Below, one piece after another: positions 1 to 64,000 of a stretch of DNA of 64,000 nucleotides; positions within the stretch are counted from its first letter, which is position 1, and each line of letters opens with the position of its first letter. Origin of the DNA: Thermodesulfobacteriota bacterium (GTDB lineage: Bacteria > Desulfobacterota > BSN033 > UBA1163). The notes beneath the pieces were generated by a model. That model made no database searches. It was not told the origin of the DNA and saw nothing but the letters and a program-made list of their open reading frames with translations. The translations under genes and the position numbers were made by a program. The DNA lies in assembly GCA_026415035.1 (NCBI GenBank), contig JAOAHX010000002.1, positions 164,850 to 228,849 of the forward strand, in the 5' to 3' direction.

Positions 1-1
1 C

Positions 2-157
2 CAAGTCGGAGCCTGTTTCTTCGGGCAGGTCCCCTGTCTCCTATGGGTGAAGACGTGGGAGGAAGTTTTGGGGCTTCTCCAAGAAGAGTGGACCGAAGGA
101 ACAAGGGTAGCCGTCTATCCGGACGGAACGGTTCAGTATTTCCCCAATCCCCATTAA
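2..157 (+). CDS. C-terminal end of a LarA-like (DUF2088) protein, partial
   Basis: An open frame enters from the left edge and runs about 51 codons to a TAA at 155-157. The tail contains the stretch TWEEVLGLLQEEW and then RVAVYPDGTVQYF. This pattern of an amphipathic helix followed by a short V-x-P-D/H-G strand closes nickel-dependent lactate racemase (LarA/DUF2088) proteins. The stop overlaps the stop of the convergent nitroreductase gene (shared bases 155-156), which supports a real gene end. Only the tail is visible, so the family call is tentative and no catalytic residue can be checked. Confidence 0.5.
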   Translation, partial: QVGACFFGQVPCLLWVKTWEEVLGLLQEEWTEGTRVAVYPDGTVQYFPNPH

Positions 158-993
158 AAAATTTCGAAACCGGCGTTCTTGATCGATTGTTTTATCCGTT
201 GGTTCATCCGGACCATCACCTTGGACGGATATCTCACCTTGAAGAGAAACTGGGCGTTGTTCTGGATGTCGAGCCGTTTCATCTCCTTTTTGACCCTTTC
301 GAGAAACTTCTCCTCCTCCTGCTTTTCTGCCTCGAGGGCCTCGATAAAGGCCCTCTCGAGATATTTCTCCACATCCTCGTCGATCCTCCCGTATTTCTCA
401 TCGAAGGCCCTCTGGATCTCCTCGTCCTCCAACAGGCGATACCTCTCCTGATGGACGATCACTTTCTTGTTTAACTTGGGGATGGTCCGGGGAATCGATT
501 TCGGATACCCAATGCAGAGGACCATCATCGGGAGGACATATTGGGGGAGGTCAAAATATCTTCTCGTCTCATCGATCTCATGTTGGATCGCACCGATATA
601 GACGGAACCAAGGCCAAGGCTCTCGGCAAGGATGACGACATTCTGGGCCGCGGCCATCAGGTCGGCATAGGCGATGAGAAAGTGGTTGAGGGCCTGTTCT
701 CCTCTGAAATCGGTCTGACACCTCTCCGCCCATTTTTTGATTCGATAGAAATCGAGACAGAAGATCATCGAGAGGGGAGCATTTTTTACCCAGGGCTGGC
801 CTCCTGCCAGCTCGGATAGTTTGAGCCTCGCCTCGGGACTTCGAACGAGGAGGATCGAAAGAGGCTGGATATTGCCTCCGGAGGGTGCATGATTGGCGAC
901 GTCGAGGAGTTTTTCGATGATCGTTTCGGGAATCTCCCGGGCTTCGAAGGCCCTGACCGACCTTCGCTTCATCATCAATTCGTAGAGATCCAT
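154..993 (-). CDS. nitroreductase family protein with C-terminal helical extension
   Basis: FMN-dependent NAD(P)H oxidoreductase of the nitroreductase fold, 279 residues. The N-terminus has the family's RRSVRAF motif near residue 10, followed by APSGGNIQP (FMN and substrate pocket, about residues 36-44). The mid-region G-L-G-S-V-Y-I-G and a late LPMMVLCIGYP strand fit the subgroup's NfnB/BluB-like core. After about residue 190 there is an unusual highly charged helical tail of about 90 residues (EKYLERAFIEALEAEKQEEE) not present in minimal nitroreductases. The start at 993 is chosen because GGAGGAG lies 8 bases upstream; an earlier in-frame ATG at 1053 has no such site. The substrate cannot be predicted. 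Confidence 0.85.
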   Translation of the reverse strand: MDLYELMMKRRSVRAFEAREIPETIIEKLLDVANHAPSGGNIQPLSILLVRSPEARLKLSELAGGQPWVKNAPLSMIFCLDFYRIKKWAERCQTDFRGEQALNHFLIAYADLMAAAQNVVILAESLGLGSVYIGAIQHEIDETRRYFDLPQYVLPMMVLCIGYPKSIPRTIPKLNKKVIVHQERYRLLEDEEIQRAFDEKYGRIDEDVEKYLERAFIEALEAEKQEEEKFLERVKKEMKRLDIQNNAQFLFKVRYPSKVMVRMNQRIKQSIKNAGFEIF

Positions 994-1046
994 TTTGATA
1001 TCTCCTCCGGCGTTTTTTGGGTGGAGATTAACAGAGTGAGCCTGTC

Positions 1047-1075
1047 TTGACAAGGCCCTATGAATCTGCTAAATA
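1047..1075 (+). promoter_or_regulatory. sigma-70-like promoter for the TrpD-like gene leader
   Basis: TTGACA (1047-1052), a 17-base spacer and TAAATA (1070-1075). Predicted start near 1082, giving a leader of about 250 nt before the gene at 1336. Confidence 0.55.
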
Positions 1076-1134
1076 GAGACCACCCGAAAGGGAAGGGTGG
1101 AAAATGGGTCCGTACCTGAAAAGGATGAATGGGT

Positions 1135-1187
1135 GGTGCTGGCAGGGCCATAGCCGGGAGGTCTGCCCAGCGCCGTTTTAAGTTTTT
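1135..1187 (+). terminator. leader hairpin 1 with T-rich tail
   Basis: GGTGCTGGCAG (1135-1145) pairs with CTGCCCAGCGCC (1163-1174) with one bulged base. GTTTTAAGTTTTT follows. It could be a terminator or part of a structured leader RNA. Confidence 0.5.
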
Positions 1188-1199
1188 AATCTGAAGGAT

Positions 1200-1239
1200 G
1201 AGGCCATGGGCGGCTTCCCAAGCCCCCATGGCCTTTTTA
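1200..1239 (+). terminator. leader hairpin 2, strong intrinsic terminator
   Basis: AGGCCATGGG (1201-1210) pairs with CCCATGGCCT (1225-1234). An inner GGCTT/AAGCC stem closes a CCC loop, so the stem totals about 15 bp with one bulged C. TTTTTA follows directly. Confidence 0.75.
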
Positions 1240-1268
1240 CTTTCGGCCTGTTTTTCAGGTGAGGGTCT

Positions 1269-1306
1269 AAAGGCTGTGGGTCAAAAACCACAGCCTTTTT
1301 TATTTT
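1269..1306 (+). terminator. leader hairpin 3, intrinsic terminator 30 nt before the start codon
   Basis: A perfect 11-bp stem (AAAGGCTGTGG 1269-1279 with CCACAGCCTTT 1288-1298) and an 8-base loop are followed by TTTATTTT. Position just upstream of the ribosome-binding site at about 1320 suggests attenuation of the downstream gene. Confidence 0.75.
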
Positions 1307-1335
1307 CAAATTCCAAAAGAAAGGAGAGAGAGACG

Positions 1336-2448
1336 ATGATCAAAGAAGCGATCGGAAAGCTGGTGGCCAAGGAGAACTTGACCGAAGACGAGGTGAGAGA
1401 GGCGATGACGGAAGTGGTGACGAGGAAGGCCTCGTCTGCCCAGATCGCCTCGTTCCTCACCGCCCTGAGGATGAAGGGAGAGACCATCGAGGAGATCACG
1501 GCCGCGGCAAACGTGATCAGGGAGAGGTCCCTGAGGCTCCCCTTGGGGGAAGAGGCGATCTGCCTCGATCGAGAGGAGATCACGCTTGAAAGGGAGACGA
1601 TTATGCGGACGGCGAAGGCCGACTCCGGAGAGACGACGATCTTCAACATCTCCACGGCCACCGCCTTCGTCGTGGCCGGAGGAGGGGTTAAGGTGACCAA
1701 ATATGTGAGGCGGCCCGAACCGCCCCTTTGCGGGTGTGCCAATGTCATCGAGGCGCTCGGGATCGACCTCGACCTCACCCCGAGCCAGATCGAAAGGTGT
1801 TTCGAAACCCTGGGCATCTGCTTTTTCCATGACGGTCTCGTCCACAAGGGCATGGACCATCTTCTCGTTCTCCGAAAAAGAATCGGGATCCGAACCCTCT
1901 TCAACCTCTTGGACCCCCTGGTCAACCCCGGGGGCGCAACCCTACAGATCTTGGGTGTCTATGATCCCCATCTCACGGAGACGATGGCCCGGGTTCTGCT
2001 CCGTCTCGGGATCCGAAGGGGCCTCGTGGTCTATGGGAGGGATACGCTGGACGAGATCAGCCTCACCGGTGAGACCCGGGTCACTGAGTTGAACGATAAG
2101 GGTATTCACACCTCTACGATCCGGCCGGAAGACTTCGGCCTGCAAAGGAGATCGATCGAAGAGATCAAGGGGGGCACCCAAGAGGAGAATGCGAGGATCA
2201 TTCTCAGGGTCCTGAAGGGCGAGAAAGGCGGGGCCAGAGATATCGTCTTGCTCAATGCGGCCGCGGCCTTCTATCTCGCGGGAAGGGCAAGGGATCTCCG
2301 AGAGGGGATCGAGATGGCCGGCCGATCGATCGATTCGGGAGAGGCCTTGAGGACCTTGGAACGGTTGATCCAGTTCACCCACGAGGAGGATCGTTTTGTG
2401 AGAAGGGAGTGGACGGCTGGCGAAGGCGGAAGCCCCCTTTTTGATTGA
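1336..2448 (+). CDS. TrpD-like (anthranilate phosphoribosyltransferase superfamily) protein with altered active site
   Basis: 370 residues, the usual length for TrpD. The N-terminal helical domain (about 1-70) and the FNISTATAFVVAGGGVKV segment are clear TrpD hallmarks, as are GIRTLFNLLDPLVNP and GRDTLDEISLTG (the LDE metal site is kept). However, the glycine-rich PRPP loop (GTGGDG in TrpD) is replaced by about residues 91-98, AKADSGET, and the KHGNRSVSS loop by KYVRRPEPP. It therefore probably does not act as ordinary anthranilate phosphoribosyltransferase. No other trp gene is nearby, only a thiolase 58 bp downstream. The start at 1336 is set by AAGGAGAGAG upstream. The true substrate is unknown. 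Confidence 0.75.
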   Translation: MIKEAIGKLVAKENLTEDEVREAMTEVVTRKASSAQIASFLTALRMKGETIEEITAAANVIRERSLRLPLGEEAICLDREEITLERETIMRTAKADSGETTIFNISTATAFVVAGGGVKVTKYVRRPEPPLCGCANVIEALGIDLDLTPSQIERCFETLGICFFHDGLVHKGMDHLLVLRKRIGIRTLFNLLDPLVNPGGATLQILGVYDPHLTETMARVLLRLGIRRGLVVYGRDTLDEISLTGETRVTELNDKGIHTSTIRPEDFGLQRRSIEEIKGGTQEENARIILRVLKGEKGGARDIVLLNAAAAFYLAGRARDLREGIEMAGRSIDSGEALRTLERLIQFTHEEDRFVRREWTAGEGGSPLFD

Positions 2449-2471
2449 CAGGAGACCCATTTCGGTATATT
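2445..2471 (+). promoter_or_regulatory. likely promoter of the thiolase gene
   Basis: TTGACA at 2445-2450, overlapping the TrpD-like stop codon, followed by TATATT at 2466-2471 (15-base spacing) or TATTGA at 17-base spacing. Confidence 0.45.
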
Positions 2472-2506
2472 GAATCAGCATCGATCGAACGAAAGGGGGA
2501 GGGGCC

Positions 2507-3730
2507 ATGGCAGAACGCGATGTGGTCGTCGTCAGTGCGGTGAGGACGCCGTTCGGGAGATTTGGGGGGGCCCTCAAAGACGTCCCGTCGATCGAACTCG
2601 GGGCCATGGTCATCCGGGAGGTTCTCCAGAGGGTCGGCCTGAAGGGAGAGGAGGTCGATGAGATCTATTACGGCGTGGCCGTGCCGGCCGAAGTCGGGCT
2701 CGAAACGGACGTCCCCGCCAGGCAGGCGACCCTGAAGGCAGGGCTTCCGGATGAATCGATCTCCATCACCCTGGACCGTGCCTGTTGCTCCTCGATGGCC
2801 GCGGTCCGGTTGGGTTATCGAGCGATCAAGGCCGGAGAGATAGAGGTCGCCCTGGCCGTCGGAGCGGAAAATATGAGCCGCACGCCTCTGCTCTTGCCTC
2901 CCTCTGTGCGCTGGGGGAGCCGGCTTGGAAACATCGAGGTATGGGATGGCCTCTATGGGTTGGGGTACAAGGGGTTTAACCCGGTCTCCGTCGATGCGGG
3001 GGAGGTGGCCTTGGAATACGGGATCACCCGGGAGGATCAGGACCGTTGGGCCTTTGGAAGCCAGATGAAATATGCCCGGGCCTTAAAAGAAGGAAAGTTC
3101 AGGATCGGCGAGGAGCTGATGAAGGTGGAGATCCCCCAAGGGGGAAGGCCTCCGATCGTTTTGGAACGAGATGAATTTCCCAAGCCGGATACGACGCTCG
3201 AAAAGCTCTCGAAACTTCCCACGGTCTATGGAAGCCCGACCGTCACCGCGGGCAATGCCCCCGGTCTCGATACCGGTGCCTCTGCCATTCTCCTCATGAG
3301 CGAGAGGAAGGCACGAGAGAAGGGGTTAAAACCCCTCGCCAGGGTCGTCTCCATGATCGCCACCGCCACTGCTCCCAGATTGATCGCCGCCATTCCCGGC
3401 TTCACGATCCAGAAGGTCCTCGAGAGGACGGGGCTCACCCTCGATGAGATCGACCTCATCGAGATCAACGAGGCCTTTGCCGCCATGCCGCTCGTCAGTG
3501 CGAAGATCTTGTCGGACGGCGACCCTACCAAGATGGAGGCGATCTTGGACAAGACGAACGTAAACGGCGGGGCCATCGCCATCGGCCATCCGGTCGGTGC
3601 GAGCGGGGCAAGGATCCTCATGACCCTGATCTACGAGCTGCGGAGGAGGGGGGGAGGCACCGGTGTGGCCTCTATCTGCGGAGGGCTGGCCCAGGGAGAG
3701 GGGGCCATCGTCCGGGTCGATCCGGAATGA
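2507..3730 (+). CDS. thiolase (acetyl-CoA acetyltransferase family)
   Basis: 407-residue cytoplasmic thiolase, catalysing condensation of two acyl-CoAs or CoA-dependent cleavage of 3-ketoacyl-CoA. The nucleophilic cysteine lies in DRACCSS (Cys about 93). The usual Asn at the start of that motif is Asp here. The acid-base elements are present: NEAFAAMP, GHPVGASGARI (catalytic His) and CGGLAQGEGA (second catalytic Cys). The start has GGGGAGGGGCC upstream. It is convergent with the rhomboid gene. Substrate length cannot be told from sequence; degradative and biosynthetic roles are both open. Confidence 0.93.
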   Translation: MAERDVVVVSAVRTPFGRFGGALKDVPSIELGAMVIREVLQRVGLKGEEVDEIYYGVAVPAEVGLETDVPARQATLKAGLPDESISITLDRACCSSMAAVRLGYRAIKAGEIEVALAVGAENMSRTPLLLPPSVRWGSRLGNIEVWDGLYGLGYKGFNPVSVDAGEVALEYGITREDQDRWAFGSQMKYARALKEGKFRIGEELMKVEIPQGGRPPIVLERDEFPKPDTTLEKLSKLPTVYGSPTVTAGNAPGLDTGASAILLMSERKAREKGLKPLARVVSMIATATAPRLIAAIPGFTIQKVLERTGLTLDEIDLIEINEAFAAMPLVSAKILSDGDPTKMEAILDKTNVNGGAIAIGHPVGASGARILMTLIYELRRRGGGTGVASICGGLAQGEGAIVRVDPE

Positions 3731-3736
3731 TTCCCT

Positions 3737-3752
3737 GCCCTCACCGGAGGGC
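3737..3752. terminator. hairpin between convergent genes
   Basis: GCCCTC (3737-3742) and GAGGGC (3747-3752) with loop ACCG sit between the convergent stops of the thiolase and rhomboid genes. There is no clear T-run, so it is weak as an intrinsic terminator. Confidence 0.35.
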
Positions 3753-3754
3753 GG

Positions 3755-4729
3755 CTAATCCAAGATCCTCACCTCGAGAAAGAGATCGCCTCGATCCCCG
3801 TCCGGGTCACTCCGTCCCAGTCCCCTCAGCCGGAGGGTAGTCCCATCCCGGACCCCTGGTGGGATCGTTACGATCACACTCTTCTTCCTCATCCCCTGGG
3901 GGACGGCGACCAACTTCTTGGTCCCCCTTATGGCCTCCATCGGCGTGATCCAGATCTCGCTGTAAAGGTCGAGATCGTCCTCCGGATAAGACCTCAGGGA
4001 GAGGGTCTGGAGTCGCGGGGTCCTCTTCCGCTCGGTATAATGGCGGAGCCCTTCACCGATGCCCATCCTGGGAATGGCATCGAAGATCTTGATGAAGAGG
4101 AGGCCTGCGACAAAACCGCCGATATGGGCCCAGAAGGCGATACCGCCTACATTCTTCGGGGTGAGGCTTGCGGAGACGAGCTGGATGATGAGCCAGTAAC
4201 CGAGGAAGAGGAAGGCGGGGATTTCCACGAACTGGATGAAGAGGAAGATCGGGATCAAGGTCATGATCCTCGAGGCCGGGTAGAGGAGCATATAGGCGCC
4301 CATGATTCCCGAGATGGCCCCGCTGGCTCCGATGGTGGGCAGCTCTGAATCCCAGTTGGTGACGAGATGGACGACCCCTGCGGCAAGTCCGCAGACGAGA
4401 TAGAAGACGAGATATCGGACATGGCCCAGCCGGTCTTCGATATTATCCCCGAAGATGTAAAGAAACCACATGTTTCCGAGGATGTGCATCAAGCCGCCGT
4501 GGAGGAACATCGAGGAGAAGAAGGGGAGGATCTGCTCGAAGGTGCTGAACTGGGCCGCCAGTTCAGGGTCGGAATAGCGAACGGGCACAATGCCGTAGAG
4601 GAGAAGCATCTCCCTGAGGCGAGGGCCGAGGGAGAGTTGCCAGAAAAAGGCGAGGATGTTGGCGCTGATGATCAAGACATTGACCACCGGAAAGGTCTTT
4701 GAGCGGATGGCGTCCCGGATCGGAATCAT
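3755..4729 (-). CDS. rhomboid intramembrane serine protease fused to a DnaJ C-terminal-type domain
   Basis: 324 residues. Residues about 1-215 form a multi-pass rhomboid core. It has an N-terminal membrane helix, HGGLMHILGNMWFL (the conserved H-x-x-x-N segment), GASGAISGIMG (catalytic Ser) and FWAHIGGFVAG (catalytic His). It should cleave membrane-anchored substrates. After about residue 235 the sequence DLYSEIWITPMEAIRGTKK, then VTIPPGVRDGTTLRLRG and GDLFLEVRI, closely matches the C-terminal client-binding domain of DnaJ-type co-chaperones. The fusion implies a substrate-recruiting tail. The start ATG at 4729 has only a weak upstream site. A simpler rhomboid without this tail occurs at 54704. 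Confidence 0.88.
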   Translation of the reverse strand: MIPIRDAIRSKTFPVVNVLIISANILAFFWQLSLGPRLREMLLLYGIVPVRYSDPELAAQFSTFEQILPFFSSMFLHGGLMHILGNMWFLYIFGDNIEDRLGHVRYLVFYLVCGLAAGVVHLVTNWDSELPTIGASGAISGIMGAYMLLYPASRIMTLIPIFLFIQFVEIPAFLFLGYWLIIQLVSASLTPKNVGGIAFWAHIGGFVAGLLFIKIFDAIPRMGIGEGLRHYTERKRTPRLQTLSLRSYPEDDLDLYSEIWITPMEAIRGTKKLVAVPQGMRKKSVIVTIPPGVRDGTTLRLRGLGRSDPDGDRGDLFLEVRILD

Positions 4730-4783
4730 GGCTCTTCTTTTGAAAAATTATACCCAATGTCCGGATGCCATTTCAAATTGTCC

Positions 4784-4812
4784 TTGATTTTTAAGCGGCT
4801 GTAAGTTAATTT
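4784..4812 (+). promoter_or_regulatory. tRNA-Glu promoter
   Basis: TTGATT (4784-4789), a 17-base spacer and TAATTT (4807-4812), about 40 bp before the mature tRNA 5' end. Confidence 0.4.
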
Positions 4813-4853
4813 GAACCAGGCTCGTTGAGGAAATTTAACCTTTTGCGATGAAA

Positions 4854-4929
4854 GGTCCCATCGTCTAGTGGCCTAGGACACCGGCCTCTCACGTCGGTAA
4901 CACGGGTTCGAATCCCGTTGGGACCACCA
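4854..4929 (+). tRNA. tRNA-Glu (anticodon CTC)
   Basis: 76-nt cloverleaf with encoded CCA. The acceptor GGTCCCA pairs with TGGGACC, the discriminator is A, and CCA ends at 4929. The anticodon stem CCGGC/GTCGG carries loop CTCTCAC with anticodon CTC. The T-arm reads CGGGTTCGAATCCCG. It resembles bacterial tRNA-Glu throughout. Confidence 0.96.
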
Positions 4930-5123
4930 AAAGCCCTCCCCCTCATCCCTCTCCACCTGGGCCGATGCCTCCCCTCCCAGAGGAACCCAAGAAATTGCTC
5001 CTCCCCGCCAAGTCGCAGGGTCGGCCGGACAATACCATGATACGGGAAGGACATGAAGTGAGGAAGGACCGGAAAGAGAACCGTCCTCAGGACCTTCGGT
5101 GGAAGGAGGGGTGAGTTCTGCCT

Positions 5124-6794
5124 TTAACGGAGCGTTCCATGATAGTGGGTCGTGAGCTGGCGTTCCTTGACTTTGGGATTCGTATAATCGGGAAGGAGCA
5201 TGGGCGAGACCCGATCGGTCACGATTCCGGCCTCCTCGAGCTCTTTATGGTATCTCCGGACATGGTCGAGGGTGAGCCTCCCCTCCTTATAGCTCTCCTT
5301 TGCATAGGTCGCCGCATTCCTGCCCGCAATCCTTCCGAAGACGCAGACGTCGAGGAGAGAATTCCCCATCAAGCGATTCTCGCCGTGCACCCCTCCTGAA
5401 ACTTCCCCTGCGCAGTAGAGGCCGGGGATGGCGGTCTCGCACCTGCTGTTATATTCCAGCCCTCCGTTCTGGTAGTGAAGGGTCGGGTAGACGAGCATCG
5501 GCTCCTTGGAGATGTCGATCCCGAATCGCTTGAGGAGGATATATTTGCCCGGAAATTCCCGTCTCACCGCCCCCTCTCCCATCAAGAGATCGATCATGGG
5601 AGAGTCGAGCCAGACTCCCACCTTGCCCGAAGGCGTGGGCACCCCCTTCTTCATCTCCACACATTCCCGGATGAAACAGGCGGATTCCACGTCTCGGGGC
5701 TCGCGCTCGTTGACGAACTGCTCACCGTCGATATTGAGGACGTTCGCCCCGGCCCCCCGAAATTTCTCGGTGATGAGGATGCCCTCGGCCTGTTCGGGAA
5801 AGACCAACCCTGTGGGGTGGTACTGGTAGGTGTGGAGGAAACAGACCCTCAACCCCGCCCGGTAACCGAGGACGACCCCGTCGCCGGTGGCCCCGTAATG
5901 GTTGGTCGTCATGAACCCCTGATAATGGAGCCTTCCGGAGCCTCCGGTGGCCAGGATGACGGCCTTGGCCTTGACGACGAAGTATTCTTCGGTTTCGAGG
6001 TTGTAGAGGATGGCACCGGCGCAGTGGCCGTGCTCGTTGAGCACCAACTCCACGGCGGGCATAAATTCAAGGACTTTAATTTCGGGCCGGTTTCTTGCCT
6101 CGTCCCTCAGGGTGCGCATGATCTCGGCGCCGGTGATATCCGCCGCATAATGCATCCTCTTGCGGCAGGTGCCGCCGCCGTGGAGGGACTTCAGGCGGCC
6201 CTCCTCGAACTTCGTAAACATACAGCCCAGATTTTCAAGCCAGGCGAGCACCTTGGGGGCCTCGGTGACGAGCGTATAGGCGAGTTCCGGGACGTTTTTG
6301 AAATGGCCGCCTCCCATCACATCGAGGTAGTGGTAGTAGGGAGAGTCTTTGGTCCCCTTGGTGGCGGCCTGGATCCCACCCTCGGCCATCATCGTATTGG
6401 CATCGCCGTGCCTCAATTTCGTGGCCATCAGCACCTTCGCGCCGGTCTCCTGGGCGATCAGGGCTGCGGCGGTCCCTGCCCCGCCTCCTCCGATGATCAG
6501 GACGTCGGTCTCGTAGGCGACCTTCGAGAGATCGATCCGGTCCGGGTCGATGCGACTCTTCGCTTCAAGAAGCTGGGCCATCTCCGGCTGGATCTCGTAG
6601 CCTTTGTTCGGCCCGACCCGGAGGGGGACCCTCGACCCCGGTCTGTAATCGGGATGGTACTTCTCGAGTCGAACCTGCCGCTCTTTCAGAGAGAGGAGCG
6701 GAAATTCCTCGCCCCTTTTCTTCTTTTCAACCCTCATCGGACGGGTCGCCTCGACCCTTTTGATAAGCTGCTTTAACTCCTCGGTGTATGGCAT
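5124..6794 (-). CDS. fumarate reductase/succinate dehydrogenase-type flavoprotein (TfrA-like), non-covalent FAD predicted
   Basis: 556 residues, soluble. Starts with about 80 residues not found in standard FrdA/SdhA. The dinucleotide fold VLIIGGGGAGTAAALIA follows at about residues 97-113, then the substrate site YQYHPTGLVFP, LHYQNGGLEYN and ENRLMGNSLLDVCVFGR, the FRD/SDH catalytic signatures. At the place where membrane enzymes carry the flavin-linking His (S-H-x-x-x-A-x-G-G), this protein has DANTMMAEGG, so FAD should be bound non-covalently. That favours fumarate reduction over succinate oxidation, judging from known FrdA His mutants. It is the last gene of the large operon, beside its iron-sulfur partner. 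L-aspartate oxidase-like or another alpha,beta-unsaturated acid substrate remains possible. GGGAG precedes the start. Confidence 0.85.
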   Translation of the reverse strand: MPYTEELKQLIKRVEATRPMRVEKKKRGEEFPLLSLKERQVRLEKYHPDYRPGSRVPLRVGPNKGYEIQPEMAQLLEAKSRIDPDRIDLSKVAYETDVLIIGGGGAGTAAALIAQETGAKVLMATKLRHGDANTMMAEGGIQAATKGTKDSPYYHYLDVMGGGHFKNVPELAYTLVTEAPKVLAWLENLGCMFTKFEEGRLKSLHGGGTCRKRMHYAADITGAEIMRTLRDEARNRPEIKVLEFMPAVELVLNEHGHCAGAILYNLETEEYFVVKAKAVILATGGSGRLHYQGFMTTNHYGATGDGVVLGYRAGLRVCFLHTYQYHPTGLVFPEQAEGILITEKFRGAGANVLNIDGEQFVNEREPRDVESACFIRECVEMKKGVPTPSGKVGVWLDSPMIDLLMGEGAVRREFPGKYILLKRFGIDISKEPMLVYPTLHYQNGGLEYNSRCETAIPGLYCAGEVSGGVHGENRLMGNSLLDVCVFGRIAGRNAATYAKESYKEGRLTLDHVRRYHKELEEAGIVTDRVSPMLLPDYTNPKVKERQLTTHYHGTLR

Positions 6795-6860
6795 CGAAAG
6801 CTCCCTTCCCTCATCCCCGATTCCTTTTCAGGACGAGGAGATGTGAGGGTGACGGTGTCG

Positions 6861-7598
6861 TCACAGGTAACGTTGGTCCTTCGGAACCCAGTCCTCATCC
6901 GCCTGCTCCGGCTCGATCTCCCTTTCACTGTACAGGGCCTTCAAGGTTTCCTCGTCGGCATCCATCAACTCCCGGAGCATCTGTTCATACTTGCCCTCCT
7001 CGACGGCCTTGACCATCGCGGCCAGGTGTTCGGCCCGAGGGGCGAGATACTTTCCATAGAGGCGCCTGCCCAGGATGGCGATGTTATACTGGCAGAGCTC
7101 GGCAGGGCACCTCGCCGTGCAGAGGCCGCACATGACGCAGTCGAAGGAGAGCTGGGCGAGGCGGGCGATGTCGCCTCTCATGGCCGCCGCGATGTAGTCC
7201 ATCACCTCGATGTCCATCGGGCAGGACTTGGTGCAGGTATTGCACTGGAGGCATCGGAGAAGCTCCGGATAATGTTTGACGAGCGTTTCGATGGAGGGCT
7301 TCACCTTCTCGATGTCGTAGATGCTCTTGGTCGCCGGGAAGAAGGGGATCTGGGCCAGATACATATGGGGTTGGACGAGGGTCTGGCAGGCCAATCCCAC
7401 CTCGATCTTATAGCTTCCTGGAAATCGATAAACCGTCCCGCAGGCCCCGCAGATTCCACCCCGACATCCGCACCCCCGGATGAGTTGATAACCCGCATAC
7501 TCCATCGCCTTCTGAATGGTGAGGGAGGCCGGGACGTCGTAGCGCTTTCCCATGATGTAGACGGGGATCAATTCCTCCTTCTTTTCCTCCTGAACCAT
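6861..7598 (-). CDS. fumarate reductase/succinate dehydrogenase-type iron-sulfur subunit (TfrB N-terminal-like)
   Basis: 245 residues. The N-terminal [2Fe-2S] domain has the SdhB/FrdB pattern GCGCRGGICGACG (about residues 42-54) with a distal Cys in GLACQT. The C-terminal part has two ferredoxin sets, CLQCNTCTKSCP and CVMCGLCTARCP, expected to hold [4Fe-4S] clusters. Methanogen TfrB carries CCG (HdrB-like) domains after such a module. Here they are absent, and separate HdrB proteins are encoded upstream instead. It should pass electrons between the flavoprotein and the Hdr module. AGGAGG lies 9 bases before the ATG. Confidence 0.88.
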   Translation of the reverse strand: MVQEEKKEELIPVYIMGKRYDVPASLTIQKAMEYAGYQLIRGCGCRGGICGACGTVYRFPGSYKIEVGLACQTLVQPHMYLAQIPFFPATKSIYDIEKVKPSIETLVKHYPELLRCLQCNTCTKSCPMDIEVMDYIAAAMRGDIARLAQLSFDCVMCGLCTARCPAELCQYNIAILGRRLYGKYLAPRAEHLAAMVKAVEEGKYEQMLRELMDADEETLKALYSEREIEPEQADEDWVPKDQRYL

Positions 7599-7657
7599 CT
7601 TCGATCCCTCCTGAACCCCCCTTTCTCTCCTCTTCGTGAGCAGAGGGGGGCGCTCCG

Positions 7658-8806
7658 TTAAAGCGTTCCGGTCTCGATCTTCAGTTCGTCCTCCTTGAAG
7701 GTCGCCACCGGTGGGACCTCCTTCAGATCCTTTCCCGGAACGTAGTTGAACATCTTCTGGATCTTGTCGCCCACCGTTCGGAAGAGGGTGGCCACGGGCA
7801 AGCGGCTGGGACAGGCGCTGTCACAGAGTCCACAGCCGATGCAGGAGGTGACCATGTGGGCCATCCGGATCATGTGGAAGATGAGGGTATCGGTGGGCAT
7901 CCGGATGCCCCCTTTCCGATCCGCCCATCTCAGATATTGGTCCCCCTCGTGTTCAAAGACCGCCGTCCTGAAGACGCATTCCTTGCAGTAGCAGATGGGG
8001 CAGGCCACCATGCAGTTGTGGCACCGAATGCAGGTGGAGAACCGGTCGAGAAAGGCGGACAGGCTCTTGACCTCCCGGCCGAAGTCTTGGAAGGTGGCAT
8101 CCCTCTTCTTGACCCTTTCGGCGACCACCTTTTCCACGACCCCTTTCCTCGAGGGCGGCTCCTCGGCCGGGGAGACATTGAACCCCTTCTCCTCCAGTGC
8201 CTTCTCAAGCGAATCGCTCCACTCGACCCCGATCCCCTCGGTGGGGCTGTAGCCGAAAAGTTTCAGGTTCAGATCGGCCTTCGGGATGGGATATTCACAG
8301 ATCTGGCACGCTGTCCGAAAGGCATAACCTTGAGGCGGGGAGGCCTCGCCCTTCTCCATTCCTCGGAGAAGCTCTCCCACCAGGACCTCGCCGTCCTTCC
8401 CTTCCTGGACGAACTTCGAATAGTCCGTCACCTCGAAGGTCCCCGGACAATCCACGCCGATGAGGAGGAGGTTGTCCAGCTTCACCTGAAGAAATTTGGC
8501 CAGTTCCACCACGGCCCGGATTTCGCAGGGCTTCAGAAGGGCCCCGACCTTTTTGGAAAGATTCTTGATGGAGAGGTGGGAGGCGACCCTGGCCGATTGG
8601 ACTGGCATGGTCGGGGACAGGAAGCAGACTCCGTCCATCTTTTCAGGATCGTGAATCAAGGTCTGGACAAATCCGTCTTTCGAGGGAAGTCTCTTGGGGA
8701 CGAGAAGGGCCTCCACCACGCCCTTTTCGAGCAGCGATTTGAGAAAAGCTTTGATCGCCTCTTCGACCTTTCCCTCCGAAACTCTTAACACCGTCTGTTT
8801 TGCCAT
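7658..8806 (-). CDS. FrhB/FdhB-like iron-sulfur flavoprotein subunit
   Basis: 382 residues, related to the beta subunits of F420-reducing hydrogenase and formate dehydrogenase (FrhB/FdhB). The central KVGALLKPCEIRAVVELAK and NLLLIGVDCPGTFEV segments are typical of that fold. They are followed by two ferredoxin motifs, CIRCHNCMVACP and, near residue 325, CIGCGLCDSACP, with an extra CYCKEC in between. In other organisms this subunit links an Hdr/MvhD core to an external donor or acceptor (formate, NAD(P)H, F420). The donor cannot be told here. Strong AAAGGAGAAGG site before the ATG. Confidence 0.82.
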   Translation of the reverse strand: MAKQTVLRVSEGKVEEAIKAFLKSLLEKGVVEALLVPKRLPSKDGFVQTLIHDPEKMDGVCFLSPTMPVQSARVASHLSIKNLSKKVGALLKPCEIRAVVELAKFLQVKLDNLLLIGVDCPGTFEVTDYSKFVQEGKDGEVLVGELLRGMEKGEASPPQGYAFRTACQICEYPIPKADLNLKLFGYSPTEGIGVEWSDSLEKALEEKGFNVSPAEEPPSRKGVVEKVVAERVKKRDATFQDFGREVKSLSAFLDRFSTCIRCHNCMVACPICYCKECVFRTAVFEHEGDQYLRWADRKGGIRMPTDTLIFHMIRMAHMVTSCIGCGLCDSACPSRLPVATLFRTVGDKIQKMFNYVPGKDLKEVPPVATFKEDELKIETGTL

Positions 8807-8897
8807 GTTTGGACCTTCTCCTTTCCTTCGATGCGTGGCAGAAGATGAAAAATGTCGGGACCTCCTATCCCAACCGAAGACCCCAGCGCCCGATCCC

Positions 8898-9320
8898 CTA
8901 TGCGTTCCAAAGCTGTTTCATGGGATTGGGGCCCATCTTTCTCAGCTCCTCGGTCATCTTCGTCACGGTGTCGGCAAAGAGCTTGCCCTCGCTGGCGCTG
9001 ATCCATTTCAGCCAGATCCGGTCTTCGGTAAACCCCAACTGGGTGAGGATTCCTTTCAGAATGGCTATCCTTCTCCGAGCTTTATAATTACCAGACTGGT
9101 AATGGCAATCCCCGGGGTGTCACCCTCCCACCAACACGCCATCCGCCCCATCGATCAGGGCCTTCAGGATGTAGATGGAGTCCACCGCGCCGGTGCACAT
9201 CAGGTGGATGATGCGGATGTTGGGAGGGTACTGTTGACGGGTCGTCCCCGCCAGGTCCGCTCCGGTGTAGGTACACCAATGACAAAGGAACGCAACGATC
9301 CTCGGCTCGAAATCTGCCAT
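8898..9320 (-). CDS. mvhD: MvhD/VhuD-type hydrogenase iron-sulfur subunit, selenoprotein (in-frame TGA read as Sec)
   Basis: 140 residues including selenocysteine at residue 67 (TGA at 9120-9122). Before the TGA the sequence ADFEPRIVAFLCHWCTYTG and later IHLMCTGAVD is classic MvhD. After it, the same frame continues without interruption as HPGDCHYQSGNYKARRR and WISASEGKLFADTV, also classic, ending at TAG 8898-8900. The position read as Sec is the Cys of the family motif G-C-H-P-G-D-C-H-Y, and VhuD of methanogens is a known Sec version. A hairpin sits just downstream of the UGA. MvhD carries a [2Fe-2S] cluster passing electrons to HdrA. The ATG at 9320 is preceded by AGGAGG. No hydrogenase large or small subunit is nearby, so the donor is likely not H2 through MvhAG. 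Confidence 0.93.
9087..9103 (-). promoter_or_regulatory. bacterial SECIS-like hairpin for the MvhD UGA codon
   Basis: In the transcript ATTACC pairs with GGTAAT around loop AGTCT. The loop begins 22 nt after the UGA, and a G is in its second position. E. coli fdhF has a similar loop (AGGTCT) at a similar distance. Confidence 0.7.
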
Positions 9321-9368
9321 GTCCACCTCCTCGCTCGCTCTTGGATTTCCTCTTTTGCCGCTTCCGGT

Positions 9369-12300
9369 TTAATCGATGGCCGAATCGACGACCGAAAGGT
9401 TAAGCCCTTTTTCGAAATTCCTCTGCTGGGAGGCGGCGTTTCGGCAGACCTCCACACAGTTGCCGCATCCCTGGCAGAGGGCGTCGATCACCTCCGCCTT
9501 GACCTCCTCTTCGTTGATGACCCTTGCACGGTAAGGGCAGACGGTCACGCAGAGACCACACCCGCAGCAGAGCCGCTTGATGACGTAAGCAAGATAGGGT
9601 TTCTCCTCCACCGCCTCCTTGGCCAACAGGGCCCCTGCCCTGGCGGCGGCGGCGTTGGCCTGGGAGAGGGTGTCCTCTATGAAGTTGGGGGAGTGGCAGA
9701 GCCCGCAGAAGAACTTCCCCCGGTCTATGGCATCGAGAGGGGCCGACTTCGGATTGGCCTCCATGAAGAAGCCATCGGGATTCAACTCCAAGCCGAACCG
9801 CTCGGCCAAGGCCCGGTTCTCACGGGGTTCGATCCCCGCGCTGAGGATGAGCCGATCTGCGGGGAGATCGAGGGAAGTCCCCAGGGCTGGGTCGAAGACC
9901 GAGACGGTCAGTCTTCCGTTTTCGAGACGGACCCTCGGTTTCCTCTCGAGGTCGTATCGGATGAAGATCACGCCCTTGCCCCTCGCCTCGTAATAGTAAG
10001 GCTCATAGAAACCGTAAGTTCTCACGTCCCTGTAAAGGACGTAAAGGGGGAGGCCCGGGTTCCTCTCCTTCAACTTCAGGGCGTTTTTGACGGCATGGCC
10101 GCAGCAGACCCGGCTGCAATAGGGGTGTTGCTCGTCCCTCGAGCCCACACACTGGATCATGACCACGGAGCGAAGTTCCTTGAGCCAAGGTTCGTCGAGG
10201 TAGATGGCCCGATCCAACTGCCTCTGCGTGAGGACCCGGGGATCCTCTCCATAAAGGTACTCCCTGGGGGTGACCTCCCTTCCGCCGGTGGCAAGGATCA
10301 ATGCGCCATGGGCGATCACCTCTTCGCCTTTCGGATGTCCGATCGTCGTGGTATAGTGGCCATTCTTCTTTTCGAAGCCGAGGACCTCCGATTGGAGGTA
10401 GAGGTGGATGGAGGGATGATGGGTCACCTTCTCGACGAGGTCCTTGAGGAGGGCCTGGGGGTCCGAGCCTCTCAGGGTGTAGTAGGTCTCTCTCAGAAGG
10501 CCTCCCAGTTCGCTCTCCTTTTCGATGAGGAAGACCTCCAATCCCTGTTCGGCCAGACGGAGGGAGGCGGTCATTCCGGCGGCCCCTCCTCCCACGACCA
10601 GGGCCCTCTTCTCCACTTTCTGCTCCCCTTTTCGAATGGGTTGGATCCTCCTGGCCCTCTCCACGGCCATCCGGATCAGGACCCTGGCCTTCTCCGTGGC
10701 CAGTTCCGGTAGGTTTCGATGGACGAAGGCGCACTGTTCGCGGATGTTGGCATATTCGATGAGATACGGGTTGAATCCCATCTCCTTGGCCATCTCCTCC
10801 ATCTTTTTCCGGATCTCCCGCTGGGAGCATCCTGCGATCACGACCCGGTTGATCCCCTGTTGCCCGATCCTGAGCCGGATCTGGTGGAGATCCTCAGGAA
10901 GGCAAGCCAGGCCGACCTCTTCCACATAGGCGACCTCCGGCATGCACCTCGTCCCTTCGATCAGGTCGGGGAGGGAGAGGGTCTGCTTCAACTCGCCTCC
11001 GCAGTGGCAGAGGAAGACGCCGACCTTGGGGATCTCGTTTGACAAAGCCCCTTCGGCGGGGTATTCCCGTCTGGGCATCGGAAGGGATCTGGCGGAGAGG
11101 AAGGAGGCCGCTTCTGCCGCTGCGCTTGAGCCCTCCACGACCGCTTCGGGGATGTCTCTCGGCCCTCTGAAGGCCCCTCCCACAAAGATCCCCTCGACCG
11201 AGGTCTGGGCGGGACGGAATTCATCGGTCTCGCAAAAACCCTGGGCATTTAGCCGCAGGCCCAGGCGGGTCGCCAGCTCTCTGACTTGAAGGGGAGGGGT
11301 GAACCCGACGGAGAGGATGACGCTGTCGAACTCCCTCTCCTCGAAGGCCCCGTCTTCTTTGACGTAGGTGATGAGCAGGTTCTTCGAGTGTTGGAGTTCC
11401 TTGATGGTCGAAACGGCGCTCCGGATGTATTCGATTCCATACCGACTTTTCGCCCTCTCGTAGTAGCGTTCGTAATCCTTTCCCATGGGGCGGATGTCCA
11501 TGTAGAAGAAGGTGATCTTCAGATCCGGAGACCGGTCCTTGGCGATCATCGCCTGCTTGGTGGCGTACATGCAGCAGATCGTGGAACAGTGGTCCTGACC
11601 GCAGGAGGGATCTCTCGACCCGACGCATTGGATGAAGGCGATCCTCTCCATCCGCTTGCCATCCGAGGTCCGCACGGGCAGGCCCTGGGTGGGACTGGAG
11701 GTGGAGAGGAGCCTTTCGAACTGGATGCTCGTCAAGACGTTCTCATAGCGGCCGAAACCGTATTCCCCTTTTCTCTGGGCGAGGAAGGGTTCGAACCCGA
11801 ACCCGAGGACGATGGCCCCGGCCCCGAGGACCTCCTCTTCGGCCTTCTGGTCGAGGTCGATGGCGTTGGGGGCACAGACCTTGACGCACTCGCCACAGCG
11901 GATGCAGGTCTTCGGGTCGATGACGAGGCCGTGAGGGATGGCTTGAGGAAAGGGAAGGTAGATGGCCTTTCGCTTCTCGAGGCCGCCGCCGAACTCCCGC
12001 TCGACCTCCACCGGGCAGACCGCGATGCAGGCCTCGCAGAGGGTGCACCGCTGGGGATCGACGAATCGGGGTTTTTTAATGATCGAGACCCTGAAATCTC
12101 CGGCGGTCCCCTCTACGGATTTCACTTCAGCATAGGGGATCAGCTCGATCCGATCGTGAAGATGGCATTCGTAGATGGGACAGAAGGCTGGTGGGGTGGG
12201 GCTCATGAAACAGACGCCACACGAATTGGTCGGAAACGTCTTGTCGAGCAGGGGAAAGTAGCCTCCGATGGCCGGGGCCTGCTCGAGAAGGAAGACCTTC

Positions 12301-12404
12301 CTCCCCATCTCAGCCAGCAGGAGGGCGGACTGCATTCCCGAAATTCCCGCGCCCACCACCAGCGCCGAACTCTTATCGCCTCTCATGTTGTTATCCCGTG
12401 TCAT
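9369..12404 (-). CDS. hdrA: HdrA, tandem-fused (two HdrA modules in one chain)
   Basis: 1011 residues. The first module runs from residue 1. It has a Rossmann fold (LVVGAGISGMQSALLLAE), a Cys-rich NSCGVCFMSP segment, two ferredoxin motifs (CTLCEACIAVCP, CIRCGECVKVCA) and the HdrA cluster signature IQCVGSRD with CSTICCMYATK. A middle HdrA N-terminal domain follows at about residue 465 (VGVFLCHCGGEL, then AGCSQREIRKKME). The second module has a flavin fold (LVVGGGAAGMTASLRLAE), IQCVGSRDEQHPYC with CSRVCCGHAVK, and terminal ferredoxin motifs CCGCGLCVTVCP and CQGCGNCVEVCR. Two bifurcating-type FAD sites per chain are predicted. GAGGGAACC precedes the start; MvhD follows 48 bp downstream. Confidence 0.93.
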   Translation of the reverse strand: MTRDNNMRGDKSSALVVGAGISGMQSALLLAEMGRKVFLLEQAPAIGGYFPLLDKTFPTNSCGVCFMSPTPPAFCPIYECHLHDRIELIPYAEVKSVEGTAGDFRVSIIKKPRFVDPQRCTLCEACIAVCPVEVEREFGGGLEKRKAIYLPFPQAIPHGLVIDPKTCIRCGECVKVCAPNAIDLDQKAEEEVLGAGAIVLGFGFEPFLAQRKGEYGFGRYENVLTSIQFERLLSTSSPTQGLPVRTSDGKRMERIAFIQCVGSRDPSCGQDHCSTICCMYATKQAMIAKDRSPDLKITFFYMDIRPMGKDYERYYERAKSRYGIEYIRSAVSTIKELQHSKNLLITYVKEDGAFEEREFDSVILSVGFTPPLQVRELATRLGLRLNAQGFCETDEFRPAQTSVEGIFVGGAFRGPRDIPEAVVEGSSAAAEAASFLSARSLPMPRREYPAEGALSNEIPKVGVFLCHCGGELKQTLSLPDLIEGTRCMPEVAYVEEVGLACLPEDLHQIRLRIGQQGINRVVIAGCSQREIRKKMEEMAKEMGFNPYLIEYANIREQCAFVHRNLPELATEKARVLIRMAVERARRIQPIRKGEQKVEKRALVVGGGAAGMTASLRLAEQGLEVFLIEKESELGGLLRETYYTLRGSDPQALLKDLVEKVTHHPSIHLYLQSEVLGFEKKNGHYTTTIGHPKGEEVIAHGALILATGGREVTPREYLYGEDPRVLTQRQLDRAIYLDEPWLKELRSVVMIQCVGSRDEQHPYCSRVCCGHAVKNALKLKERNPGLPLYVLYRDVRTYGFYEPYYYEARGKGVIFIRYDLERKPRVRLENGRLTVSVFDPALGTSLDLPADRLILSAGIEPRENRALAERFGLELNPDGFFMEANPKSAPLDAIDRGKFFCGLCHSPNFIEDTLSQANAAAARAGALLAKEAVEEKPYLAYVIKRLCCGCGLCVTVCPYRARVINEEEVKAEVIDALCQGCGNCVEVCRNAASQQRNFEKGLNLSVVDSAID

Positions 12405-12455
12405 GGTTCCCTCGTGTCCGTCTCGATGCTTTAGGGCTAACCAAGGATGCCATGT

Positions 12456-13301
12456 CTAACTCAACCCCAAGGAGTCCAAGAGGGGTTTCGGGTTGATCAG
12501 GTGCTTCTTCCACCAATGCTCGCGCCTCGGGATCTCAAAGGCCACCCCGATCAATTCGGTGAAGTAGAAGATGGGCAGTCCCGCCTCCTGTCGCATCTCG
12601 AGGTTCATGGTGCAGAGGCCGCAGGAGGTGACGATGCAGTGCGCGTCGGCCTCCTTCGCCATGGAGACGATCCTTCCGACCAGGGTCTGAACCACATCGG
12701 CATAGGTCATCGCCAGATCGGCGCCGCAACAGTCGGTTTTGTAAGACCATTCCACGGGTTCGGCGCCAATCCCCCTCATCAGCCGATCGAGGTACTGGGG
12801 ATTCTCCGGATGATCGAGCTGGGTGATCTTCGGATGCCTCACCAGGGCGCATCCATAGTAGCAGGCGGTTTTGAGCCCCTTCAGGGGCCGCTTCACCTTC
12901 TCCCGGATCTTCTCCAGGCCGATCCGGTTGAGAAAGACGTCCATCAACGCCAGGATCTCGATCGAAGGATCGTAGGTGAACCCCACGATCTCCTCGATCT
13001 CCTTTCGCTCCGCCTCGTTGTGCTGCAGGACGTGTTCGGTCCTCTTGAGATAGCTGAAGCAGCCCGCGCAGGGAACGACGAGGGGTCCCGCCTTGGCCTC
13101 CTGGGCCTTCCAGATATTGCGGGCGGGGAGGCAGAGGGAGAGGAGGCGATGGAGGCTGTGGGTGGCGGCTGCGCCGCAGCAGTTCCAATCCTCGATCTCC
13201 ACCAGTTCCACGCCGAGGGTTTCAAGGACGGCCTCGGTGGAGCGGCCGTATTCATAGGAAGAAGAGTGGTCCGTGCATCCAGGAAAGTAGGCAAATTTCA
13301 T
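12456..13301 (-). CDS. hdrB: HdrB (second copy), CCG-domain subunit
   Basis: 281 residues. Both CCG domains are complete: FPGCTDH, then NCCGAAATHS and VPCAGCFSYLKR, and in the second half ACYYGCALVRHP, TDCCGADLAM and TSCGLCTMNLE. These ligate the two noncubane [4Fe-4S] clusters that reduce disulfides in methanogen HdrB. Retention of both suggests a working thiol/disulfide-type or electron-relay site. The start at 13301 (MKFAYFPGC) is chosen over 13316 because GGAGG lies 5 bases before it. Confidence 0.93.
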   Translation of the reverse strand: MKFAYFPGCTDHSSSYEYGRSTEAVLETLGVELVEIEDWNCCGAAATHSLHRLLSLCLPARNIWKAQEAKAGPLVVPCAGCFSYLKRTEHVLQHNEAERKEIEEIVGFTYDPSIEILALMDVFLNRIGLEKIREKVKRPLKGLKTACYYGCALVRHPKITQLDHPENPQYLDRLMRGIGAEPVEWSYKTDCCGADLAMTYADVVQTLVGRIVSMAKEADAHCIVTSCGLCTMNLEMRQEAGLPIFYFTELIGVAFEIPRREHWWKKHLINPKPLLDSLGLS

Positions 13302-13335
13302 TCTGGCCTCCGACATCCCCCATGGGGAAAACGGT

Positions 13336-13896
13336 TCATTCCTTCTGCGTACATCGTTCGAAGATCCTTTTAATCTCTCCGCGGCCCTTGACGAAGCTGG
13401 GGAGGAGAGGGAATTTCCCCTTGAAGAAGAGTTTCATCCCTGGGACGAGGGAGCCCGTCATCAGGTCTTTGCTCCGGAGCATATACTCCATCAGCATGGT
13501 CACCTCGTGGGCTCGACCCAGTCTCTGGATGCTGTGGATGAAGGCCTCGTGGAAGAGATGGATATTCTTCTCCTTGGCCGGCACGCCCTCCCTCGTGGCC
13601 ATCTCCCTCAGGGCATCCATGATGACGCCGATGTGGATCTCGTTCGGGCAACGGGTTCCACAGGTCTGGCAGTAGACACAGAACCAGATCGCCCGGCTCT
13701 CCAGGACCTCCTTCTTCCTTCCCATCTGGATCATCCGGATGAGGCTGTTCGGCCGGATGTCCATATAGGGAGCCGTGGGACAACCGGCCGTGCACTTGAG
13801 GCACTGGTAACAGAGGTTGAGCCGCTCCCCGCTTCGTCGCTCGACCTCTTTCGCAAAGGCTCCTTGCCCCTGATCGGGACCGGGATGAATGTCCAT
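13336..13896 (-). CDS. hdrC: HdrC (second copy)
   Basis: 186 residues with two ferredoxin sets, CYQCLKCTAGCP (about residues 29-40) and CVYCQTCGTRCP (about 73-84), followed by a helical tail. HdrC bridges HdrA to HdrB with two [4Fe-4S] clusters. AAGGAGGAAGCG precedes the ATG. It is immediately upstream of its partner hdrB. Confidence 0.92.
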   Translation of the reverse strand: MDIHPGPDQGQGAFAKEVERRSGERLNLCYQCLKCTAGCPTAPYMDIRPNSLIRMIQMGRKKEVLESRAIWFCVYCQTCGTRCPNEIHIGVIMDALREMATREGVPAKEKNIHLFHEAFIHSIQRLGRAHEVTMLMEYMLRSKDLMTGSLVPGMKLFFKGKFPLLPSFVKGRGEIKRIFERCTQKE

Positions 13897-13992
13897 CGCT
13901 TCCTCCTTGCGGATGCGTTCTATGGGCTCTCTGGCCTCTTTAGGGCTGGGTCAAGCTCATCGGCCCCCACCTTCATCCATCTCGAACCGGTT

Positions 13993-15960
13993 TTAAACCC
14001 TCTCCGATGAGGTGACAAAGGTCTCGACCATCCGGAGGATCTGGTCGGACGAACTGTTTCTTAACTCACAGGCAAAATTTGGGCAAGCGCTGACGCAGGC
14101 CCCACATCCCTGACAGAGGGCCGGGTGAACGATGGAGATCCCCCGATGGGGGTCCATCTCTCTGGCCTCATAGGGACAGACCTCGACACAGAGGCCACAG
14201 CCGCTGCAGATCTGCTCGTCCACATGGGCGATCAGGGGGTCCTGCAGGAGGCGATCGGTCGACAGCAGGGCCTGAATCTTGGAGGCGGTGGCCGAGGCCT
14301 GGGAGACCGTATCCGAGATGTCTTTCGGCCCCTGACCGCAGCCCGCCAGATAGATTCCCTTCGTCGAGCTCTCCACCGGATAGAGTTTGATATGGGCCTC
14401 GGTGAGGAATCCGTGGCGGTCCACGGTCGCCCTCAATTTGGCCGCCAGCTCCTTTATCCCCGTGCTCGGGATCAAGGCCGTGGCGAGGACGACCATCTCC
14501 GCTGCCACCTCGACGGACCGACCGGTCAGGGTATCCACGCCCAAGACCCTCACCTTCCCATCGTCCTCGAAGATCCTCGAGACGCGGCCCCTGAGATAGA
14601 GGAGCCCCTTCTCCTCGATCGTCCTCTGCAAGAATTCCTCATAGCCTTTGCTGTCCGAACGGATGTCCATAAAAAAGATATAGGGTTGCCCATCCGGGAC
14701 CTGTTCCTTGTAGAGGGCGGCCTGTTTGGCCGTATACATGCAGCAGATGCGCGAGCAGTAGGGCATGTACCGGTCAGGGTCTCTCGAGGCGACGCACTGG
14801 ATGAAGACGACCTCTTTCGGAACCCTTCCGTCGGAGGGTCGGAGGATCCTCCCACGGGTCGGGCCATCGGGCGAAAGCATCCGTTCGAAGGCAAGCCCGT
14901 CGACGACGTCCGGGATCTCTCCATACCCGTATTCCCCGATCTGGGGGAGGGGGAAGAGGTCGTACCCCGTGGCCATGACGATGGCCCCGACCTGTTTTCG
15001 GACTCTCTCCTCTTGCTGATCGAACCGGATGGCCTGCTCGGGACAGACCGCTTCGCATCTCCTACAACTTTGATCCAAAAAATAGAGGCACTGGTCCCGA
15101 AGGATCACGGGTTTATGGGGGACGCTTTCGGGCGCGAGGAAGTCGATGGCCTTGCGCTTCCCCAGACCCCTTTCGAAGGAGGAGGGAAAGGCCTTTGGGC
15201 ATGAAGGGATGCAGAGTCCGCACCCGTTACACCTCTGCCAGTCCACGTAGGTCGCCTTCTTCCGGAGGACGAGGTCGAAATTGCCCACATAACCCTTCAC
15301 CTCTTCGACCTCCGAATAGCAGCGGAGCTCGATCCTCGGATGCGCCTCGATCTCCTTGGCCTTTGCAAGGACCTCCGGCGAGGCAGGGCGGAGGTCCGGG
15401 AAGGTCTTCGAGAGCTGAAGCATATGCCCGCCCAGGGCCTGCTCCCTCTCGAGGAGGAGGACCTCGTAGCCTCCCTCCGCAAGGTCAAGGGCCGCGGTCA
15501 TCCCAGCGATCCCCCCGCCGATGACGAGGACGCTTCGGTGGATGGGAACGGCGATCGCCTCCAGCTCTTCATTCTTTCTCACCTTCTCGAGGGCCGCCAG
15601 GATGATCTCCTCGGCCTTTCGGGTGGCCTCGGCCTTCTCCTTCTGGTGGACCCAGCTGCACTGTTCCCGGATGTTGGCGATCTCGCAGAGATAGGGATTC
15701 ATCCCCTCGGCCTTCACGGCCTTCCGGAACGTGGCCTCGTGCATGCTGGGAGAACAGCAGGCCACGACCACACCCTCGAGGCCCTTTTCCCGGATCGCCT
15801 CCCGAAGGAGCTGCTGCCCTGGTTCGGAGCACATGTAGATATAGTCGGTGCTGTGGCAGACGTCCGGGGCCTTCCGGACCCTCTCGGCCACGGCCTTCAC
15901 ATCGACCGTGCCCGCGATGTTGACCCCGCAATGGCAGATGAAAACGGCCAGTCTCTTCAT
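13993..15960 (-). CDS. hdrA: HdrA, standard-length copy
   Basis: 655 residues with the full HdrA layout. An N-terminal domain (VFICHCGVNIAG, ACCSPSMHEATFRK) comes first, then a FAD fold at about residue 145 (VLVIGGGIAGMTAALDLAE). Inserted ferredoxin motifs are CNGCGLCIPSCP and CRRCEAVCPEQA. The HdrA cluster signature is IQCVASRDPDRYMPYCS with CCMYTAK, and the C-terminal ferredoxin motifs are CSGCGLCVEVCP and CQGCGACVSACP. One oddity: the conserved T-F-P-x-x-D-C-x-x-C element reads TFPDLRPASPEVL here, without either Cys. The start at 15960 (MKRLAVFICHCG) is one base after the upstream stop, so translation is probably coupled. Confidence 0.93.
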   Translation of the reverse strand: MKRLAVFICHCGVNIAGTVDVKAVAERVRKAPDVCHSTDYIYMCSEPGQQLLREAIREKGLEGVVVACCSPSMHEATFRKAVKAEGMNPYLCEIANIREQCSWVHQKEKAEATRKAEEIILAALEKVRKNEELEAIAVPIHRSVLVIGGGIAGMTAALDLAEGGYEVLLLEREQALGGHMLQLSKTFPDLRPASPEVLAKAKEIEAHPRIELRCYSEVEEVKGYVGNFDLVLRKKATYVDWQRCNGCGLCIPSCPKAFPSSFERGLGKRKAIDFLAPESVPHKPVILRDQCLYFLDQSCRRCEAVCPEQAIRFDQQEERVRKQVGAIVMATGYDLFPLPQIGEYGYGEIPDVVDGLAFERMLSPDGPTRGRILRPSDGRVPKEVVFIQCVASRDPDRYMPYCSRICCMYTAKQAALYKEQVPDGQPYIFFMDIRSDSKGYEEFLQRTIEEKGLLYLRGRVSRIFEDDGKVRVLGVDTLTGRSVEVAAEMVVLATALIPSTGIKELAAKLRATVDRHGFLTEAHIKLYPVESSTKGIYLAGCGQGPKDISDTVSQASATASKIQALLSTDRLLQDPLIAHVDEQICSGCGLCVEVCPYEAREMDPHRGISIVHPALCQGCGACVSACPNFACELRNSSSDQILRMVETFVTSSERV

Positions 15961-15961
15961 C

Positions 15962-17293
15962 CTAATTTTTTGCAAAGAGGGCCTGGACCTTGCTTGCCGC
16001 TCCATTGGCATGGGCGACGGCATCGGCAATGTCCTTCGGTCCTTGGGCCGCCCCGGCGATAAAGATCCCCTCCCGCCGGGTCTCCATGGGCCGGAGCTTT
16101 CGCTCAGCCTCGGTAAAGAACCCGTACGGGTCCGTTTCGATACCGAGCCTCTGTGCCAGTTCCTTCGACTCCTGGTGGGCCTGGATGGCCGTGGCCAACA
16201 CGACCATGTCGGTCGAGAGCTCCACTTTTCTTCCCGTCAACGTATCCACGCCCCAGAGGACGATGCGGCCGTCCTCCTGAAAGATCCTGGAGACGCGGCC
16301 GCGGAGGTAGAGAATGCCCTCTTCCTCCATCCCCTGTTGGATGAACTCCTCATAGCCTTTCCCCGTCGAGCGGATGTCCATATAGAAGATGTAGGCCTGC
16401 CCGTCGTGGACCTTGTGCTTGTAGAGCCTGGCATGTTTGGCGGTGTACATGCAGCAGACCCTTGAGCAGTAGGGAAAGTAGCGTTGGGGGTCCCGCGATC
16501 CGGAGCACTGGATGAAGGCGACCTCCTTCGGGATCTTTCCGTCCGAGGGCCTGCGGATCTCTCCGGCCGTTGGCCCCGAGGCGGAGTTGAGCCTCTCGAA
16601 GGCCAGGCCGTCGATCACGTCGGGGATCGTTCCGTACCCGTATTCGCCGAAGGCCTCCTTGGGCAGAAGGTCGAAGCCCACGGCGACGACGATCGCCCCG
16701 ACCCGCTCCTCCACGAACCGATCCTGTTGTTCATAATCGATGGCCCCCACCGGGCAGACCTTCTCGCAGACCCTGCATTTCTTTTCCAGAAAATAGCGGC
16801 AGATGGAGGGATTGATGACGGGCTTGTTCGGAACGGCCTGGGGAGACAGGGTGTAGATCGCCTTGCCCATGCCCATGCCCCGCTCGAACTCCGAGGGCCT
16901 TTTGGAAGGACACTTCTCCTGGCAGAGCCCGCACCCCGTGCATTTCCCCCAGTCCACATAGGCCGCCTTTCGCCGGACACGAACCGTGAAATCGCCCACT
17001 CGGCCTTCGACGGCCTCAACCTCGGCGTAGGTGAGGAGTCGGATGCGAGGGTGCTGGCCCGTCTCGACCGTCTTGGGAGTGAGGGTGCACTGGGCACAGT
17101 CGAGGGTGGGAAAGGTTTCGGAGAGCTGGAGCATCCGTCCGCCGATGGAGGGGAGTTTCTCGACCAGGACGACCTCGTAGCCCGCATTGGCGATGTCGAT
17201 CGCTGCGGAGATCCCGGCGATCCCTCCGCCGATCACCATCGCCCTTTTGATAAAAGGTTGTCTGACCGATGTATGATTCAACGCTTCAGCCAC
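15962..17293 (-). CDS. hdrA: HdrA-like protein, short form (core only)
   Basis: 443 residues. It starts directly at the FAD fold (RAMVIGGGIAGISAAIDIAN, about residues 17-36) and so lacks the N-terminal HdrA domain. It also ends without the C-terminal ferredoxin pair. The core is intact: TFPTLDCAQCTLTPK, CTGCGLCQEKCP, CRVCEKVCPVGA and IQCSGSRDPQRYFPYCS with CCMYTAK. The downstream HdrA starts one base after this stop. The two together may form a heteromeric HdrA unit in which only one partner has the outlying domains. The likely start is GTG at 17293, after a weak GG-rich site. Confidence 0.88.
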   Translation of the reverse strand: MAEALNHTSVRQPFIKRAMVIGGGIAGISAAIDIANAGYEVVLVEKLPSIGGRMLQLSETFPTLDCAQCTLTPKTVETGQHPRIRLLTYAEVEAVEGRVGDFTVRVRRKAAYVDWGKCTGCGLCQEKCPSKRPSEFERGMGMGKAIYTLSPQAVPNKPVINPSICRYFLEKKCRVCEKVCPVGAIDYEQQDRFVEERVGAIVVAVGFDLLPKEAFGEYGYGTIPDVIDGLAFERLNSASGPTAGEIRRPSDGKIPKEVAFIQCSGSRDPQRYFPYCSRVCCMYTAKHARLYKHKVHDGQAYIFYMDIRSTGKGYEEFIQQGMEEEGILYLRGRVSRIFQEDGRIVLWGVDTLTGRKVELSTDMVVLATAIQAHQESKELAQRLGIETDPYGFFTEAERKLRPMETRREGIFIAGAAQGPKDIADAVAHANGAASKVQALFAKN

Positions 17294-17368
17294 CTACCAG
17301 CCCCCGTCGCCCCCATGGCCGCCTTCGATTCGATCGCGCTTCTCCTTGGGATGGCCTCTCCCTCATCC

Positions 17369-18238
17369 TCAGAGCAGCCCTTTTTCCCTGAGCAAGGGGA
17401 TCGGGTCCACGAAGTTCTGTTCGAATCCGAGCGTCTCGACCCCTAATCCCATGGCCATGCCGAGGACCTGCGTGAAATAGAGGACCGGCACGGGTTTGAA
17501 AGAGAGATGATGTTCCTTGATATCCGCCTGTTTGTGATCGATGTTGAAGGTGCACATCGGACAGGTGGAGATGACCACCTCCGCTCCGTGTTTCACGGCA
17601 GAATTCAGAATCTTGTAGGCACATTCCGTGGCGACCTCGGGCGAGGCCACGGATTGAAAGGACCCACAACATTCAATCTTATAGGGAAAGTCGATCGGCT
17701 CGGCGCCCAGGGCCGCGAGGAAATCCTCCATCAGGGTCGGCCTCTCCTTGTCGTCGAACCTCATCTCCTCGAAGGGACGGAGGAGCATGCAGCCGTAGTA
17801 GGCCGCGGCCTTCAATCCCCGAAGCGGCTTGACCAACTTCTCCTTCACCTTCGAGAATCCGATCTCCCCTTTCAGAATCTCGAGGTAGTGGAGGATTTTC
17901 AGGTCCCCTTCGTAATTTGCCTCGATGAACTGGTTGATCTTCTCCCGCTTCTCGCCATCCTCCTGGATCAGACGATTTGTCCGTTTGATGACGTTGAAAC
18001 AGATGGCGCAGAGGGTCGTGAGGGACGCGCCCTGTGTTCTGGCCCTGGCCAAGAGTCTCGCAGGGGGGAGGAGGGCCATGAGATTGTCGGTGGCCAGGGG
18101 GAAGGTCGCCCCGCAGCAGGTCCACTCCGGAAGTTCCTTCAGTTCAAATCCCAGGAGGAGGGAGCAGTTGCGCGCGGTCTGGTCGAAATTTTTGGCCTTG
18201 GTATATAACGTACATCCTGGGAAGTAGAGATAGTCCAT
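17369..18238 (-). CDS. hdrB: HdrB (first copy), CCG-domain subunit
   Basis: 289 residues with both CCG domains complete: FPGCTLYTK, TCCGATFPLA and LCAICFNVIKR, then AAYYGCMLLRP, IECCGSFQSV and STCPMCTFNID. The protein is clearly diverged from the second HdrB in this operon, so the two Hdr sets are not a recent duplication. The start at 18238 (MDYLYFPGC) follows AGGGGTGG; an ATG at 18265 is less likely. Confidence 0.92.
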   Translation of the reverse strand: MDYLYFPGCTLYTKAKNFDQTARNCSLLLGFELKELPEWTCCGATFPLATDNLMALLPPARLLARARTQGASLTTLCAICFNVIKRTNRLIQEDGEKREKINQFIEANYEGDLKILHYLEILKGEIGFSKVKEKLVKPLRGLKAAAYYGCMLLRPFEEMRFDDKERPTLMEDFLAALGAEPIDFPYKIECCGSFQSVASPEVATECAYKILNSAVKHGAEVVISTCPMCTFNIDHKQADIKEHHLSFKPVPVLYFTQVLGMAMGLGVETLGFEQNFVDPIPLLREKGLL

Positions 18239-18307
18239 ACCCACCCCTGAGAGCGATCCCATCAAATTGATGGCCTCATATTCACAAGCGAAGGGAGTAT
18301 CCCCTCC

Positions 18308-18721
18308 TCAGGAGAGGAACTTTCTAAACCCGCTGACGAAGGCGATCTGAGGCACCCTTTCGAAAAAGTCCTCGGAGAATGCCGAAACCTGAATGTGATC
18401 CCTTCGATCTTTTTTCCTCAAGACGACCATCCTCAGGGCGTCCATGACCCTTGCGATGTCGATCCCTTTCGGGCACCTCGAGGTGCACTGGAGGCAGGAG
18501 GCGCAGAGCCAGAAGGTGTTGACCTTCAGGGCCTCTTCCTCAAGGCCCAGCAAGGTATAACGGATGACCTCGTGAGGGCCCACCTCCATGGCAAAGGCGA
18601 CCGGGCAACCCGCGGTGCAATTTCCACATTGATAGCAGGCAAAAAGGTTCTGACCGCTGATCAGTTCGACCTTCTTCGTAAAATCATTGTGAATTTTGGC
18701 ACGTGAAAGCTCGATCTTCAT
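18308..18721 (-). CDS. hdrC: HdrC (first copy)
   Basis: 137 residues, shorter than the second HdrC. Two [4Fe-4S] ferredoxin sets are seen, CYQCGNCTAGCP and CASCLQCTSRCP. It lies 69 bp ahead of its hdrB partner and just after the fumarase genes, which ties the central-carbon and electron-transfer halves of the operon together. Confidence 0.92.
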   Translation of the reverse strand: MKIELSRAKIHNDFTKKVELISGQNLFACYQCGNCTAGCPVAFAMEVGPHEVIRYTLLGLEEEALKVNTFWLCASCLQCTSRCPKGIDIARVMDALRMVVLRKKDRRDHIQVSAFSEDFFERVPQIAFVSGFRKFLS

Positions 18722-18807
18722 GGCCTTTTCCCCGATGAGAGGCTTTCCATTATAATTTTAAAACACCCCTTGTTAAAAAGGCGAGTCAGGATGAATTGGG
18801 TTTCCGA

Positions 18808-19365
18808 TCAGGGCCTCCGATACGGTTTCACACCTTCGATATAAAGGTCGTTTCCGTGGATATCGTTGATGACGATGACGGGGAGGTCCTCGACCTCGAG
18901 CCTCCGGATCGCCTCAGGGCCGAGGTCTTCGTAAGCGACGATCTCAGCCTTCTTGATCCTCTTGGCCAGCAACGCCCCGGCGCCACCCGTGGCCGCGAAA
19001 TAGACCGCTCGGTGCCTCTTCATGGCCTCTTTGACCGCATCGGACCGCATCCCCTTGCCGATCATGCCCTTGAGCCCCTTTTCGATCAGGGCCGGCGAAT
19101 AGGCATCCATTCGGTAACTTGTCGTGGGGCCTGCGGACCCAAAGACCTGGCCGGGCCTGGCAGGGGTGGGACCCACATAATAGATGATCTGCCCCCGAAT
19201 ATCGAAGGGTAGCTCCTTTCCCTCCTTTAGGAGGTCGAAGAGCCTTCGGTGGGCCGCATCCCGGCCTGTATAAACGATCCCGTTGATTAGAACGCGATCC
19301 CCGATCTTCAACCTCTCCACATCCCGGTCGGTGAGGGGCGTTTTCAAACGGATGGGTTCGGTCAT
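18808..19365 (-). CDS. class I fumarate hydratase, beta (C-terminal) subunit
   Basis: 185 residues, the usual size of the swivelling C-terminal subunit of two-subunit iron-sulfur fumarases (also tartrate dehydratase TtdB). Signature segments are GPTPARPGQVFGSAGPTTS (substrate-binding) and AVYFAATGGAGALLA. It hydrates fumarate to malate reversibly with the alpha subunit, whose stop lies 8 bp upstream. Fumarase rather than tartrate dehydratase is inferred from the neighbouring mdh and fumarate reductase-type genes. Confidence 0.92.
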   Translation of the reverse strand: MTEPIRLKTPLTDRDVERLKIGDRVLINGIVYTGRDAAHRRLFDLLKEGKELPFDIRGQIIYYVGPTPARPGQVFGSAGPTTSYRMDAYSPALIEKGLKGMIGKGMRSDAVKEAMKRHRAVYFAATGGAGALLAKRIKKAEIVAYEDLGPEAIRRLEVEDLPVIVINDIHGNDLYIEGVKPYRRP

Positions 19366-19373
19366 AGGTCCCC

Positions 19374-20213
19374 CTATAAGATGGCCTCCTTATGGCGATG
19401 GGCATGGCACTGGATGTTGACCGCCACCGGAAAACTGGCGATGTGGCAGGGCATCATCAGGACATGGACCGCCAAGGAGGTGGTTCGGCCTCCCAACCCT
19501 TGGGGCCCGATTCCCAATTTGTTGACCTCCTCGAGGAGTTCAGACTCCAAACGGTTCAGTTCCGGGTCGGGGTTTTTGCTTCCCAGGGGTCGAAGCAGGC
19601 TCTTTTTCGCGAGCAAGGCGGCCATCTCGAAGGTTCCTCCAATCCCGACCCCCACGATCGTCGGGGGGCAGGGGTTGGAACCCGACTCCATCACCCTCTG
19701 GACGACAAAGCGCTTGATCCCTTCGATGCCATCGGAGGGGGTGAGCATGGCCAGGCCGCTCATGTTTTCGCTTCCACCCCCTTTGGGGGCCACCGTAATC
19801 TTCACCCGATCTCCCGAAACGATCTCGGTGTGGAGGATGGCGGGGGTATTGTCCCCGGTGTTCTCCCGGGTGAAGGGATGGCAGATCGACTTTCGGAGGT
19901 ATCCTTCCCGGTATCCCTGGCGGACCCCTTCGAAGACGGCCTCTTTCAGGTCTCCCCCGGTCAACAGGACCTCCTGCCCCAATTCGAGGAAGACGACAGC
20001 ATATCCTGTGTCCTGGCAGATGGCCACCTTCTCTTCCTTGGCGATCTTGGCATTCTCCTTCAGCTCTTTCAAGATTTCTATCCCCACCGGGGACTCCTCG
20101 TTCCGGAGGGCCCGATCAAAGGCCTCGATCACATCCTCACCGAGGTCGGTATTGGCTTCGATACAGAGGTTTTTCACCGCTTCCGTGATCCGTCTGACGT
20201 CGATCTCTCGCAT
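19374..20213 (-). CDS. class I fumarate hydratase, alpha (N-terminal) subunit
   Basis: 279 residues carrying the [4Fe-4S] cluster ligands of class I fumarase: ICQDTGYAVVF, NPCPPTIVGVGIGG and the Cys in HVLMMPCHIASFPV. APKGGGSENMS is the conserved substrate loop. This oxygen-sensitive enzyme fits an anaerobe. GAGGGGACG precedes the start. Confidence 0.93.
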   Translation of the reverse strand: MREIDVRRITEAVKNLCIEANTDLGEDVIEAFDRALRNEESPVGIEILKELKENAKIAKEEKVAICQDTGYAVVFLELGQEVLLTGGDLKEAVFEGVRQGYREGYLRKSICHPFTRENTGDNTPAILHTEIVSGDRVKITVAPKGGGSENMSGLAMLTPSDGIEGIKRFVVQRVMESGSNPCPPTIVGVGIGGTFEMAALLAKKSLLRPLGSKNPDPELNRLESELLEEVNKLGIGPQGLGGRTTSLAVHVLMMPCHIASFPVAVNIQCHAHRHKEAIL

Positions 20214-20324
20214 CGTCCCCTCGTCCTTTAGAAGGATCGCTCTCCCTACGAGGTGCCCCTCTGCGAACAGGCCCCTTGGGGTTCGAAGACCTTAAACCCG
20301 CCTTTCTTAAACCCGCCTTTTAGG

Positions 20325-22449
<2,125 letters not shown>

Positions 22450-22498
22450 CTCACCCGGTCAGGGGGGAGGGCTGGGCCGATTTCCTCCCCCCTCTGGT

Positions 22499-23986
22499 TC
22501 ATTTCTTCTGGAGTTCGGCTTTGACTTTGGCGATCGCCTCGTCCTCCCGCTTCACATCCTCCAATGTTTTCGGCTTCAACTTTTCGGGCACGGGTTCGAG
22601 GCCGTACTTCCATTTCAAGAACTGCATCCCCGTCTGCGGAAAGAGGGCATAGATCAATGTATCGTAGAGATCTTTGGCCAGCCCTTTCGTCTCCTCCTTC
22701 ACCCGCTCCAACTCGGGTTCGAGGATATCCGCGGGCCGGCAGGTGATCGGCTCTTTACCCCTTTTGTATCCTTTGAGAACTTGATTTTTGATCTCCTCCG
22801 ATATGGGGACAGGGGGTTTTCCGTAGAGGCCATAGACGTAGTCCTGCGTCTCTTTGGAGACCATCTTGTATCGACCGAACAGGACGTTGAGGACGGCTTG
22901 TACCCCGACGATCTGGGAGGTCGGCGTGACCAGGGGAGGGTAGCCGAGGTCTTTTCGGGTTTGAGGAAGTTCCGCATACACCTCCGAGATCCGGTGGAGG
23001 GCATTCTGCTGTTTGAGCTGGCTCACCATGTTGGAGATCATGCCGCCCGGGATTTGGTGCTTCAGCACCGCCGTATCGATGACGGACATCTTCGTCGTGT
23101 CGAGAAAGTCGCGATATTTGGGGGCGATCGACTCCAGGTACTCCCCCAATTTTAAAAGTTTCGAAAGGTCGAGCTTCGGATCCCAGGGGGTTCCCTGGAG
23201 GGCGACCACGAGGGGTTCGACCGCGGGTTGGGAGGAGCGGAGGGCGAAGGGCGCGATCGCCGTGTCCACGACATCGACGCCCGCCTCGATGGCTTTCAAA
23301 TAGCTCATCGTCCCCATCCCGCTGGTGTAATGGGTGTGAAGCTGGACGGGGATCTTTACGGTCTTTTTCAATCCCTTGACCAGTTCGTAGGCGTCGTAAG
23401 GGGCGATCAGGGCGGCCATATCTTTGATGCAGAGGGAGTCGGCTCCCATCTCCTCCAGGATCTTGGCCTTCTGTAAATAGTAATCGAGGTTGTAGATGGG
23501 GCCTCCCATTCGCGTCTCGGTGAGGGAGTAGCAGATGGTCCCCTGGATATGTTTGCCGCACCGTTTGATCGCTTTGAAGGCCGTTTCAAAATTGCGTTCG
23601 TCATTCACCGCATCGAAGACCCGAAAGATGTCGATGCCCACCTCCGCGCATTTTTCGATGAAGGCCTCCACCACGTCGTCCGCATAATGGCGATAGCCCA
23701 CCAGGTTTTGGCCCCGCAACAGCATTTGGAAAGGCGTCTTCGGCATCCTCTTCTTCAACGCCCTCACCCTTTCCCAGGGATCTTCGGCGAGGAATCGATG
23801 GCAGACGTCGAAGGTGGCCCCTCCCCAAACCTCCACGGAATGGAACCCCACCTCATCGAGCTCCTCGGCAATCGGGATCATATCCTCCGTTCTCATCCTT
23901 GTGGCCAGATTGGATTGGTGGCCATCCCGCAGGGTGGTGTCCGTAATTTTGACCGGCTTGAGAGGAATCCTATCCATTCCTTCCAT
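22499..23986 (-). CDS. biotin-dependent carboxyltransferase subunit (transcarboxylase 5S / PycB / OadA type, no biotinyl domain)
   Basis: 495 residues: a carboxyltransferase TIM barrel and the helical domain that follows it. ITDTTLRDGHQSNLATRMRT is the family signature. SLCIKDMAALI holds the Lys that is carbamylated in relatives, and QLHTHYTSGMG the metal-binding His pair. No biotin-attachment motif (M-K-M) is present, so the biotin carrier must be separate. Length and lack of carrier fit the 5S subunit of methylmalonyl-CoA:pyruvate transcarboxylase or a split pyruvate carboxylase B subunit equally well. All make or consume oxaloacetate, the substrate of mdh two genes downstream. First gene of the operon; AGGAGG precedes the ATG. 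Confidence 0.88.
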   Translation of the reverse strand: MEGMDRIPLKPVKITDTTLRDGHQSNLATRMRTEDMIPIAEELDEVGFHSVEVWGGATFDVCHRFLAEDPWERVRALKKRMPKTPFQMLLRGQNLVGYRHYADDVVEAFIEKCAEVGIDIFRVFDAVNDERNFETAFKAIKRCGKHIQGTICYSLTETRMGGPIYNLDYYLQKAKILEEMGADSLCIKDMAALIAPYDAYELVKGLKKTVKIPVQLHTHYTSGMGTMSYLKAIEAGVDVVDTAIAPFALRSSQPAVEPLVVALQGTPWDPKLDLSKLLKLGEYLESIAPKYRDFLDTTKMSVIDTAVLKHQIPGGMISNMVSQLKQQNALHRISEVYAELPQTRKDLGYPPLVTPTSQIVGVQAVLNVLFGRYKMVSKETQDYVYGLYGKPPVPISEEIKNQVLKGYKRGKEPITCRPADILEPELERVKEETKGLAKDLYDTLIYALFPQTGMQFLKWKYGLEPVPEKLKPKTLEDVKREDEAIAKVKAELQKK

Positions 23987-24027
23987 TGAAAAGGTCCTCC
24001 TTTCGATATTTAAAAGGGAAAAGATTT

Positions 24028-24047
24028 ATGCGTTAACGTTAACGCAT
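24028..24047. promoter_or_regulatory. LacI-family operator, perfect 20-bp palindrome
   Basis: ATGCGTTAAC followed by its exact reverse complement GTTAACGCAT, with the central CG typical of LacI/GalR operators. It overlaps the predicted -10 element of the operon promoter and lies 42 bp upstream of the first start codon. Confidence 0.82.
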
Positions 24048-24064
24048 GTTAAAGTGTTTGTCAA
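24036..24064 (-). promoter_or_regulatory. promoter of the 16-gene Hdr/fumarate operon
   Basis: On the minus strand TTGACA (24059-24064), a 17-base spacer and TAACGT (24036-24041). The -10 is weak and buried in the operator, so a bound LacI-type repressor should block it. Confidence 0.55.
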
Positions 24065-24146
24065 GCAAAAAAATCGATCGTGACGACCCCCTTCCGAACA
24101 AATCATAAATCATTTTAAGATCCAATAAGTTAACTGTTTGCTCGCC

Positions 24147-24875
24147 TTAGGATGGCCTCGTTGATCTTTTTGAAGGGCTTTTCCCATTACCTTTCGTTTT
24201 CAACAGGCGTTGATAGTAGGAACGTGAGGTATATAGGGCGGCCAGTGGATTATGTCCGGTGACCCGGTCTTTTACGGCAAAGACGGTGGTCAGGCCTTCA
24301 ATAAACTTCAGAAAGAGGGAGTCGTGGCCGAGGCAGAGGCCGAGCATGATGTTGAAATCGGTCTTCGACTCGTTCAGGAGCATCGCCTGAGCAATGGGAT
24401 TGCACATCGCCTCGAACTCGCCGATCCGGATCTTCTCCTCCTCCTTGATCCCGATCCGCTCCTTCGGAACGCCTCCCACCTTACAGGAGACGGCGACGAC
24501 CTCGAAGTCATGGCTTTCCAAGATCTCGGTGAGAATGGAGGCCTCCAGGCTTAACCCTCCACAGAAGGCCAGGCCGAGTCTTCTATAACCCATCCTTTTG
24601 GAGAACTCGATCAGTTCCTCGATTCTGCTCTTGGTCGGGATCATCACAAAGGGACGTGCCTCCCTTTGAGTGTAACAAGCGCCTTCCTGGACCGAAGCCA
24701 TGCGGGCAAACTCTTTGATCCCTGCGTCGTCGTAACGTTTCAGGGCCTCGTTCAGGGCTTCCCCTCCCTTTCGGGTGGGACAGGAAGAAGGCCCTCTGCC
24801 CCTCTCGAGTCTGCAGATCTTTTCGACGATGGCGCACTTGGCACAATTGAATCCCTCTTTGGGTGGAAAAGACAT
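24147..24875 (-). CDS. DUF1847 family cysteine-rich protein
   Basis: 242 residues. The N-terminal metal-binding-like segment is FNCAKCAIVEKICR with a further Cys at SCPTR. Conserved DUF1847 features follow: MIPTKSRIEELIEFSKRMG, LAFCGGLSLEASIL, VAVSCKVGGVPKE, CNPIAQAMLLN and GLCLGHDSLFLK. The many conserved Cys suggest binding of metal or an iron-sulfur cluster. Function unknown; the family is common in anaerobes. It has its own strong AAAGGAGGG site and lies upstream of, but apart from, the Hdr operon. Confidence 0.85.
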   Translation of the reverse strand: MSFPPKEGFNCAKCAIVEKICRLERGRGPSSCPTRKGGEALNEALKRYDDAGIKEFARMASVQEGACYTQREARPFVMIPTKSRIEELIEFSKRMGYRRLGLAFCGGLSLEASILTEILESHDFEVVAVSCKVGGVPKERIGIKEEEKIRIGEFEAMCNPIAQAMLLNESKTDFNIMLGLCLGHDSLFLKFIEGLTTVFAVKDRVTGHNPLAALYTSRSYYQRLLKTKGNGKSPSKRSTRPS

Positions 24876-25037
24876 CGGGAATCCCTCCTTTCATTTTTTG
24901 GGTCAACCTCCCGGACCGATGGGTCACGAGGGCATCCCGGGGACCGTCCCATTTCGCCTGGCTCTTTCCATGGCCCGCAACAAGAGTGGGGACATCTGCC
25001 TGGGAAGGAAGGGTGCGGGGGCGGTGTGGATTTCGGC

Positions 25038-26102
25038 TCAACCGGAGCGGCGCTCGCGGTAAAAATTCCAAAGGGCCTTCGAATGGGGATCGAGGTTGGT
25101 GAGGCCATAGGCCCGCGCCCATTCCATGGCCTCGAGGAACTCCTGGACCGTGATGCCCCTGGCGATTTCAGGGTGTTCGTAGGCCTTGTACTCCACCCGA
25201 TATTGGGCCATGATGTTCACATAGGTGTTTTTGGGAAGATTTTCGGCCACCCATTTGACGAACTTCTCTGTTCCCGCAACCCGGTTGGGCATCACCAGAT
25301 GGCGGATCATCACCCCTCGGAGGGCAATCCCTTTTGAGTCCATCTGGTGGACCCCTACTTGTCGGTGCATCTCGAGAACCGCTTTCTTCACCACCTCGGG
25401 ATAATCCGAGGCCCCTGCCGAATACTTCTCCGCCTTGTCCGGGTCCATGTACTTGACATCGGGTTTATAGATGTCCACAATCCCATCGAGGATCTTCAGG
25501 ATCTCTACCCGTTCGTAGCCGCTGGTATTGTAGAAAAGGGGGATCTGGAGGCCCTTTTTCAAGGCGATCCTCGTCGCGTTGAGGATGTTCGGCATGACGT
25601 GGGTTGGGGTGACGAGGTTCACGTTGTGGCATCCCATCTTCTGGAGGTGAAGCATCCGATCGGCCAGCTCCTCGTCCGTGATCTCTTTGCCTCTCCCCTC
25701 ATGGGCGATCGGCCAGTTCTGGCAGAAGATGCACCGGAGGTTGCAATGGGAGAAGAAGATCGTCCCGGACCCGTTCTGTCCCACCACGGACATCTCCTCC
25801 CCGAAGTGGGGGTGATGACTGAAGACCACGGCGTTTAAGGGTGCGCGGCAGAACCCCCTTTCCCCTTTTTTCCGGTTGACGCGGCACATCCTGGGACAGA
25901 GCTCGCACCGTTCGAAGAGGGCATAGGCCTGTTCGACCCGTTTGGCTAATATCCCCTCTTGTTCCAATTTTTCATAGGCAGGGATCCACCGATCCCCCCT
26001 TCTCTGTTTCGGAAGGGAGGGCGATGGCAGAATCGAAAGGCCTCCCAAAAGGACAGAAGCCTTGAGGAATTGTCTGCGCGTGCAGGGCATCAAAAAAATC
26101 AT
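25038..26102 (-). CDS. radical SAM protein (PflA-like) with twin-arginine signal
   Basis: 354 residues. The N-terminus has TRRQFLKASVLLGGLS, a twin-arginine motif followed by a hydrophobic stretch, i.e. a Tat export signal. A Cys-rich segment follows (CELCPRMCRVNRKKGERGFC), then the radical-SAM cluster motif C-N-L-R-C-I-F-C-Q-N-W (CxxxCxxC, about residues 119-129). The rest resembles PflA-like enzymes and AmmeMemoRadiSam relatives (VTPTHVMPNI, PDVKYMDPDKAEKYS). Function unknown. Export of a folded radical-SAM enzyme would be unusual. The start at 26102 has GGGG upstream; an ATG at 26090 would keep the RR motif. Confidence 0.85.
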   Translation of the reverse strand: MIFLMPCTRRQFLKASVLLGGLSILPSPSLPKQRRGDRWIPAYEKLEQEGILAKRVEQAYALFERCELCPRMCRVNRKKGERGFCRAPLNAVVFSHHPHFGEEMSVVGQNGSGTIFFSHCNLRCIFCQNWPIAHEGRGKEITDEELADRMLHLQKMGCHNVNLVTPTHVMPNILNATRIALKKGLQIPLFYNTSGYERVEILKILDGIVDIYKPDVKYMDPDKAEKYSAGASDYPEVVKKAVLEMHRQVGVHQMDSKGIALRGVMIRHLVMPNRVAGTEKFVKWVAENLPKNTYVNIMAQYRVEYKAYEHPEIARGITVQEFLEAMEWARAYGLTNLDPHSKALWNFYRERRSG

Positions 26103-26186
26103 ACCCCAGGGGTCTTAACTTGTAAAGAGGAGAAACCTCAGGTTGACGAATCGACCAGCCCCTTTCTATAATTTTTTAGGAACCTT

Positions 26187-27338
26187 ATGAGGCCTTCACC
26201 TCTTTCTCCGATCACGAGAAGGGACTTTCTCTTCCTCTGGGGAAGGTGCCTTGCCTGTCTTTCCGGGGCGGCCATGGCCTTCCTTCCCAAAGGGTTGTCC
26301 GGCCAGGGGATGAAGAAGGGGCTCATCCGGCCAAAACTCTCCCCTTTCTATAGCGCCTTAGGAGGGGGAGAGGTCCGATGCGAACTCTGCCCCCATCGGT
26401 GTCAGGTGTCGAAAGGGAGAAGGGGCCTCTGCAAGGTTCGGGAGAACCGCGACGGGAAATATTATAGCCTCGTTTATGGGACCCCCGCCGCGCTCCACCT
26501 CGACCCCGTCGAACGGAATCCCTTTTTTCATGTCCATCCGGGGAGCAACGCCCTCTCCGTGGCTACCGCCGGATGCAACTTTCAATGTAAATTCTGTCAG
26601 ACCTGGGAGATGTCCCAGGCCTCGCCCGAAGAGATCTATAGCCACGAGGCCTCACCCGAGACGACCGTGAGGATGGCCAAGACGATGGGGGCCCGCGCGA
26701 TCGCCTATACCTATACCGAGCCCACCATCTTCTTCGAATACATGCTCGATACCGCTACCCTCGGAAGGCGAGAGGGCCTTCTCAATCTCCTCCAATCGAA
26801 CGGGTTTATCAATCCCCAACCTCTTCAGAGGTTATGTCAGGTTCTGGATGCGGCCAATATCGACCTCAAAGGTTTCTCCGAATCGTTCTATAGCCAGCTC
26901 TGTCAAGGGGAGTTGAGCCCTGTTCTTGAAACCTTAAAGAGGCTGAAGAAGGAGGGGATCCACCTCGAGATCACCAACCTGGTCATCCCGATGCAGAATG
27001 ATGAATTGGAGGCCGTGAGGGAGATGTGTCTGTGGATCAAAAGGGAACTGGGCAGCGACACGCCGGTCCATTTTTCACGGTTCTACCCCCTCTACAAACT
27101 TCGAACCCTCCCTCCCACCCCCATTTCTACCCTGGAGAAGGTGAGAGCCCTGGCCCTCTCCACAGGCCTCGAATATGTCTATATCGCAAAGGTTCCTGGC
27201 CATGAGGCCGAGAATACCTTCTGCCCCCGTTGCAAAAAATTGATCATCCAAAGGACAGGCTTCATGGTCGGGGAGGTCCAAATCAAATCTGGAAAGTGCA
27301 GGTTCTGCGGAAGACCCATCCCGGGGATCTGGACATGA
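26187..27338 (+). CDS. AmmeMemoRadiSam-type radical SAM protein with twin-arginine-like signal
   Basis: 383 residues. ITRRDFLFLWGRCLACLSG at the N-terminus is again a twin-arginine motif with a hydrophobic region. VRCELCPHRCQVSKGRRGLC precedes the cluster motif AGCNFQCKFCQTW (CxxxCxxC). AYTYTEPTIFFEYM, ANIDLKGFSESFY and HFSRFYPLYKL match the AmmeMemoRadiSam-system radical SAM enzyme. The C-terminus adds a zinc-ribbon-like pair, CPRCKKL and CRFCGRP. It is divergent from the other Tat-type radical SAM gene, 84 bp away, and overlaps the next small gene at ATGA. Function unknown. Confidence 0.87.
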   Translation: MRPSPLSPITRRDFLFLWGRCLACLSGAAMAFLPKGLSGQGMKKGLIRPKLSPFYSALGGGEVRCELCPHRCQVSKGRRGLCKVRENRDGKYYSLVYGTPAALHLDPVERNPFFHVHPGSNALSVATAGCNFQCKFCQTWEMSQASPEEIYSHEASPETTVRMAKTMGARAIAYTYTEPTIFFEYMLDTATLGRREGLLNLLQSNGFINPQPLQRLCQVLDAANIDLKGFSESFYSQLCQGELSPVLETLKRLKKEGIHLEITNLVIPMQNDELEAVREMCLWIKRELGSDTPVHFSRFYPLYKLRTLPPTPISTLEKVRALALSTGLEYVYIAKVPGHEAENTFCPRCKKLIIQRTGFMVGEVQIKSGKCRFCGRPIPGIWT

Positions 27339-27520
27339 AGACGCTCCCTTTCACTTGTCCCGTCTGCGGTCAGAAGAGGGACTATCCCCTTCAGGCCCTC
27401 TATGAAGGCGCCCTTTTGAACTGCCCCTTTTGCAAACTCACCCTCACCCTCCACGGTCATATGTGGGAGGAGGTTCAGAGGGAGATCCAGAAATTGACTC
27501 AATCCCAGAATACGCCGTAG
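27335..27520 (+). CDS. small zinc-ribbon protein
   Basis: 61 residues. Two CxxC pairs (TCPVCGQKR and NCPFCKL, about residues 8-31) form a predicted zinc ribbon with no other domain. Its ATG overlaps the stop of the radical SAM gene (ATGA), indicating translational coupling and a linked role. The 3' end overlaps the convergent PAC2 gene by 22 bp. Function unknown. Confidence 0.7.
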   Translation: MKTLPFTCPVCGQKRDYPLQALYEGALLNCPFCKLTLTLHGHMWEEVQREIQKLTQSQNTP

Positions 27521-28311
27521 AAGGCTTGGGCCAGTTTGAGCTGCTCCTCCTTGTCGAGCTCCTCGCCCCTCTCCAAACGGTCCAGGTATCCATCGATCTC
27601 CTCGCTTTCCAGCCTCAATCGAGCGATCCGCTCCTCTTGACGGCCAATCTTTTGGTCCAGTTCGTCGAGGTCGAGGCGAAGGTCAAACCTTCGGTTCAAA
27701 AAAGAGAGGAGGGATTGAATGGCCCGGTAATCCCCCCGGGTCCCGAAGTAGAAAGGGACCTCCAGCCAGAGGCTCATCCCGGGCATCCTCCTTTGTTTGG
27801 CGATCCAGAGGAGATAACTGCTGAGGGCAGGGACCCCATGGTAGGTCATCGGCTCCAGTCCGGCTTCTCTGGCCTCCTCCCTCAGCTCTTCTTCGTTAAA
27901 CACCGCCCATATCTTCCGGGCCTGCGCGGGGCCGATCGCCGTGTGCATGCCGTTGATCGTGTAGAGCGATGGGGTCTGAAAATGATTTTGGGCGACCTCG
28001 AGCAATAGGGTCAAGAATCGATGGTGCTCGAATTCCGGTTCGTCGCTTTTAAAGATCAGGAGATTCTGTTCTTTTAAGGCCCAGAATTTGGACTCCTGAA
28101 TCTGGACGAGGTCGTCTTTAAACCTCACCCCGCCAAAAGAGAAGAAGGGAACCGGATCGAGAGCACCGACCTCGATCCCCCCTAACTTTTTGATCAGGTC
28201 GTCAATTCCCTTCGAGCAGAGTTGGCCGATGTCCTGGCCCTGCCAAATGACCAGCAGGGGAGGGTGATGGAGGTCAACGGAGGCATCGACTTTAAATAGG
28301 TCCCTCTCCAC
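27499..28311 (-). CDS. PAC2 family protein, divergent
   Basis: About 270 residues. The start of a PAC2 fold is visible (PPLLVIWQGQDIGQLCSKGID, DPVPFFSFGGVRFKDD, QESKFWALKEQNLLIFKSDE), then YTINGMHTAIG and GLEPMTYHGVPALSSYLLW. A charged coiled-coil-like tail is rich in E, L and R (residues about 215-260). PAC2 proteins are related to proteasome assembly chaperones, but their bacterial role is unknown. GTG at 28311 after AAAGGAGGAGAGGAGG is the favoured start; ATG at 28341 is in frame but lacks a site. It overlaps the other PAC2 gene upstream. Confidence 0.7.
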   Translation of the reverse strand: MERDLFKVDASVDLHHPPLLVIWQGQDIGQLCSKGIDDLIKKLGGIEVGALDPVPFFSFGGVRFKDDLVQIQESKFWALKEQNLLIFKSDEPEFEHHRFLTLLLEVAQNHFQTPSLYTINGMHTAIGPAQARKIWAVFNEEELREEAREAGLEPMTYHGVPALSSYLLWIAKQRRMPGMSLWLEVPFYFGTRGDYRAIQSLLSFLNRRFDLRLDLDELDQKIGRQEERIARLRLESEEIDGYLDRLERGEELDKEEQLKLAQAFYGVFWD

Positions 28312-29200
28312 CCTCCTCTCCTCCTTTGCGATACTGCTCATCGATGTAGATCTGCGCTTGAATCGTTATCGGGCCCGACCTTCCCTGGGCCAAGGACTTC
28401 CTCCGGTCGTACTCCTCCCTCAAAGGGGGAGGAAACTTGGCATAGAAGCCCTCGATGATCTCTTCTACTTGCCTTTCCAGCGGATCGAGGAAATGGAGAT
28501 CGAAAGCCGTTCCCAAGATCTGGGCGAAGACTTCCAAGACCGATCTCGAGGCCTTAGGATAGGGGAAGGAAGCCCCGGAGAGCCAATCCGGGATCTCTCC
28601 CATCAGGCAGGCCCCTTCGACCCCCCTCGATTTCGCCACCCCCAGGAGGAGTCCATTGAGGCCGGTGATGACCCCTTCGCCTTCGCTTCGGTCGGAGAGT
28701 TCGCTCATGAGAACGGTGTTCGATAAGGTTCGGATCTCCTCGATCAGCCGTTCGGAAGTGGCCACCGCACAGACCCTTGGCCTCATCTGGTGATGGGTGA
28801 GGGAGACACAGGCCCCTGAGGTATAGACCCTCCGACAACCCAATTCCAGAGCGACCTCCAAAACGAGATTGGCCATCTGGTAGGCCTTCTCTCCCGTAGC
28901 ATAAAATCGGCCTTCCCTCGAAGGCTGCTCCTCTCCAATGAACAGGAGGACCTCCCGGTCCTCTAACGTTTGAACGTAAAACCGGCTCTTCGGGAAGTCC
29001 AACCCTTTGAGCAGGCCCTCCTCGATGACGACCCGCCTGGGATAGAAGAAGGGGAACCCCTCGATCTTTCCAAATTCCTCCGCCTTCAAGATTTCCCTTA
29101 AGGCGTTGACCGCCAGGATGCCGATGTTGCCGATTCCGGGCCACCCGACGAACATCACCGGATTTCGGAGCTTGGGGCGATAGTAGAATCTAACCGCCAT
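28292..29200 (-). CDS. PAC2 family protein
   Basis: 302 residues. The N-terminal VMFVGWPGIGNIGILAVNAL is the PAC2 hallmark, followed by VLLFIGEEQPS, VYTSGACVSLTHHQMRP and VITGLNGLLLGVAKSRG. The C-terminal 60 residues are charged and helical. It forms an overlapping pair with the divergent PAC2 gene downstream, which suggests a heterodimer. The start at 29200 (MAVRFYYRP) is set by a GAGG site and by where family similarity begins. Confidence 0.82.
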   Translation of the reverse strand: MAVRFYYRPKLRNPVMFVGWPGIGNIGILAVNALREILKAEEFGKIEGFPFFYPRRVVIEEGLLKGLDFPKSRFYVQTLEDREVLLFIGEEQPSREGRFYATGEKAYQMANLVLEVALELGCRRVYTSGACVSLTHHQMRPRVCAVATSERLIEEIRTLSNTVLMSELSDRSEGEGVITGLNGLLLGVAKSRGVEGACLMGEIPDWLSGASFPYPKASRSVLEVFAQILGTAFDLHFLDPLERQVEEIIEGFYAKFPPPLREEYDRRKSLAQGRSGPITIQAQIYIDEQYRKGGEEGGEGPI

Positions 29201-29277
29201 CGGACTCGTGCCTCTTCGAAACCTCCCTTTTTCGAAATCGTCGTCACGGACGAGGATCCAGGATTCCGTATCCCATT

Positions 29278-31281
29278 CTATTCGGTTCGCGTGGTCTTCA
29301 CAAGGCCTTCCTCCCGACCCTTTTGGGAGGTGGAGACGAGGGTTCCATCGCTCCCTTTGGCCTCCTTGATCCGTTCGTTGTCTTGAAGCAGATGGAGATT
29401 GTGTTTCAGGGCAAAGGTCTGAAGGGCCTCCAGTTGATGCTGGAAGGCCGTGCAGTCGAGGGGACGGATCTCCTCCGGATCGATCTTCAGATCGAAGGCC
29501 CTGCACGTGCGCGTTTTGAGGGAGTATTGAACTTTGATCCAATGGGCATCGATCGAATTGAGGGTCCCTTCGTAGCCGTAGGCGAAGATATATCTTCTGC
29601 CCAATCGAGGATGGAAGAGGGATTCTCCGTCGAAGGCGTGAGGGACGTAGGGGATCCTCAACGCATCGAGGAGGGTGGGCAAGAGATCGACATGGCTGGT
29701 CGGCACCTGAATGGATCTCGGCCTAAAGAGGGCGGGCTGGTGAAACATCATGGGGGTCGCAAGATTTTCGTTATAACTATACCGGTGGTGCATGAAATTG
29801 TCAGGGTGATGCTGGCCGAAGGCCTGGCCATGGTCCCCCGCGATGACGAGGATCGTCCGGCCGAGCAGCCCCTCCTGTTTTAACCTATCGTAAACCCGTT
29901 TCAGCATGTGATCGAGGAGGTTGAGATTGTTATAATATCGGCTGATCATCCGCATATCGGGAGGGACGAGGTGATATTCGGATCCGTAATCGAAATAGGG
30001 GAGGTGGGCGGCGAAGCTGAGGTAGATGGCCAAAAAGGGTTCTTTGGCCCTCTGGATTCTCCGGTTGAAAAAGTCGATGGTCTCCACTTCGTCCCTTCCG
30101 AGATAGCGTCCGAAAGCGTTTTTCTCCTCCCTCTTCCTCAGCGTCAGGTTATCGAAATGGTAGATCTCCTTGAGGCCACTGTTTTTGACGAAAGCGGCCG
30201 GAAAGTACCACTGGAGGGGGGAAGGGGTCACGAGAAAGGCCTCGTAGCCCTCCGGCAGAAAGGCCAAGAGGGAGGGAAGAAAGGCATCCGGTCGGGTCCC
30301 AAACATCTCCTGGCTGAAGAGGTCGTACCGCCCGCTCAGGAGGGAGAAGACCGCTTTGGTGGTGATATTCGATGTCGTAAAATGTCTCTCCAAATACCAA
30401 CTCTCCCTTGCCAAACTTTGAAGGAAGGGCATCGGGATCCTTCCGGGCTCGGTCGGGTCGAAGATATAGCGGCTCCCCACAGACTCCATGATGAAAAGGA
30501 CGATGTTCCAGCGACGGTCAGAAGCCAGGGGGTTGGGCGTAAAAATTGGGCTTGCCTCTCGGGAAGCCATCTCCCCGGAAGGAAGAGGGGGGCCTTCCTC
30601 TTCCTGAAAGACCTTCCTTCGAACCTCTTCTCCAAGGTCGGCGAATAAGGAGAGGGTCGGATTACTTCGCAGCTCGGCAGGCAGGGGGGCGGGATGAAGG
30701 AGAGAGGCCAGGCCGGAAAAGGCAAAGAGGAGGATCCCCCCGCCTAAAGTGGCCTGGAGGAGCCTCCTTCTTAAGGGGAACGGGAGAAGGAAGACCCCCC
30801 AAAAAAGACCGATGGGCAGCAGAAGCGCAACTATCTCTTGCCAGCCCACGAATTTGAAGATCTCCACCTTCGGGACATTATGGAGGAGTTCCTGAAGGAC
30901 GAAATAGCCCATGCCGGTTTGGGCCTCGAAGAGGAGCCGGAGGTGGGCCTGATGGAGAAGGGCGAGGCCGAGGAGAAGGAGATGGGTGATAGCCACGGCC
31001 AGGGTGTTGAGCCAAGGCCTCCCTTTTTTTCTCAGGATCGGGCGGAAGGCCCGGTACACAAGCCAGGACCCTCCAAAGGAGAGGAGGACCAGTCCGAGGT
31101 CATAAGAAAGATCCCTGATCATCACCCAAAAGGGGTGCCTGGAGGGATCGAAATCGAAAGGCCTGACCGAATAGGTGAAGAGAGACCAGGTGAGTTGGAT
31201 CCGATAGATCAGGACGATCCCCAAGAGGGAAAAAGAGAAGGCAAATGGAGTTTTCGGGATAACCGGTTCCAATCGAAGCAT
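29278..31281 (-). CDS. membrane-anchored sulfatase-fold transferase (LtaS/phosphoglycerol or phosphoethanolamine transferase type)
   Basis: About 667 residues. The first 220 residues hold several hydrophobic helices, placing the catalytic domain outside the inner membrane. The sulfatase-fold domain starts at about residue 260 with WNIVLFIMESVGSRYI. A likely catalytic Thr lies in TSNITTKAVFSLLSG, with HLPYFDYG and AGDHGQAFGQHHPDN as metal ligands. Relatives transfer phosphoglycerol or phosphoethanolamine to envelope glycans or lipid A. Which group is transferred here is unknown. The divergent neighbour is a lipid A-type acyltransferase, which supports an envelope role. The start at 31281 has only a weak site. 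Confidence 0.85.
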   Translation of the reverse strand: MLRLEPVIPKTPFAFSFSLLGIVLIYRIQLTWSLFTYSVRPFDFDPSRHPFWVMIRDLSYDLGLVLLSFGGSWLVYRAFRPILRKKGRPWLNTLAVAITHLLLLGLALLHQAHLRLLFEAQTGMGYFVLQELLHNVPKVEIFKFVGWQEIVALLLPIGLFWGVFLLPFPLRRRLLQATLGGGILLFAFSGLASLLHPAPLPAELRSNPTLSLFADLGEEVRRKVFQEEEGPPLPSGEMASREASPIFTPNPLASDRRWNIVLFIMESVGSRYIFDPTEPGRIPMPFLQSLARESWYLERHFTTSNITTKAVFSLLSGRYDLFSQEMFGTRPDAFLPSLLAFLPEGYEAFLVTPSPLQWYFPAAFVKNSGLKEIYHFDNLTLRKREEKNAFGRYLGRDEVETIDFFNRRIQRAKEPFLAIYLSFAAHLPYFDYGSEYHLVPPDMRMISRYYNNLNLLDHMLKRVYDRLKQEGLLGRTILVIAGDHGQAFGQHHPDNFMHHRYSYNENLATPMMFHQPALFRPRSIQVPTSHVDLLPTLLDALRIPYVPHAFDGESLFHPRLGRRYIFAYGYEGTLNSIDAHWIKVQYSLKTRTCRAFDLKIDPEEIRPLDCTAFQHQLEALQTFALKHNLHLLQDNERIKEAKGSDGTLVSTSQKGREEGLVKTTRTE

Positions 31282-31415
31282 ATCTGGATCTCTCTTGGTG
31301 AATCTATTCTGTGACAGAAAAGGATAAGAATCAACCCACGAGATGGGGCCGGTATTGATATTCCGCCCGGAATCCTCTATCGTTATCCAAGCGGCCAAGG
31401 AGATTCTTCCTCACC

Positions 31416-32360
31416 ATGAATAGGGGTTCGTCCCATCTCATCCACTGGGCAGGGGATCTGCTGTTGACGATCCTCGCCCTCTGCCTGAGCGTCCCGATCC
31501 GATGGTTACCTCCTCGGGTGCTTCCTTCGATGTCTCGATGGGTGGGATCGGCCCTTTTCTTCCTCCATCCCCGGTATCGGAAGAGGGTCGTCCATAATCT
31601 TCGGCTCGCCTTTGGAGGGGAGATGGATCCAAAGGGGATCGAAAAACTTGCCCGGGAGGTGTTTTTCCATCTAACCCTGACCCCCCTGGAGTCGCTCTAT
31701 GGCTATCTCCATCCTCCCGAACGATTCCTCCTCAAGATCAAGATCGAAGGAGAGGATCATCTACGGTCGGCCCTGGCTGAGGGCCGTGGGACGATCGCCC
31801 TGGGTCTCCATCTTGGCCCTTTTACGCTGGTGGGGGCAAGACTGGCCCTGGAAGGTTACCGGTTCAATCTGATTTATAATGAAGGAAATTATCCCAAATT
31901 TTGGAAGAGGCTGGGGAAGCACCAGCGAAGGCTCGGGCAGAATCCCATTCCGTTGAAACCGATCTCGGTCTCGCTGAAGAAGGCCCTCAACTGCCTGCGC
32001 CGCAACGAGATCCTCTATCTCATCGCCGATGAGCAGCAGCGGAGGGGTGGCGTTCCCACGCCCTTTTTTGGCAGGACCGCCTTCACGCCACCAGGACCTG
32101 CCCTCCTCTCCCTAAAGACGGGTGCGCCGATTTTGCCCATGTTCATCCGAAGGGAGCAGGGGGTTCCAGAGGCCTTGGTGATCGGTCCCCCCATCACCGT
32201 CGAGAGGAGCGGCAACCTGGAGAGCGATATGGAGCAGTTGACCATCGCTTTTACCAAGGCCGTCGAAAGGGTCGTAAGGGCGTATCCCAGCCAGTGGGCC
32301 TGGCTCAATCGCCGGTGGAAACAGCCGAAGGGCTCCTTGACAGTCCGAGGGGAGACGTAA
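31416..32360 (+). CDS. LpxL/HtrB-family lysophospholipid or lipid A acyltransferase
   Basis: 314 residues with one N-terminal membrane helix (LLLTILALCLSVPIRWL). The family pattern is present: NLRLAFGG, the catalytic-His segment ALGLHLGPFTLVG, EILYLIADEQQRRGG, PTPFFGRTAFTP and GAPILPMFIRR. In LpxL the active His is followed four residues later by Glu or Asp (HxxxxD/E). Here that place is Thr, so activity may be altered. It should act at the inner membrane on lipid A or glycolipid precursors. The gene overlaps no other; gmhA follows 14 bp on. Confidence 0.85.
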   Translation: MNRGSSHLIHWAGDLLLTILALCLSVPIRWLPPRVLPSMSRWVGSALFFLHPRYRKRVVHNLRLAFGGEMDPKGIEKLAREVFFHLTLTPLESLYGYLHPPERFLLKIKIEGEDHLRSALAEGRGTIALGLHLGPFTLVGARLALEGYRFNLIYNEGNYPKFWKRLGKHQRRLGQNPIPLKPISVSLKKALNCLRRNEILYLIADEQQRRGGVPTPFFGRTAFTPPGPALLSLKTGAPILPMFIRREQGVPEALVIGPPITVERSGNLESDMEQLTIAFTKAVERVVRAYPSQWAWLNRRWKQPKGSLTVRGET

Positions 32361-32374
32361 TAAGATTTGGGCCG

Positions 32375-32977
32375 ATGGAAGAGATCATCCAGAAGAGGTT
32401 TAAAGAACATAACGAGGTGAAAAACCAGTTTTTGAAGGGGAACCTCTCGAAGATTCTCGAGGTGGTGAAATTGATCTCCCACTGTTTCGAGATGGGGAAC
32501 AAACTCTTCTTCTTCGGAAACGGCGGGAGCGCCGCCGATGCCCAACATCTCGCAGCGGAGTTCGTCAACCGCTACATCATGGAGCGTCCCCCTCTTCCGG
32601 CCATCGCCCTGACGACGGACACCTCGGTCCTGACCAGCATTTCGAACGATTTCTCCTTCCACGACGTCTTTGCCAAACAGCTCAAGGCCCTGGGTCGGGA
32701 GGGCGATGTCGCCGTCGGCATCAGCACGAGCGGCACCTCCCAGAACGTCCTGAGAGCCTTCGAGGTGGCCAGGGAGATGGGCATCAAGACGATCGCCCTG
32801 ACCGGACACGACGGAGGATTGGTTGCCAAGGTCGCCGACATTTCCCTCGTCGTCCCCTCCTCCAGCACCCCCCGTATTCAGGAGATCCATATCCTCGTCG
32901 GACATCTCCTCTGTGAATTGGTGGAACATTACCTATTTTTGCATAACACCTCTGCTTACGGCGGAGAGGATCTCTGA
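32375..32977 (+). CDS. gmhA: phosphoheptose isomerase (GmhA)
   Basis: 200 residues, SIS-fold isomerase converting sedoheptulose 7-phosphate to D-glycero-D-manno-heptose 7-phosphate for LPS inner core. GNGGSAADAQHLAAEFVNR and ISTSGTSQNVLRAF are the GmhA signatures, and IQEIHILVGHLLCELVE carries the C-terminal catalytic and metal His/Glu. The start at 32375 gives the family's usual length. It clusters with acyltransferase and sugar-phosphate genes, marking a Gram-negative outer membrane. Confidence 0.94.
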   Translation: MEEIIQKRFKEHNEVKNQFLKGNLSKILEVVKLISHCFEMGNKLFFFGNGGSAADAQHLAAEFVNRYIMERPPLPAIALTTDTSVLTSISNDFSFHDVFAKQLKALGREGDVAVGISTSGTSQNVLRAFEVAREMGIKTIALTGHDGGLVAKVADISLVVPSSSTPRIQEIHILVGHLLCELVEHYLFLHNTSAYGGEDL

Positions 32978-33000
32978 AGGGACCCTTTGAGAGGATCGCC

Positions 33001-33948
33001 ATGGTGCCCCGCCCCCTCGATCCCAACCGCATCACCTACACGTCCTTGAAAGGAAAGAGACACAAGGTTAAAACGGCCGCTTTTGCACGGGCCTGGCAGG
33101 GCGAGGGCAGGTTTACCGAATTCCTGAAAGGCCTCCCCAATCTCCTCGCCGGAAAGGACTTTCGGGAGGTGGTGGAAAGGATCGCCCGGGCGGTGAGGCA
33201 GAGGCGTATGGTCCTGCTCGGGATGGGTGCCCATCCCATTAAGGTAGGGCTCAGTCCCGTGTTGATCGACTTGATGGAGAGAGGCATCCTCAAGGGGATT
33301 GCCATGAACGGCGCCTGTGTGGTCCACGATGTGGAGATCGCCATGTCGGGCCATACCTCGGAGGAGGTGGAGTCGGAGCTTCACCAGGGCACGTTTGGAA
33401 TGGTCCGGGAGACTCACGAGGCGATCAATCAGGCGATCCGGGAGGGGGTTCGAAAGGGGTGGGGGATCGGCCAGGCCGTCGGGCATAAAATTAACACAGG
33501 CCGTTTTCCATACAGACGATATTCCTTGCTGGCTGCCGGGCAGAGGTTGGGCCTTCCGATTACGGTCCACGTCGCCATAGGCACCGACATCGTCCACATG
33601 GGACCCTCCGCCGACGGGGCCGCCATCGGAGAGGGAAGCCTCCGGGACTTTCGTCTCTTCGCCACCCTCGTCTCCCAACTGGAAAAAGGGGTCTTCATCA
33701 ACCTCGGCTCGGCGGTCATCCTGCCCGAGGTCTTCCTGAAGGCCCTGGCCCTCTCGAAGAACTTGGGTCACCAGATTTCCGAATTGACGACGGTGAACCT
33801 GGACTTCCTTCACCAATACCGGCCCACGGTCAACGTGGTCCAAAGGCCCACCTCGATCGGTGGAAAGGGGTTCACCCTCATCGGCCACCATGAGATCATG
33901 TTGCCTCTTCTCTCGGCGGCTGTCATCGAGAAACTCATGGGCGGTTGA
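33001..33948 (+). CDS. conserved protein, deoxyhypusine synthase-like
   Basis: 315 residues. Segments such as [36 protein letters not shown] and [17 protein letters not shown] recall the NAD-binding deoxyhypusine synthase fold, though bacteria lack the usual eIF5A substrate. Relatives occur beside gmhA in other deltaproteobacteria. Here the gene starts 23 bp after gmhA and shares its operon, so a link to heptose or LPS precursor metabolism is possible but unproven. GAGAGG precedes the ATG. Confidence 0.65.
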
Positions 33949-34007
33949 GGTCTCCTCTCCTCGGAAAAGGAGGGAGACGATTCGAGGATCGGCAAAGGAG
34001 GGTTTCG

Positions 34008-34202
34008 ATGTTCGAATGCCATCTCGAAAAGAATAAGAGGCGCTGCACCTGCACCTATGAACCCTGTGACCGCAAGGGAAGGTGTTGCGAATGCATCGCC
34101 TATCACTGGGGCAGGAAGCAGTTGCCCGGGTGTTTCTTCTCTCCCGAAGGGGAGAGGACTTACGACCGGTCCATCCGGAGATTCATCGCGGAACATCGAT
34201 AG
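34008..34202 (+). CDS. small cysteine-rich protein (DUF6485-like)
   Basis: 64 residues with eight Cys in the first 50 ([19 protein letters not shown], then [10 protein letters not shown] and PGCF). A metal-binding (zinc or iron-sulfur) miniprotein is likely. A strong AAAGGAGGG site precedes the ATG. Function unknown; it lies inside a plus-strand gene string. Confidence 0.78.
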
Positions 34203-34276
34203 GCGATGGACCGGGACGGAGAGGAGGCCCGCCGAGGAAGCGGCATTCCACGTCCTCCTTCCCCTTCGTGGGATTC

Positions 34277-35305
34277 ATGGACAACGCCATGGACATCCAA
34301 TTCGAGCGGTACCATCTGCAATGCGATCTTCTTTCCCCCCTCCAAGGGTTCGAGACGGTCTCGGTTCCTACGGAGGTCCGAATCGATCCGTTGACGAAGA
34401 GGAGGTGTCGGATCATCACCTGGGGCCTTCCCGATACGGGGCGGATCGACCTCTCCCGGATGGTAGAGGAATCCCGAGGGTGCATCTTCTGTCCAGAGAA
34501 CGTCCATTTGAAGACCCCAAAATTCCTGAAAGAGATCGCACCGGAAGGGAGGCTATCGAGGGGGGAGGCCGTGGGGTTTCCGAACCTCTTTCCCGCAGGG
34601 AGTTACGGGAGCGTCATCGTCCTCTGTTCGGCACATTTTCGCCCCCTGAACGAACTTACCCCTTCCCTCTACGAAGATGGCCTCTCCTTAGCCGTGGAGA
34701 TCATCCGGAGGACGGTTGCCTACGATCCCAATGGCCGTTTCTGGCAGGTGAGTCAAAATTTTTTACATCCGGCCGGAAGCAGTATCCTCCACCCTCACCT
34801 CCAGGTGATCGGCGACCCCATCCCGACCAACGAGATGGAATGGCTGAGGGAGGCCGGTGCCTCTTACTACGAGAGGAACCGGTCCATCTACTGGCAGGAT
34901 CTCGTTCGGAAGGAGGAGGAGTTGGGAGAGCGATATATCGCCAAGACCGGGAATGTCCATTGGTTTGTTTCCTTCGCGCCCATCGGATTTAACGAGGTCT
35001 GTGCGGTGGTGGAAGGCCATAGCTCCCTCTTGACCCTGACCCCAGCGGACCTCTCTCTCCTCGCCCGAGGGATTGTCTCGACCTTGAGATACTACCACGA
35101 TAAGAATTTGAACAGCTTCAATCTCACCTTCTATTCCATTTCCGGAGAGGAGACTCACTGGCTTCTCTTGAGGATCATCTCCAGGACGCCCCTCCAGCCC
35201 TATTACCTGAACGACTGGACCTCGTTCGAGGCCCTCCACTCCGAGCTCACCCTGAACATCTACCCTGAGGGTCTTTGCCGTGAGATCCGACCTTATTTCT
35301 CCTGA
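34277..35305 (+). CDS. GalT/HIT-superfamily nucleotidyltransferase-like protein
   Basis: About 342 residues. GSSILHPHLQV carries the H-x-H-x-Q active site of galactose-1-phosphate uridylyltransferase-type HIT proteins. GCIFCPENV matches their N-terminal zinc-site CxxC, and NSFNLTFY a late strand. NMP transfer onto a sugar phosphate is expected. The overall sequence is remote from GalT, so the sugar is unknown. The start is uncertain: ATG at 34277 or 34289, both with poor sites. The 3' end overlaps the Ppx-like gene by 26 bp. Confidence 0.78.
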   Translation: MDNAMDIQFERYHLQCDLLSPLQGFETVSVPTEVRIDPLTKRRCRIITWGLPDTGRIDLSRMVEESRGCIFCPENVHLKTPKFLKEIAPEGRLSRGEAVGFPNLFPAGSYGSVIVLCSAHFRPLNELTPSLYEDGLSLAVEIIRRTVAYDPNGRFWQVSQNFLHPAGSSILHPHLQVIGDPIPTNEMEWLREAGASYYERNRSIYWQDLVRKEEELGERYIAKTGNVHWFVSFAPIGFNEVCAVVEGHSSLLTLTPADLSLLARGIVSTLRYYHDKNLNSFNLTFYSISGEETHWLLLRIISRTPLQPYYLNDWTSFEALHSELTLNIYPEGLCREIRPYFS

Positions 35306-36257
35306 AAGGGTCGCCTCCATCGACATCGGGACGAATACGATCCTGCTTCTCATCGCAGAGGGGGAGGGGGGGAATCTCCGGGTGCTCGAAGACCGGGAGG
35401 CCGTCGTCCGTCTCGGGGAAGGCCTCCACCGAACCGGGATCCTTTCGGAAGAGGCGATGGAGAGGGGGCTTCGTGCCCTGGAGCAATATCTAAGCCGGTG
35501 CGAGGAGATGGGGGTTCAAAGGACCTTTGCCGTGGGCACCAGTGCCCTGAGGGAGGCCAAGAACTCCGAACATTTCCGGCAAAAGGTGAAGGAGAAGTTT
35601 TGTCTCGACATCGAGGTGATCTCCGGAGAGGAGGAGGCGAGGCTTTCCTTTCTGGCCGTGGCGATGGACCTCTCATACCCATTTCAACCCCTCCTGGTCG
35701 TCGATGTCGGAGGGGGAAGCACGGAGATCGTCCTCGGGAGAGACGGTCAGGTCGAGCGCTGGGAGAGCCTTCCCATCGGGATCGTCCGCTTGACCGAAAA
35801 ATTCCTTCCTTCGGACCCGGTGAAGGACCCCGAATACAGGGCCATGGTCGAGGAGATCGATAAACAACTCCAACGAGTCGTCGCCCCTGAAGTTCCTCTG
35901 ACCATGGTCTCGATCGGTGGGACCGGAACTGCTCTGGCCTCTGTGGAACAGGGGCTTGAATCCTTCCAGATCGAAAAGATCCACCGATTCGTCATGACCC
36001 GGGAGGCTCTCCAACGGCAGCTTTCGCTTTATCGCTCCCTAAACCTTGGAGAGAGGCGGAGGCTCAGGGGGCTTCCTCCGGCCCGGGCGGATGTCATTCT
36101 GGCGGGGGCTTCGATCCTTCACCGCACCATGGAACGCTTCGGTTGCCCTTCCTTTTGGGTAAGCGCTCACGGGGTAAGGTACGGCCTTTTGTATAAAAAA
36201 ATGGGGATTGCGCCTTTCAGCTCGCCTTCGAGACCAACTGTTTCAGGACCAGGATGA
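35280..36257 (+). CDS. Ppx/GppA family phosphatase
   Basis: 325 residues of the ASKHA fold: SIDIGTNTILLLIAE (phosphate loop 1), FAVGTSALREAKN, VISGEEEARLSF, VVDVGGGSTEIVLG (loop 2) and SIGGTGTALAS. It hydrolyses polyphosphate and/or pppGpp. The length matches the short, single-domain form. The start is GTG at 35280 inside the upstream gene, preceded by GAGGG. The last 40 bp overlap the convergent cupin gene. Confidence 0.9.
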   Translation: MRSDLISPERVASIDIGTNTILLLIAEGEGGNLRVLEDREAVVRLGEGLHRTGILSEEAMERGLRALEQYLSRCEEMGVQRTFAVGTSALREAKNSEHFRQKVKEKFCLDIEVISGEEEARLSFLAVAMDLSYPFQPLLVVDVGGGSTEIVLGRDGQVERWESLPIGIVRLTEKFLPSDPVKDPEYRAMVEEIDKQLQRVVAPEVPLTMVSIGGTGTALASVEQGLESFQIEKIHRFVMTREALQRQLSLYRSLNLGERRRLRGLPPARADVILAGASILHRTMERFGCPSFWVSAHGVRYGLLYKKMGIAPFSSPSRPTVSGPG

Positions 36258-36555
36258 CCATGAGGAGGAACCTCCCTGGCCCAGGGTTCTTCGGACCGAC
36301 AGGGACGTCCCCTTTGCAAAAGACGAGGTCTCCCTTTTTAAAGGACCTCTCCTCCTCTCCGATCACCAGGGCCCCTTCGCCCTCCACGCCGTAGAGGATG
36401 ACCTCCAGGGCCCCCGGATGGGGATGGGGCGGCATCGCCTGGCCGGCCTCGAAACCGATGAGGACGGCTGCAGCGGCCTCACCGATATGGATCTGTTTGG
36501 GCACGAAATTCTCCCTCGAGAATTCCGCCATTTCGAGGAGATGGAGCGGTTCCAT
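36217..36555 (-). CDS. cupin domain protein
   Basis: 112 residues, single cupin barrel. Motif 1 is GQAMPPHPHPGALEVILYGVEG with the metal-binding His/Glu, and motif 2 is DLVFCKGDVPVGPKNPG. A small metal-binding protein of unknown role. It follows the DUF1858 gene and the four-helix membrane protein in a row likely controlled by an FNR/DNR-type box. Confidence 0.82.
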   Translation of the reverse strand: MEPLHLLEMAEFSRENFVPKQIHIGEAAAAVLIGFEAGQAMPPHPHPGALEVILYGVEGEGALVIGEEERSFKKGDLVFCKGDVPVGPKNPGPGRFLLMVILVLKQLVSKAS

Positions 36556-36598
36556 CCTTCACCTCCTGTTTTCGAGAAGTCCATATCGCTCTTAGGAA

Positions 36599-36802
36599 CT
36601 AATCCAGGGCGTTCAACTCCTTGACGATCTCCTCCGGGTCGATGTTGTGCATCAGGGCCCCGAAGGAGATCGACTCCATCTTCATCCCGGGGCAGGTGAA
36701 GCAGCCCGTGCCGAAATACTTTTCGATCACCTTGATGGCCTGGGGATTCTGTTTTAAGACGTCCCCGATGATCATGTCCTTGTGGAACTTCTTTTCCGCC
36801 AT
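36599..36802 (-). CDS. DUF1858 domain protein
   Basis: 67 residues. The pattern GDVLKQNPQAIKVIEKYFGTGCFTCPGM has the paired Cys (GCFTCPG) of DUF1858, a domain related to the N-terminus of the iron-centre repair protein ScdA/YtfE. A role in redox or nitrosative stress is suggested by the family and by the DNR-type boxes nearby. AAGGAGGAGG precedes the ATG at 36802. Confidence 0.85.
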   Translation of the reverse strand: MAEKKFHKDMIIGDVLKQNPQAIKVIEKYFGTGCFTCPGMKMESISFGALMHNIDPEEIVKELNALD

Positions 36803-36870
36803 GTCCCTTCCTCCTCCTTCTTTGATTTCGAAGCCGGGGATCTCCTTCCCAGCCCCGAGCCCGACCAATC

Positions 36871-37275
36871 CTAATTCTTCGTCGGCCTCATGCTCATCCA
36901 GAGATTGAAGATAAAGATGAAGATCGATACCGCCTGGCCCAATCCGGAGAGGATGGCCAAGGTCTGCCAGAGGCCTCCTTGGATCGCCTGGAAGATCCAG
37001 GACAGGGAGAGGCCGATGAGGCTCAGGTTGGCCAGCCAGACCTGAAACATTCCTAGGCCGTGGCTATAGACGGGCCTTCCCATGAATCTCGGTAGGATGT
37101 GATATCCAACCCCGTAGATCATCATCGCCATAAACCCGAGCAGATTGATATGGGTGTGGACCCGGGTCAGGGAATACCGAAGGTCGGGATGGGCGAGCAT
37201 GAGAAGACCCGTGATCGCCCCGACCCCCAAGTAGATCAAACTGGCTTTGACAAAGGCCTTTGCATACCTATCCAT
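36871..37275 (-). CDS. small four-helix membrane protein, heme-copper oxidase subunit I-like
   Basis: 134 residues with four hydrophobic helices. VHTHINLLGFMAMMIYGVGYHILPRF resembles the His-bearing helices of cbb3/NorB-type subunit I and of short NnrS-like proteins. Possible heme ligands are the His residues at about positions 40-42 and 58. It is too short to be an oxidase. It heads a row with DUF1858 and cupin genes. An FNR/DNR-type box lies 161 bp upstream. Confidence 0.7.
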   Translation of the reverse strand: MDRYAKAFVKASLIYLGVGAITGLLMLAHPDLRYSLTRVHTHINLLGFMAMMIYGVGYHILPRFMGRPVYSHGLGMFQVWLANLSLIGLSLSWIFQAIQGGLWQTLAILSGLGQAVSIFIFIFNLWMSMRPTKN

Positions 37276-37435
37276 TTCGATTCCTCCAACGGTTCTTCAC
37301 AATTTTTTATCTCCGACCCTTAAACCCTTCGCGCCGGATCGAGGCCCTACCCGCCATGGCTCTCTCTCTTCTCGCCCTTTTCAGCCATTTCCTTCTCCTT
37401 TCATTCAAAGGCTTGCCATACTCCTGATTTAAGCC

Positions 37436-37449
37436 TTGATCCAAGTCAA
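37436..37449. promoter_or_regulatory. FNR/DNR-type binding box
   Basis: TTGATccaaGTCAA, the N4-spaced inverted repeat of FNR/DNR regulators. It lies between the PF11756-type gene and the small membrane protein gene. Confidence 0.55.
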
Positions 37450-37471
37450 CCTCTTCTCCGTTTCCTCGCCT

Positions 37472-37837
37472 TCACTTAAGATAGTGAAACAAGAGATCCA
37501 CCCGGCCGTGCTTGATCAGGTACATCCCGGAAAATTTCATGATCTTCCGGATCTTTTCCTTGTAATCGCCCTTGTAGCATTGGGTCTGGCACTTCTTGCA
37601 CATCGGCTTCGGATCGTAGGGGCACCTGAGCCTCATGGTCAGGCCGTAGGTGAGCAATCTTTGACAATCAGGGCACAGGAAGATCTCTTTCTCATGGATC
37701 GTCTTCAGATCATAGAGCCTGAAGGAGAACGGGGCTCTCTCTCCGTCGTGGTTCTCCCGGCAGTAGATCTCGACGAACCTCATCAGGGTCCGGATATCCT
37801 CCTTCTCTCTTTGGGAGAGTCCTTCCTTCTTCACCAT
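37472..37837 (-). CDS. nitrous oxide-stimulated promoter family protein (YgbA-like)
   Basis: 121 residues. It matches the YgbA_NO family: MVKKEGLSQREKEDIRTLMRF, IYCRENH, FLCPDCQRLLTYGLTMRLRC and KPMCKKCQTQCY, ending with GMYLIKHGRVDLLFHYL. Conserved Cys suggest metal binding. Members are induced by NO in enterobacteria. The start at 37837 follows GGAGGAG; ATG at 37864 is the alternative. A perfect FNR/DNR box lies 55 bp upstream. Confidence 0.88.
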   Translation of the reverse strand: MVKKEGLSQREKEDIRTLMRFVEIYCRENHDGERAPFSFRLYDLKTIHEKEIFLCPDCQRLLTYGLTMRLRCPYDPKPMCKKCQTQCYKGDYKEKIRKIMKFSGMYLIKHGRVDLLFHYLK

Positions 37838-37891
37838 CGTTTTCTTTTCTCCTCCATACTTCAAAGCTAACCTGTTTCCATCGAGGTTTCC

Positions 37892-37905
37892 TTGACCTAA
37901 GTCAA
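37892..37905. promoter_or_regulatory. FNR/DNR-type binding box, perfect palindrome
   Basis: TTGACctaaGTCAA, symmetric at all five arm positions, between the YgbA-like gene (minus) and the acyl-CoA synthetase-like gene (plus). It could serve either or both. Confidence 0.6.
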
Positions 37906-37930
37906 GGGGATGAGTTAAGAAAAAGGCCCT

Positions 37931-39307
37931 ATGGATTTTTTCTTCAATCCCAATGGCATTGCGGTGGTGGGAGCCACACCCGAAGCAAACCGAGGGGGAA
38001 GGAATCTCCTTGCCAATCTCCTCTTTGGCTATCGGGGTCCCATCTACCCGGTCAACCCGAAATACGAAGAGGTCCTCGGGTTGAAATGTTACCCAAAGGT
38101 ATCGGAGATCGAAGGCCCCCTCGACCTGGTCATCATCTTCGTCCCTGCGAGGAGCGTCCCTCAGATCCTTGAGGACTGCGCCGCCAAAGGCGTCCGGGGG
38201 GTCATCATCGAATCAGGGGGCTTCGCCGAGGTGGGTCCGGAAGGGAGACGGCTCCAGGAGGAATGCCTTTCCATTGCCAGGAAGGGAGGGATTCGGATCT
38301 GGGGCCCCAACTGCATGGGGATCATCGATACGGGAAGGCGTTACATCTTCTCTTTCGTCATTCCACAAGATATGCAGGAGGCCCTCCGGCCAGGCCGTAT
38401 CTCCCTGGTGGTCCAGAGCGGCCTCCTCTCGGGAGGGTTCATCATCACCCTCATGGGGAATAGGATCGTCGGCCTCTCCAAGGTCTGCTCCATCGGCAAC
38501 AAGAGCGACGTCAATGAAAATGAGATTCTCGAATACTTATTGGGAGATCCCTCGACGGAGGTGGTATGCCTCTACCTCGAATCCTTTGCCGACGGACGCC
38601 GCTTCTTCGAACTGGCCGCCTCTTCGGACAAACCCATCGTCTTATTAAAGGGGGGCAAAACCCCATCCGGAGCGAAAGCCTCCCTCAGCCATACGGCCTC
38701 GCTGGCCGGCCGTTACGAATTGATCAAGGGCATCCTAAAACAGGCCGGGGTGATCGAGGCGGAGGATTTCTTCGAGATGATGGACATCGCCAGGGTTCTT
38801 GAAAAGGGTTTCCATCTTAAGAAACCTAAAAGAGAAAGGCCGCGGATCGCCATCCTCACCTACAGCGGAGCCTCCGGGATCGTCACTTCAGACCATTTAG
38901 AACGACATGGCCTCGCTCTGGCCAATCTTTCTCCCCGGACCCTGAAGCGACTGAAAGCCCTCTCGCCGGATTGGATGCCGATCCAAAATCCTGTCGATTA
39001 CTGGCCTGCGATGGAAAAAAACGGCCCCCTCCTCACTTATCGGGAGGGGATATCGGCCCTCCATGACGATTCAGAGGTCGATGGGATCATCGTCCATCTC
39101 TATGCAGGGCATGGGGTCTGGCAGTTTGAGCCCAAGGCGATCCTTTCAGGGGTGAAAGATCCGAGGAAGCCGATTCTCTTCTGGTTGATCGGACCGGAGA
39201 AGATCCGGGAGGCGACCCGGCTCCCTTTGGAAGAGGAGGGCTGGCCCACCTTCTACGAGATCGGCCGGACCGTCCGGGCCATGGCCAGCCTCTTCGAAAG
39301 GGTCTGA
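37931..39307 (+). CDS. NDP-forming acyl-CoA synthetase alpha-subunit-like protein
   Basis: 458 residues. The CoA-binding Rossmann domain (IAVVGATPEANRGGRNLLANL, PIYPVNPKY, IRIWGPNCMGI) and two ligase-CoA domains are present. The phospho-His segment AKASLSHTASLAG is kept. The ATP-grasp beta domain is missing, so a separate beta subunit is needed for acyl-CoA + ADP/GDP + Pi to acid + ATP/GTP. No such gene is adjacent. The 3' end overlaps the convergent MNT-HEPN gene by 55 bp. Confidence 0.85.
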   Translation: MDFFFNPNGIAVVGATPEANRGGRNLLANLLFGYRGPIYPVNPKYEEVLGLKCYPKVSEIEGPLDLVIIFVPARSVPQILEDCAAKGVRGVIIESGGFAEVGPEGRRLQEECLSIARKGGIRIWGPNCMGIIDTGRRYIFSFVIPQDMQEALRPGRISLVVQSGLLSGGFIITLMGNRIVGLSKVCSIGNKSDVNENEILEYLLGDPSTEVVCLYLESFADGRRFFELAASSDKPIVLLKGGKTPSGAKASLSHTASLAGRYELIKGILKQAGVIEAEDFFEMMDIARVLEKGFHLKKPKRERPRIAILTYSGASGIVTSDHLERHGLALANLSPRTLKRLKALSPDWMPIQNPVDYWPAMEKNGPLLTYREGISALHDDSEVDGIIVHLYAGHGVWQFEPKAILSGVKDPRKPILFWLIGPEKIREATRLPLEEEGWPTFYEIGRTVRAMASLFERV

Positions 39308-40134
39308 GGAAGAGAGATTGGTTCATCTTTCTTCACGAAACGATCGATTTGAACGATGAACTGATCGAAATCTCCAAGGTTCTCCTTGCAGAGCTTGAAA
39401 AGCTCCCCATCGTTTATGAATCCATACCTGTGGATCAGGCTGTTTCTTAAGTCGGCAAGTCTTCTCAACTTATTCGCCAAATCAGGAGAGATGATCCCGT
39501 GCTCACCTCCCTTAACGATGCAATCGACATAACCCATACAGGCGATCCCTTTCACCCTCGCCAGCAGGTGCTGACATATATCTGTGATCGCCTCCACCTC
39601 CTCGATAAGGAGATACTTTAAGGCGAGGGGACTTCTCTTGTCGCGCAAAAAGGCATCCTCACCCAAGGCCAGTATCTCTTCGATCTGTCGCTTCATGGTG
39701 AGAATATCTTCTCTATCCTTTGCGATTCGGTCCTGGTCGAACACCGCTACCTCGAGGAATAGATTTCTGAAGTGGGAGTATTCCCTATAGCGTTTCCCGA
39801 CCTCCTCTATAAAACTGGCCCTTCTCCCTTCGCCCCTTGAAAAGAGGAGCTTTCCATCCCGGAGGACCACCGCTTGGAAGGCTACCGGCGCCTCATTGAT
39901 GACCTTGACCTCGACAGGGTCACCCAAGATTGCTGTTAATTTCGCAGAGAGATCTGATTCGTACGTGAGCTCTCCTTTCCCTTCGATGAAAAGGGCTACA
40001 TCGATGTCCCGAAAAGTCTGCGATTTGACGAAGGATCCATGGACATAACCAAACACGATCCCTAAGGCCTCGGAGGAGAGGGCCTCTTTCATCAGCCTCA
40101 ACAAGGCCTCTTTCTCCTCCGGTTTTAACACCAC
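39253..40134 (-). CDS. single-chain MNT nucleotidyltransferase-HEPN protein (fused MntA-HepT)
   Basis: 293 residues. Residues about 15-105 form a minimal nucleotidyltransferase domain with VHGSFVKSQTFRDIDVALF (G33-S34 and D43-x-D45), the MntA active site that AMPylates HepT. Residues about 140-275 form an all-helical HEPN (DUF86/HepT) domain with R230-NSLI-H235-R-Y237, the RX4HXY RNase motif. MntA and HepT are normally two proteins of a toxin-antitoxin pair (type VII); here one chain carries both. The DNA is less GC-rich than its neighbours, suggesting transfer. The start is GTG at 40134 without a clear site. Confidence 0.85.
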   Translation of the reverse strand: MVLKPEEKEALLRLMKEALSSEALGIVFGYVHGSFVKSQTFRDIDVALFIEGKGELTYESDLSAKLTAILGDPVEVKVINEAPVAFQAVVLRDGKLLFSRGEGRRASFIEEVGKRYREYSHFRNLFLEVAVFDQDRIAKDREDILTMKRQIEEILALGEDAFLRDKRSPLALKYLLIEEVEAITDICQHLLARVKGIACMGYVDCIVKGGEHGIISPDLANKLRRLADLRNSLIHRYGFINDGELFKLCKENLGDFDQFIVQIDRFVKKDEPISLPQTLSKRLAMARTVRPIS

Positions 40135-40278
40135 CGGTTTGAAAATCTCTTCTCTTTTAACGTCTCCATGGCTTCGAGGCCGTAGGCTCCGCTCCCTCGC
40201 AATGGGAGGATGGCCGTTGAGAGCGATTCGTCGCGGTGCTCCTCGGAATGCTCCGATTTTGTCGTTTGTTTTAAGATA

Positions 40279-40295
40279 CCAAAGCCATCCTTTGG
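40279..40295 (-). terminator. hairpin downstream of the BKACE gene
   Basis: CCAAAG/CTTTGG stem with loop GATGG (minus strand) and a weak T-containing tail, 26 bp after the BKACE stop. Possible operon end. Confidence 0.4.
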
Positions 40296-40320
40296 CTTCA
40301 AGGAGAGGTCATGAGGGGGG

Positions 40321-41148
40321 TTATTTAGGGGGCAGGCCGAGCAGGATACGGGCTTCCGATGGGGTGGCGATCTCCCGGCCGAATTCTTTTGAGATCCTCA
40401 CGACCCGTTCGACCAACTCGGCATTGCTCCTGGCCAGTCTCCCCTTCGAATAGTAGATGTTATCCTCGAGGCCGACCCGGACATGGCCGCCCATGGCCAT
40501 GGCCATCATCGCCATGGGGAGCTGCGCCTGTCCGATACCGATCACCGACCAGGTGGATCCTTTGGGGATGATTTCCGAGAGGTGGAGGAGCGATTTGGCC
40601 GTGGCCGACATCCCGCCGATGACGCCCAGGACGAACTGGAAATGGAGCGGGGCTTTGAGCAAGCCTTTTTCCATCAATCGGATGCAGGTCTCGACCATGC
40701 CGGCCTCGAAGACCTCGAGCTCGGGTTTGATGCCCTTTGCGAGGGTCTCCCTGGCCAGCCTCTCCAGAAAGTCGGGAGGGTTGAGGAAGACGAGATCCCT
40801 CATGTTGATGGAACCCGCATCGAAGGAGACCAACTCCGGCTGGAGGGCCAGAGGGGTGAGCCGCTCTTCGTAATCGAGGTTCCTTCCAGGGATTCCGCTC
40901 GTGGTGAGACAGAGGACCGCATCGGTCTCGCCTCGGATCCGATCGACCACTTCCTTGAAGAGGTGATAATCCTGTGTTCCCAATCCGGTCTTGGGATCTC
41001 TCACATGGACATGGAGGATGGATGCCCCGGCCCTCCATGCTTCGATCCCCGATCGGGCGATCTCTTCCGGAAGGATCGGGATGTAAGGGGTCTGCTCCCT
41101 TGTGATTCTCGATCCTGTGATCCCGACGCTGATGATCAGTTTCTCCAT
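40321..41148 (-). CDS. beta-keto acid cleavage enzyme (BKACE, DUF849)
   Basis: 275-residue TIM barrel of the BKACE family, which condenses a beta-keto acid with acetyl-CoA to give acetoacetate and a CoA ester. Zinc ligands lie in ASILHVHVRDPKTG, with ELEVFEAGM, FVLGVIGGMSATA and GGHVRVGLEDNIYY as family signatures. The first member characterised acts on 3-keto-5-aminohexanoate (lysine fermentation), but the family has many substrates. Last gene of the IclR-headed operon. The start at 41148 follows GAGG. Confidence 0.92.
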   Translation of the reverse strand: MEKLIISVGITGSRITREQTPYIPILPEEIARSGIEAWRAGASILHVHVRDPKTGLGTQDYHLFKEVVDRIRGETDAVLCLTTSGIPGRNLDYEERLTPLALQPELVSFDAGSINMRDLVFLNPPDFLERLARETLAKGIKPELEVFEAGMVETCIRLMEKGLLKAPLHFQFVLGVIGGMSATAKSLLHLSEIIPKGSTWSVIGIGQAQLPMAMMAMAMGGHVRVGLEDNIYYSKGRLARSNAELVERVVRISKEFGREIATPSEARILLGLPPK

Positions 41149-41158
41149 CCCAGAGACC

Positions 41159-41863
41159 TCACATTCCGAGATAGGCCTTTCGAATGTGTTCGTTGCCCAC
41201 CAGTTCCTGGGCCGTCCCCTGGAGGACGACCCGACCTGTCTCGAGGACATAGCCTCGATGGCAGTATTTCAAGGCCAGGGTTGCGTTCTGTTCGATCAGG
41301 ACCATGGTCACCTTTTCGGCATGGAGTTTTTGGAGGGTCCGGTAGATCTCTTTGGTGATTTTAGGCGAAAGGCCGAGGGAGAGTTCATCGAGGAGCAGGA
41401 GGGAGGGTTTGGACATCAGGGCCCGGCCGATGGCCAGCATCTGCTGCTCCCCGCCACTTAAGGTCCCGGCGATCTGCGCCTTTCTCTGATTCAATATGGG
41501 AAAGAGGCCGAAGACCCACCCCAGGGTCTCCTGGAGCATAGGCCTGGCCTTTGCCGGATAGGCCCCCATCTCAAGGTTCTCATAGACCGTCATATCCTTG
41601 AAGATCCTCCTTCCCTCTGGGACCGAAGAGATCCCCAGGGAGACGATCTCGTAGGAGGGCAGGCCAGTGATCTCCTTTCCCATAAAGGTAATGCTTCCCT
41701 TTTTAGGGGGATGGACACCGAGGATCGATTCCATCAGGGTCGTCTTGCCTGCCCCGTTCGCCCCGAGGACCGTGACGATCTCTCCTTTCTCGACCTTCAT
41801 CGTGAGATCCCAGAGGATCTGGGCCTCTCCCCGAAAGACGTCAATCCCATGGACTTCAAGCAT
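41159..41863 (-). CDS. livF: branched-chain-type ABC transporter ATP-binding protein LivF
   Basis: 234 residues. Walker A is [11 protein letters not shown], the signature LSGGEQQMLAIGRAL, and Walker B LLLLDELSLGL. LivF-specific SSVPEGRRIFKDMTVYENL is present. It energises uptake with LivG and the two permeases. It overlaps livG by 8 bp. Confidence 0.95.
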   Translation of the reverse strand: MLEVHGIDVFRGEAQILWDLTMKVEKGEIVTVLGANGAGKTTLMESILGVHPPKKGSITFMGKEITGLPSYEIVSLGISSVPEGRRIFKDMTVYENLEMGAYPAKARPMLQETLGWVFGLFPILNQRKAQIAGTLSGGEQQMLAIGRALMSKPSLLLLDELSLGLSPKITKEIYRTLQKLHAEKVTMVLIEQNATLALKYCHRGYVLETGRVVLQGTAQELVGNEHIRKAYLGM

Positions 41864-42590
41864 CGGACTCTCCTAAATAGGCCTCGATGACCCTCGGATC
41901 CGAGATGATCTCTTCGGGTTTCCCCTCCCGGATCTTCTCACCTTGGTCGAGCACGAGGATCCGATCCGAGCCCTTCATGATGGCCCCCATGACATGTTCG
42001 ATCCAGAAGATCGTCATCCCCTTCTGACTTCGGATCGCCTCGATCAGGGTCAACGCCTGGAGGACCTCGGAGGGGTTGAGGCCGGCCAGAACTTCGTCAA
42101 GGAGGAGGAGTTTAGGCCGCGTGGCAAGGGCCCTTGCCATCTCCAGTCGCTTCTTGTCGATCAGGGTGAGATCGTTTGCCAGGACCTTCTCCCGGCCTCC
42201 CAGCCCGACAAAATTCAGATGGTCCTTCGCTTCCTCCTCCTTCTCCCTTAAGCTCGCCCGTCCCTCCCCCCTTCCGATAATTCCGACCAACACGTTTTCG
42301 AGGCAGGTCATCTTTAAGAAGGGGCGGACGATCTGAAAGGTCCTTCCGATCCCCAGCCGGCAGATCTCGAAGGGTTTCAGGGACCGGAGGGGGATGCTGT
42401 TGAACAGGATACTCCCCTCGTCGGGAGGGTAGAGGCCGGTGACGAGGTTGAAGAGGGTGGTCTTGCCCGCTCCGTTCGGACCGATCAGGCCGACGATCTC
42501 TCCCTCCTCGAGGTGGAAATCGACCTTTTTCACCGCGGTCAACCCTCCGAAGGATTTTGTCAACCCCCTTGCTTCGAGGATGGGACTCAT
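41856..42590 (-). CDS. livG: branched-chain-type ABC transporter ATP-binding protein LivG
   Basis: 244 residues. Walker A is [29 protein letters not shown] is the LivG Q-loop region, and Walker B is [13 protein letters not shown]. The usual signature LSGG is replaced by [16 protein letters not shown], a variant seen in some LivG proteins. It overlaps livM by 4 bp at ATGA. Confidence 0.94.
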
Positions 42591-43504
42591 AGGAACTCTC
42601 CCCCTTTCGATCTTCGACGTATCATCCCGACGATCCCCTCCGGAGCGAACCGGGCCACCCCCAGGGCCACCAGCCCGAAGAGGAGGACATGGTACTCCCC
42701 GTAGATCCGGATATATTCGGAGAGGATTTCGAGACCGAAGGCTCCTATGATCGGTCCGAGGAAACTTCCCATCCCCCCGATGACCGCCATGGCAAGCACA
42801 AGGAACATCTGCCCTAAAGAGGGGATGTCAGGGGTGATGAGCATGAGGTAGTGGCCGTAGAGCCCTCCGGCCATCCCCGCCATGGCACTGGAGATCGTAA
42901 AGGCGATGATTCTGACCCGGATCGTATCGATCCCCGAGGAGGAGGCCGCCAGTTCGTCGTTTAACACGGCCCGGAAGCTCAACCCCATCTCGGAGTGGAC
43001 CACCCTGTAGATGAAGACGAGAAGGAGGATCGTGACGAGGAGGAAGAGGAAGTAGTAATTCAACTTGGAGTACTCCGAGAAGAGACCGGGGACCTGCAAC
43101 CCCATCGTGCCGCGGGTCCAACGGTCTTCGTTGGTGATGATGATCCGCAAGATCTCCGAGAAGCCGAGGGTCGTAAGCGAGAGGTAGATCCCTCCCATCC
43201 GAATGCAGAGGAACCCCAGGCCCAACCCCAGAAGGGCCGACAGGGCGGTCCCGAAGAGGACGCCCAGCCATGGAGAAAGGCCCACCTTGACGGCCAGCAT
43301 CCCGGAGACATAGGCCCCGACTCCCGAGAAGGCGGCATGGGCAAAGGAGACCTGGCCGGTGTAGCCTGCGATGAGGTTCCAGGAGGAGGCCATCATGACA
43401 TAGAAGAGGCTGATGATCATCACGTGAAGCCAGTATTCGGATAGGCCGAAGGGAAGGACGATGGCCAAAAGGATCACGCCAACCAAGATCGAGATCTTCT
43501 TCAT
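42587..43504 (-). CDS. livM: branched-chain-type ABC permease LivM
   Basis: 305 residues with eight or more hydrophobic helices. [20 protein letters not shown] and [16 protein letters not shown] are LivM hallmarks, and [17 protein letters not shown] is the cytoplasmic coupling loop. The start is ATG at 43504 (a TTG at 43510 is also in frame). Confidence 0.94.
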
Positions 43505-43529
43505 TTCCAACCCGCAGACCTTCTCAACG

Positions 43530-44390
43530 TCAAGTCTTCTGGCCGAAGAGCCCCCAGGGCCTGAAGACCAGGACGAGGATCAGGACGATGAATCCAAAGA
43601 TATGCCGGTACATGGTCGAGATGTAGGCGGCCCCTAAATTTTCAAGGATGCCGAGGGCCAACCCTCCAACGACACACCCCTTCAAGGATCCCATCCCGCC
43701 CAGGACCACCACCACGAAGGCCGTCAGGCTGACGGCCGAGCTCCCGGTGGGCGTGACCGGGAAGATGGGTGCGATGAGGACGCCTGCGGCTCCCGCAAGG
43801 GCCGCTCCCAGGCCGAAAGAGATCATGTTGACCCTCCAGTGGTTCACCCCCACCAGAGCGGCCATGCCCCGGTCCTGGGAGATCGCTCTCACGCTCTTTC
43901 CAAACCAGGTCCGTTTGATCAAATAGAAAATGGCAAGGAGGATGGCCACCGAAACCCCGAAGGAGAGGAGCCTCTGGTTTCCATAATGAAAGAGACCGAA
44001 GAGGTTTGTGGCCCCGGCCAGAAGGCTGGGAGGCTTATTGGGATAGGGTCCGAAGATCAGCAACGCGGCGTTCTGCAAGACGATGGAGAGGACAAAGGTG
44101 ATGATGAGGGAGTACATCTCGTCGCCGTAGGTGGGCCGGATCAGGGTCCGCTCCATGATTAGCCCGAGGAGAAAGATGAAGCCCACCGAGAGGGGCATGG
44201 CCAGGAGGGGAGGAAGCCCGAGGGTGACGCTCAGGTGGTAGCTGAAGTAACCCGCGAAGATATAAAGCTCCCCGTGGGCGAAGTTCACGACCCTCATGAT
44301 CCCCACGATCAGGGAGACGCCGATCGCGGAAATGGCGTTGATGACGCCCATCACGATCCCGTTGGTCAGGTACATCAGAAATTCAGCCAT
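43530..44390 (-). CDS. livH: branched-chain-type ABC permease LivH
   Basis: 286 residues, multi-pass. GIVMGVINAISAIGVSLIVG at the N-terminus and VVVLGGMGSLKGCVVGGLAL (EAA-like loop) are LivH hallmarks. The start at 44390 follows GAGGACC. A stable hairpin separates it from the binding-protein gene. Confidence 0.94.
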   Translation of the reverse strand: MAEFLMYLTNGIVMGVINAISAIGVSLIVGIMRVVNFAHGELYIFAGYFSYHLSVTLGLPPLLAMPLSVGFIFLLGLIMERTLIRPTYGDEMYSLIITFVLSIVLQNAALLIFGPYPNKPPSLLAGATNLFGLFHYGNQRLLSFGVSVAILLAIFYLIKRTWFGKSVRAISQDRGMAALVGVNHWRVNMISFGLGAALAGAAGVLIAPIFPVTPTGSSAVSLTAFVVVVLGGMGSLKGCVVGGLALGILENLGAAYISTMYRHIFGFIVLILVLVFRPWGLFGQKT

Positions 44391-44408
44391 AAAGGTCCTC
44401 AGCGAAAG

Positions 44409-44448
44409 GGGTCGGAGGGGGAGGAGCCCCCACCCCGATCTCCGACCC
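44409..44448 (-). terminator. intergenic hairpin between livJ and livH
   Basis: GGGTCGGAG (44409-44417) pairs with CTCCGACCC (44440-44448). It follows the binding-protein stop and precedes CTTTC only, so it more likely attenuates or stabilises mRNA, giving more binding protein than permease, than fully terminates. Confidence 0.5.
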
Positions 44449-44456
44449 ACGCTCTC

Positions 44457-45635
44457 TTATTTTCCCCTCTTGAGGGTTCCGGTGGCTGCCTCTTTGGGGT
44501 AGACCACCACCTGTTGCTGATCCTGCCACTGGACCACCAGCATGGGGGGCATCCACTGATGATACTCGTAGGTGCCCTGCTTCAACCCGAACTTGACCAC
44601 TCCCGTGGTCACCTCGAGATTGGTCTTTTCGAGGGCATCGACGATGGCCTCGTTGTTGGTCGATTTGGCCCTCGCGATGGCATCCGCGGCGATCAAGACG
44701 ACATTATAGATCGATCGGCTCTTGTAGTCCGTGGGGTCTTTCCCGAACTTCTTCTTGTAGTCTTCCCAGAATTTCCGGCTGGTGGGGGTCAGATGGACCT
44801 TCTCATGCATGCTCGACATGAAGAGTTCCAAATCCCCTGCCTTTCCCACGTTCTTCCAGAAGGTATCCCAGAGGCTCGGAGGGCCTGCGCCGTCCAGGAT
44901 GAGGGCTTTGGGGCTTAATCCCACCTCGTGGGCCTGGGCGACGAAGAAGTGAAGGCCGGTGCCATATATATAGGCGAGGATCAGGTCGGGATTTTCCGCC
45001 TTCAGCTTGGTCAACTCGGTGTAGAAGTCTTTGCTCTCCCGTTCCACCTTCAGGGTCACAAAAGGGATCCCCATATTCTTCATATTCGTTTCGGTCCGCT
45101 CGGCGATCCCTGCCCCCCAGTCCGAATTCTCCCTCACGATGGCCACCTTCTTAAATCCATGCTCCTTGACGAAGGGAGCGATGTAGAAGTCGACGACCCC
45201 GCTGTTGACCGGGCCTGCCCGGAAAACATACCGGTAATTCTTTTTGGTGATGTCATCGTGCCAGGCTTCGCAGATGATAAAAGGAACTTTATACCGATTG
45301 GCCACCTCGATCTGGGCCAGGGCCGAGGAGGAGTGGCTCTCTCCCACGACGATGGGGACTTTGTCCCGGGTGGCCAGTTTTTCGAAGGCGGCGGCCGCCT
45401 TCTCCGGGACACCGCCCGTGTCCTCGAAGATCACCTCGACCTTCTTCCCCAGAACGCCGCCTTTGGCATTGATATGGTCCAGGGCGATGGCGATCCCCTC
45501 TTCAAAGGCCTTTCCCGTGGCGGCAGCCGGTCCGGTTCTGGGGCCCACCACGCCGATCTTGATCGTCTCCTGAGCCATGGCCCAGGATCCCATGACGAGG
45601 AACAACCCAAAAACCAGTGCAACGATTCGTTTCAT
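44457..45635 (-). CDS. livJ: branched-chain-type ABC transporter substrate-binding protein LivJ
   Basis: 392 residues with a signal peptide (MKRIVALVFGLFLVMGSWAM, cleavage after AMA). The mature periplasmic type I binding fold includes TIKIGVVGPRTGPAAATGKA, HINAKGGVLGKKVEVIFED and VVGESHSSSALAQIEVA. The specificity is not readable; many such proteins bind aromatic or short organic acids instead of Leu/Ile/Val. AAGGAGG precedes the start. Confidence 0.94.
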   Translation of the reverse strand: MKRIVALVFGLFLVMGSWAMAQETIKIGVVGPRTGPAAATGKAFEEGIAIALDHINAKGGVLGKKVEVIFEDTGGVPEKAAAAFEKLATRDKVPIVVGESHSSSALAQIEVANRYKVPFIICEAWHDDITKKNYRYVFRAGPVNSGVVDFYIAPFVKEHGFKKVAIVRENSDWGAGIAERTETNMKNMGIPFVTLKVERESKDFYTELTKLKAENPDLILAYIYGTGLHFFVAQAHEVGLSPKALILDGAGPPSLWDTFWKNVGKAGDLELFMSSMHEKVHLTPTSRKFWEDYKKKFGKDPTDYKSRSIYNVVLIAADAIARAKSTNNEAIVDALEKTNLEVTTGVVKFGLKQGTYEYHQWMPPMLVVQWQDQQQVVVYPKEAATGTLKRGK

Positions 45636-45760
45636 CTCAAACCTCCTTGGAGAGAGGACCTCTCCTGCTGTCCTTAAGGTGACATTGCCGAACCCTTTGA
45701 AGACCGTTAACGCCAACTGCCTTTAATCTCTCTTTGGACGAACCCTCACCCCCTTCCCCT

Positions 45761-47611
45761 TCAGAGCTTTCCCAGTTTTTTTAGATCCTCTGCCACCTGA
45801 TCCAGCCCCAGTTCCCTCAATTTGGCCTCGGTGGGGATCCCGTTTCGGTTCCACCCTCGAAGGTCGTAATACTCGTCGAGCATCCGGTTCACCTTCTCTT
45901 CGGTGAGATGGAGCCCTTTGGCCGGACCCGAGGGCATAGGGTCATAGACGCGGCCCGGTGGGAGGTCGTAACTCCGACCGAAATCCTCGACCTCCCTTGC
46001 CCAGAAGGCCCGCGTCAGGTTCCAGACCTTTTCTGAGATCCGGAAGAGATCCTCTCTCGAGTATCCCAATCCGGTCACCGCGTTGAATGCCCTGACATAC
46101 TCTTCAAAATCGACCTTCACCTCCAGCCAGGGGAACCGGCAGACGCCGAACATCTCCATGAGGGGCCGGAGGGTCTGAAGGTCTTTGACCAACTTGGCCC
46201 GGCCCTCCACGTTGTCCCTTCCCATATCCATGTCCTGGACGATCGCCCAGGAGCGGGTGTGTTGGGCCCCGATGTCGGAGGTCATGAAGGAGAGGAGCAT
46301 GGCGGGCGCCCCCCGACATTCATAGGCCGAAAATTCCAGCCCCTTGACGTGGAAGGCGAAAGATTCGCTCTGGCGACCGATCCTCTTGGAGAGGGCGCGG
46401 GATCCCTTGGCCAGCTCTTTTCCCGCCCCTTCCTGATAGGCGATCTTCTTCAGCATGCTCTTGACCGCCTCGAGGTTCCCGAAACGGAGATCGATGCCGT
46501 CCAGGTCCTCCGGCTTCAACAGGCCCTTCTCCAGACACTCCATCGCGAAGGCGAGGGTGCCGCCGGCAGCGATCGTATCGATGCCATAATCGTCACAGAG
46601 GTAATTGAGGTACTGAACCTCTTCGATGTCGTCGAGGAGGAGGTTCGAGCCGAGCATTCCGATCGTCTCGTATTCCGGGCCGTCGATGTAGGTGCCGTAT
46701 TTAGGGGAACGGGTATAATTGGCGCAGTTCAGGGGACACCCGAAACAGGCCTTGTCCCGGACGTGGATCTTCTTTCGCATGGTTTCCGGGGCGAGGGCCT
46801 CCTCTTTCTCATAATCGCCGTAATTGAAGTTTTTGGTGGGCAGCACCCCCATGCCTTGGCACCAATCCGTGATATCGGTCGTGCCGTAGAGCCGGAATCG
46901 TTTGAAGTAGGGCTGGGCGATGATATGTTTCAACACGCGCTTCGTGATCTCGACAAGGCCCTGTGGGTCGTAAAGGGAGATCCCCCCTGTGCCCCGGACG
47001 GCGATCGCCTTGAGTTTCTTGGACCCCATCACCGCGCCCATCCCGCATCGACCGGCCTGTCTTCCATACTCATGGTTGATGTTGGCAAACCTCACCAGGT
47101 TTTCACCCGCTGGGCCGATGGTGGCGATTTGGAAATCCTCCCCGAGGTCCTTTTTCAATTCGACCTCTGTGGCGAGGGCTCCCTTGCCCCAGTAGGCCCG
47201 GGCCTCTCGAAGTTCTACGCGGTCATCCTCGATGTAGAGGTAGACCGGTTCTTCCGAGGCCCCTTCCAGGATGATCATGTCGTAGCCTGCATATTTCAGC
47301 TCGGCCATGAGAAAGCCGCCTAAGTTGCTGTCGCCGTAGCCACCGGTCAGGGGAGATTTGGTTCCGAAGACGATCTTGGCCGCACTGGGCCAGAAGGTTC
47401 CCGAAAGGGGACCCGTGGCGATCAGGAGTTTGTTTTCGGGGCTGAGGGGATCGACGCCCCTGGGCAACTCCTCGTAGAGAAGCTTTGCGATGAAACCTCT
47501 CCCGCCCAGCCAGTCCCTGGCCAGCTGAGGGTTTAGAGGCTCCTTCTCGATTTTCCTCCCGGTCAGATTGACTCGCAGGACCGTGCCACCGTATCCGTAT
47601 CTTTGGTTCAT
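45761..47611 (-). CDS. aldehyde:ferredoxin oxidoreductase (tungsten/molybdenum bis-pterin)
   Basis: 616 residues, full-length AOR. GYGGTVLRVNLTG opens the N-terminal barrel, and GPLSGTFWPSAAKIVFGTKSP and GAVMGSKKLKAIAVRG are pterin-binding. The [4Fe-4S] ligands lie in ACFGCPLNCANY and a distal GVCRFPW. It oxidises aldehydes to acids and reduces ferredoxin, or runs in reverse. The ATG overlaps the ferredoxin stop (ATGA), so that ferredoxin is its likely partner. The aminotransferase upstream could supply the aldehyde. Confidence 0.95.
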   Translation of the reverse strand: MNQRYGYGGTVLRVNLTGRKIEKEPLNPQLARDWLGGRGFIAKLLYEELPRGVDPLSPENKLLIATGPLSGTFWPSAAKIVFGTKSPLTGGYGDSNLGGFLMAELKYAGYDMIILEGASEEPVYLYIEDDRVELREARAYWGKGALATEVELKKDLGEDFQIATIGPAGENLVRFANINHEYGRQAGRCGMGAVMGSKKLKAIAVRGTGGISLYDPQGLVEITKRVLKHIIAQPYFKRFRLYGTTDITDWCQGMGVLPTKNFNYGDYEKEEALAPETMRKKIHVRDKACFGCPLNCANYTRSPKYGTYIDGPEYETIGMLGSNLLLDDIEEVQYLNYLCDDYGIDTIAAGGTLAFAMECLEKGLLKPEDLDGIDLRFGNLEAVKSMLKKIAYQEGAGKELAKGSRALSKRIGRQSESFAFHVKGLEFSAYECRGAPAMLLSFMTSDIGAQHTRSWAIVQDMDMGRDNVEGRAKLVKDLQTLRPLMEMFGVCRFPWLEVKVDFEEYVRAFNAVTGLGYSREDLFRISEKVWNLTRAFWAREVEDFGRSYDLPPGRVYDPMPSGPAKGLHLTEEKVNRMLDEYYDLRGWNRNGIPTEAKLRELGLDQVAEDLKKLGKL

Positions 47612-47997
47612 GATTCCCTCCAGCGAATGGCCTCGGGAGCGCAGACCGTCACGCATTCCCCACAGAGGTCGCACTTGATGGGGATGGGGATGTCCCGATG
47701 GGTATAAAGAACTCCATAAGGGCATTCCTCGATGCAGACCTGACAGAAGGTGCACTTTTCGGGGTCGATCACCAGGGCGCCCTCCCTTTCGGAGATGGCC
47801 TCGACCGGACAGACTTCTTTGCACCGGCCGCATTGGTTACAGACCTGAATTTCAAAGGATCCGGGAGCGGGGAATTTCCGCTTGATATGGACGGCCGATT
47901 TCTTGGGGTTGTTCTCCCGGAAATGGGCGAGGCCGCAGATCAGTTCACAGAGGGAGCAACCCGTACAGCGTTCGTGATCCAGGAGCAGTTGCTTCAT
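47608..47997 (-). CDS. poly-[4Fe-4S] ferredoxin-type protein, AOR partner
   Basis: 129 residues, HycB/CooF-like. There are four Cys sets: CTGCSLCELIC, CNQCGRCKEVCP, CTFCQVCIEECP and CDLCGECVTVCA, so up to four clusters. It overlaps both neighbours by 4 bp, indicating tight translational coupling with AOR and the aminotransferase. It likely carries electrons from AOR. Confidence 0.92.
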   Translation of the reverse strand: MKQLLLDHERCTGCSLCELICGLAHFRENNPKKSAVHIKRKFPAPGSFEIQVCNQCGRCKEVCPVEAISEREGALVIDPEKCTFCQVCIEECPYGVLYTHRDIPIPIKCDLCGECVTVCAPEAIRWRES

Positions 47998-49337
47998 AAG
48001 ACCTCCTTGGCAAGCCGGGAAAAGGTCTTCTGGAGAAGATCGATGATCTCATCGATCTGAGGCTCTTCGATAATCAGGGGAGGCCCGACCATCACCATGT
48101 CGCCGTTGATCCCATCGACGAAACCGGTCCCCGGATAGAGGACGAGGCCATTTTCGAAGGCCAGGTCGATCACCCGTTCGGTAAATCTCTCGGCCCTCGG
48201 GAAAGGTTCTTTGGTCTTGGGATCTTTGACGAATTCGATGGCCGTCATCAGCCCCTTGCCCCTCACATCGCCCACAAAGGGAAAGGCCTTGAGTTCTTCG
48301 AGCCGTCTCAGAAGGTAATCGCCCTTTTTCGGACAGGCTTCGATCAATTGATGCTCCTTAATGAAACGGAGGACCGCATGGCCCACGGCACAGGCCACGG
48401 GGTGGTGAGAGAAGGTATGGCCGTGGACGAACCCACCGGTCTTCTCCTTCAGCCGATCGACATACTCCTTTCGGGTGATCATCGCGGAGAGGGGAAAGTA
48501 ACCTCCGCTCATCCCCTTTCCGAGGACCATGATATCGGGCGATATCCCCCAGTGTTCGACCGCGAACCATCGCCCGGTTCGACCCATCCCTGTCATGACC
48601 TCGTCGTCGATCAGAAGGATCCCGAAGCGGTCACAGATCTTTCGGATGGTCGAAAGATACCCTTCCGGAGGGACGAGGGCCCCGATCGTCGCGCCGCCGA
48701 TGGGTTCAAGGATGACGGCCGAGATCGTCTCCGGCCCCTCCATCTGGATGACCTGTTCCAAGGCCTTGGCGCATTCGAGATCACATTTGGGGTAGGTGAG
48801 GTTGAAGGGACACCGGTAACAGTAAGGGGGAGGAAAGTGGGGGAAGTCGATCAGGAGGGGAAGATAGGGCTTCCGCATCCCGACCCGGCCGGTCAGGGAG
48901 AGGGCCCCGAGGGTATTGCCGTGATAGCTGTGCCATCTGGAAACGACCCGCCATCGCTGGGCCTGGCCCGAATCTAAGAAGAATTGTCTGGCGAATTTGA
49001 TGGCCGCTTCGATCGATTCGGAGCCTCCGGAGAGGAAGTAGATCTTCTCCATCCCCTTCGGGAGGACCTGGCTGAGGGCCTCGGCATAGGCCTCGATCGC
49101 TTTCGTCGTGAATTGGGTTCCGTGAACGTAGCCCACCTCGGCCATCTGATCCACCATCTGTTGGAAGATTTCCCGGTGGCCATGACCGATGTTCACAACG
49201 AGGGCTCCCCCCGAACCATCGATATACCTCTTTCCGTCCTCATCGTAGAGATAAATGCCCTCCCCGCGGACGGCCACCGGGTAGGAGCGGCCTAACTTTC
49301 GGTAGAAGACATGACCTTCGGGATATGCGTATTTCAT
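47994..49337 (-). CDS. class III (omega-type) aminotransferase
   Basis: 447 residues, PLP-dependent fold type I. VNIGHGHREIFQQMV, SGGSESIEAAIKFARQ (cofactor phosphate), HSYHGNTLGALSLTG, LLIDDEVMTGMGRTG and MVLGKGMSGGYFPLSAMI (the last with the PLP Lys) match the family. It moves an amino group from an omega-amino acid, diamine or similar to a keto acid, giving a semialdehyde. The gene context suggests that product feeds the AOR. GGAGG before the ATG; the stop of iclR overlaps the start. Confidence 0.93.
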   Translation of the reverse strand: MKYAYPEGHVFYRKLGRSYPVAVRGEGIYLYDEDGKRYIDGSGGALVVNIGHGHREIFQQMVDQMAEVGYVHGTQFTTKAIEAYAEALSQVLPKGMEKIYFLSGGSESIEAAIKFARQFFLDSGQAQRWRVVSRWHSYHGNTLGALSLTGRVGMRKPYLPLLIDFPHFPPPYCYRCPFNLTYPKCDLECAKALEQVIQMEGPETISAVILEPIGGATIGALVPPEGYLSTIRKICDRFGILLIDDEVMTGMGRTGRWFAVEHWGISPDIMVLGKGMSGGYFPLSAMITRKEYVDRLKEKTGGFVHGHTFSHHPVACAVGHAVLRFIKEHQLIEACPKKGDYLLRRLEELKAFPFVGDVRGKGLMTAIEFVKDPKTKEPFPRAERFTERVIDLAFENGLVLYPGTGFVDGINGDMVMVGPPLIIEEPQIDEIIDLLQKTFSRLAKEVL

Positions 49338-50116
49338 GGGGCCTCCTTTCGATAGCCCAGGGTATAAGAGATCCGATTCGCGGTCTCAATGGCTTTCTGG
49401 GCCAGCTCGGTTTCGAGCCTTTTCAGGTCGACCCTGCTGGAGGGGACGGCGATATTGACCGCCGCGATCACCTCTCCCTGGGCATTCCTGACCGGGGCAG
49501 CCACCGAACGGAGCCCGATCGAAAGTTCCTCATTGTTGATGGCGAATCCGGTGCGCCTCACCTTGTCCAGTTCCCGCTTCAGGGCCGATTTGGAGACGAG
49601 GGTGAAGGGGGTGCGAGGTTTCAGCTTCATTTCCTTCAAAAGGGCCTCTAATCTTTTGGGGGGGAGGAAGGCGAGGATCGCCTTTCCCATGGAGGTGCAG
49701 TAGGCCGGAAGCCTGGAGCCCACCTCGAGATTGATGTTGAGGATCTGCTGGGTCTTGATCCGCTCGACGTAGACGATCTCCGTGCCGTCGAGGATGGCGA
49801 GGTTGACGGTCTCGCCGATCTCTTGGGAGGTCTTTTCGAGGTGGGGGAAGGCCACCTTCCGGAGGTCCGAATGCTTGGCGATCGATAGGCCGAGCAAGAG
49901 GGCCCGCTGCCCCAATCGATATTTCTTCGTAGCCTCCTCCCGGTCGAGGTATTTCAAACTCAGGAGGGTATAGAGGAGGCGCTGGACGGTGCTTCGGCTC
50001 AGGTGGAGATGCCGGGACAGTTCGGTCAGGGTCAGGGGAAAGGGGCTTTCGGCAAGGGTGGAGAGGAGGTTCAACCCCCTCGAGAGGGACTCGATGAAAT
50101 TTCTGGAGGGGTCCAT
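49334..50116 (-). CDS. IclR-family transcriptional regulator
   Basis: 260 residues. The N-terminal winged helix (TLTELSRHLHLSRSTVQRLL) and the C-terminal effector domain (VNLAILDGTEIVYVERI, YCTSMGKAILAFLP, GFAINNEELSIGLRSVAAPV) are typical. As first gene of the operon it should respond to the transported amino compound or a derivative. A 15-bp palindrome ending 6 bp before its start codon suggests autoregulation. Confidence 0.95.
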   Translation of the reverse strand: MDPSRNFIESLSRGLNLLSTLAESPFPLTLTELSRHLHLSRSTVQRLLYTLLSLKYLDREEATKKYRLGQRALLLGLSIAKHSDLRKVAFPHLEKTSQEIGETVNLAILDGTEIVYVERIKTQQILNINLEVGSRLPAYCTSMGKAILAFLPPKRLEALLKEMKLKPRTPFTLVSKSALKRELDKVRRTGFAINNEELSIGLRSVAAPVRNAQGEVIAAVNIAVPSSRVDLKRLETELAQKAIETANRISYTLGYRKEAP

Positions 50117-50121
50117 GGTAT

Positions 50122-50136
50122 TACCGCAATGCGGTA
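50122..50136. promoter_or_regulatory. IclR operator, 15-bp palindrome
   Basis: TACCGCA-A-TGCGGTA, the centre-symmetric 15-mer form known for IclR-family sites (compare TTCCGC-type half-sites). It lies downstream of the predicted transcription start, between it and the start codon. Confidence 0.72.
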
Positions 50137-50159
50137 CTAATTATCGGTATTTCACCATC

Positions 50160-50188
50160 TCTTTATCCCATCAGGGGACCTTTGTCAA
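50160..50188 (-). promoter_or_regulatory. promoter of the IclR/aminotransferase/AOR operon
   Basis: On the minus strand TTGACA (50183-50188), a 17-base spacer and TAAAGA (50160-50165); predicted start near 50153. Confidence 0.55.
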
Positions 50189-50326
50189 GGCCCTCGTTGC
50201 GATCTCCCCTCCGTGGCGCACCCCTGAGGGCAAGGGGGATTCTCCCCGGCCAGACCGGAAAGCTTCGTCGAATCCTTCGTCAGAATTGTCGAGCCCCCTT
50301 CCTTTTTAAGAAGTTCCTCTGGAGGG

Positions 50327-50337
50327 TCGCCTGGCGA
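50327..50337. promoter_or_regulatory. possible enhancer site for the sigma-54 activator
   Basis: TCGCC-T-GGCGA palindrome about 75 bp upstream of the sigma-54 promoter, the usual distance for an NtrC-type activator. Short, so tentative. Confidence 0.3.
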
Positions 50338-50413
50338 GAAACCTTTTCTAACTGCCCAATGAGATTGAGAAAAGAAGAGAGGCCTACAAGGGGAGATTCC
50401 GCTCGGGAAGGAT

Positions 50414-50429
50414 TGGCACAAGGGTTGCT
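50414..50429 (+). promoter_or_regulatory. sigma-54 promoter of the first Spy/CpxP-like gene
   Basis: TGGCAC-aaggg-TTGCT, an exact match to the -24/-12 consensus with five-base spacing, 41 bp before the start codon. The response regulator at 53295 has the matching GAFTGA loop. Confidence 0.85.
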
Positions 50430-50469
50430 GAAAGGAAGATCAAAAATCCAAAAAAGGAGGTAAAGGGAG

Positions 50470-50970
50470 ATGAAGAAGCGTTGGGTTTTCGTCAGTCTGA
50501 TGGTTTTGGTCATTCTCGCCGCCGGGTCGGCCTATGCTTACGGCCCCGGTTGCGGTCCCTGTTGGAAAGGTCCATGGGGTGAGGCTTGGGCTGCTGGCAA
50601 GGGAGTGGATTTAACCCCTGACCAGAAGGCGAAGCTTCAGGAGTTAAGGCAGAAGTTTACCTCCGAAACGGCGAAGCTGAGAGGAGAACTTCTGACCAAG
50701 AGGTTAGAGCTCCAATCCCTCTGGACCAATCCTAAGGCCGATCCCAAGGCCATCGCCGAAAAGGAGAGGGAGTTGAGGGAGCTCCAGAACCAGATGAGGG
50801 AGAAGGGGCTTCAGCATCGATTGGAGGTCCGTCAGATCCTTACGCCCGAACAGATCGCAGGGTTTGGCTTCGGCCGCGATTTTTGCCCCGGCCCTGGCTT
50901 CGGCCCTGGACCGAAGAGAGGCTCCGGTTTTGGATGGGGCAGGGGGCCTGGACAGGGACCCTGTTTCTGA
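50470..50970 (+). CDS. Spy/CpxP/ZraP-like periplasmic protein
   Basis: 166 residues. Signal peptide MKKRWVFVSLMVLVILAAGS with cleavage after AYA. The mature part has two LTxxQ repeats (LTPDQKAKLQELR and LTPEQIAGFG) separated by long amphipathic helices, as in ZraP/CpxP chaperones. The C-terminus is Gly/Pro/Phe-rich (GPGFGPGPKRGSGFGWG). The first 20 mature residues include CGPC, possibly metal-binding. It is the likely output gene of the downstream two-component system, through a sigma-54 promoter. Confidence 0.85.
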   Translation: MKKRWVFVSLMVLVILAAGSAYAYGPGCGPCWKGPWGEAWAAGKGVDLTPDQKAKLQELRQKFTSETAKLRGELLTKRLELQSLWTNPKADPKAIAEKERELRELQNQMREKGLQHRLEVRQILTPEQIAGFGFGRDFCPGPGFGPGPKRGSGFGWGRGPGQGPCF

Positions 50971-50997
50971 GAGAAGTTTCCTCATAGGACCCCAAGG

Positions 50998-51030
50998 AAG
51001 GGGAAGGGCCGTCGGTTCTTCCCCTTTTTT
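50998..51030 (+). terminator. intrinsic terminator after the first Spy-like gene
   Basis: AAGGGGAAG (50998-51006) pairs with CTTCCCCTT (51018-51026) and a six-T run ends the hairpin. Confidence 0.8.
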
Positions 51031-51057
51031 GACAAATCGAAACCTTTCCGATATCCT
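51029..51057 (+). promoter_or_regulatory. sigma-70-like promoter of the second Spy-like/sensor/regulator operon
   Basis: TTGACA (51029-51034), a 17-base spacer and TATCCT (51052-51057), starting within the terminator T-run. It separates constitutive regulator genes from the sigma-54 output gene. Confidence 0.6.
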
Positions 51058-51078
51058 TATTGGACAGGGCCCCTCTCC

Positions 51079-51555
51079 ATGAAACTCCTCATCGCGCTGT
51101 TGGTCATTCTTCACCTTTCGTCGTTCCCCATCCAAGCCGAGGGTCAGGGGATGAGGCCGTGGAGGAAAGAGGGGAGGTGTTTAAGGGCCTCGGAGCTCAA
51201 CCTCACCTCAGAGCAGATCAAGGGGCTGCAGCATCTTCAACAGAGCTATCTCCAGGAAACTCAGACCCTTCGGGCACAACTCATTGCCAAACGGATCGAA
51301 TTGCGAGAGCTTCTCACGAACTCCTCTTCAAGGATGGAGATCATCCGGATGAAATATATGGAACTCGCAGAGGCCCAAATTAGAATGGAGGAGAAGACGA
51401 TCGACTATCTGATCAAGATTCGTCATCTCCTCACTCCCGAACAACTCCTTCTCTGGTGTCCGGAGGAGGAGTTCCCCATGCCTCATAAAACGATGCCCGG
51501 GCATCGACCCTTTAAGCCGATGCCCCCGATGAAGATTCCGCCCCCCGAAGAATAG
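51079..51555 (+). CDS. second Spy/CpxP/ZraP-like periplasmic protein
   Basis: 158 residues with signal peptide MKLLIALLVILHLSSFPIQA. It has LTSEQIKGLQHLQQSY and LLTPEQLLLW repeats around a long helix. The C-terminus is His/Met/Pro-rich (MPHKTMPGHRPFKPMPPMK), as expected for a metal-sensing or metal-binding accessory. It precedes the sensor kinase by 11 bp and may modulate it, as ZraP does for ZraS. Confidence 0.82.
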   Translation: MKLLIALLVILHLSSFPIQAEGQGMRPWRKEGRCLRASELNLTSEQIKGLQHLQQSYLQETQTLRAQLIAKRIELRELLTNSSSRMEIIRMKYMELAEAQIRMEEKTIDYLIKIRHLLTPEQLLLWCPEEEFPMPHKTMPGHRPFKPMPPMKIPPPEE

Positions 51556-51566
51556 AGGGATGAGGG

Positions 51567-53291
51567 TTGCTCTCGAAAGGGAAACGACAGCCTACAAGCC
51601 AGAGCATCTCTGCCGTCTATCTCGCGATCTTCACGGGAATCCTGTTTGTCATTCTCCTCATCAACGGCTTTCTCGAAATCCATCGGACGAAGAAAGGATT
51701 CTACCTCCTCCTGGAGCGGGAGGCAACGGCCCTCATCCAGCACTTCGAGCAGAACCTTTCGGAACTCCTCCACATCCTTCAGACCTCCCAATCCCTTTAT
51801 GGCATGGAAGAATCGATTTTGGAGTATCTCGTCGATGCCCTCCGTCGGATCGACCAAATCGATGGAGGAAAGACGCCCTCCCCCTCCGATCTCCAATCCC
51901 TTGCCCACCAGTATGATTTGGCCTCGATCGAACTTTATGACCTTCAGGGAAACCTCCTCCGATCGTGGCCCTCTCCTCCTTCTCTTCCCCTCCCCAGCCC
52001 CCGCTCTCTTTTGAGGGAGGTCATCGAGCAAAGACGAACCCTCGCAACGGATCTTTTTGGCCGCCCCCTGAAGGAAGAAGCTCTCTTCTCCCTCGCCATG
52101 GAAAGGAAGAATGCTTCCGGCATCACCGTCATTCGACTCGGAGGGAGGACCGTCAAAAGATTGTATCGGCAATTGGCCATCCAGAGGGCCATCTCCGACC
52201 TGGGCCTCCGGGATGGGATCCTGTATTTTTCGGTTCAGGATGAAGACCTGACCTACCTGGCCCACACGAACCCGGAATCGGTCGGTCAAAAGGAGGAGGA
52301 CCCCTTTTTGAAAGGGGTCTTCGGGAACCCCAAACCCGTTTCCAGAACCTATCGGCCCAAGGGCGAAGACGAGGTTTTCGAAGTGGTGAAGGCCTTTTCT
52401 CTGAACAGCCATCCGCCTGGGTTGATCCGCATCGGATACGCCTCTGAAGAGGTCCGCCCCCTTCTCGATCAGACCAAAAGGAGCGTGGGGCTCTCCATCT
52501 TCTTCTTTCTCGTCTTGGGGGTATCCGCGACCCTTTTGATCTGGGTCAACCAGAACCGAGCCTTTCTGAAACTTCGGGAGATGGAAGGTCGAATGCGTCT
52601 GGCCGAGAGGCTTTCTTCTCTCGGCCATCTGGCCGCAGGGGTGGCCCACGAGATTCGAAATCCCCTCAATGCCATGAGCATGGGGCTTCAGAGATTGAAA
52701 AGGGAATTTCCCCCTCGGGAGGAACCCTTGCGGGGAGAATTTCTCTCCCTGGCCGACATCATGCTCAAGGAGACCCGGAGGGTCAACGAGATCGTCGAAC
52801 AGTTCCTGGGCCTTGCCCGGCCCTTCGACCTCAAGTTGAAAGAGGGGTCGCTGGAAGCCCTCCTGAGACATCTCGTCCGGCTCTTTCAGGAGGAGGCTTC
52901 CAACCGGGGGATCACCCTCCTGCTCTCGCAGGGAGATTCTCTCCCCATCGTGAGGATGGATGAGGAGAAGTTGACACAGGCCTTGATCAATATTATGAAA
53001 AATGGAATGGAGGCCATGGAAAACGGTGGGATCCTCCGGATCGAGGCCCGTCCCTCCAAGGATCGGGTGGAAATCTCCTTCACCGACTCCGGTCCCGGGA
53101 TTCCAGAAGATCAGATGGAGAAGATCTTCAACTATTATTACACGACCAAGGAGAGAGGGGTTGGATTGGGGCTCCCGATCGCCCACCGGATTATCGAAGC
53201 CCACGGGGGCCAGTTAAGCGTAGAAAGCAAGGTCGGAGAGGGGACGAAGGTGACGGTCATCCTCCCTCTCAAGGGGGAGGGGGCCACTTAA
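51567..53291 (+). CDS. sensor histidine kinase, ZraS/AtoS-type
   Basis: 574 residues. Membrane helix 1 is at about residues 15-36 (AVYLAIFTGILFVILLING), an extracytoplasmic sensing region follows, and helix 2 is at about 307-328 (GLSIFFFLVLGVSATLLIW). The kinase core has GHLAAGVAHEIRNPLN (phospho-His), LINIMKNGMEAM (N box), FTDSGPGIPEDQ and GVGLGLPIAHRI (G boxes). No HAMP or PAS is obvious. The start appears to be TTG at 51567 after GAGGGATGAGGG, the only start able to include helix 1. It is partner to the regulator 3 bp downstream. Confidence 0.92.
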   Translation: MLSKGKRQPTSQSISAVYLAIFTGILFVILLINGFLEIHRTKKGFYLLLEREATALIQHFEQNLSELLHILQTSQSLYGMEESILEYLVDALRRIDQIDGGKTPSPSDLQSLAHQYDLASIELYDLQGNLLRSWPSPPSLPLPSPRSLLREVIEQRRTLATDLFGRPLKEEALFSLAMERKNASGITVIRLGGRTVKRLYRQLAIQRAISDLGLRDGILYFSVQDEDLTYLAHTNPESVGQKEEDPFLKGVFGNPKPVSRTYRPKGEDEVFEVVKAFSLNSHPPGLIRIGYASEEVRPLLDQTKRSVGLSIFFFLVLGVSATLLIWVNQNRAFLKLREMEGRMRLAERLSSLGHLAAGVAHEIRNPLNAMSMGLQRLKREFPPREEPLRGEFLSLADIMLKETRRVNEIVEQFLGLARPFDLKLKEGSLEALLRHLVRLFQEEASNRGITLLLSQGDSLPIVRMDEEKLTQALINIMKNGMEAMENGGILRIEARPSKDRVEISFTDSGPGIPEDQMEKIFNYYYTTKERGVGLGLPIAHRIIEAHGGQLSVESKVGEGTKVTVILPLKGEGAT

Positions 53292-53294
53292 GGC

Positions 53295-54665
53295 ATGGAG
53301 AAGGCAAAGATCCTCATCGCTGAAGATGAGGCCTCCCAAAGGGAACTCCTCGAAGGATTCTTGAAGAAGGAGGGGTTTTCCGTGGAGACGGCCTCGAAGG
53401 GCAGAGAGGCCCTCGAGAAGATCGAGGCCGACTTTTTTGACCTCGCCCTTCTCGATTACAAGATGCCCGAACTCGACGGGCTTCAGACCCTTCGCGAGAT
53501 CCGGAGACGATTTCCGGACCTTCCGGTGGTGATGATGACCGCTTACGGGACCGTCGAGACCGCGGTGGCCTCGATGAAAGAGGGGGCCCTCGATTATCTC
53601 ACCAAGCCGATCGATCTCGAAGAGCTTCTCCTCATCATCCGGAAAACGCTGGAACGGTCCAACCTGATCCGGGAGAACCGGGAGCTGAAGGCACGGCTTC
53701 AGGAGAGGTATGCCTTCCAGAACATCATCTCGGCGAGTCCCAAGATGGAGGAGGTCATGGGACTGGTGGCTCGGGTAGCTCCCAGCCAGGCCACCGTCCT
53801 CATCCGGGGCGAAAGCGGGACGGGGAAAGAGCTCATCGCCAATGCCATCCACTACGCGAGCCCCAGGGCCGATAAGCCCTTCCTCAAGGTGAATTGCGCG
53901 GCCATCCCGGAGACGCTTCTCGAAAGCGAGCTCTTCGGCCACGAGAAAGGGGCCTTCACCGGCGCCCTTCAGAAAAGGATCGGCCGGTTCGAAGAGGCGG
54001 ACGGAGGGACCCTCTTTCTGGACGAGATCGGAGAGCTTCCGCCTACGACCCAGGTCAAACTTCTCAGAATCTTACAGGAGAAGGAGTTTCAACGGCTTGG
54101 CTCAAACATCAGCCTCCGCGTGGATGTGAGGGTGATTGCTGCGACCCATCGGAACTTAGAGGAGGCCATAAAGAACGGCTCCTTCCGCGAAGATCTTTAC
54201 TACCGGCTCAATGTGATCTCGATCCATCTGCCCCCCTTGCGGGAGAGAAGAGAGGACATTCCCCTTCTGATCGATCACTTCCTGAAGAAATACTCCGAGC
54301 TCAATCGGAAGAAGATCCAGGACCTCTCCAAGGAGGCGCGAGCCCTCCTCTTACGTTATTCCTATCCTGGAAACGTTCGGGAGTTGGAAAACCTCATCGA
54401 ACGGGCGGTGGTGCTCTGCCGCGGTCCGGTGATCACCCGGGAGGACCTCCCTTTTCACCTGCAGGAGGGGGTTCCTGAGAAGGATTGGAATGTTACAAAG
54501 AAGATGAAGACCCTACCGGAATCCCTCGAGGAGGTGGAGAGGGACCTCATTTTGAAGGCCCTCCACCAGCACCAGGGGATCCAGACCCGGGCGGCCGAAA
54601 GCCTCGGGATCAGCGAAAGGGTTCTCCGATATAAGATGAAGAAATACGGGATTCGGCCCTCTTAA
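53295..54665 (+). CDS. sigma-54-dependent response regulator, NtrC/ZraR family
   Basis: 456 residues. Receiver domain 1-120 has [13 protein letters not shown] (phospho-Asp about 53) and VVMMTAYG. The AAA+ domain at about 140-370 has [16 protein letters not shown] (Walker A), [15 protein letters not shown] (sigma-54 contact), [13 protein letters not shown] (Walker B) and [11 protein letters not shown]. The C-terminal Fis-type HTH is [20 protein letters not shown]. It activates the sigma-54 promoter at 50414 in the likely model. The start follows the kinase stop by 3 bp. Confidence 0.95.
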
Positions 54666-54703
54666 CCTGCGGGGGAGAGGTCTCCAAATCTCAGAGGTTC
54701 GAG

Positions 54704-55369
54704 ATGGCCTACTATCGCATCCAGTTCGGATATGGGTTCCCACCGGTCATCAAAACCCTGATGATCCTGATGGGAGCCTTCTTTCTCCTCCAGATGCTGG
54801 TCAGCCATCGGATCGAACTCTACCTGGGCCTCGTCCCCATCCTGGTCTGGAAACGCTATTTTCTCTGGCAGCTCGTCACCTATCTTTTCCTTCACGGAGG
54901 AATCGCCCACCTCCTCCTGAATCTTCTCGCCCTTTGGTGGTTCGGGGGAGAGCTGGAGAATTACTGGGGGTCTAAGAAGTTTTTGATCTACTTCTTCTTC
55001 TGCGGGATCGGGGCTGCGCTCTGCACGGTGGTTTTCACCCCCCACCAGATGGTCCCCGTGGTCGGTGCCTCCGGTGCCATTTACGGAATTCTGCTGGCCT
55101 TCGGCTGGCTCTTTCCGAACCGTCCTATCTACCTATATTTCCTCTTTCCCATCCCTGCCAAATATATGGTAATCCTATTCGGCCTCATCGCTCTTCTCTC
55201 CTCCGCCGAGGGATCGGGGGGGAGAATCGCCCACCTCACTCACCTGGGGGGCCTCCTCTTCGGCCTTTTCTATATGGGTTATCCCTGGGTTCGGAGAAAG
55301 ATTCGTCGAGAATATTACAAATGGAAGTGGACCAGGCGAGGGCCGAACCGCTGGGACGGATATCACTGA
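54704..55369 (+). CDS. rhomboid family intramembrane serine protease
   Basis: 221 residues, six predicted helices. LFLHGGIAHLLLNLLALWWFG (Asn of the oxyanion site), VVGASGAIYGILLAF (catalytic Ser) and AHLTHLGGLLFGL (catalytic His) are all present. The tail is Arg/Lys/Trp-rich and cytoplasmic. It lacks the DnaJ-type domain of the other rhomboid here. It follows the regulator gene by 38 bp, perhaps in the same transcript. Confidence 0.9.
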   Translation: MAYYRIQFGYGFPPVIKTLMILMGAFFLLQMLVSHRIELYLGLVPILVWKRYFLWQLVTYLFLHGGIAHLLLNLLALWWFGGELENYWGSKKFLIYFFFCGIGAALCTVVFTPHQMVPVVGASGAIYGILLAFGWLFPNRPIYLYFLFPIPAKYMVILFGLIALLSSAEGSGGRIAHLTHLGGLLFGLFYMGYPWVRRKIRREYYKWKWTRRGPNRWDGYH

Positions 55370-55413
55370 AAGACCGCAGAGGCGATCCTCCCTGAGAAGA
55401 GGGAAGAGGGGAC

Positions 55414-56166
55414 ATGATCCTGATCGGGACCAGCGGCTATAATTACCCCCACTGGTGGAACGGCGTCTTTTATCCCTCCGATCTTCCTCAGAGGCAGTGG
55501 CTCGAATTCTATGCCCGGTCCTTCCCTACCGTTGAACTCAACGTGACCTTCTATCGGCTTCCCAAGAGGGAGGTCTTCGAGGGGTGGTATAAACGGACCC
55601 CGAAAGGTTTCACTTTCGCTGTCAAAGGAAGCCGTTTTATCACTCACGTCCAGCGCCTGAAGGAGTGCAGAGAACCCCTCACCCTCTTCTTCGATCAGGC
55701 CTCCCCCTTGAAAGAGAAGATGGGGGTCCTCCTCTGGCAACTTCCCCCTCGGTTTCCTTTTGAAAAGGAGAGGCTCGAGGCCTTCTGTGGGCTTCTTTCG
55801 ACCCTCCCCGGATCGAAATCGATCCGCCATGCCTTCGAATTTCGGGACGAATCCTGGCTCTGCGAGGAGTGTTTCAGGATGCTCGAGACGTTTCGATTCG
55901 GATGTTGTATCTCCCACGGCTCAAGGCTTCCCTACACCGAGAGGGTGACCGCCGATTTTGTCTATCTCCGGCTCCACGGTGGCGAGGTCCTCTATGGGTC
56001 CAATTATTCGGATGGGGAGTTAAAAGAGTGGGCAAGAAAAATTAAAGGCTGGGTCGGGAAGAAGGGGGATGCCTTTGTCTATTTCAATAACGATGCCCAT
56101 GGGTTCGCGGTGAAGAATGCCCTTTCCCTTCAGCGACTGATAGAATCCCCCGGGCCGCCCTCATGA
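55414..56166 (+). CDS. DUF72 family protein (YecE-like)
   Basis: 250 residues, TIM-barrel-like DUF72. ILIGTSGYNYPHWWNGVFYP, YARSFPTVELNVTFYRLP, KGSRFITHVQRL, WQLPPRFPFEKERLEAF and VYLRLHG are conserved. Function unknown despite wide distribution. A plausible GGGAAGAGGGG site precedes the ATG. Confidence 0.92.
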   Translation: MILIGTSGYNYPHWWNGVFYPSDLPQRQWLEFYARSFPTVELNVTFYRLPKREVFEGWYKRTPKGFTFAVKGSRFITHVQRLKECREPLTLFFDQASPLKEKMGVLLWQLPPRFPFEKERLEAFCGLLSTLPGSKSIRHAFEFRDESWLCEECFRMLETFRFGCCISHGSRLPYTERVTADFVYLRLHGGEVLYGSNYSDGELKEWARKIKGWVGKKGDAFVYFNNDAHGFAVKNALSLQRLIESPGPPS

Positions 56167-56577
56167 CCCCGTCCGATCCAGGTGCGTCCTGAGGAAAAGA
56201 AGACCGGAAAGAAATGGCTCCTCTGTCAGCCTCCGGGTCACTTTGGGCCGATGAGGAGGATGACCGTGGTCCATCCAAAGAGGAGGATCAAGAAGATGAT
56301 GAACTCTCTTACCAATTGGCGATCCATAAAGGCTCCTGGCTCTTACGCGAAGAGAGCGATTGCCTTTTTTCCCGAGATGGTGTATGGAAAACACAGTTCA
56401 AGGTCAGACTGGGGTTTATTATGAGAAAAAAGGGAGGGGATTTCAAGTCCATTGGGTCTATACTTTCCTTGCCGTTTGGGATGGGGCTTCTTTGGCTTTT
56501 GAAGTTCAGGAAGGATTAACTCGTCTGGGCGAGGACCGCTTGGGGGTAGGGAGGAGAATCCAAAAGGAGAGGGAGCC
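56167..56577. other. 411-bp stretch without a confident large gene
   Basis: Several short open frames exist on the plus strand (to 56424 and 56519), but none has a convincing site, domain or composition. The only plausible product seen is the 29-residue minus-strand peptide listed separately. Confidence 0.5.
56238..56327 (-). CDS. putative 29-residue single-helix membrane peptide
   Basis: ATG at 56327 with AGGAG five bases upstream, ending at TGA 56238-56240. The product has a short charged start (MDRQLVRE), a hydrophobic segment (FIIFLILLFGWTTVILLIG) and ends PK, the look of a small inner-membrane protein. No family is recognised. The case rests on the good site and the clean helix; it could be chance. 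Confidence 0.4.
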   Translation of the reverse strand: MDRQLVREFIIFLILLFGWTTVILLIGPK

Positions 56578-57282
56578 GTGGAGAGAAAGCCCTGCTTCGG
56601 ATCGATCCGGGAGGTCACCCTAAAAGGCGGATTTACCAAAACCGATGCCAAACCCGAGTGCCGGGAATGCGAGCATTTCAGGGATTGTCTGCGGGACGGG
56701 AAAAGATTGGCCGAGGAGGAGGATCAGAGGGAGGAGTTGAGAAAACAGAACATGATGGCCAAGATCATCGACCTTTCGGCCGTGTTCTCCAATGACCTCG
56801 GTAGTTGCCTTCTGGAGTTCCTCAACCGAATTTATGACTCTCCCCTCGGGATGATCCTCTTTCGAAACCTTGTCATCTTTTACGAACTCCCGGAAGACGA
56901 GCCCTCCATCCCTCTCACCATCCCCATGAGCAAGGAAACGCTTGAGCTCCTTCAGAGCGAAGAGGACGGGGCACTGGGGGGCACCCTTCCTGGTGAAAGC
57001 GGCCCCTCAAGGAATCCCTTTTTTATTCGACTGGTTTTGATCAAACGCTCCTTCCCGAACAACCGGAAGGCCAATGTCGGACTGATCGCCCATGAGGTGG
57101 TCCGGATGTTTTCGAGGGACGATTCCGGCCTTCGGCAGATTCGTAAGACCCTCGGAGACTCTGAAAGGGAGTTGTTCAAGAAGATGGATGACCGGCAGCG
57201 GATCCCTTGGCTCATGAAGCGGTGGGGATTTCAGGAAGAGCTGGAGGCGATGAGGCAGGCCCTTTCAGGTCTCCAACCTTGA
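56578..57282 (+). CDS. hypothetical protein with N-terminal Cys cluster
   Basis: 234 residues, family not recognised. Near the N-terminus are Cys at PCFGS and then PECRECEHFRDCLRDG (about residues 27-42), a CxxCx5C pattern that could bind metal. The rest is mixed helix and strand with KANVGLIAHEVVRMF and a helical C-terminus. The start is GTG at 56578 after AAAAGGAGAGGG. The strong site and even codon use support a real gene. Confidence 0.7.
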   Translation: MERKPCFGSIREVTLKGGFTKTDAKPECRECEHFRDCLRDGKRLAEEEDQREELRKQNMMAKIIDLSAVFSNDLGSCLLEFLNRIYDSPLGMILFRNLVIFYELPEDEPSIPLTIPMSKETLELLQSEEDGALGGTLPGESGPSRNPFFIRLVLIKRSFPNNRKANVGLIAHEVVRMFSRDDSGLRQIRKTLGDSERELFKKMDDRQRIPWLMKRWGFQEELEAMRQALSGLQP

Positions 57283-57290
57283 AACATGGG

Positions 57291-57647
57291 TCAAAAGCCT
57301 CCGGGCCTCGGAATGAGGCCGGCGACGACGAGCAAGTTCAATTCTTCCTCTCCGGTGTTGGTCAATTCGTGATAATGGCCGATGGGGATATGGATGGCGT
57401 CGCCCGCCTTTACCTCATTGAGCTCCTCTCCGACCTGCATGAGCCCTCTCCCCTTCTGAATGATATAAATCTCCTCCATGGGATCCACGTGGCCCAGGAG
57501 TTTATTGCCAGGGGGCACGGAGGCATGGGCCAAAAACATCATGGTCTTCAGCGTTGGGTGGGTGAGGACCATATGGGCGATGCCTCCTCCGTGGGCGACG
57601 TAGCGGGTGGCTTTGACTTCAGGATGGGCAAGATTTCTCAAGATCAT
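57291..57647 (-). CDS. cupin domain protein
   Basis: About 118 residues, single cupin. KTMMFLAHASVPPGNKLLGH with VDPMEEIYIIQKGRG (metal His/Glu) and GDAIHIPIGHYHELTNTG are the two cupin motifs. The start is ATG at 57647 after AGGGG; a TTG at 57668 is an alternative. It follows the nitronate monooxygenase-type gene by about 40 bp and may share its transcript. Confidence 0.83.
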   Translation of the reverse strand: MILRNLAHPEVKATRYVAHGGGIAHMVLTHPTLKTMMFLAHASVPPGNKLLGHVDPMEEIYIIQKGRGLMQVGEELNEVKAGDAIHIPIGHYHELTNTGEEELNLLVVAGLIPRPGGF

Positions 57648-57687
57648 ACGGTCGACCCCTTCAACCAAGAGGAAGATGAAAAGATTC

Positions 57688-58722
57688 TCAGGAGACCACC
57701 TGCTGATTGACCCTCCGTAATACTTCCTCGGCTTCTCTGACGATTCGTTCGATCAGCTCCTTGCAAGTCGGGACGTCCCTCATCAGCCCGATGGCCTGGC
57801 TTACGGGCAACACGCCCGTTTCGAGGTCTCCTTGCTCGATCGCGATTCGAAGCTTTTTCAACCCGATCGCCTGTCGGGCAAGTTCCTGCACCCCTCGTTG
57901 TTTCAAGCCCCCGAGAAGGAGTTTATAGAAGGGGACCTTGAGCTTTTTTCTCATCTCGAGGGCGGTCGAAAAGGCTTGGGAAAGAGAGGGTCTTTCCAAG
58001 GCCATCTTCATCGCCGCCTCATTTTTTAGCCATCTGCCAGGGAGCCCATCGATCTTTTCCGAGCAGAGGGTGTCCTCCATGCCTGCCTTCAGGCAGAACT
58101 CCTTCGCTTTTTCATGCATCGCGCACTCCTTGGTCAACATGAAGCGGGTCCCCATGGAGATCCCGTCCGCTCCAAGAACCAGGGCCGCTGCCAGTCCCCT
58201 TCCGTCGCAAAATCCCCCAGCGGCGATGATGGGAAGTTTGGTCTGACGGGCGATGGTATTGATCAAAACCATCGTGCCCACTTCTGCCCCATGGGCGGCC
58301 GCCTCGTGGCCCGTGACGATGAGGGCATCCGCCCCATCCGCCTCGGCCTTGCGGGCATGTTTCTCGAGGGCCACCGTGGCCAAGACTTTTCCCCCATATT
58401 CATGGGCGGCCTTGATAATCCAATCTCCCTTCCCCAGGGCGAAGTTGATGATGGGCACCCTCTCCTCGAGGGCGACCTCGATATTTTCTCTCGCATTGGG
58501 CATGACGAGCGTGGCGTTGACTCCGAAGGGTTTGTCCGTCAAGGATCTTATCTCCTTTATGACTTCCTTCACCTGAGAGGGGGTATAGACGACCGAGTTG
58601 AGCATCCCCACCCCACCGGCATTCGATACGGCGGCCACCAATTTGGGTAAGCTCACAAAGGCCATCCCTGCAAGCATGATCGGGTGCTGGATGCCCAAGA
58701 GTTCGGTCATTCTCGTTTTCAT
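57688..58722 (-). CDS. nitronate monooxygenase family (2-nitropropane dioxygenase-like) FMN protein
   Basis: 344 residues, TIM barrel. TELLGIQHPIMLAGMAFVS and AVSNAGGVGMLNS at the N-terminus, GADALIVTGHEAAAHGAEVG (conserved His of NMO), PIIAAGGFCDGRGLAAALVLGAD and MGTRFMLTKEC (FMN phosphate) match the family. In anaerobes such proteins often act as enoyl-ACP reductase-like (FabK) or unknown flavin oxidoreductases instead of true monooxygenases. The start at 58722 follows GAGGGGG. Confidence 0.88.
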   Translation of the reverse strand: MKTRMTELLGIQHPIMLAGMAFVSLPKLVAAVSNAGGVGMLNSVVYTPSQVKEVIKEIRSLTDKPFGVNATLVMPNARENIEVALEERVPIINFALGKGDWIIKAAHEYGGKVLATVALEKHARKAEADGADALIVTGHEAAAHGAEVGTMVLINTIARQTKLPIIAAGGFCDGRGLAAALVLGADGISMGTRFMLTKECAMHEKAKEFCLKAGMEDTLCSEKIDGLPGRWLKNEAAMKMALERPSLSQAFSTALEMRKKLKVPFYKLLLGGLKQRGVQELARQAIGLKKLRIAIEQGDLETGVLPVSQAIGLMRDVPTCKELIERIVREAEEVLRRVNQQVVS

Positions 58723-58780
58723 CGGGAGCCCCCTCGGAGATGGATGATGGAGATGGGAAAAAACGTAAATATTATCCCTG

Positions 58781-58801
58781 AATTGCAACAATTTTGCAAT
58801 T
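58781..58801. promoter_or_regulatory. 21-bp inverted repeat between divergent genes
   Basis: AATTGCAA-caatt-TTGCAATT, 8-bp arms and a 5-bp spacer. It overlaps a possible rightward promoter (TTGCAA 58783-58788, 17 bases, TCTAAT 58806-58811). A TetR- or MarR-type operator is plausible. Confidence 0.5.
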
Positions 58802-58945
58802 ATGCTCTAATAGATGGGGAGCGTTTCCATCCGCCGATTCGCCCCCTCCTCGGGGCTTTTGCTGTAAAAATTTCTTGTAGTTTGATGTCGAATGTGCTAA
58901 CAATCATTCACAATATGAGATAGGTGCCGTTGGGGAGGTGAGCCG

Positions 58946-60034
58946 ATGGGCCTTTACAAAGTGGTCTTTTTAGGTCTGAAGGTGGCTGGACCCGAAGAGG
59001 AGGCCCGGTTACTTCAGGGGCTTCAGAAACGGTTTAACCTTACTCCGGAGAAGGCGGAGAACCTGCTTCAGAGGGTTCCCATCGTGGTGAAGAAAGGCAT
59101 CTCCCGGGAGGAGATGGAAAAGTATGTGAGGGCATTCGAAGAGATCGGGGGGAAGGTGAGGGTAGAAGAGATGCCCTCCGAGGATTTGCCTGGGATTTCC
59201 ATAGAACCTGAACCCCCTCCGCAACCCAAGCCGGCTGCCAAACCCGAACCGAAGCCCTACACGGGGCCGATGGTCACTTGCCCCCAATGTGGGCACCAGC
59301 AACCCGACACCGGCGAGTGCTTTAAATGCGGATTGGTCATCTCCAAGTACATGGAATTTCAGGAAATGGCCCGATCCATCGAGGGTCAGGTCCGAGAGAT
59401 ATCGACCGAAGAGAAGGTCTCCCCTTGGGAGAGCGGAGAGGGCTTCCTCTGGGCTTATTTAAGGACCACGAGGGAGGCCCTTTTCTCCCCCACAGCCTTT
59501 TTCAAAAAGGTGTCGTCCGGAGAAGGCTATTGGTCTCCCCTCATTTACGGGATCATCTGCGGGGTGATCGGAGTTGGGCTCTCGATGGTCATCCAGTGGT
59601 TCTTCTTTTCCGCCCTCATCCCGCCCCAACTCCAGGCCTTTATTCCCTTTAACCTCCTCTTGGGTCTCTCCCTGATAGGGATTCCGCTTATGGTGGGATC
59701 CTCCATTTTCATCGGGAGCGCCATCACCCACCTCTGCCTCATCATCGTGGGCGGAAATAGAAAGGGATTCCAAACCACCTTTCGGGTCATCTCCTATTCT
59801 TACTGCGGACAACTCTTCAACGTCGTGCCTTTTATCGGAAATTTGATTGCCTCTGTCTATATGATCGTACTCATCATCATCGGCGTGAGGGAAGGTCACC
59901 GGATTACCACCGGCAAAGCGGCATTTGCGGTTCTCCTTCCACTCATCGTCATCTTTGGATTGGGAATCCTCGCCGCCGTCATGATCCCGATATTCTTGGG
60001 CGGGTTGGGGTTATTCAGAGGTGTGGGCGTTTAA
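58946..60034 (+). CDS. Yip1-like membrane protein with N-terminal zinc ribbon
   Basis: 362 residues. Residues about 1-75 are a small soluble domain (YKVVFLGLKVAGPEEEARLL, then PIVVKKGISREEMEKYVRAF). A Pro/Lys-rich linker (PEPPPQPKPAAKPEPKPYTG) leads to a zinc ribbon (VTCPQCGHQQPDTGECFKCG), then five membrane helices of the Yip1/DUF1282 type (LLGLSLIGIPLMVGSSIFIG, HLCLIIVGGNRKGFQTTFRV). Function unknown. GGGGAGGTGAG precedes the ATG. Confidence 0.8.
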   Translation: MGLYKVVFLGLKVAGPEEEARLLQGLQKRFNLTPEKAENLLQRVPIVVKKGISREEMEKYVRAFEEIGGKVRVEEMPSEDLPGISIEPEPPPQPKPAAKPEPKPYTGPMVTCPQCGHQQPDTGECFKCGLVISKYMEFQEMARSIEGQVREISTEEKVSPWESGEGFLWAYLRTTREALFSPTAFFKKVSSGEGYWSPLIYGIICGVIGVGLSMVIQWFFFSALIPPQLQAFIPFNLLLGLSLIGIPLMVGSSIFIGSAITHLCLIIVGGNRKGFQTTFRVISYSYCGQLFNVVPFIGNLIASVYMIVLIIIGVREGHRITTGKAAFAVLLPLIVIFGLGILAAVMIPIFLGGLGLFRGVGV

Positions 60035-60060
60035 ACTGAACCCACCGCATTCGGTTCCTC

Positions 60061-60094
60061 AGAAAGGGGCTTGGTCGCCCCTTTCTGCTTTTTG
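60061..60094 (+). terminator. intrinsic terminator before rnr
   Basis: A perfect 10-bp stem, AGAAAGGGGC (60061-60070) with GCCCCTTTCT (60077-60086), six-base loop, then GCTTTTT. It ends the upstream gene's transcript. Confidence 0.82.
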
Positions 60095-60118
60095 ATGCAA
60101 GGAGGCGAGGGGGCCCTG

Positions 60119-62260
<2,142 letters not shown>

Positions 62261-62274
62261 CCAAGGGAAATGAA

Positions 62275-62302
62275 TTGACAGGGACTGTCAGGATGATAGA
62301 AT
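62275..62302 (+). promoter_or_regulatory. promoter with overlapping palindrome for the MNT-HEPN pair
   Basis: TTGACA (62275-62280), a 16-base spacer and TAGAAT (62297-62302). TGACAG-gga-CTGTCA (62276-62290) overlaps the -35 and is a candidate autoregulatory operator. Confidence 0.6.
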
Positions 62303-62324
62303 AGGGATTCGGAGCTAAAAAGCG

Positions 62325-62738
62325 ATGAAGGATTTTAAAAGAGAGATCCAACGGATTGCCTCCCGGTATGGTCTCCAGATGATCTATGTTTTCGGGAGCA
62401 GGGCCAAAGAGGTTCTGGCCCTCGTCGAGGGAAGGATCGAACGGCTCTCTGCCGGCCCCTCCGATTTGGATATTGGGGTGAAACCCAACAAACCCCTTAC
62501 CGTGGAAGAGAAGGTTAGAATCGGCCTCTTCTTCGAAGACCTTTTCGAAGTGAACAGGGTCGATTTGATCGTCATTCCAGAAGCCCCCGTTTTCTTGGCC
62601 CTCGAAATCGTGACGGGGGAGATTCTTTATGTCCACGATTCCAGCTATGAAGCGGAGTATCAACTCTATATCATGAGGCAGGCAGCCGATCTTTTGCCCT
62701 ATGAACGGATGAAACAGAGAATGGTCATGGGCGATTGA
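62325..62738 (+). CDS. MNT nucleotidyltransferase (MntA-type antitoxin)
   Basis: 137 residues, minimal nucleotidyltransferase. MIYVFGSRAKEV (G24-S25) and PSDLDIGV (D47-x-D49) form the active site with an unusually long insert of about 20 residues between them. VDLIVIPEAP supplies the third acidic strand. In MntA-HepT systems this protein neutralises the HEPN RNase by AMPylation. The gene ends 2 bp before its HEPN partner. Lower GC than RNase R next door. Confidence 0.87.
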   Translation: MKDFKREIQRIASRYGLQMIYVFGSRAKEVLALVEGRIERLSAGPSDLDIGVKPNKPLTVEEKVRIGLFFEDLFEVNRVDLIVIPEAPVFLALEIVTGEILYVHDSSYEAEYQLYIMRQAADLLPYERMKQRMVMGD

Positions 62739-62740
62739 AG

Positions 62741-63196
62741 ATGAGTCCGGGAGAGATCGATCCAAAAGTGATTTCCCAGCGGGCCTTATGGATCCTCCAG
62801 ATGGCGGAGGCCATCCAGGACCTCCATCCGGAAGACAAAACCCTTTTTTTAGCCGACAGGCACAAAGTGGCAGCCGCAGAATCGTATTTAAGGCGGGCCT
62901 TGGAGGCCCTTTTTGATATGGGAAGACATATCCTTGCAAAAAAGTTCGCCTACCCGGCTACGGAATATAAAGAGATCGCAAAGGGCCTCTCTGAAAAGAA
63001 GGTTCTGGGATTAGAAGAGGCCACGTTGATGCGAGACATGGCAGGGTATCGAAACCGGATGGTCCACTTTTACCGTGAAATCACCCCCGAAGAACTTCAT
63101 GAGATATGTCTATATCATCTCGGTGAAATTAAACTCCTCTCCGATAAAATCGTCCAGTGGGTCAAGGATCATCAGGACAGACTCGGAAATCCTTAA
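62741..63196 (+). CDS. HEPN (DUF86/HepT) RNase toxin
   Basis: 151 residues, all helical. R104-NRMV-H109-F-Y111 is the RX4HXY active site of HepT. AAAESYLRRALEALFDMGRH is the conserved dimer helix. The start is ATG at 62741; an earlier TTG at 62735 overlaps the MNT stop. It forms the canonical two-gene type VII toxin-antitoxin pair with the preceding gene. Confidence 0.88.
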   Translation: MSPGEIDPKVISQRALWILQMAEAIQDLHPEDKTLFLADRHKVAAAESYLRRALEALFDMGRHILAKKFAYPATEYKEIAKGLSEKKVLGLEEATLMRDMAGYRNRMVHFYREITPEELHEICLYHLGEIKLLSDKIVQWVKDHQDRLGNP

Positions 63197-63259
63197 AGCC
63201 CCCGCCACTCCCAGAGGGCCACAGCCCCACTTTCCAGAGTTTTTCAGCAACCCGACCTT

Positions 63260-64000
63260 TCAAATTCGCAGGCGTTTGACGGTATCCGTCTTGGGATTCA
63301 TGCGTCCCAAACCGGATTCATGGGCCAGCTGAATGTAAAGAACCTGGTGAGGTTTTACGTTCAGCAGATCGCAGCAGAGGGCATCCAGCGCGACCATGTC
63401 CTTGCCGGCGTATACCCTGTTCGGATGGATCACTCTTCCAGGGCCAAAGGGCCCCCGCTCCGTCAGGATGGTGGTGGCATCGACCAGGCAGAGAGCGGGA
63501 GAAAAGATTGATGCAAGGTCCACAATGGCCTGGTGCAAGTAGGTATCTCCTTTATGGAAGCCCCAGTTGTCATCATTCGTTCCCATCAGATTCTTGATAC
63601 ATCCCGTGACCCGGGTGTAGCTATGCTGTTTGAAGATGGGCATGTTGATGAGACGGTCAGCCTCCAGGGCGTCCCGGATCACGGTCACTTCTTTTCTGGC
63701 CCGGGGTTTGGGAACGCGGATGGTTACCCAGTCACGCTTCGAATCCGGATATTTCATCCGTCCTCCCGAAGCCTCGACACTCTCGATAATCCCGGTCCCA
63801 AGCCATCGATCTTTACCGTGACAGGAAGCTACGCTTACCGAAGAGGCCCCTGCCGATAGACAAAGCCTAACGGTCTCAGCGACGATATCCGGGTTGGTCG
63901 TGACTCCCCGACCGATCCCCTGAGGGTTAGGAAGGAGAACAACCCTGTCACCCCTGCGAATAAACCGCTCAATTCCCCCTAGAAGGCGGATGGCCTCCCG
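63260..64000 (-). CDS. DUF362 domain protein, 5' end outside the window
   Basis: 247 codons are visible and the frame is open to the window edge, so the N-terminus is missing. GGIERFIRRGDRVVLLPNPQ and TTNPDIVAETVRLCLSAGAS match the DUF362 start region; INMPIFKQHSYTRVTGCIKNLMG and LCLVDATTILTERGPFGPG the core. KDMVALDALCCDLL is the conserved later helix. DUF362 proteins are common in anaerobes, sometimes with ferredoxin domains or Tat signals; function unknown. An internal ATG at 63757 is not the true start. Confidence 0.88.
   Translation of the reverse strand, partial: REAIRLLGGIERFIRRGDRVVLLPNPQGIGRGVTTNPDIVAETVRLCLSAGASSVSVASCHGKDRWLGTGIIESVEASGGRMKYPDSKRDWVTIRVPKPRARKEVTVIRDALEADRLINMPIFKQHSYTRVTGCIKNLMGTNDDNWGFHKGDTYLHQAIVDLASIFSPALCLVDATTILTERGPFGPGRVIHPNRVYAGKDMVALDALCCDLLNVKPHQVLYIQLAHESGLGRMNPKTDTVKRLRI

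Follow-up and report, generated by a model that had tools for sequence, protein, structure and literature searches.

The cytoplasm is the assumed site of radical SAM enzymes, since it provides SAM and low-potential electrons, and the PFL-activating enzyme is a cytoplasmic protein. Proteins are exported in an unfolded state by Sec and in a folded, cofactor-loaded state by Tat. The components of AmmeMemoRadiSam systems are relatives of human MEMO1 and AMMECR1, and a 2019 JBC paper on Memo by Burroughs is said to concern isoprenoid modification. The model of the radical SAM component, TIGR04337, makes no mention of export in its name or description. In fungi, the methyltransferase NHMT combines seven transmembrane (TM) helices with a spermidine-synthase-like domain and methylates secreted LPMOs, and the acid of its GxG(D/E)G motif is changed to isoleucine (PMC10349129, available sections). 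No exported radical SAM family was described in the available parts of the open-access literature covered, which included PMC10924467, PMC11918410, PMC7159879 and PMC10349129.

The window, i.e. the whole 64,000-nucleotide stretch of DNA that was analysed, contains two divergent open reading frames, A and B, located where the first-pass annotation had placed them. A (25038 to 26102, minus strand) encodes an exported-type radical SAM protein of 354 aa with the N-terminus MIFLMPCTRRQFLKASVLLGGLSILPS..., and B (26187 to 27338, plus strand) encodes an exported-type radical SAM protein of the AmmeMemoRadiSam family, 383 aa in length, with the N-terminus MRPSPLSPITRRDFLFLWGRCLACLSGAAMAFLPKG.... The start codons are separated by an intergenic gap of 84 bp (26103 to 26186). 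Both proteins matched the Pfam family Radical_SAM (PF04055, cut-off 29.5 bits), A with 58.6 and B with 69.6 bits, and CxxxCxxC was read intact in both, in agreement with the first-pass annotation. The latter had also described both proteins as relatives of PflA and AmmeMemoRadiSam enzymes. B scored 360.3 bits towards TIGR04337 (AmmeMemoRadiSam system radical SAM enzyme, cut-off 220). A scored 27.8 bits towards TIGR04337 and exceeded no cut-off in the NCBIfam profile search. A is presumably PflX/COG1313-like. Towards the PFL activating enzyme model TIGR02493 both proteins remained below the cut-off of 231.75 bits (A 19.0, B 50.4 bits). The AlphaFold models of A (pLDDT 80.9, pTM 0.81) and B (pLDDT 92.9, pTM 0.86) both gave 3cb8, the PFL-activating enzyme with bound SAM, as the top PDB match, with a target TM of 0.70 for A and 0.80 for B. 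By sequence, no solved structure related to A was found at E 0.01.

The cysteine motifs were found to be intact. The cysteines of the cluster motif of A (CNLRCIFC, 25722 to 25745, minus strand) are invariant in a 16-row alignment. For B, cysteines were counted in 131 exported and 104 signal-less homologues from a set of 238 proteins among the matches listed. The CxxxCxxC motif of B (C130, C134 and C137; CNFQCKFC; 26574 to 26597, plus strand) was present in 131/131 exported and 104/104 signal-less proteins. Each cysteine of the N-terminal four-Cys motif (C65, C68, C72 and C82; 26379 to 26432, plus strand) was found in 130 or 131 of the 131 and in all 104, and those of the C-terminal CxxC...CxxC (C346, C349, C371 and C374; 27222 to 27308, plus strand) in 129-131 of the 131 and in 103 of the 104. 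The EP and DLK positions are conserved in the exported branch as in the signal-less clade.

Both N-termini contain TRRxFL followed by an uncharged hydrophobic stretch. The Tat-type signal of A covers approximately residues 8-36 (TRRQFLKASVLLGGLSILPSPSLP; 25995 to 26081, minus strand; RR codons 26073-26078), as read from the sequence and 16 aligned homologues, and both plausible starts of A retain the RR. Across the 16 proteins RRxF shows no variation at the first Arg or at the Phe, and at least 90% keep the second Arg. For B, the sequence and the homologue survey placed the Tat-type signal at approximately residues 9-42 (ITRRDFLFLWGRCLACLSGAAMAFLPKG...; 26211 to 26312, plus strand; RR codons 26217-26222). 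The TIGR04337 domain of B begins only at residue 54, and the signal is thus an addition to the domain. Two tatC genes above the cut-off were found in the source genome (G000, 3.06 Mb). Scanning for B with one genome per species resulted in 61 loci (L019-L079), in which a loose Tat test was passed by 49/56 B-type and 11/13 A-type genes compared to 39/445 of the remaining genes with a length of 200 aa or more. A chance RR motif was ruled out by this enrichment over other genes of the same loci together with the conservation. After correction by hand, the 58 B-type proteins of these loci with a readable N-terminus comprised 50 with a Tat signal, five with a Sec/TM signal and three without a signal (L070, L072 and L075, the last one from Firmicutes). 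Tat-type B proteins are spread over Deltaproteobacteria, Planctomycetes, Bacteroidetes, Acidobacteria, Gammaproteobacteria and Clostridia (groups assigned in part from record titles). In the clostridial A-B loci (L040, L041, L042, L068 and L076) a lipoprotein-like Cys ends the hydrophobic stretch in 5/5 A and 4/4 readable B proteins. Export of both A and B is very likely. The twin-arginine signals noted for both proteins in the first-pass annotation were confirmed. The RR motif was found to be kept in close as well as distant homologues, and its loss from close homologues, named in that annotation as counter-evidence, was not observed.

A tree was built from 238 distinct family radical SAM proteins among the matches listed, originating from the scan, 60 genomes of the phylum of G001 (WOR-3) and 79 genomes of the window's phylum. 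Loci were obtained for 70 of at least 112 radical SAM matches over the cut-off in the former phylum and 116 of at least 128 in the latter, a few rows above the cut-off only with neighbours added (G123, G075) being left out of these match counts. Signal classes were assigned with a script of our own (hydropathy and RR pattern) and hand overrides at 13 loci; one L002 protein and L128 (RK) were set to Tat and three L066 proteins to Sec/TM. For the 238 proteins among the matches listed, the raw script gave 88 Tat, 7 Tat with lipobox, 34 Sec/TM and 109 without a signal, and the hand-corrected classes were 101 Tat, 30 Sec/TM, 104 without a signal and 3 split. The tree was based on the radical SAM domain alone, with the N-terminus excluded and the three split cases uncounted. 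Among the matches listed, exported and signal-less types switched 3 times (best of 50 shuffles, 66) and Tat and Sec/TM types switched 8 times (best of 50 shuffles, 25). Within the AmmeMemoRadiSam radical SAM family, B falls in a large, old branch with predicted export. Export of this pair had been pointed out as an oddity; export is strongly supported, but the pair is not a one-off and belongs to a large clade with exported partners.

The distribution of TatC follows the type of signal. In the phylum of G001, TatC was present in 15 genomes with RR-type proteins and absent in 1, compared to 3 with and 14 without TatC for the Sec/TM-only genomes (Fisher p 1.3e-5, Fisher p values ignoring kinship among genomes); a sub-cut-off TatC match in G067 was scored as none and is among the 14. 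An earlier set gave TatC in 12/13 RR-type and 0/3 Sec/TM-only genomes. Tat dependence of the RR-type export is indirectly supported by this co-distribution. The three export switches against eight route switches, together with the TatC pattern, suggest that the location has been kept and the transport route swapped, mostly where Tat is absent. The earlier suggestion that the signal is a mere chaperone tag for cluster insertion was rejected, since it is mostly in genomes lacking TatC that RR has given way to Sec/TM N-termini, and a Sec signal would not replace such a tag.

Of the 61 loci, 15 contain exported A as a neighbour of B, eight of them head-to-head (deltaproteobacterial-type) and seven tail-to-tail (clostridial and Wenzhouxiangella). 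Further pairs among the matches listed were tail-to-tail in G119, G084 and G100 and head-to-head in G081. The repeated pairing in differing order argues for a functional link. Examination of 30 A-family loci in the 79 genomes gave nine with an RR-type N-terminus and 21 with none. The source genome itself contains five TIGR04337 proteins above the cut-off, four with an RR-type N-terminus (B among them, and one set by hand) and one without, as well as a second A-type paralogue, which is 302 aa long and signal-less. A DUF362 family was found in 15 loci, with an RR-type start in 8/15; the remainder are incomplete, have an in-frame start at another position or do not show the motif. An FMN-binding/Fer4_5 membrane protein, which resembles NosR/PceC-type FMN-binding polyferredoxins, adjoins the split-anchor gene in L344, and similar pieces were seen by eye in L111. 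The neighbours in the window (DUF1847, PAC2 proteins, sulfatase-like and lipid A acyltransferase-like) were dropped as partners. The sulfatase-like and lipid A acyltransferase-like proteins recur near B mainly in close relatives, and this merely hints at an envelope function. ApbE was also dropped as a partner, because the ApbE-adjacent radical SAM protein belongs to the signal-less clade in 13/14 loci.

The Memo and AMMECR1 proteins appear to be exported together with the exported radical SAM branch. In the source genome Memo was found in three places and AMMECR1 in one, a Memo-AMMECR1 fusion on contig C16; none of these adjoins B. The fusion has a hydrophobic N-terminal stretch, and its start codon is uncertain. 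For Memo genes with a readable start that occur in one locus with Tat-type radical SAM proteins, a Sec- or lipoprotein-like signal was seen by eye in 14/14 cases. Scored by genome (by eye and not blind), Memo/AMMECR1 had a signal in 50/51 genomes with exported radical SAM protein and 4/31 without, i.e. 50/4/1/27 for both, Memo/AMMECR1 signal only, radical SAM export only and neither. Scoring by script gave 49/4/5/28. An exported Memo-AMMECR1 with no exported radical SAM protein above the cut-off was found in G041, G062, G069 and G134, and the reverse case by eye is G090. The cases against in the script table, with exported radical SAM protein and signal-less Memo/AMMECR1, are G037, G090, G104, G108 and G142. 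In G108 and G142 the AMMECR1 copy examined is signal-less and a second copy exists, and both were excluded from the by-eye table, as were G039 and G103 (unclear) and G029, G096, G121 and G138 (radical SAM protein outside the retrieved set, fragmentary or of unclear copy). By eye, G104 was scored from a second linked copy, G112 from its second copy, G080 after inspection, and G110 on the basis of a radical SAM protein read separately. Six genomes from the phylum of the window have signal-less fusions (G149, G111, G124, G113, G086 and G147), and in these the radical SAM proteins are signal-less as well. For G037 and G048, which have Sec/TM radical SAM proteins, inspection by eye gave one signal-less fusion and one with a signal. 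Strict co-location of Memo and radical SAM protein has exceptions at L087, L111 and L113, where the radical SAM protein is signal-less and Memo has a signal; there a small separate gene alongside encodes an anchor of Tat or TM type, the last part of which is the usual first segment of the family.

A second partner was found by clustering of neighbours. A 'fused MFS/spermidine synthase' protein was present in 42 loci, 39 with an exported-type, two with a signal-less and one with a split-anchor radical SAM protein. One profiled member scored 86 bits towards NF037959 (cut-off 40) and also matched PF01564. In the clostridial and Wenzhouxiangella loci the reading frame of this membrane protein shares an overlap with B, and A follows in tail-to-tail orientation (the contig edge cuts the B side at L076). 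G098 and G136 lack an exported B-type protein, and in these genomes there is an overlap between the end of the membrane protein gene and the beginning of an exported A-type gene. The source genome has one copy (contig 1, 848 bits), which lies on another contig than A and B. In the 79 genomes (eight unscored), a full-length membrane partner and exported A/B gave 31/0/2/38 for both, partner only, export only and neither (p 4e-18), full-length copies being those of at least 502 bits, the next match scoring 226, and the query having been derived from copies that adjoin genes of exported radical SAM proteins. Exported radical SAM protein without a full-length partner was seen in G090 and G115. Counted by family, both were present in 21, neither in 29, export only in two and partner only in none, and in 4/4 families that differ inside, partner and export change together.

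Hydropathy profiles of 51 copies showed seven TM helices, a domain of 319 residues and another seven TM helices. The K+R content per loop alternates, and from this charge bias alone the spermidine-synthase-like domain would be placed outside. In spermidine synthase, the acid of GGG(D/E)G selects and binds decarboxylated SAM. This acid is absent in 53/54 copies of the membrane partner (47 hydrophobic, four Ser, one Gln and one Gly; one Glu is kept), and D/E was found one column downstream in 3/54. The Asp that we take to be catalytic in spermidine synthase is kept in 7/54 copies. The acids of the nucleoside site (Asp) are kept in 53/54 and 54/54, and a segment NRxxTxxFF is conserved. From this pattern we infer that SAM may be handled on the outer face by the membrane partner.

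A and B probably take part in a SAM-using system outside the cytoplasm. The arrangement we favour, and hold to be reasonably likely, places Tat-exported A and B at the outer face of the cytoplasmic membrane together with exported Memo-AMMECR1 and the 14-TM protein, the SAM-type binding domain of which would lie outside. A wider proposal, to which we give an even chance, is that many bacteria perform SAM-dependent radical chemistry outside the cytoplasmic membrane, using radical SAM enzymes from two exported families, Memo-AMMECR1 that is likewise exported, and a protein of 14 TM helices presenting SAM or a SAM-using methyltransferase domain on the outer face. In the favoured arrangement, the cluster would be inserted in the cytoplasm and the folded protein exported by Tat. 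The MFS/spermidine-synthase-like protein would then supply or use SAM outside, acting as a carrier of SAM, as a methyltransferase of the NHMT kind, or as both. Electrons might come from a membrane redox protein, e.g. the FMN-binding/polyferredoxin protein, and a 5'-deoxyadenosyl radical could conceivably modify an envelope substrate, either a lipid/isoprenoid or an exported protein. We know of no SAM pool outside the membrane, which counts against the favoured arrangement. It also counts against it that Sec carries unfolded protein, so that Tat-less lineages, which appear to use Sec, would need cluster insertion outside. Further points against it are the exceptions in the Memo/AMMECR1 and membrane partner tables, the signal-less radical SAM proteins of L087, L111, L113, L070, L072 and L075, and the location of Memo-AMMECR1 and the membrane partner of the source genome on contigs other than that of A and B.

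Some of these observations could be explained otherwise. The proteins could be exported with SAM and cluster loaded in the cytoplasm and act once, or they could be non-radical exported Fe-S/electron-transfer or binding proteins. Tat is well suited for this, as it carries folded cofactor-loaded proteins; the SAM supply outside is postulated, and the membrane partner could have another role. We nevertheless consider this explanation unlikely, since the radical SAM cysteines, EP and DLK are conserved as in the signal-less clade, the Sec/TM types would arrive unfolded and unloaded, and the co-occurrence with a membrane protein bearing a SAM-type binding domain is tight. Far less probable is an arrangement in which the N-termini are uncleaved anchors holding the catalytic domain on the cytoplasmic face and RR merely tunes insertion or chaperone binding. 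The lipoprotein-like Cys of the clostridial pairs requires processing outside, RR yields to Sec/TM N-termini mainly in genomes that lack TatC, and the linked Memo-AMMECR1 has Sec- or lipoprotein-like signals. Such anchors would be in line with the search for a signal peptidase site by eye, which gave no clear AxA in A and weak candidates in B, and with the partner being a membrane protein anyway. The first-pass annotation had mentioned membrane anchors; this may apply to anchoring at the outer face, whereas anchoring at the cytoplasmic face is disfavoured by the lipoprotein-like Cys and the Sec/TM swaps.

Another explanation concerns only the second step of the favoured arrangement and is compatible with the rest. 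The membrane partner could be an NHMT-like envelope methyltransferase acting on the same substrate and not a supplier of SAM, to which we give slightly less than an even chance. The change of the acid to a hydrophobic residue is as in the available description of fungal NHMT, a methylator of secreted proteins, and the NRxxTxxFF segment is conserved. SAM would still be required on the same side, so the question of supply remains, and the 7+7 TM layout would rather fit transport.

If the wider proposal is true, it would amount to an extracytoplasmic SAM economy, which to our knowledge is in no known scheme. With a large, conserved exported branch, a partner that is exported as well and a membrane protein as candidate for SAM handling, the role of AmmeMemoRadiSam systems becomes testable, and likewise the role of 'fused MFS/spermidine synthase' proteins and SAM use outside the membrane.

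Compared to known systems, A and B share the radical SAM core, CxxxCxxC and the top fold match with the PFL-activating enzyme 3cb8; B differs by its additional N- and C-terminal cysteine motifs and by staying below the PFLA cut-off. The likeness to NosR/PceC-type proteins is found at two loci only (L344 and L111), with putative electron transfer to the radical SAM proteins. NHMT and the bacterial membrane partner both have a TM domain plus a spermidine-synthase-like domain and the acid-to-hydrophobic change (47/54 in the bacterial copies). NHMT differs in being fungal and in having 7 TM only compared to 7+7, and the available sections on it mention no radical SAM partner (PMC10349129). A further relationship is to AmmeMemoRadiSam (TIGR04337), with which B shares the cysteine motifs, a score of 360 bits towards a cut-off of 220, and the occurrence of Memo and AMMECR1 in the source genome. 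Signal-less members of AmmeMemoRadiSam start at the domain, whereas the branch of B adds a Tat or Sec/TM signal and a Memo-AMMECR1 that appears to be exported as well.

The anchor of some radical SAM proteins of this family seems to have been split off into a gene of its own. Tiny genes were observed at the loci L087 (1092-1367), L335 (1092-1325), L111 (960-1238) and L344 (2373-2585, reverse-complement coordinates), each adjoining a radical SAM gene without this part; L087 and L335 both fall within one contig stretch of the genome G020. The product of these tiny genes is a Tat or transmembrane anchor, and its end corresponds to the usual first segment of the radical SAM family. At L344 the split anchor and radical SAM genes are preceded by the gene for an FMN_bind/Fer4_5 membrane protein (1205-2383, reverse-complement coordinates), and pieces that by eye resemble this protein were found at L111 (10-963). 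It is possible that this membrane protein is an electron donor toward the outer face.

Three tandem radical SAM copies, together with the 14-TM membrane partner labelled as a fused MFS/spermidine synthase, were found on one Chloroflexi contig (L066, 1043-4500). The N-termini of the three copies are transmembrane or Sec-lipoprotein-like, and a search of this Chloroflexi genome for TatC found none. A signal-less DUF362 gene adjoins the radical SAM gene of the Sec or transmembrane type at seven loci (L090, L093, L094, L096, L101, L102 and L108); the copy of L108 has ferredoxin-type Fer4 matches. At 13 loci in the phylum of the WOR-3 genome G001 (L240, L242, L245-L249, L251, L253, L256-L258 and L342), members of this radical SAM family that carry no signal have as neighbour a gene named by eye as ApbE-like.

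Near B, the exported-type AmmeMemoRadiSam-family protein, three genes are located at 29278-32977 of the window: one for a membrane protein that is sulfatase/LtaS-like, one for a protein like lipid A acyltransferases and one named by eye as SIS phosphoheptose isomerase-like. Their presence is recurrent, at six to eight loci including the window. Mere synteny is an alternative explanation of this recurrence, which otherwise gives a hint of envelope lipids.

Follow-up and report, generated by a model that had tools for sequence, protein, structure and literature searches.

Domain architecture of the fused gene

The window analysed here is a stretch of 64 000 nucleotides from a Thermodesulfobacteriota bacterium (GenBank assembly GCA_026415035.1, contig JAOAHX010000002.1, positions 164 850–228 849). 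It contains a gene in which an MntA-like nucleotidyltransferase (MNT) domain is followed by a HepT-like HEPN domain (Table 1). The initial annotation had described the two domains as one polypeptide without naming the strand; they were indeed found in a single frame of 293 codons, which lies on the minus strand, and the plus strand over the same interval contained several stops in the frame read. The matches to PF18765 and PF01934 were both above the curated Pfam cut-offs, which counts for a single-chain reading. Against the NCBIfam HepT toxin model the C-terminal half scored 68.6 bits and passed the cut-off of 60, and this match, the PF01934 match and the residues R230, H235 and Y237 identify it as a HepT-family HEPN domain with RX4HXY. 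The N-terminal half scored 51.9 bits against the NCBIfam MntA antitoxin model, under its cut-off of 60, as did the MNTs of the split relatives described below (56–58 bits). Of the 263 stop-to-stop frames in the window that reach 100 amino acids or more, only 1 contained both motifs, and this pairing and the domain E-values decisively exclude chance. The same window also contained an ordinary two-gene MntA/HepT pair on the plus strand (62325–62738 and 62735–63196, overlapping by 4 bases), with an NCBIfam HepT score of 76.5 bits and RX4HXY present.

Table 1. Coordinates of the fused gene, its predicted functional sites and the flanking genes in the window.
Feature	Position	Strand	Remarks
Fused MNT-HEPN ORF	39253–40134	minus	293 aa, GTG start, one uninterrupted frame
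MNT domain (Polbeta, MntA-like nucleotidyltransferase)	39832–40062	minus	residues 25–101; PF18765, 1.1e-11
HEPN domain (HepT-like RNase)	39346–39690	minus	residues 149–263; PF01934, 3.1e-21
G33-S34	40033–40038	minus	MNT catalytic
D43	40006–40008	minus	MNT catalytic
D45	40000–40002	minus	MNT catalytic
E75	39910–39912	minus	aligns with an acidic position, Asp or Glu in most relatives
R230	39445–39447	minus	HEPN RX4HXY
H235	39430–39432	minus	HEPN RX4HXY
Y237	39424–39426	minus	HEPN RX4HXY, position of the AMP-acceptor Tyr
Junction	39736–39756	minus	about residues 127–133; net one base fewer than split relatives (DNA alignments)
In-frame GTG (V131)	39742–39744	minus	GAGG 5 nt upstream
Former N-terminus	40135–40169	minus	METLKEKRF.. 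read from the ATG at 40169; relatives have the homologous METLTEKRFFKP
Acyl-CoA synthetase	37931–39307	convergent	overlaps last 55 bases of fused gene; named from sequence look, not family search
BKACE-type enzyme	40321–41250		named from sequence look, not family search

Active sites and predicted structure

The active-site residues of both domains (G33-S34, D43, D45, R230, H235 and Y237) were located exactly where the initial annotation had placed them, and from the alignment both predicted enzyme centres are kept in the fused chain. E75 is probably the third carboxylate and metal ligand of the MNT. The nucleotidyltransferase motif of the window protein reads GSX8DXD and not GSX10DXD, the published motif; in the alignment this shorter loop was usual across the clade, with GS and DXD intact. 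Judged by the published motif, the fused protein would therefore be described as one that 'works like' a type VII system rather than as a strict class I member. The GSX8DXD clade of HepT-partner nucleotidyltransferases included the MNTs of loci L030, L044, L023, L036, L041 and others, and scans for GSX10DXD would overlook them. Next to the acceptor tyrosine, W238 was invariant among near relatives and replaced by G in the window copy only, which counts against the single-chain reading.

An AlphaFold2 model showed both domains well formed (mean pLDDT 91), in favour of the single-chain reading. The linker between the C-terminal helix of the MNT (102–128) and the first HEPN helix (134–155) was short and confidence was low around residues 121–133 (pLDDT 62 for the block 121–130); the pTM of 0.62 leaves the domain orientation uncertain and weighs on the other side. 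A Foldseek search returned 34 PDB matches at E ≤ 0.001, all of them HEPN/MNT toxin-antitoxin chains except Bacillus subtilis YutE, and the matched type VII HEPN and MNT chains included 7ae6, 7ae9, 6m6w, 5yep and 7bxo.

Split relatives and derivation of the fusion

Relatives were sought in genome contigs and in 395 genomes of the phylum. What the initial annotation had missed is that in its nearest relatives the module occurs as an ordinary pair of overlapping genes. Three near relatives, with 54–62% identity per domain, were found in G140 (loci L021/L030), G112 (L022/L032) and G305 (L031/L044), which belong to other families of the phylum. In all three the module consisted of two overlapping genes, MNT first and HEPN in the +1 frame, and none had it in one frame. 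In G140 the MNT ORF (231–671) overlaps the HEPN ORF (649–1092) in the +1 frame, and G305 is arranged in the same way on the minus strand (MNT 1342–896, HEPN 948–484). In G112 the MNT end matches and the HEPN stops after about 38 residues, followed by unrelated sequence; with an intact MNT and a truncated HEPN, this locus (L022, 4330–5165) represents either an antidote kept after loss of its toxin or a chimeric contig. More distant relatives were also split. The split modules resemble the window copy in their domains, GSX8DXD motif and MNT-first order, and in RX4HXY in G140 and G305, and differ from it in having two genes and an N-terminal extension similar to METL.EKRFF.

The initial annotation had named separate frames as a finding that would speak against a fusion. 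Separate, overlapping frames were found in the relatives, whereas the window holds one frame, so that the fusion there stands. As all near relatives are split and the window copy is not, the fused state is, on the DNA alignments, derived from an overlapping two-gene module by a one-base deletion. The missing junction base lies just past the codons for HFRN(L/I)FL, and by its loss the HEPN enters the MNT frame. Frameshifting on the ribosome or in transcription as a source of fused products in the split relatives was ruled out by stops: from the T-run that precedes the G140 junction (ATTTTTTTA), the −1 frame led to stops, and the +1 frame ran into a TAG where the T-run ends.

A further change had escaped the initial annotation. 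Compared with its near relatives, the window copy carried two net one-base deletions, the one in the gene overlap and another in a T-run near the start, which reads TTTT in the window and TTTTT in the relatives and shifts the frame to a stop that overlaps the GTG start. Because this T is missing, the conserved METL.EKRFF-like extension is out of frame and the GTG start is forced; the ATG at 40169 would yield a peptide of 14 residues only. The MNT core is spared by the N-terminal loss, and L023, a relative with 37% identity, also begins near the point of the GTG start. No Shine-Dalgarno sequence was found before the GTG at 40134. The in-frame GTG at V131 has a homologous GTG in G140 and lies one codon off an ATG in G305; it may be a relic, or the HEPN gene may still be started internally from it. 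As a baseline, among 201 ATG or GTG codons inside neighbouring genes, 14 had GAGG or GGAG before them at a spacing of 4–10.

Among about 150 of the strongest HepT-like matches listed from 148 genomes of the phylum, two were in frames of more than 250 amino acids. One of these (L024, in G026) was a real fusion with both motifs; the other, a 358-amino-acid frame in G076, was ruled out as a second fusion, with MNT and HEPN in different frames of two overlapping genes. A match to a Cytobacillus plasmid across both domains was likewise ruled out, a separate HEPN gene of 405 nt being annotated there. The search for other fusions that the initial annotation had proposed thus yielded one unrelated case in the phylum and no second copy of the window fusion in the 395 genomes, nor did either fusion form a conserved family in them. 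L024 is, like the window protein, an MNT-HEPN single chain (298 amino acids) with RX4HXY; unlike it, L024 has GSX10DXD, is only 27% identical and is of independent origin. It is flanked by a series of other genes of the nucleotidyltransferase and HEPN types (L024, 188–2739). Fusions thus arise now and then, and their persistence was not seen in the phylum genomes searched; the window protein is a rare and sporadic form of an otherwise common kind of bacterial toxin-antitoxin system.

Genomic context and sequence evolution

At 0.508, the GC content of the fused gene lay below the window mean (0.571) and near the 1st percentile of segments of 882 nt, in agreement with the reduced GC from which the initial annotation had suggested transfer. 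The flanking acyl-CoA synthetase and BKACE-type genes were present in eight and nine, respectively, of the nine other genomes of the genus and adjacent in none. The fused gene thus sits at a synteny breakpoint (window positions 37931–41250), which agrees with its low GC content and the foreign affiliation of its relatives. No close homologue of the fused protein was found in these nine genomes, and, together with the low GC and the affiliation of the nearest relatives to other families, this supports horizontal transfer of the module. Adjacent defence genes were not observed, PADLOC gave no match and no phage homologues of the protein were found; release of the toxin by phage or stress, as the initial annotation had envisaged, found no backing at this locus.

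At positions identical in G140 and G305, 36 residue changes were specific to the window branch, yet all catalytic residues and the acceptor Tyr were kept. Nucleotide changes by codon position (18/15/29 and 20/7/35 for the window; 21/17/31 and 22/13/35 for G305) followed a pattern similar to that of the branches of the split relatives G140 and G305. This would speak for function over most of the window branch, not for the time after the fusion.

Proposed function and alternatives

The evidence from domain models, motifs, fold matches and relatives points to a fused type VII MntA/HepT module, the part of the earlier interpretation that held. That it is a single-chain module which AMPylates its own HEPN tyrosine, joined by a one-base deletion, is in our judgement an evenly balanced proposition. 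If the protein is made, self-AMPylation in cis would be the most likely mechanism. The N-terminal MNT would use ATP to put AMP on Y237, beside the RX4H RNase site of the HEPN, the transfer taking place either intramolecularly or between two fused chains that dimerise through their HEPN domains. The RNase would be silenced on folding, the antidote could not be lost apart from the toxin, and the retained internal GTG at V131 might continue to supply some free HEPN. Such self-silencing in cis is plausible. A stronger version, in which a newly formed system works with both centres active, a self-applied AMP lock and free toxin from the internal start, seems rather unlikely. The lost start and N-terminal extension, the GTG without Shine-Dalgarno sequence and the lack of any relative that shares the fusion all count against a single-chain system, and the tether may hamper the C-terminal helix of the MNT.

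The main rival to the single-chain toxin-antitoxin reading is early decay of a type VII module, in which two recent single-base deletions harmed expression and joined the genes accidentally, leaving no selected function. It is a real alternative because the junction deletion is accompanied by the loss of another single base near the N-terminus, and we regard it as a serious possibility, if short of probable. Two indels in one gene, a remaining start that lacks a ribosome-binding site, the G112 copy without most of its HEPN gene and the singleton status of the fusion among 395 phylum genomes all favour it. Modules of this type do decay in the same genome, since 3 of its 11 MNT domains hold internal stops (G000:C1:186974, C29:15695 and C10:12961). 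Decay is harder to reconcile with 293 codons open across both domains, with the intact catalytic residues and with the codon-position pattern; both indels also lie outside the domain cores, although this is expected anyway of a find selected for intact domains.

An error in assembly or sequencing, with two overlapping genes in the organism and a base missing from the contig, is improbable. All near relatives have an additional base at this point and are split there, and the N-terminal deletion lies within a homopolymer, as such an error would have it, whereas the junction deletion lies outside any homopolymer. A general indel problem is unlikely because 82 of 82 ABC-transporter (ABC_tran) domains in the same assembly were full length without internal stop and the neighbouring genes look intact. 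Least credible, and very improbable, is a repurposed nucleotidyltransferase whose HEPN serves substrate binding only, as proposed for fused HEPNs (kanamycin nucleotidyltransferase, GlnD). AAD(9), the only two-domain match listed by Foldseek, aligns across both domains, but poorly (TM 0.26, rmsd 14 Å). An enzyme of the kanamycin/spectinomycin nucleotidyltransferase type would be expected to show a similar two-domain arrangement with a C-terminal HEPN-like domain lacking RX4H, whereas the window protein retains the R, H and Y residues of the RNase site and the fusion stems from an ordinary toxin-antitoxin pair.

A functional single-chain module would offer a natural test of whether a toxin can be silenced in cis by its enzymatic antitoxin, and of the way in which a module of two genes turns into a single protein. 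Should the fusion represent decay alone, it would show that the gene overlaps of such modules can be joined accidentally.

Comparison with known systems

The C-terminal helix of Shewanella oneidensis MntA is required for full activity. In the characterised S. oneidensis pair (SO_3165/SO_3166), MntA AMPylates the Tyr of RX4HXY via GSX10DXD, and the MNT motif and Tyr104 of RX4HXY silence the toxin (PMC7641770). The window protein shares with it the HEPN RX4HXY with acceptor Tyr and the Pol-beta-fold MNT. It differs in that the S. oneidensis system comprises two proteins from separate genes in a 2:6 complex, has GSX10DXD and is proven biochemically, whereas the window encodes a single chain with predicted activities. 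CapRel likewise combines toxin and antidote in one chain; its domains are unrelated, and its activation by a phage capsid protein has no parallel evidence in the window fusion (PMC9712102).

MNT-HEPN fusions, which the initial annotation did not mention, had been noted before, on plasmid pAgK84 (Makarova et al., 2009; PMC2701414) and for HEPN-M/DUF86 domains 'occasionally fused to MNT' (Anantharaman et al., 2013; PMC3710099); no characterisation of these surveyed fusions was found in the literature. They are single chains like the window protein. Loss of the RNase residues is described as typical of fused HEPNs (PMC3710099); these residues are present in the window fusion, which would qualify that description. 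The single-chain MNT-HEPN architecture is thus already known, and the less usual part would be a derived fusion with both centres intact.
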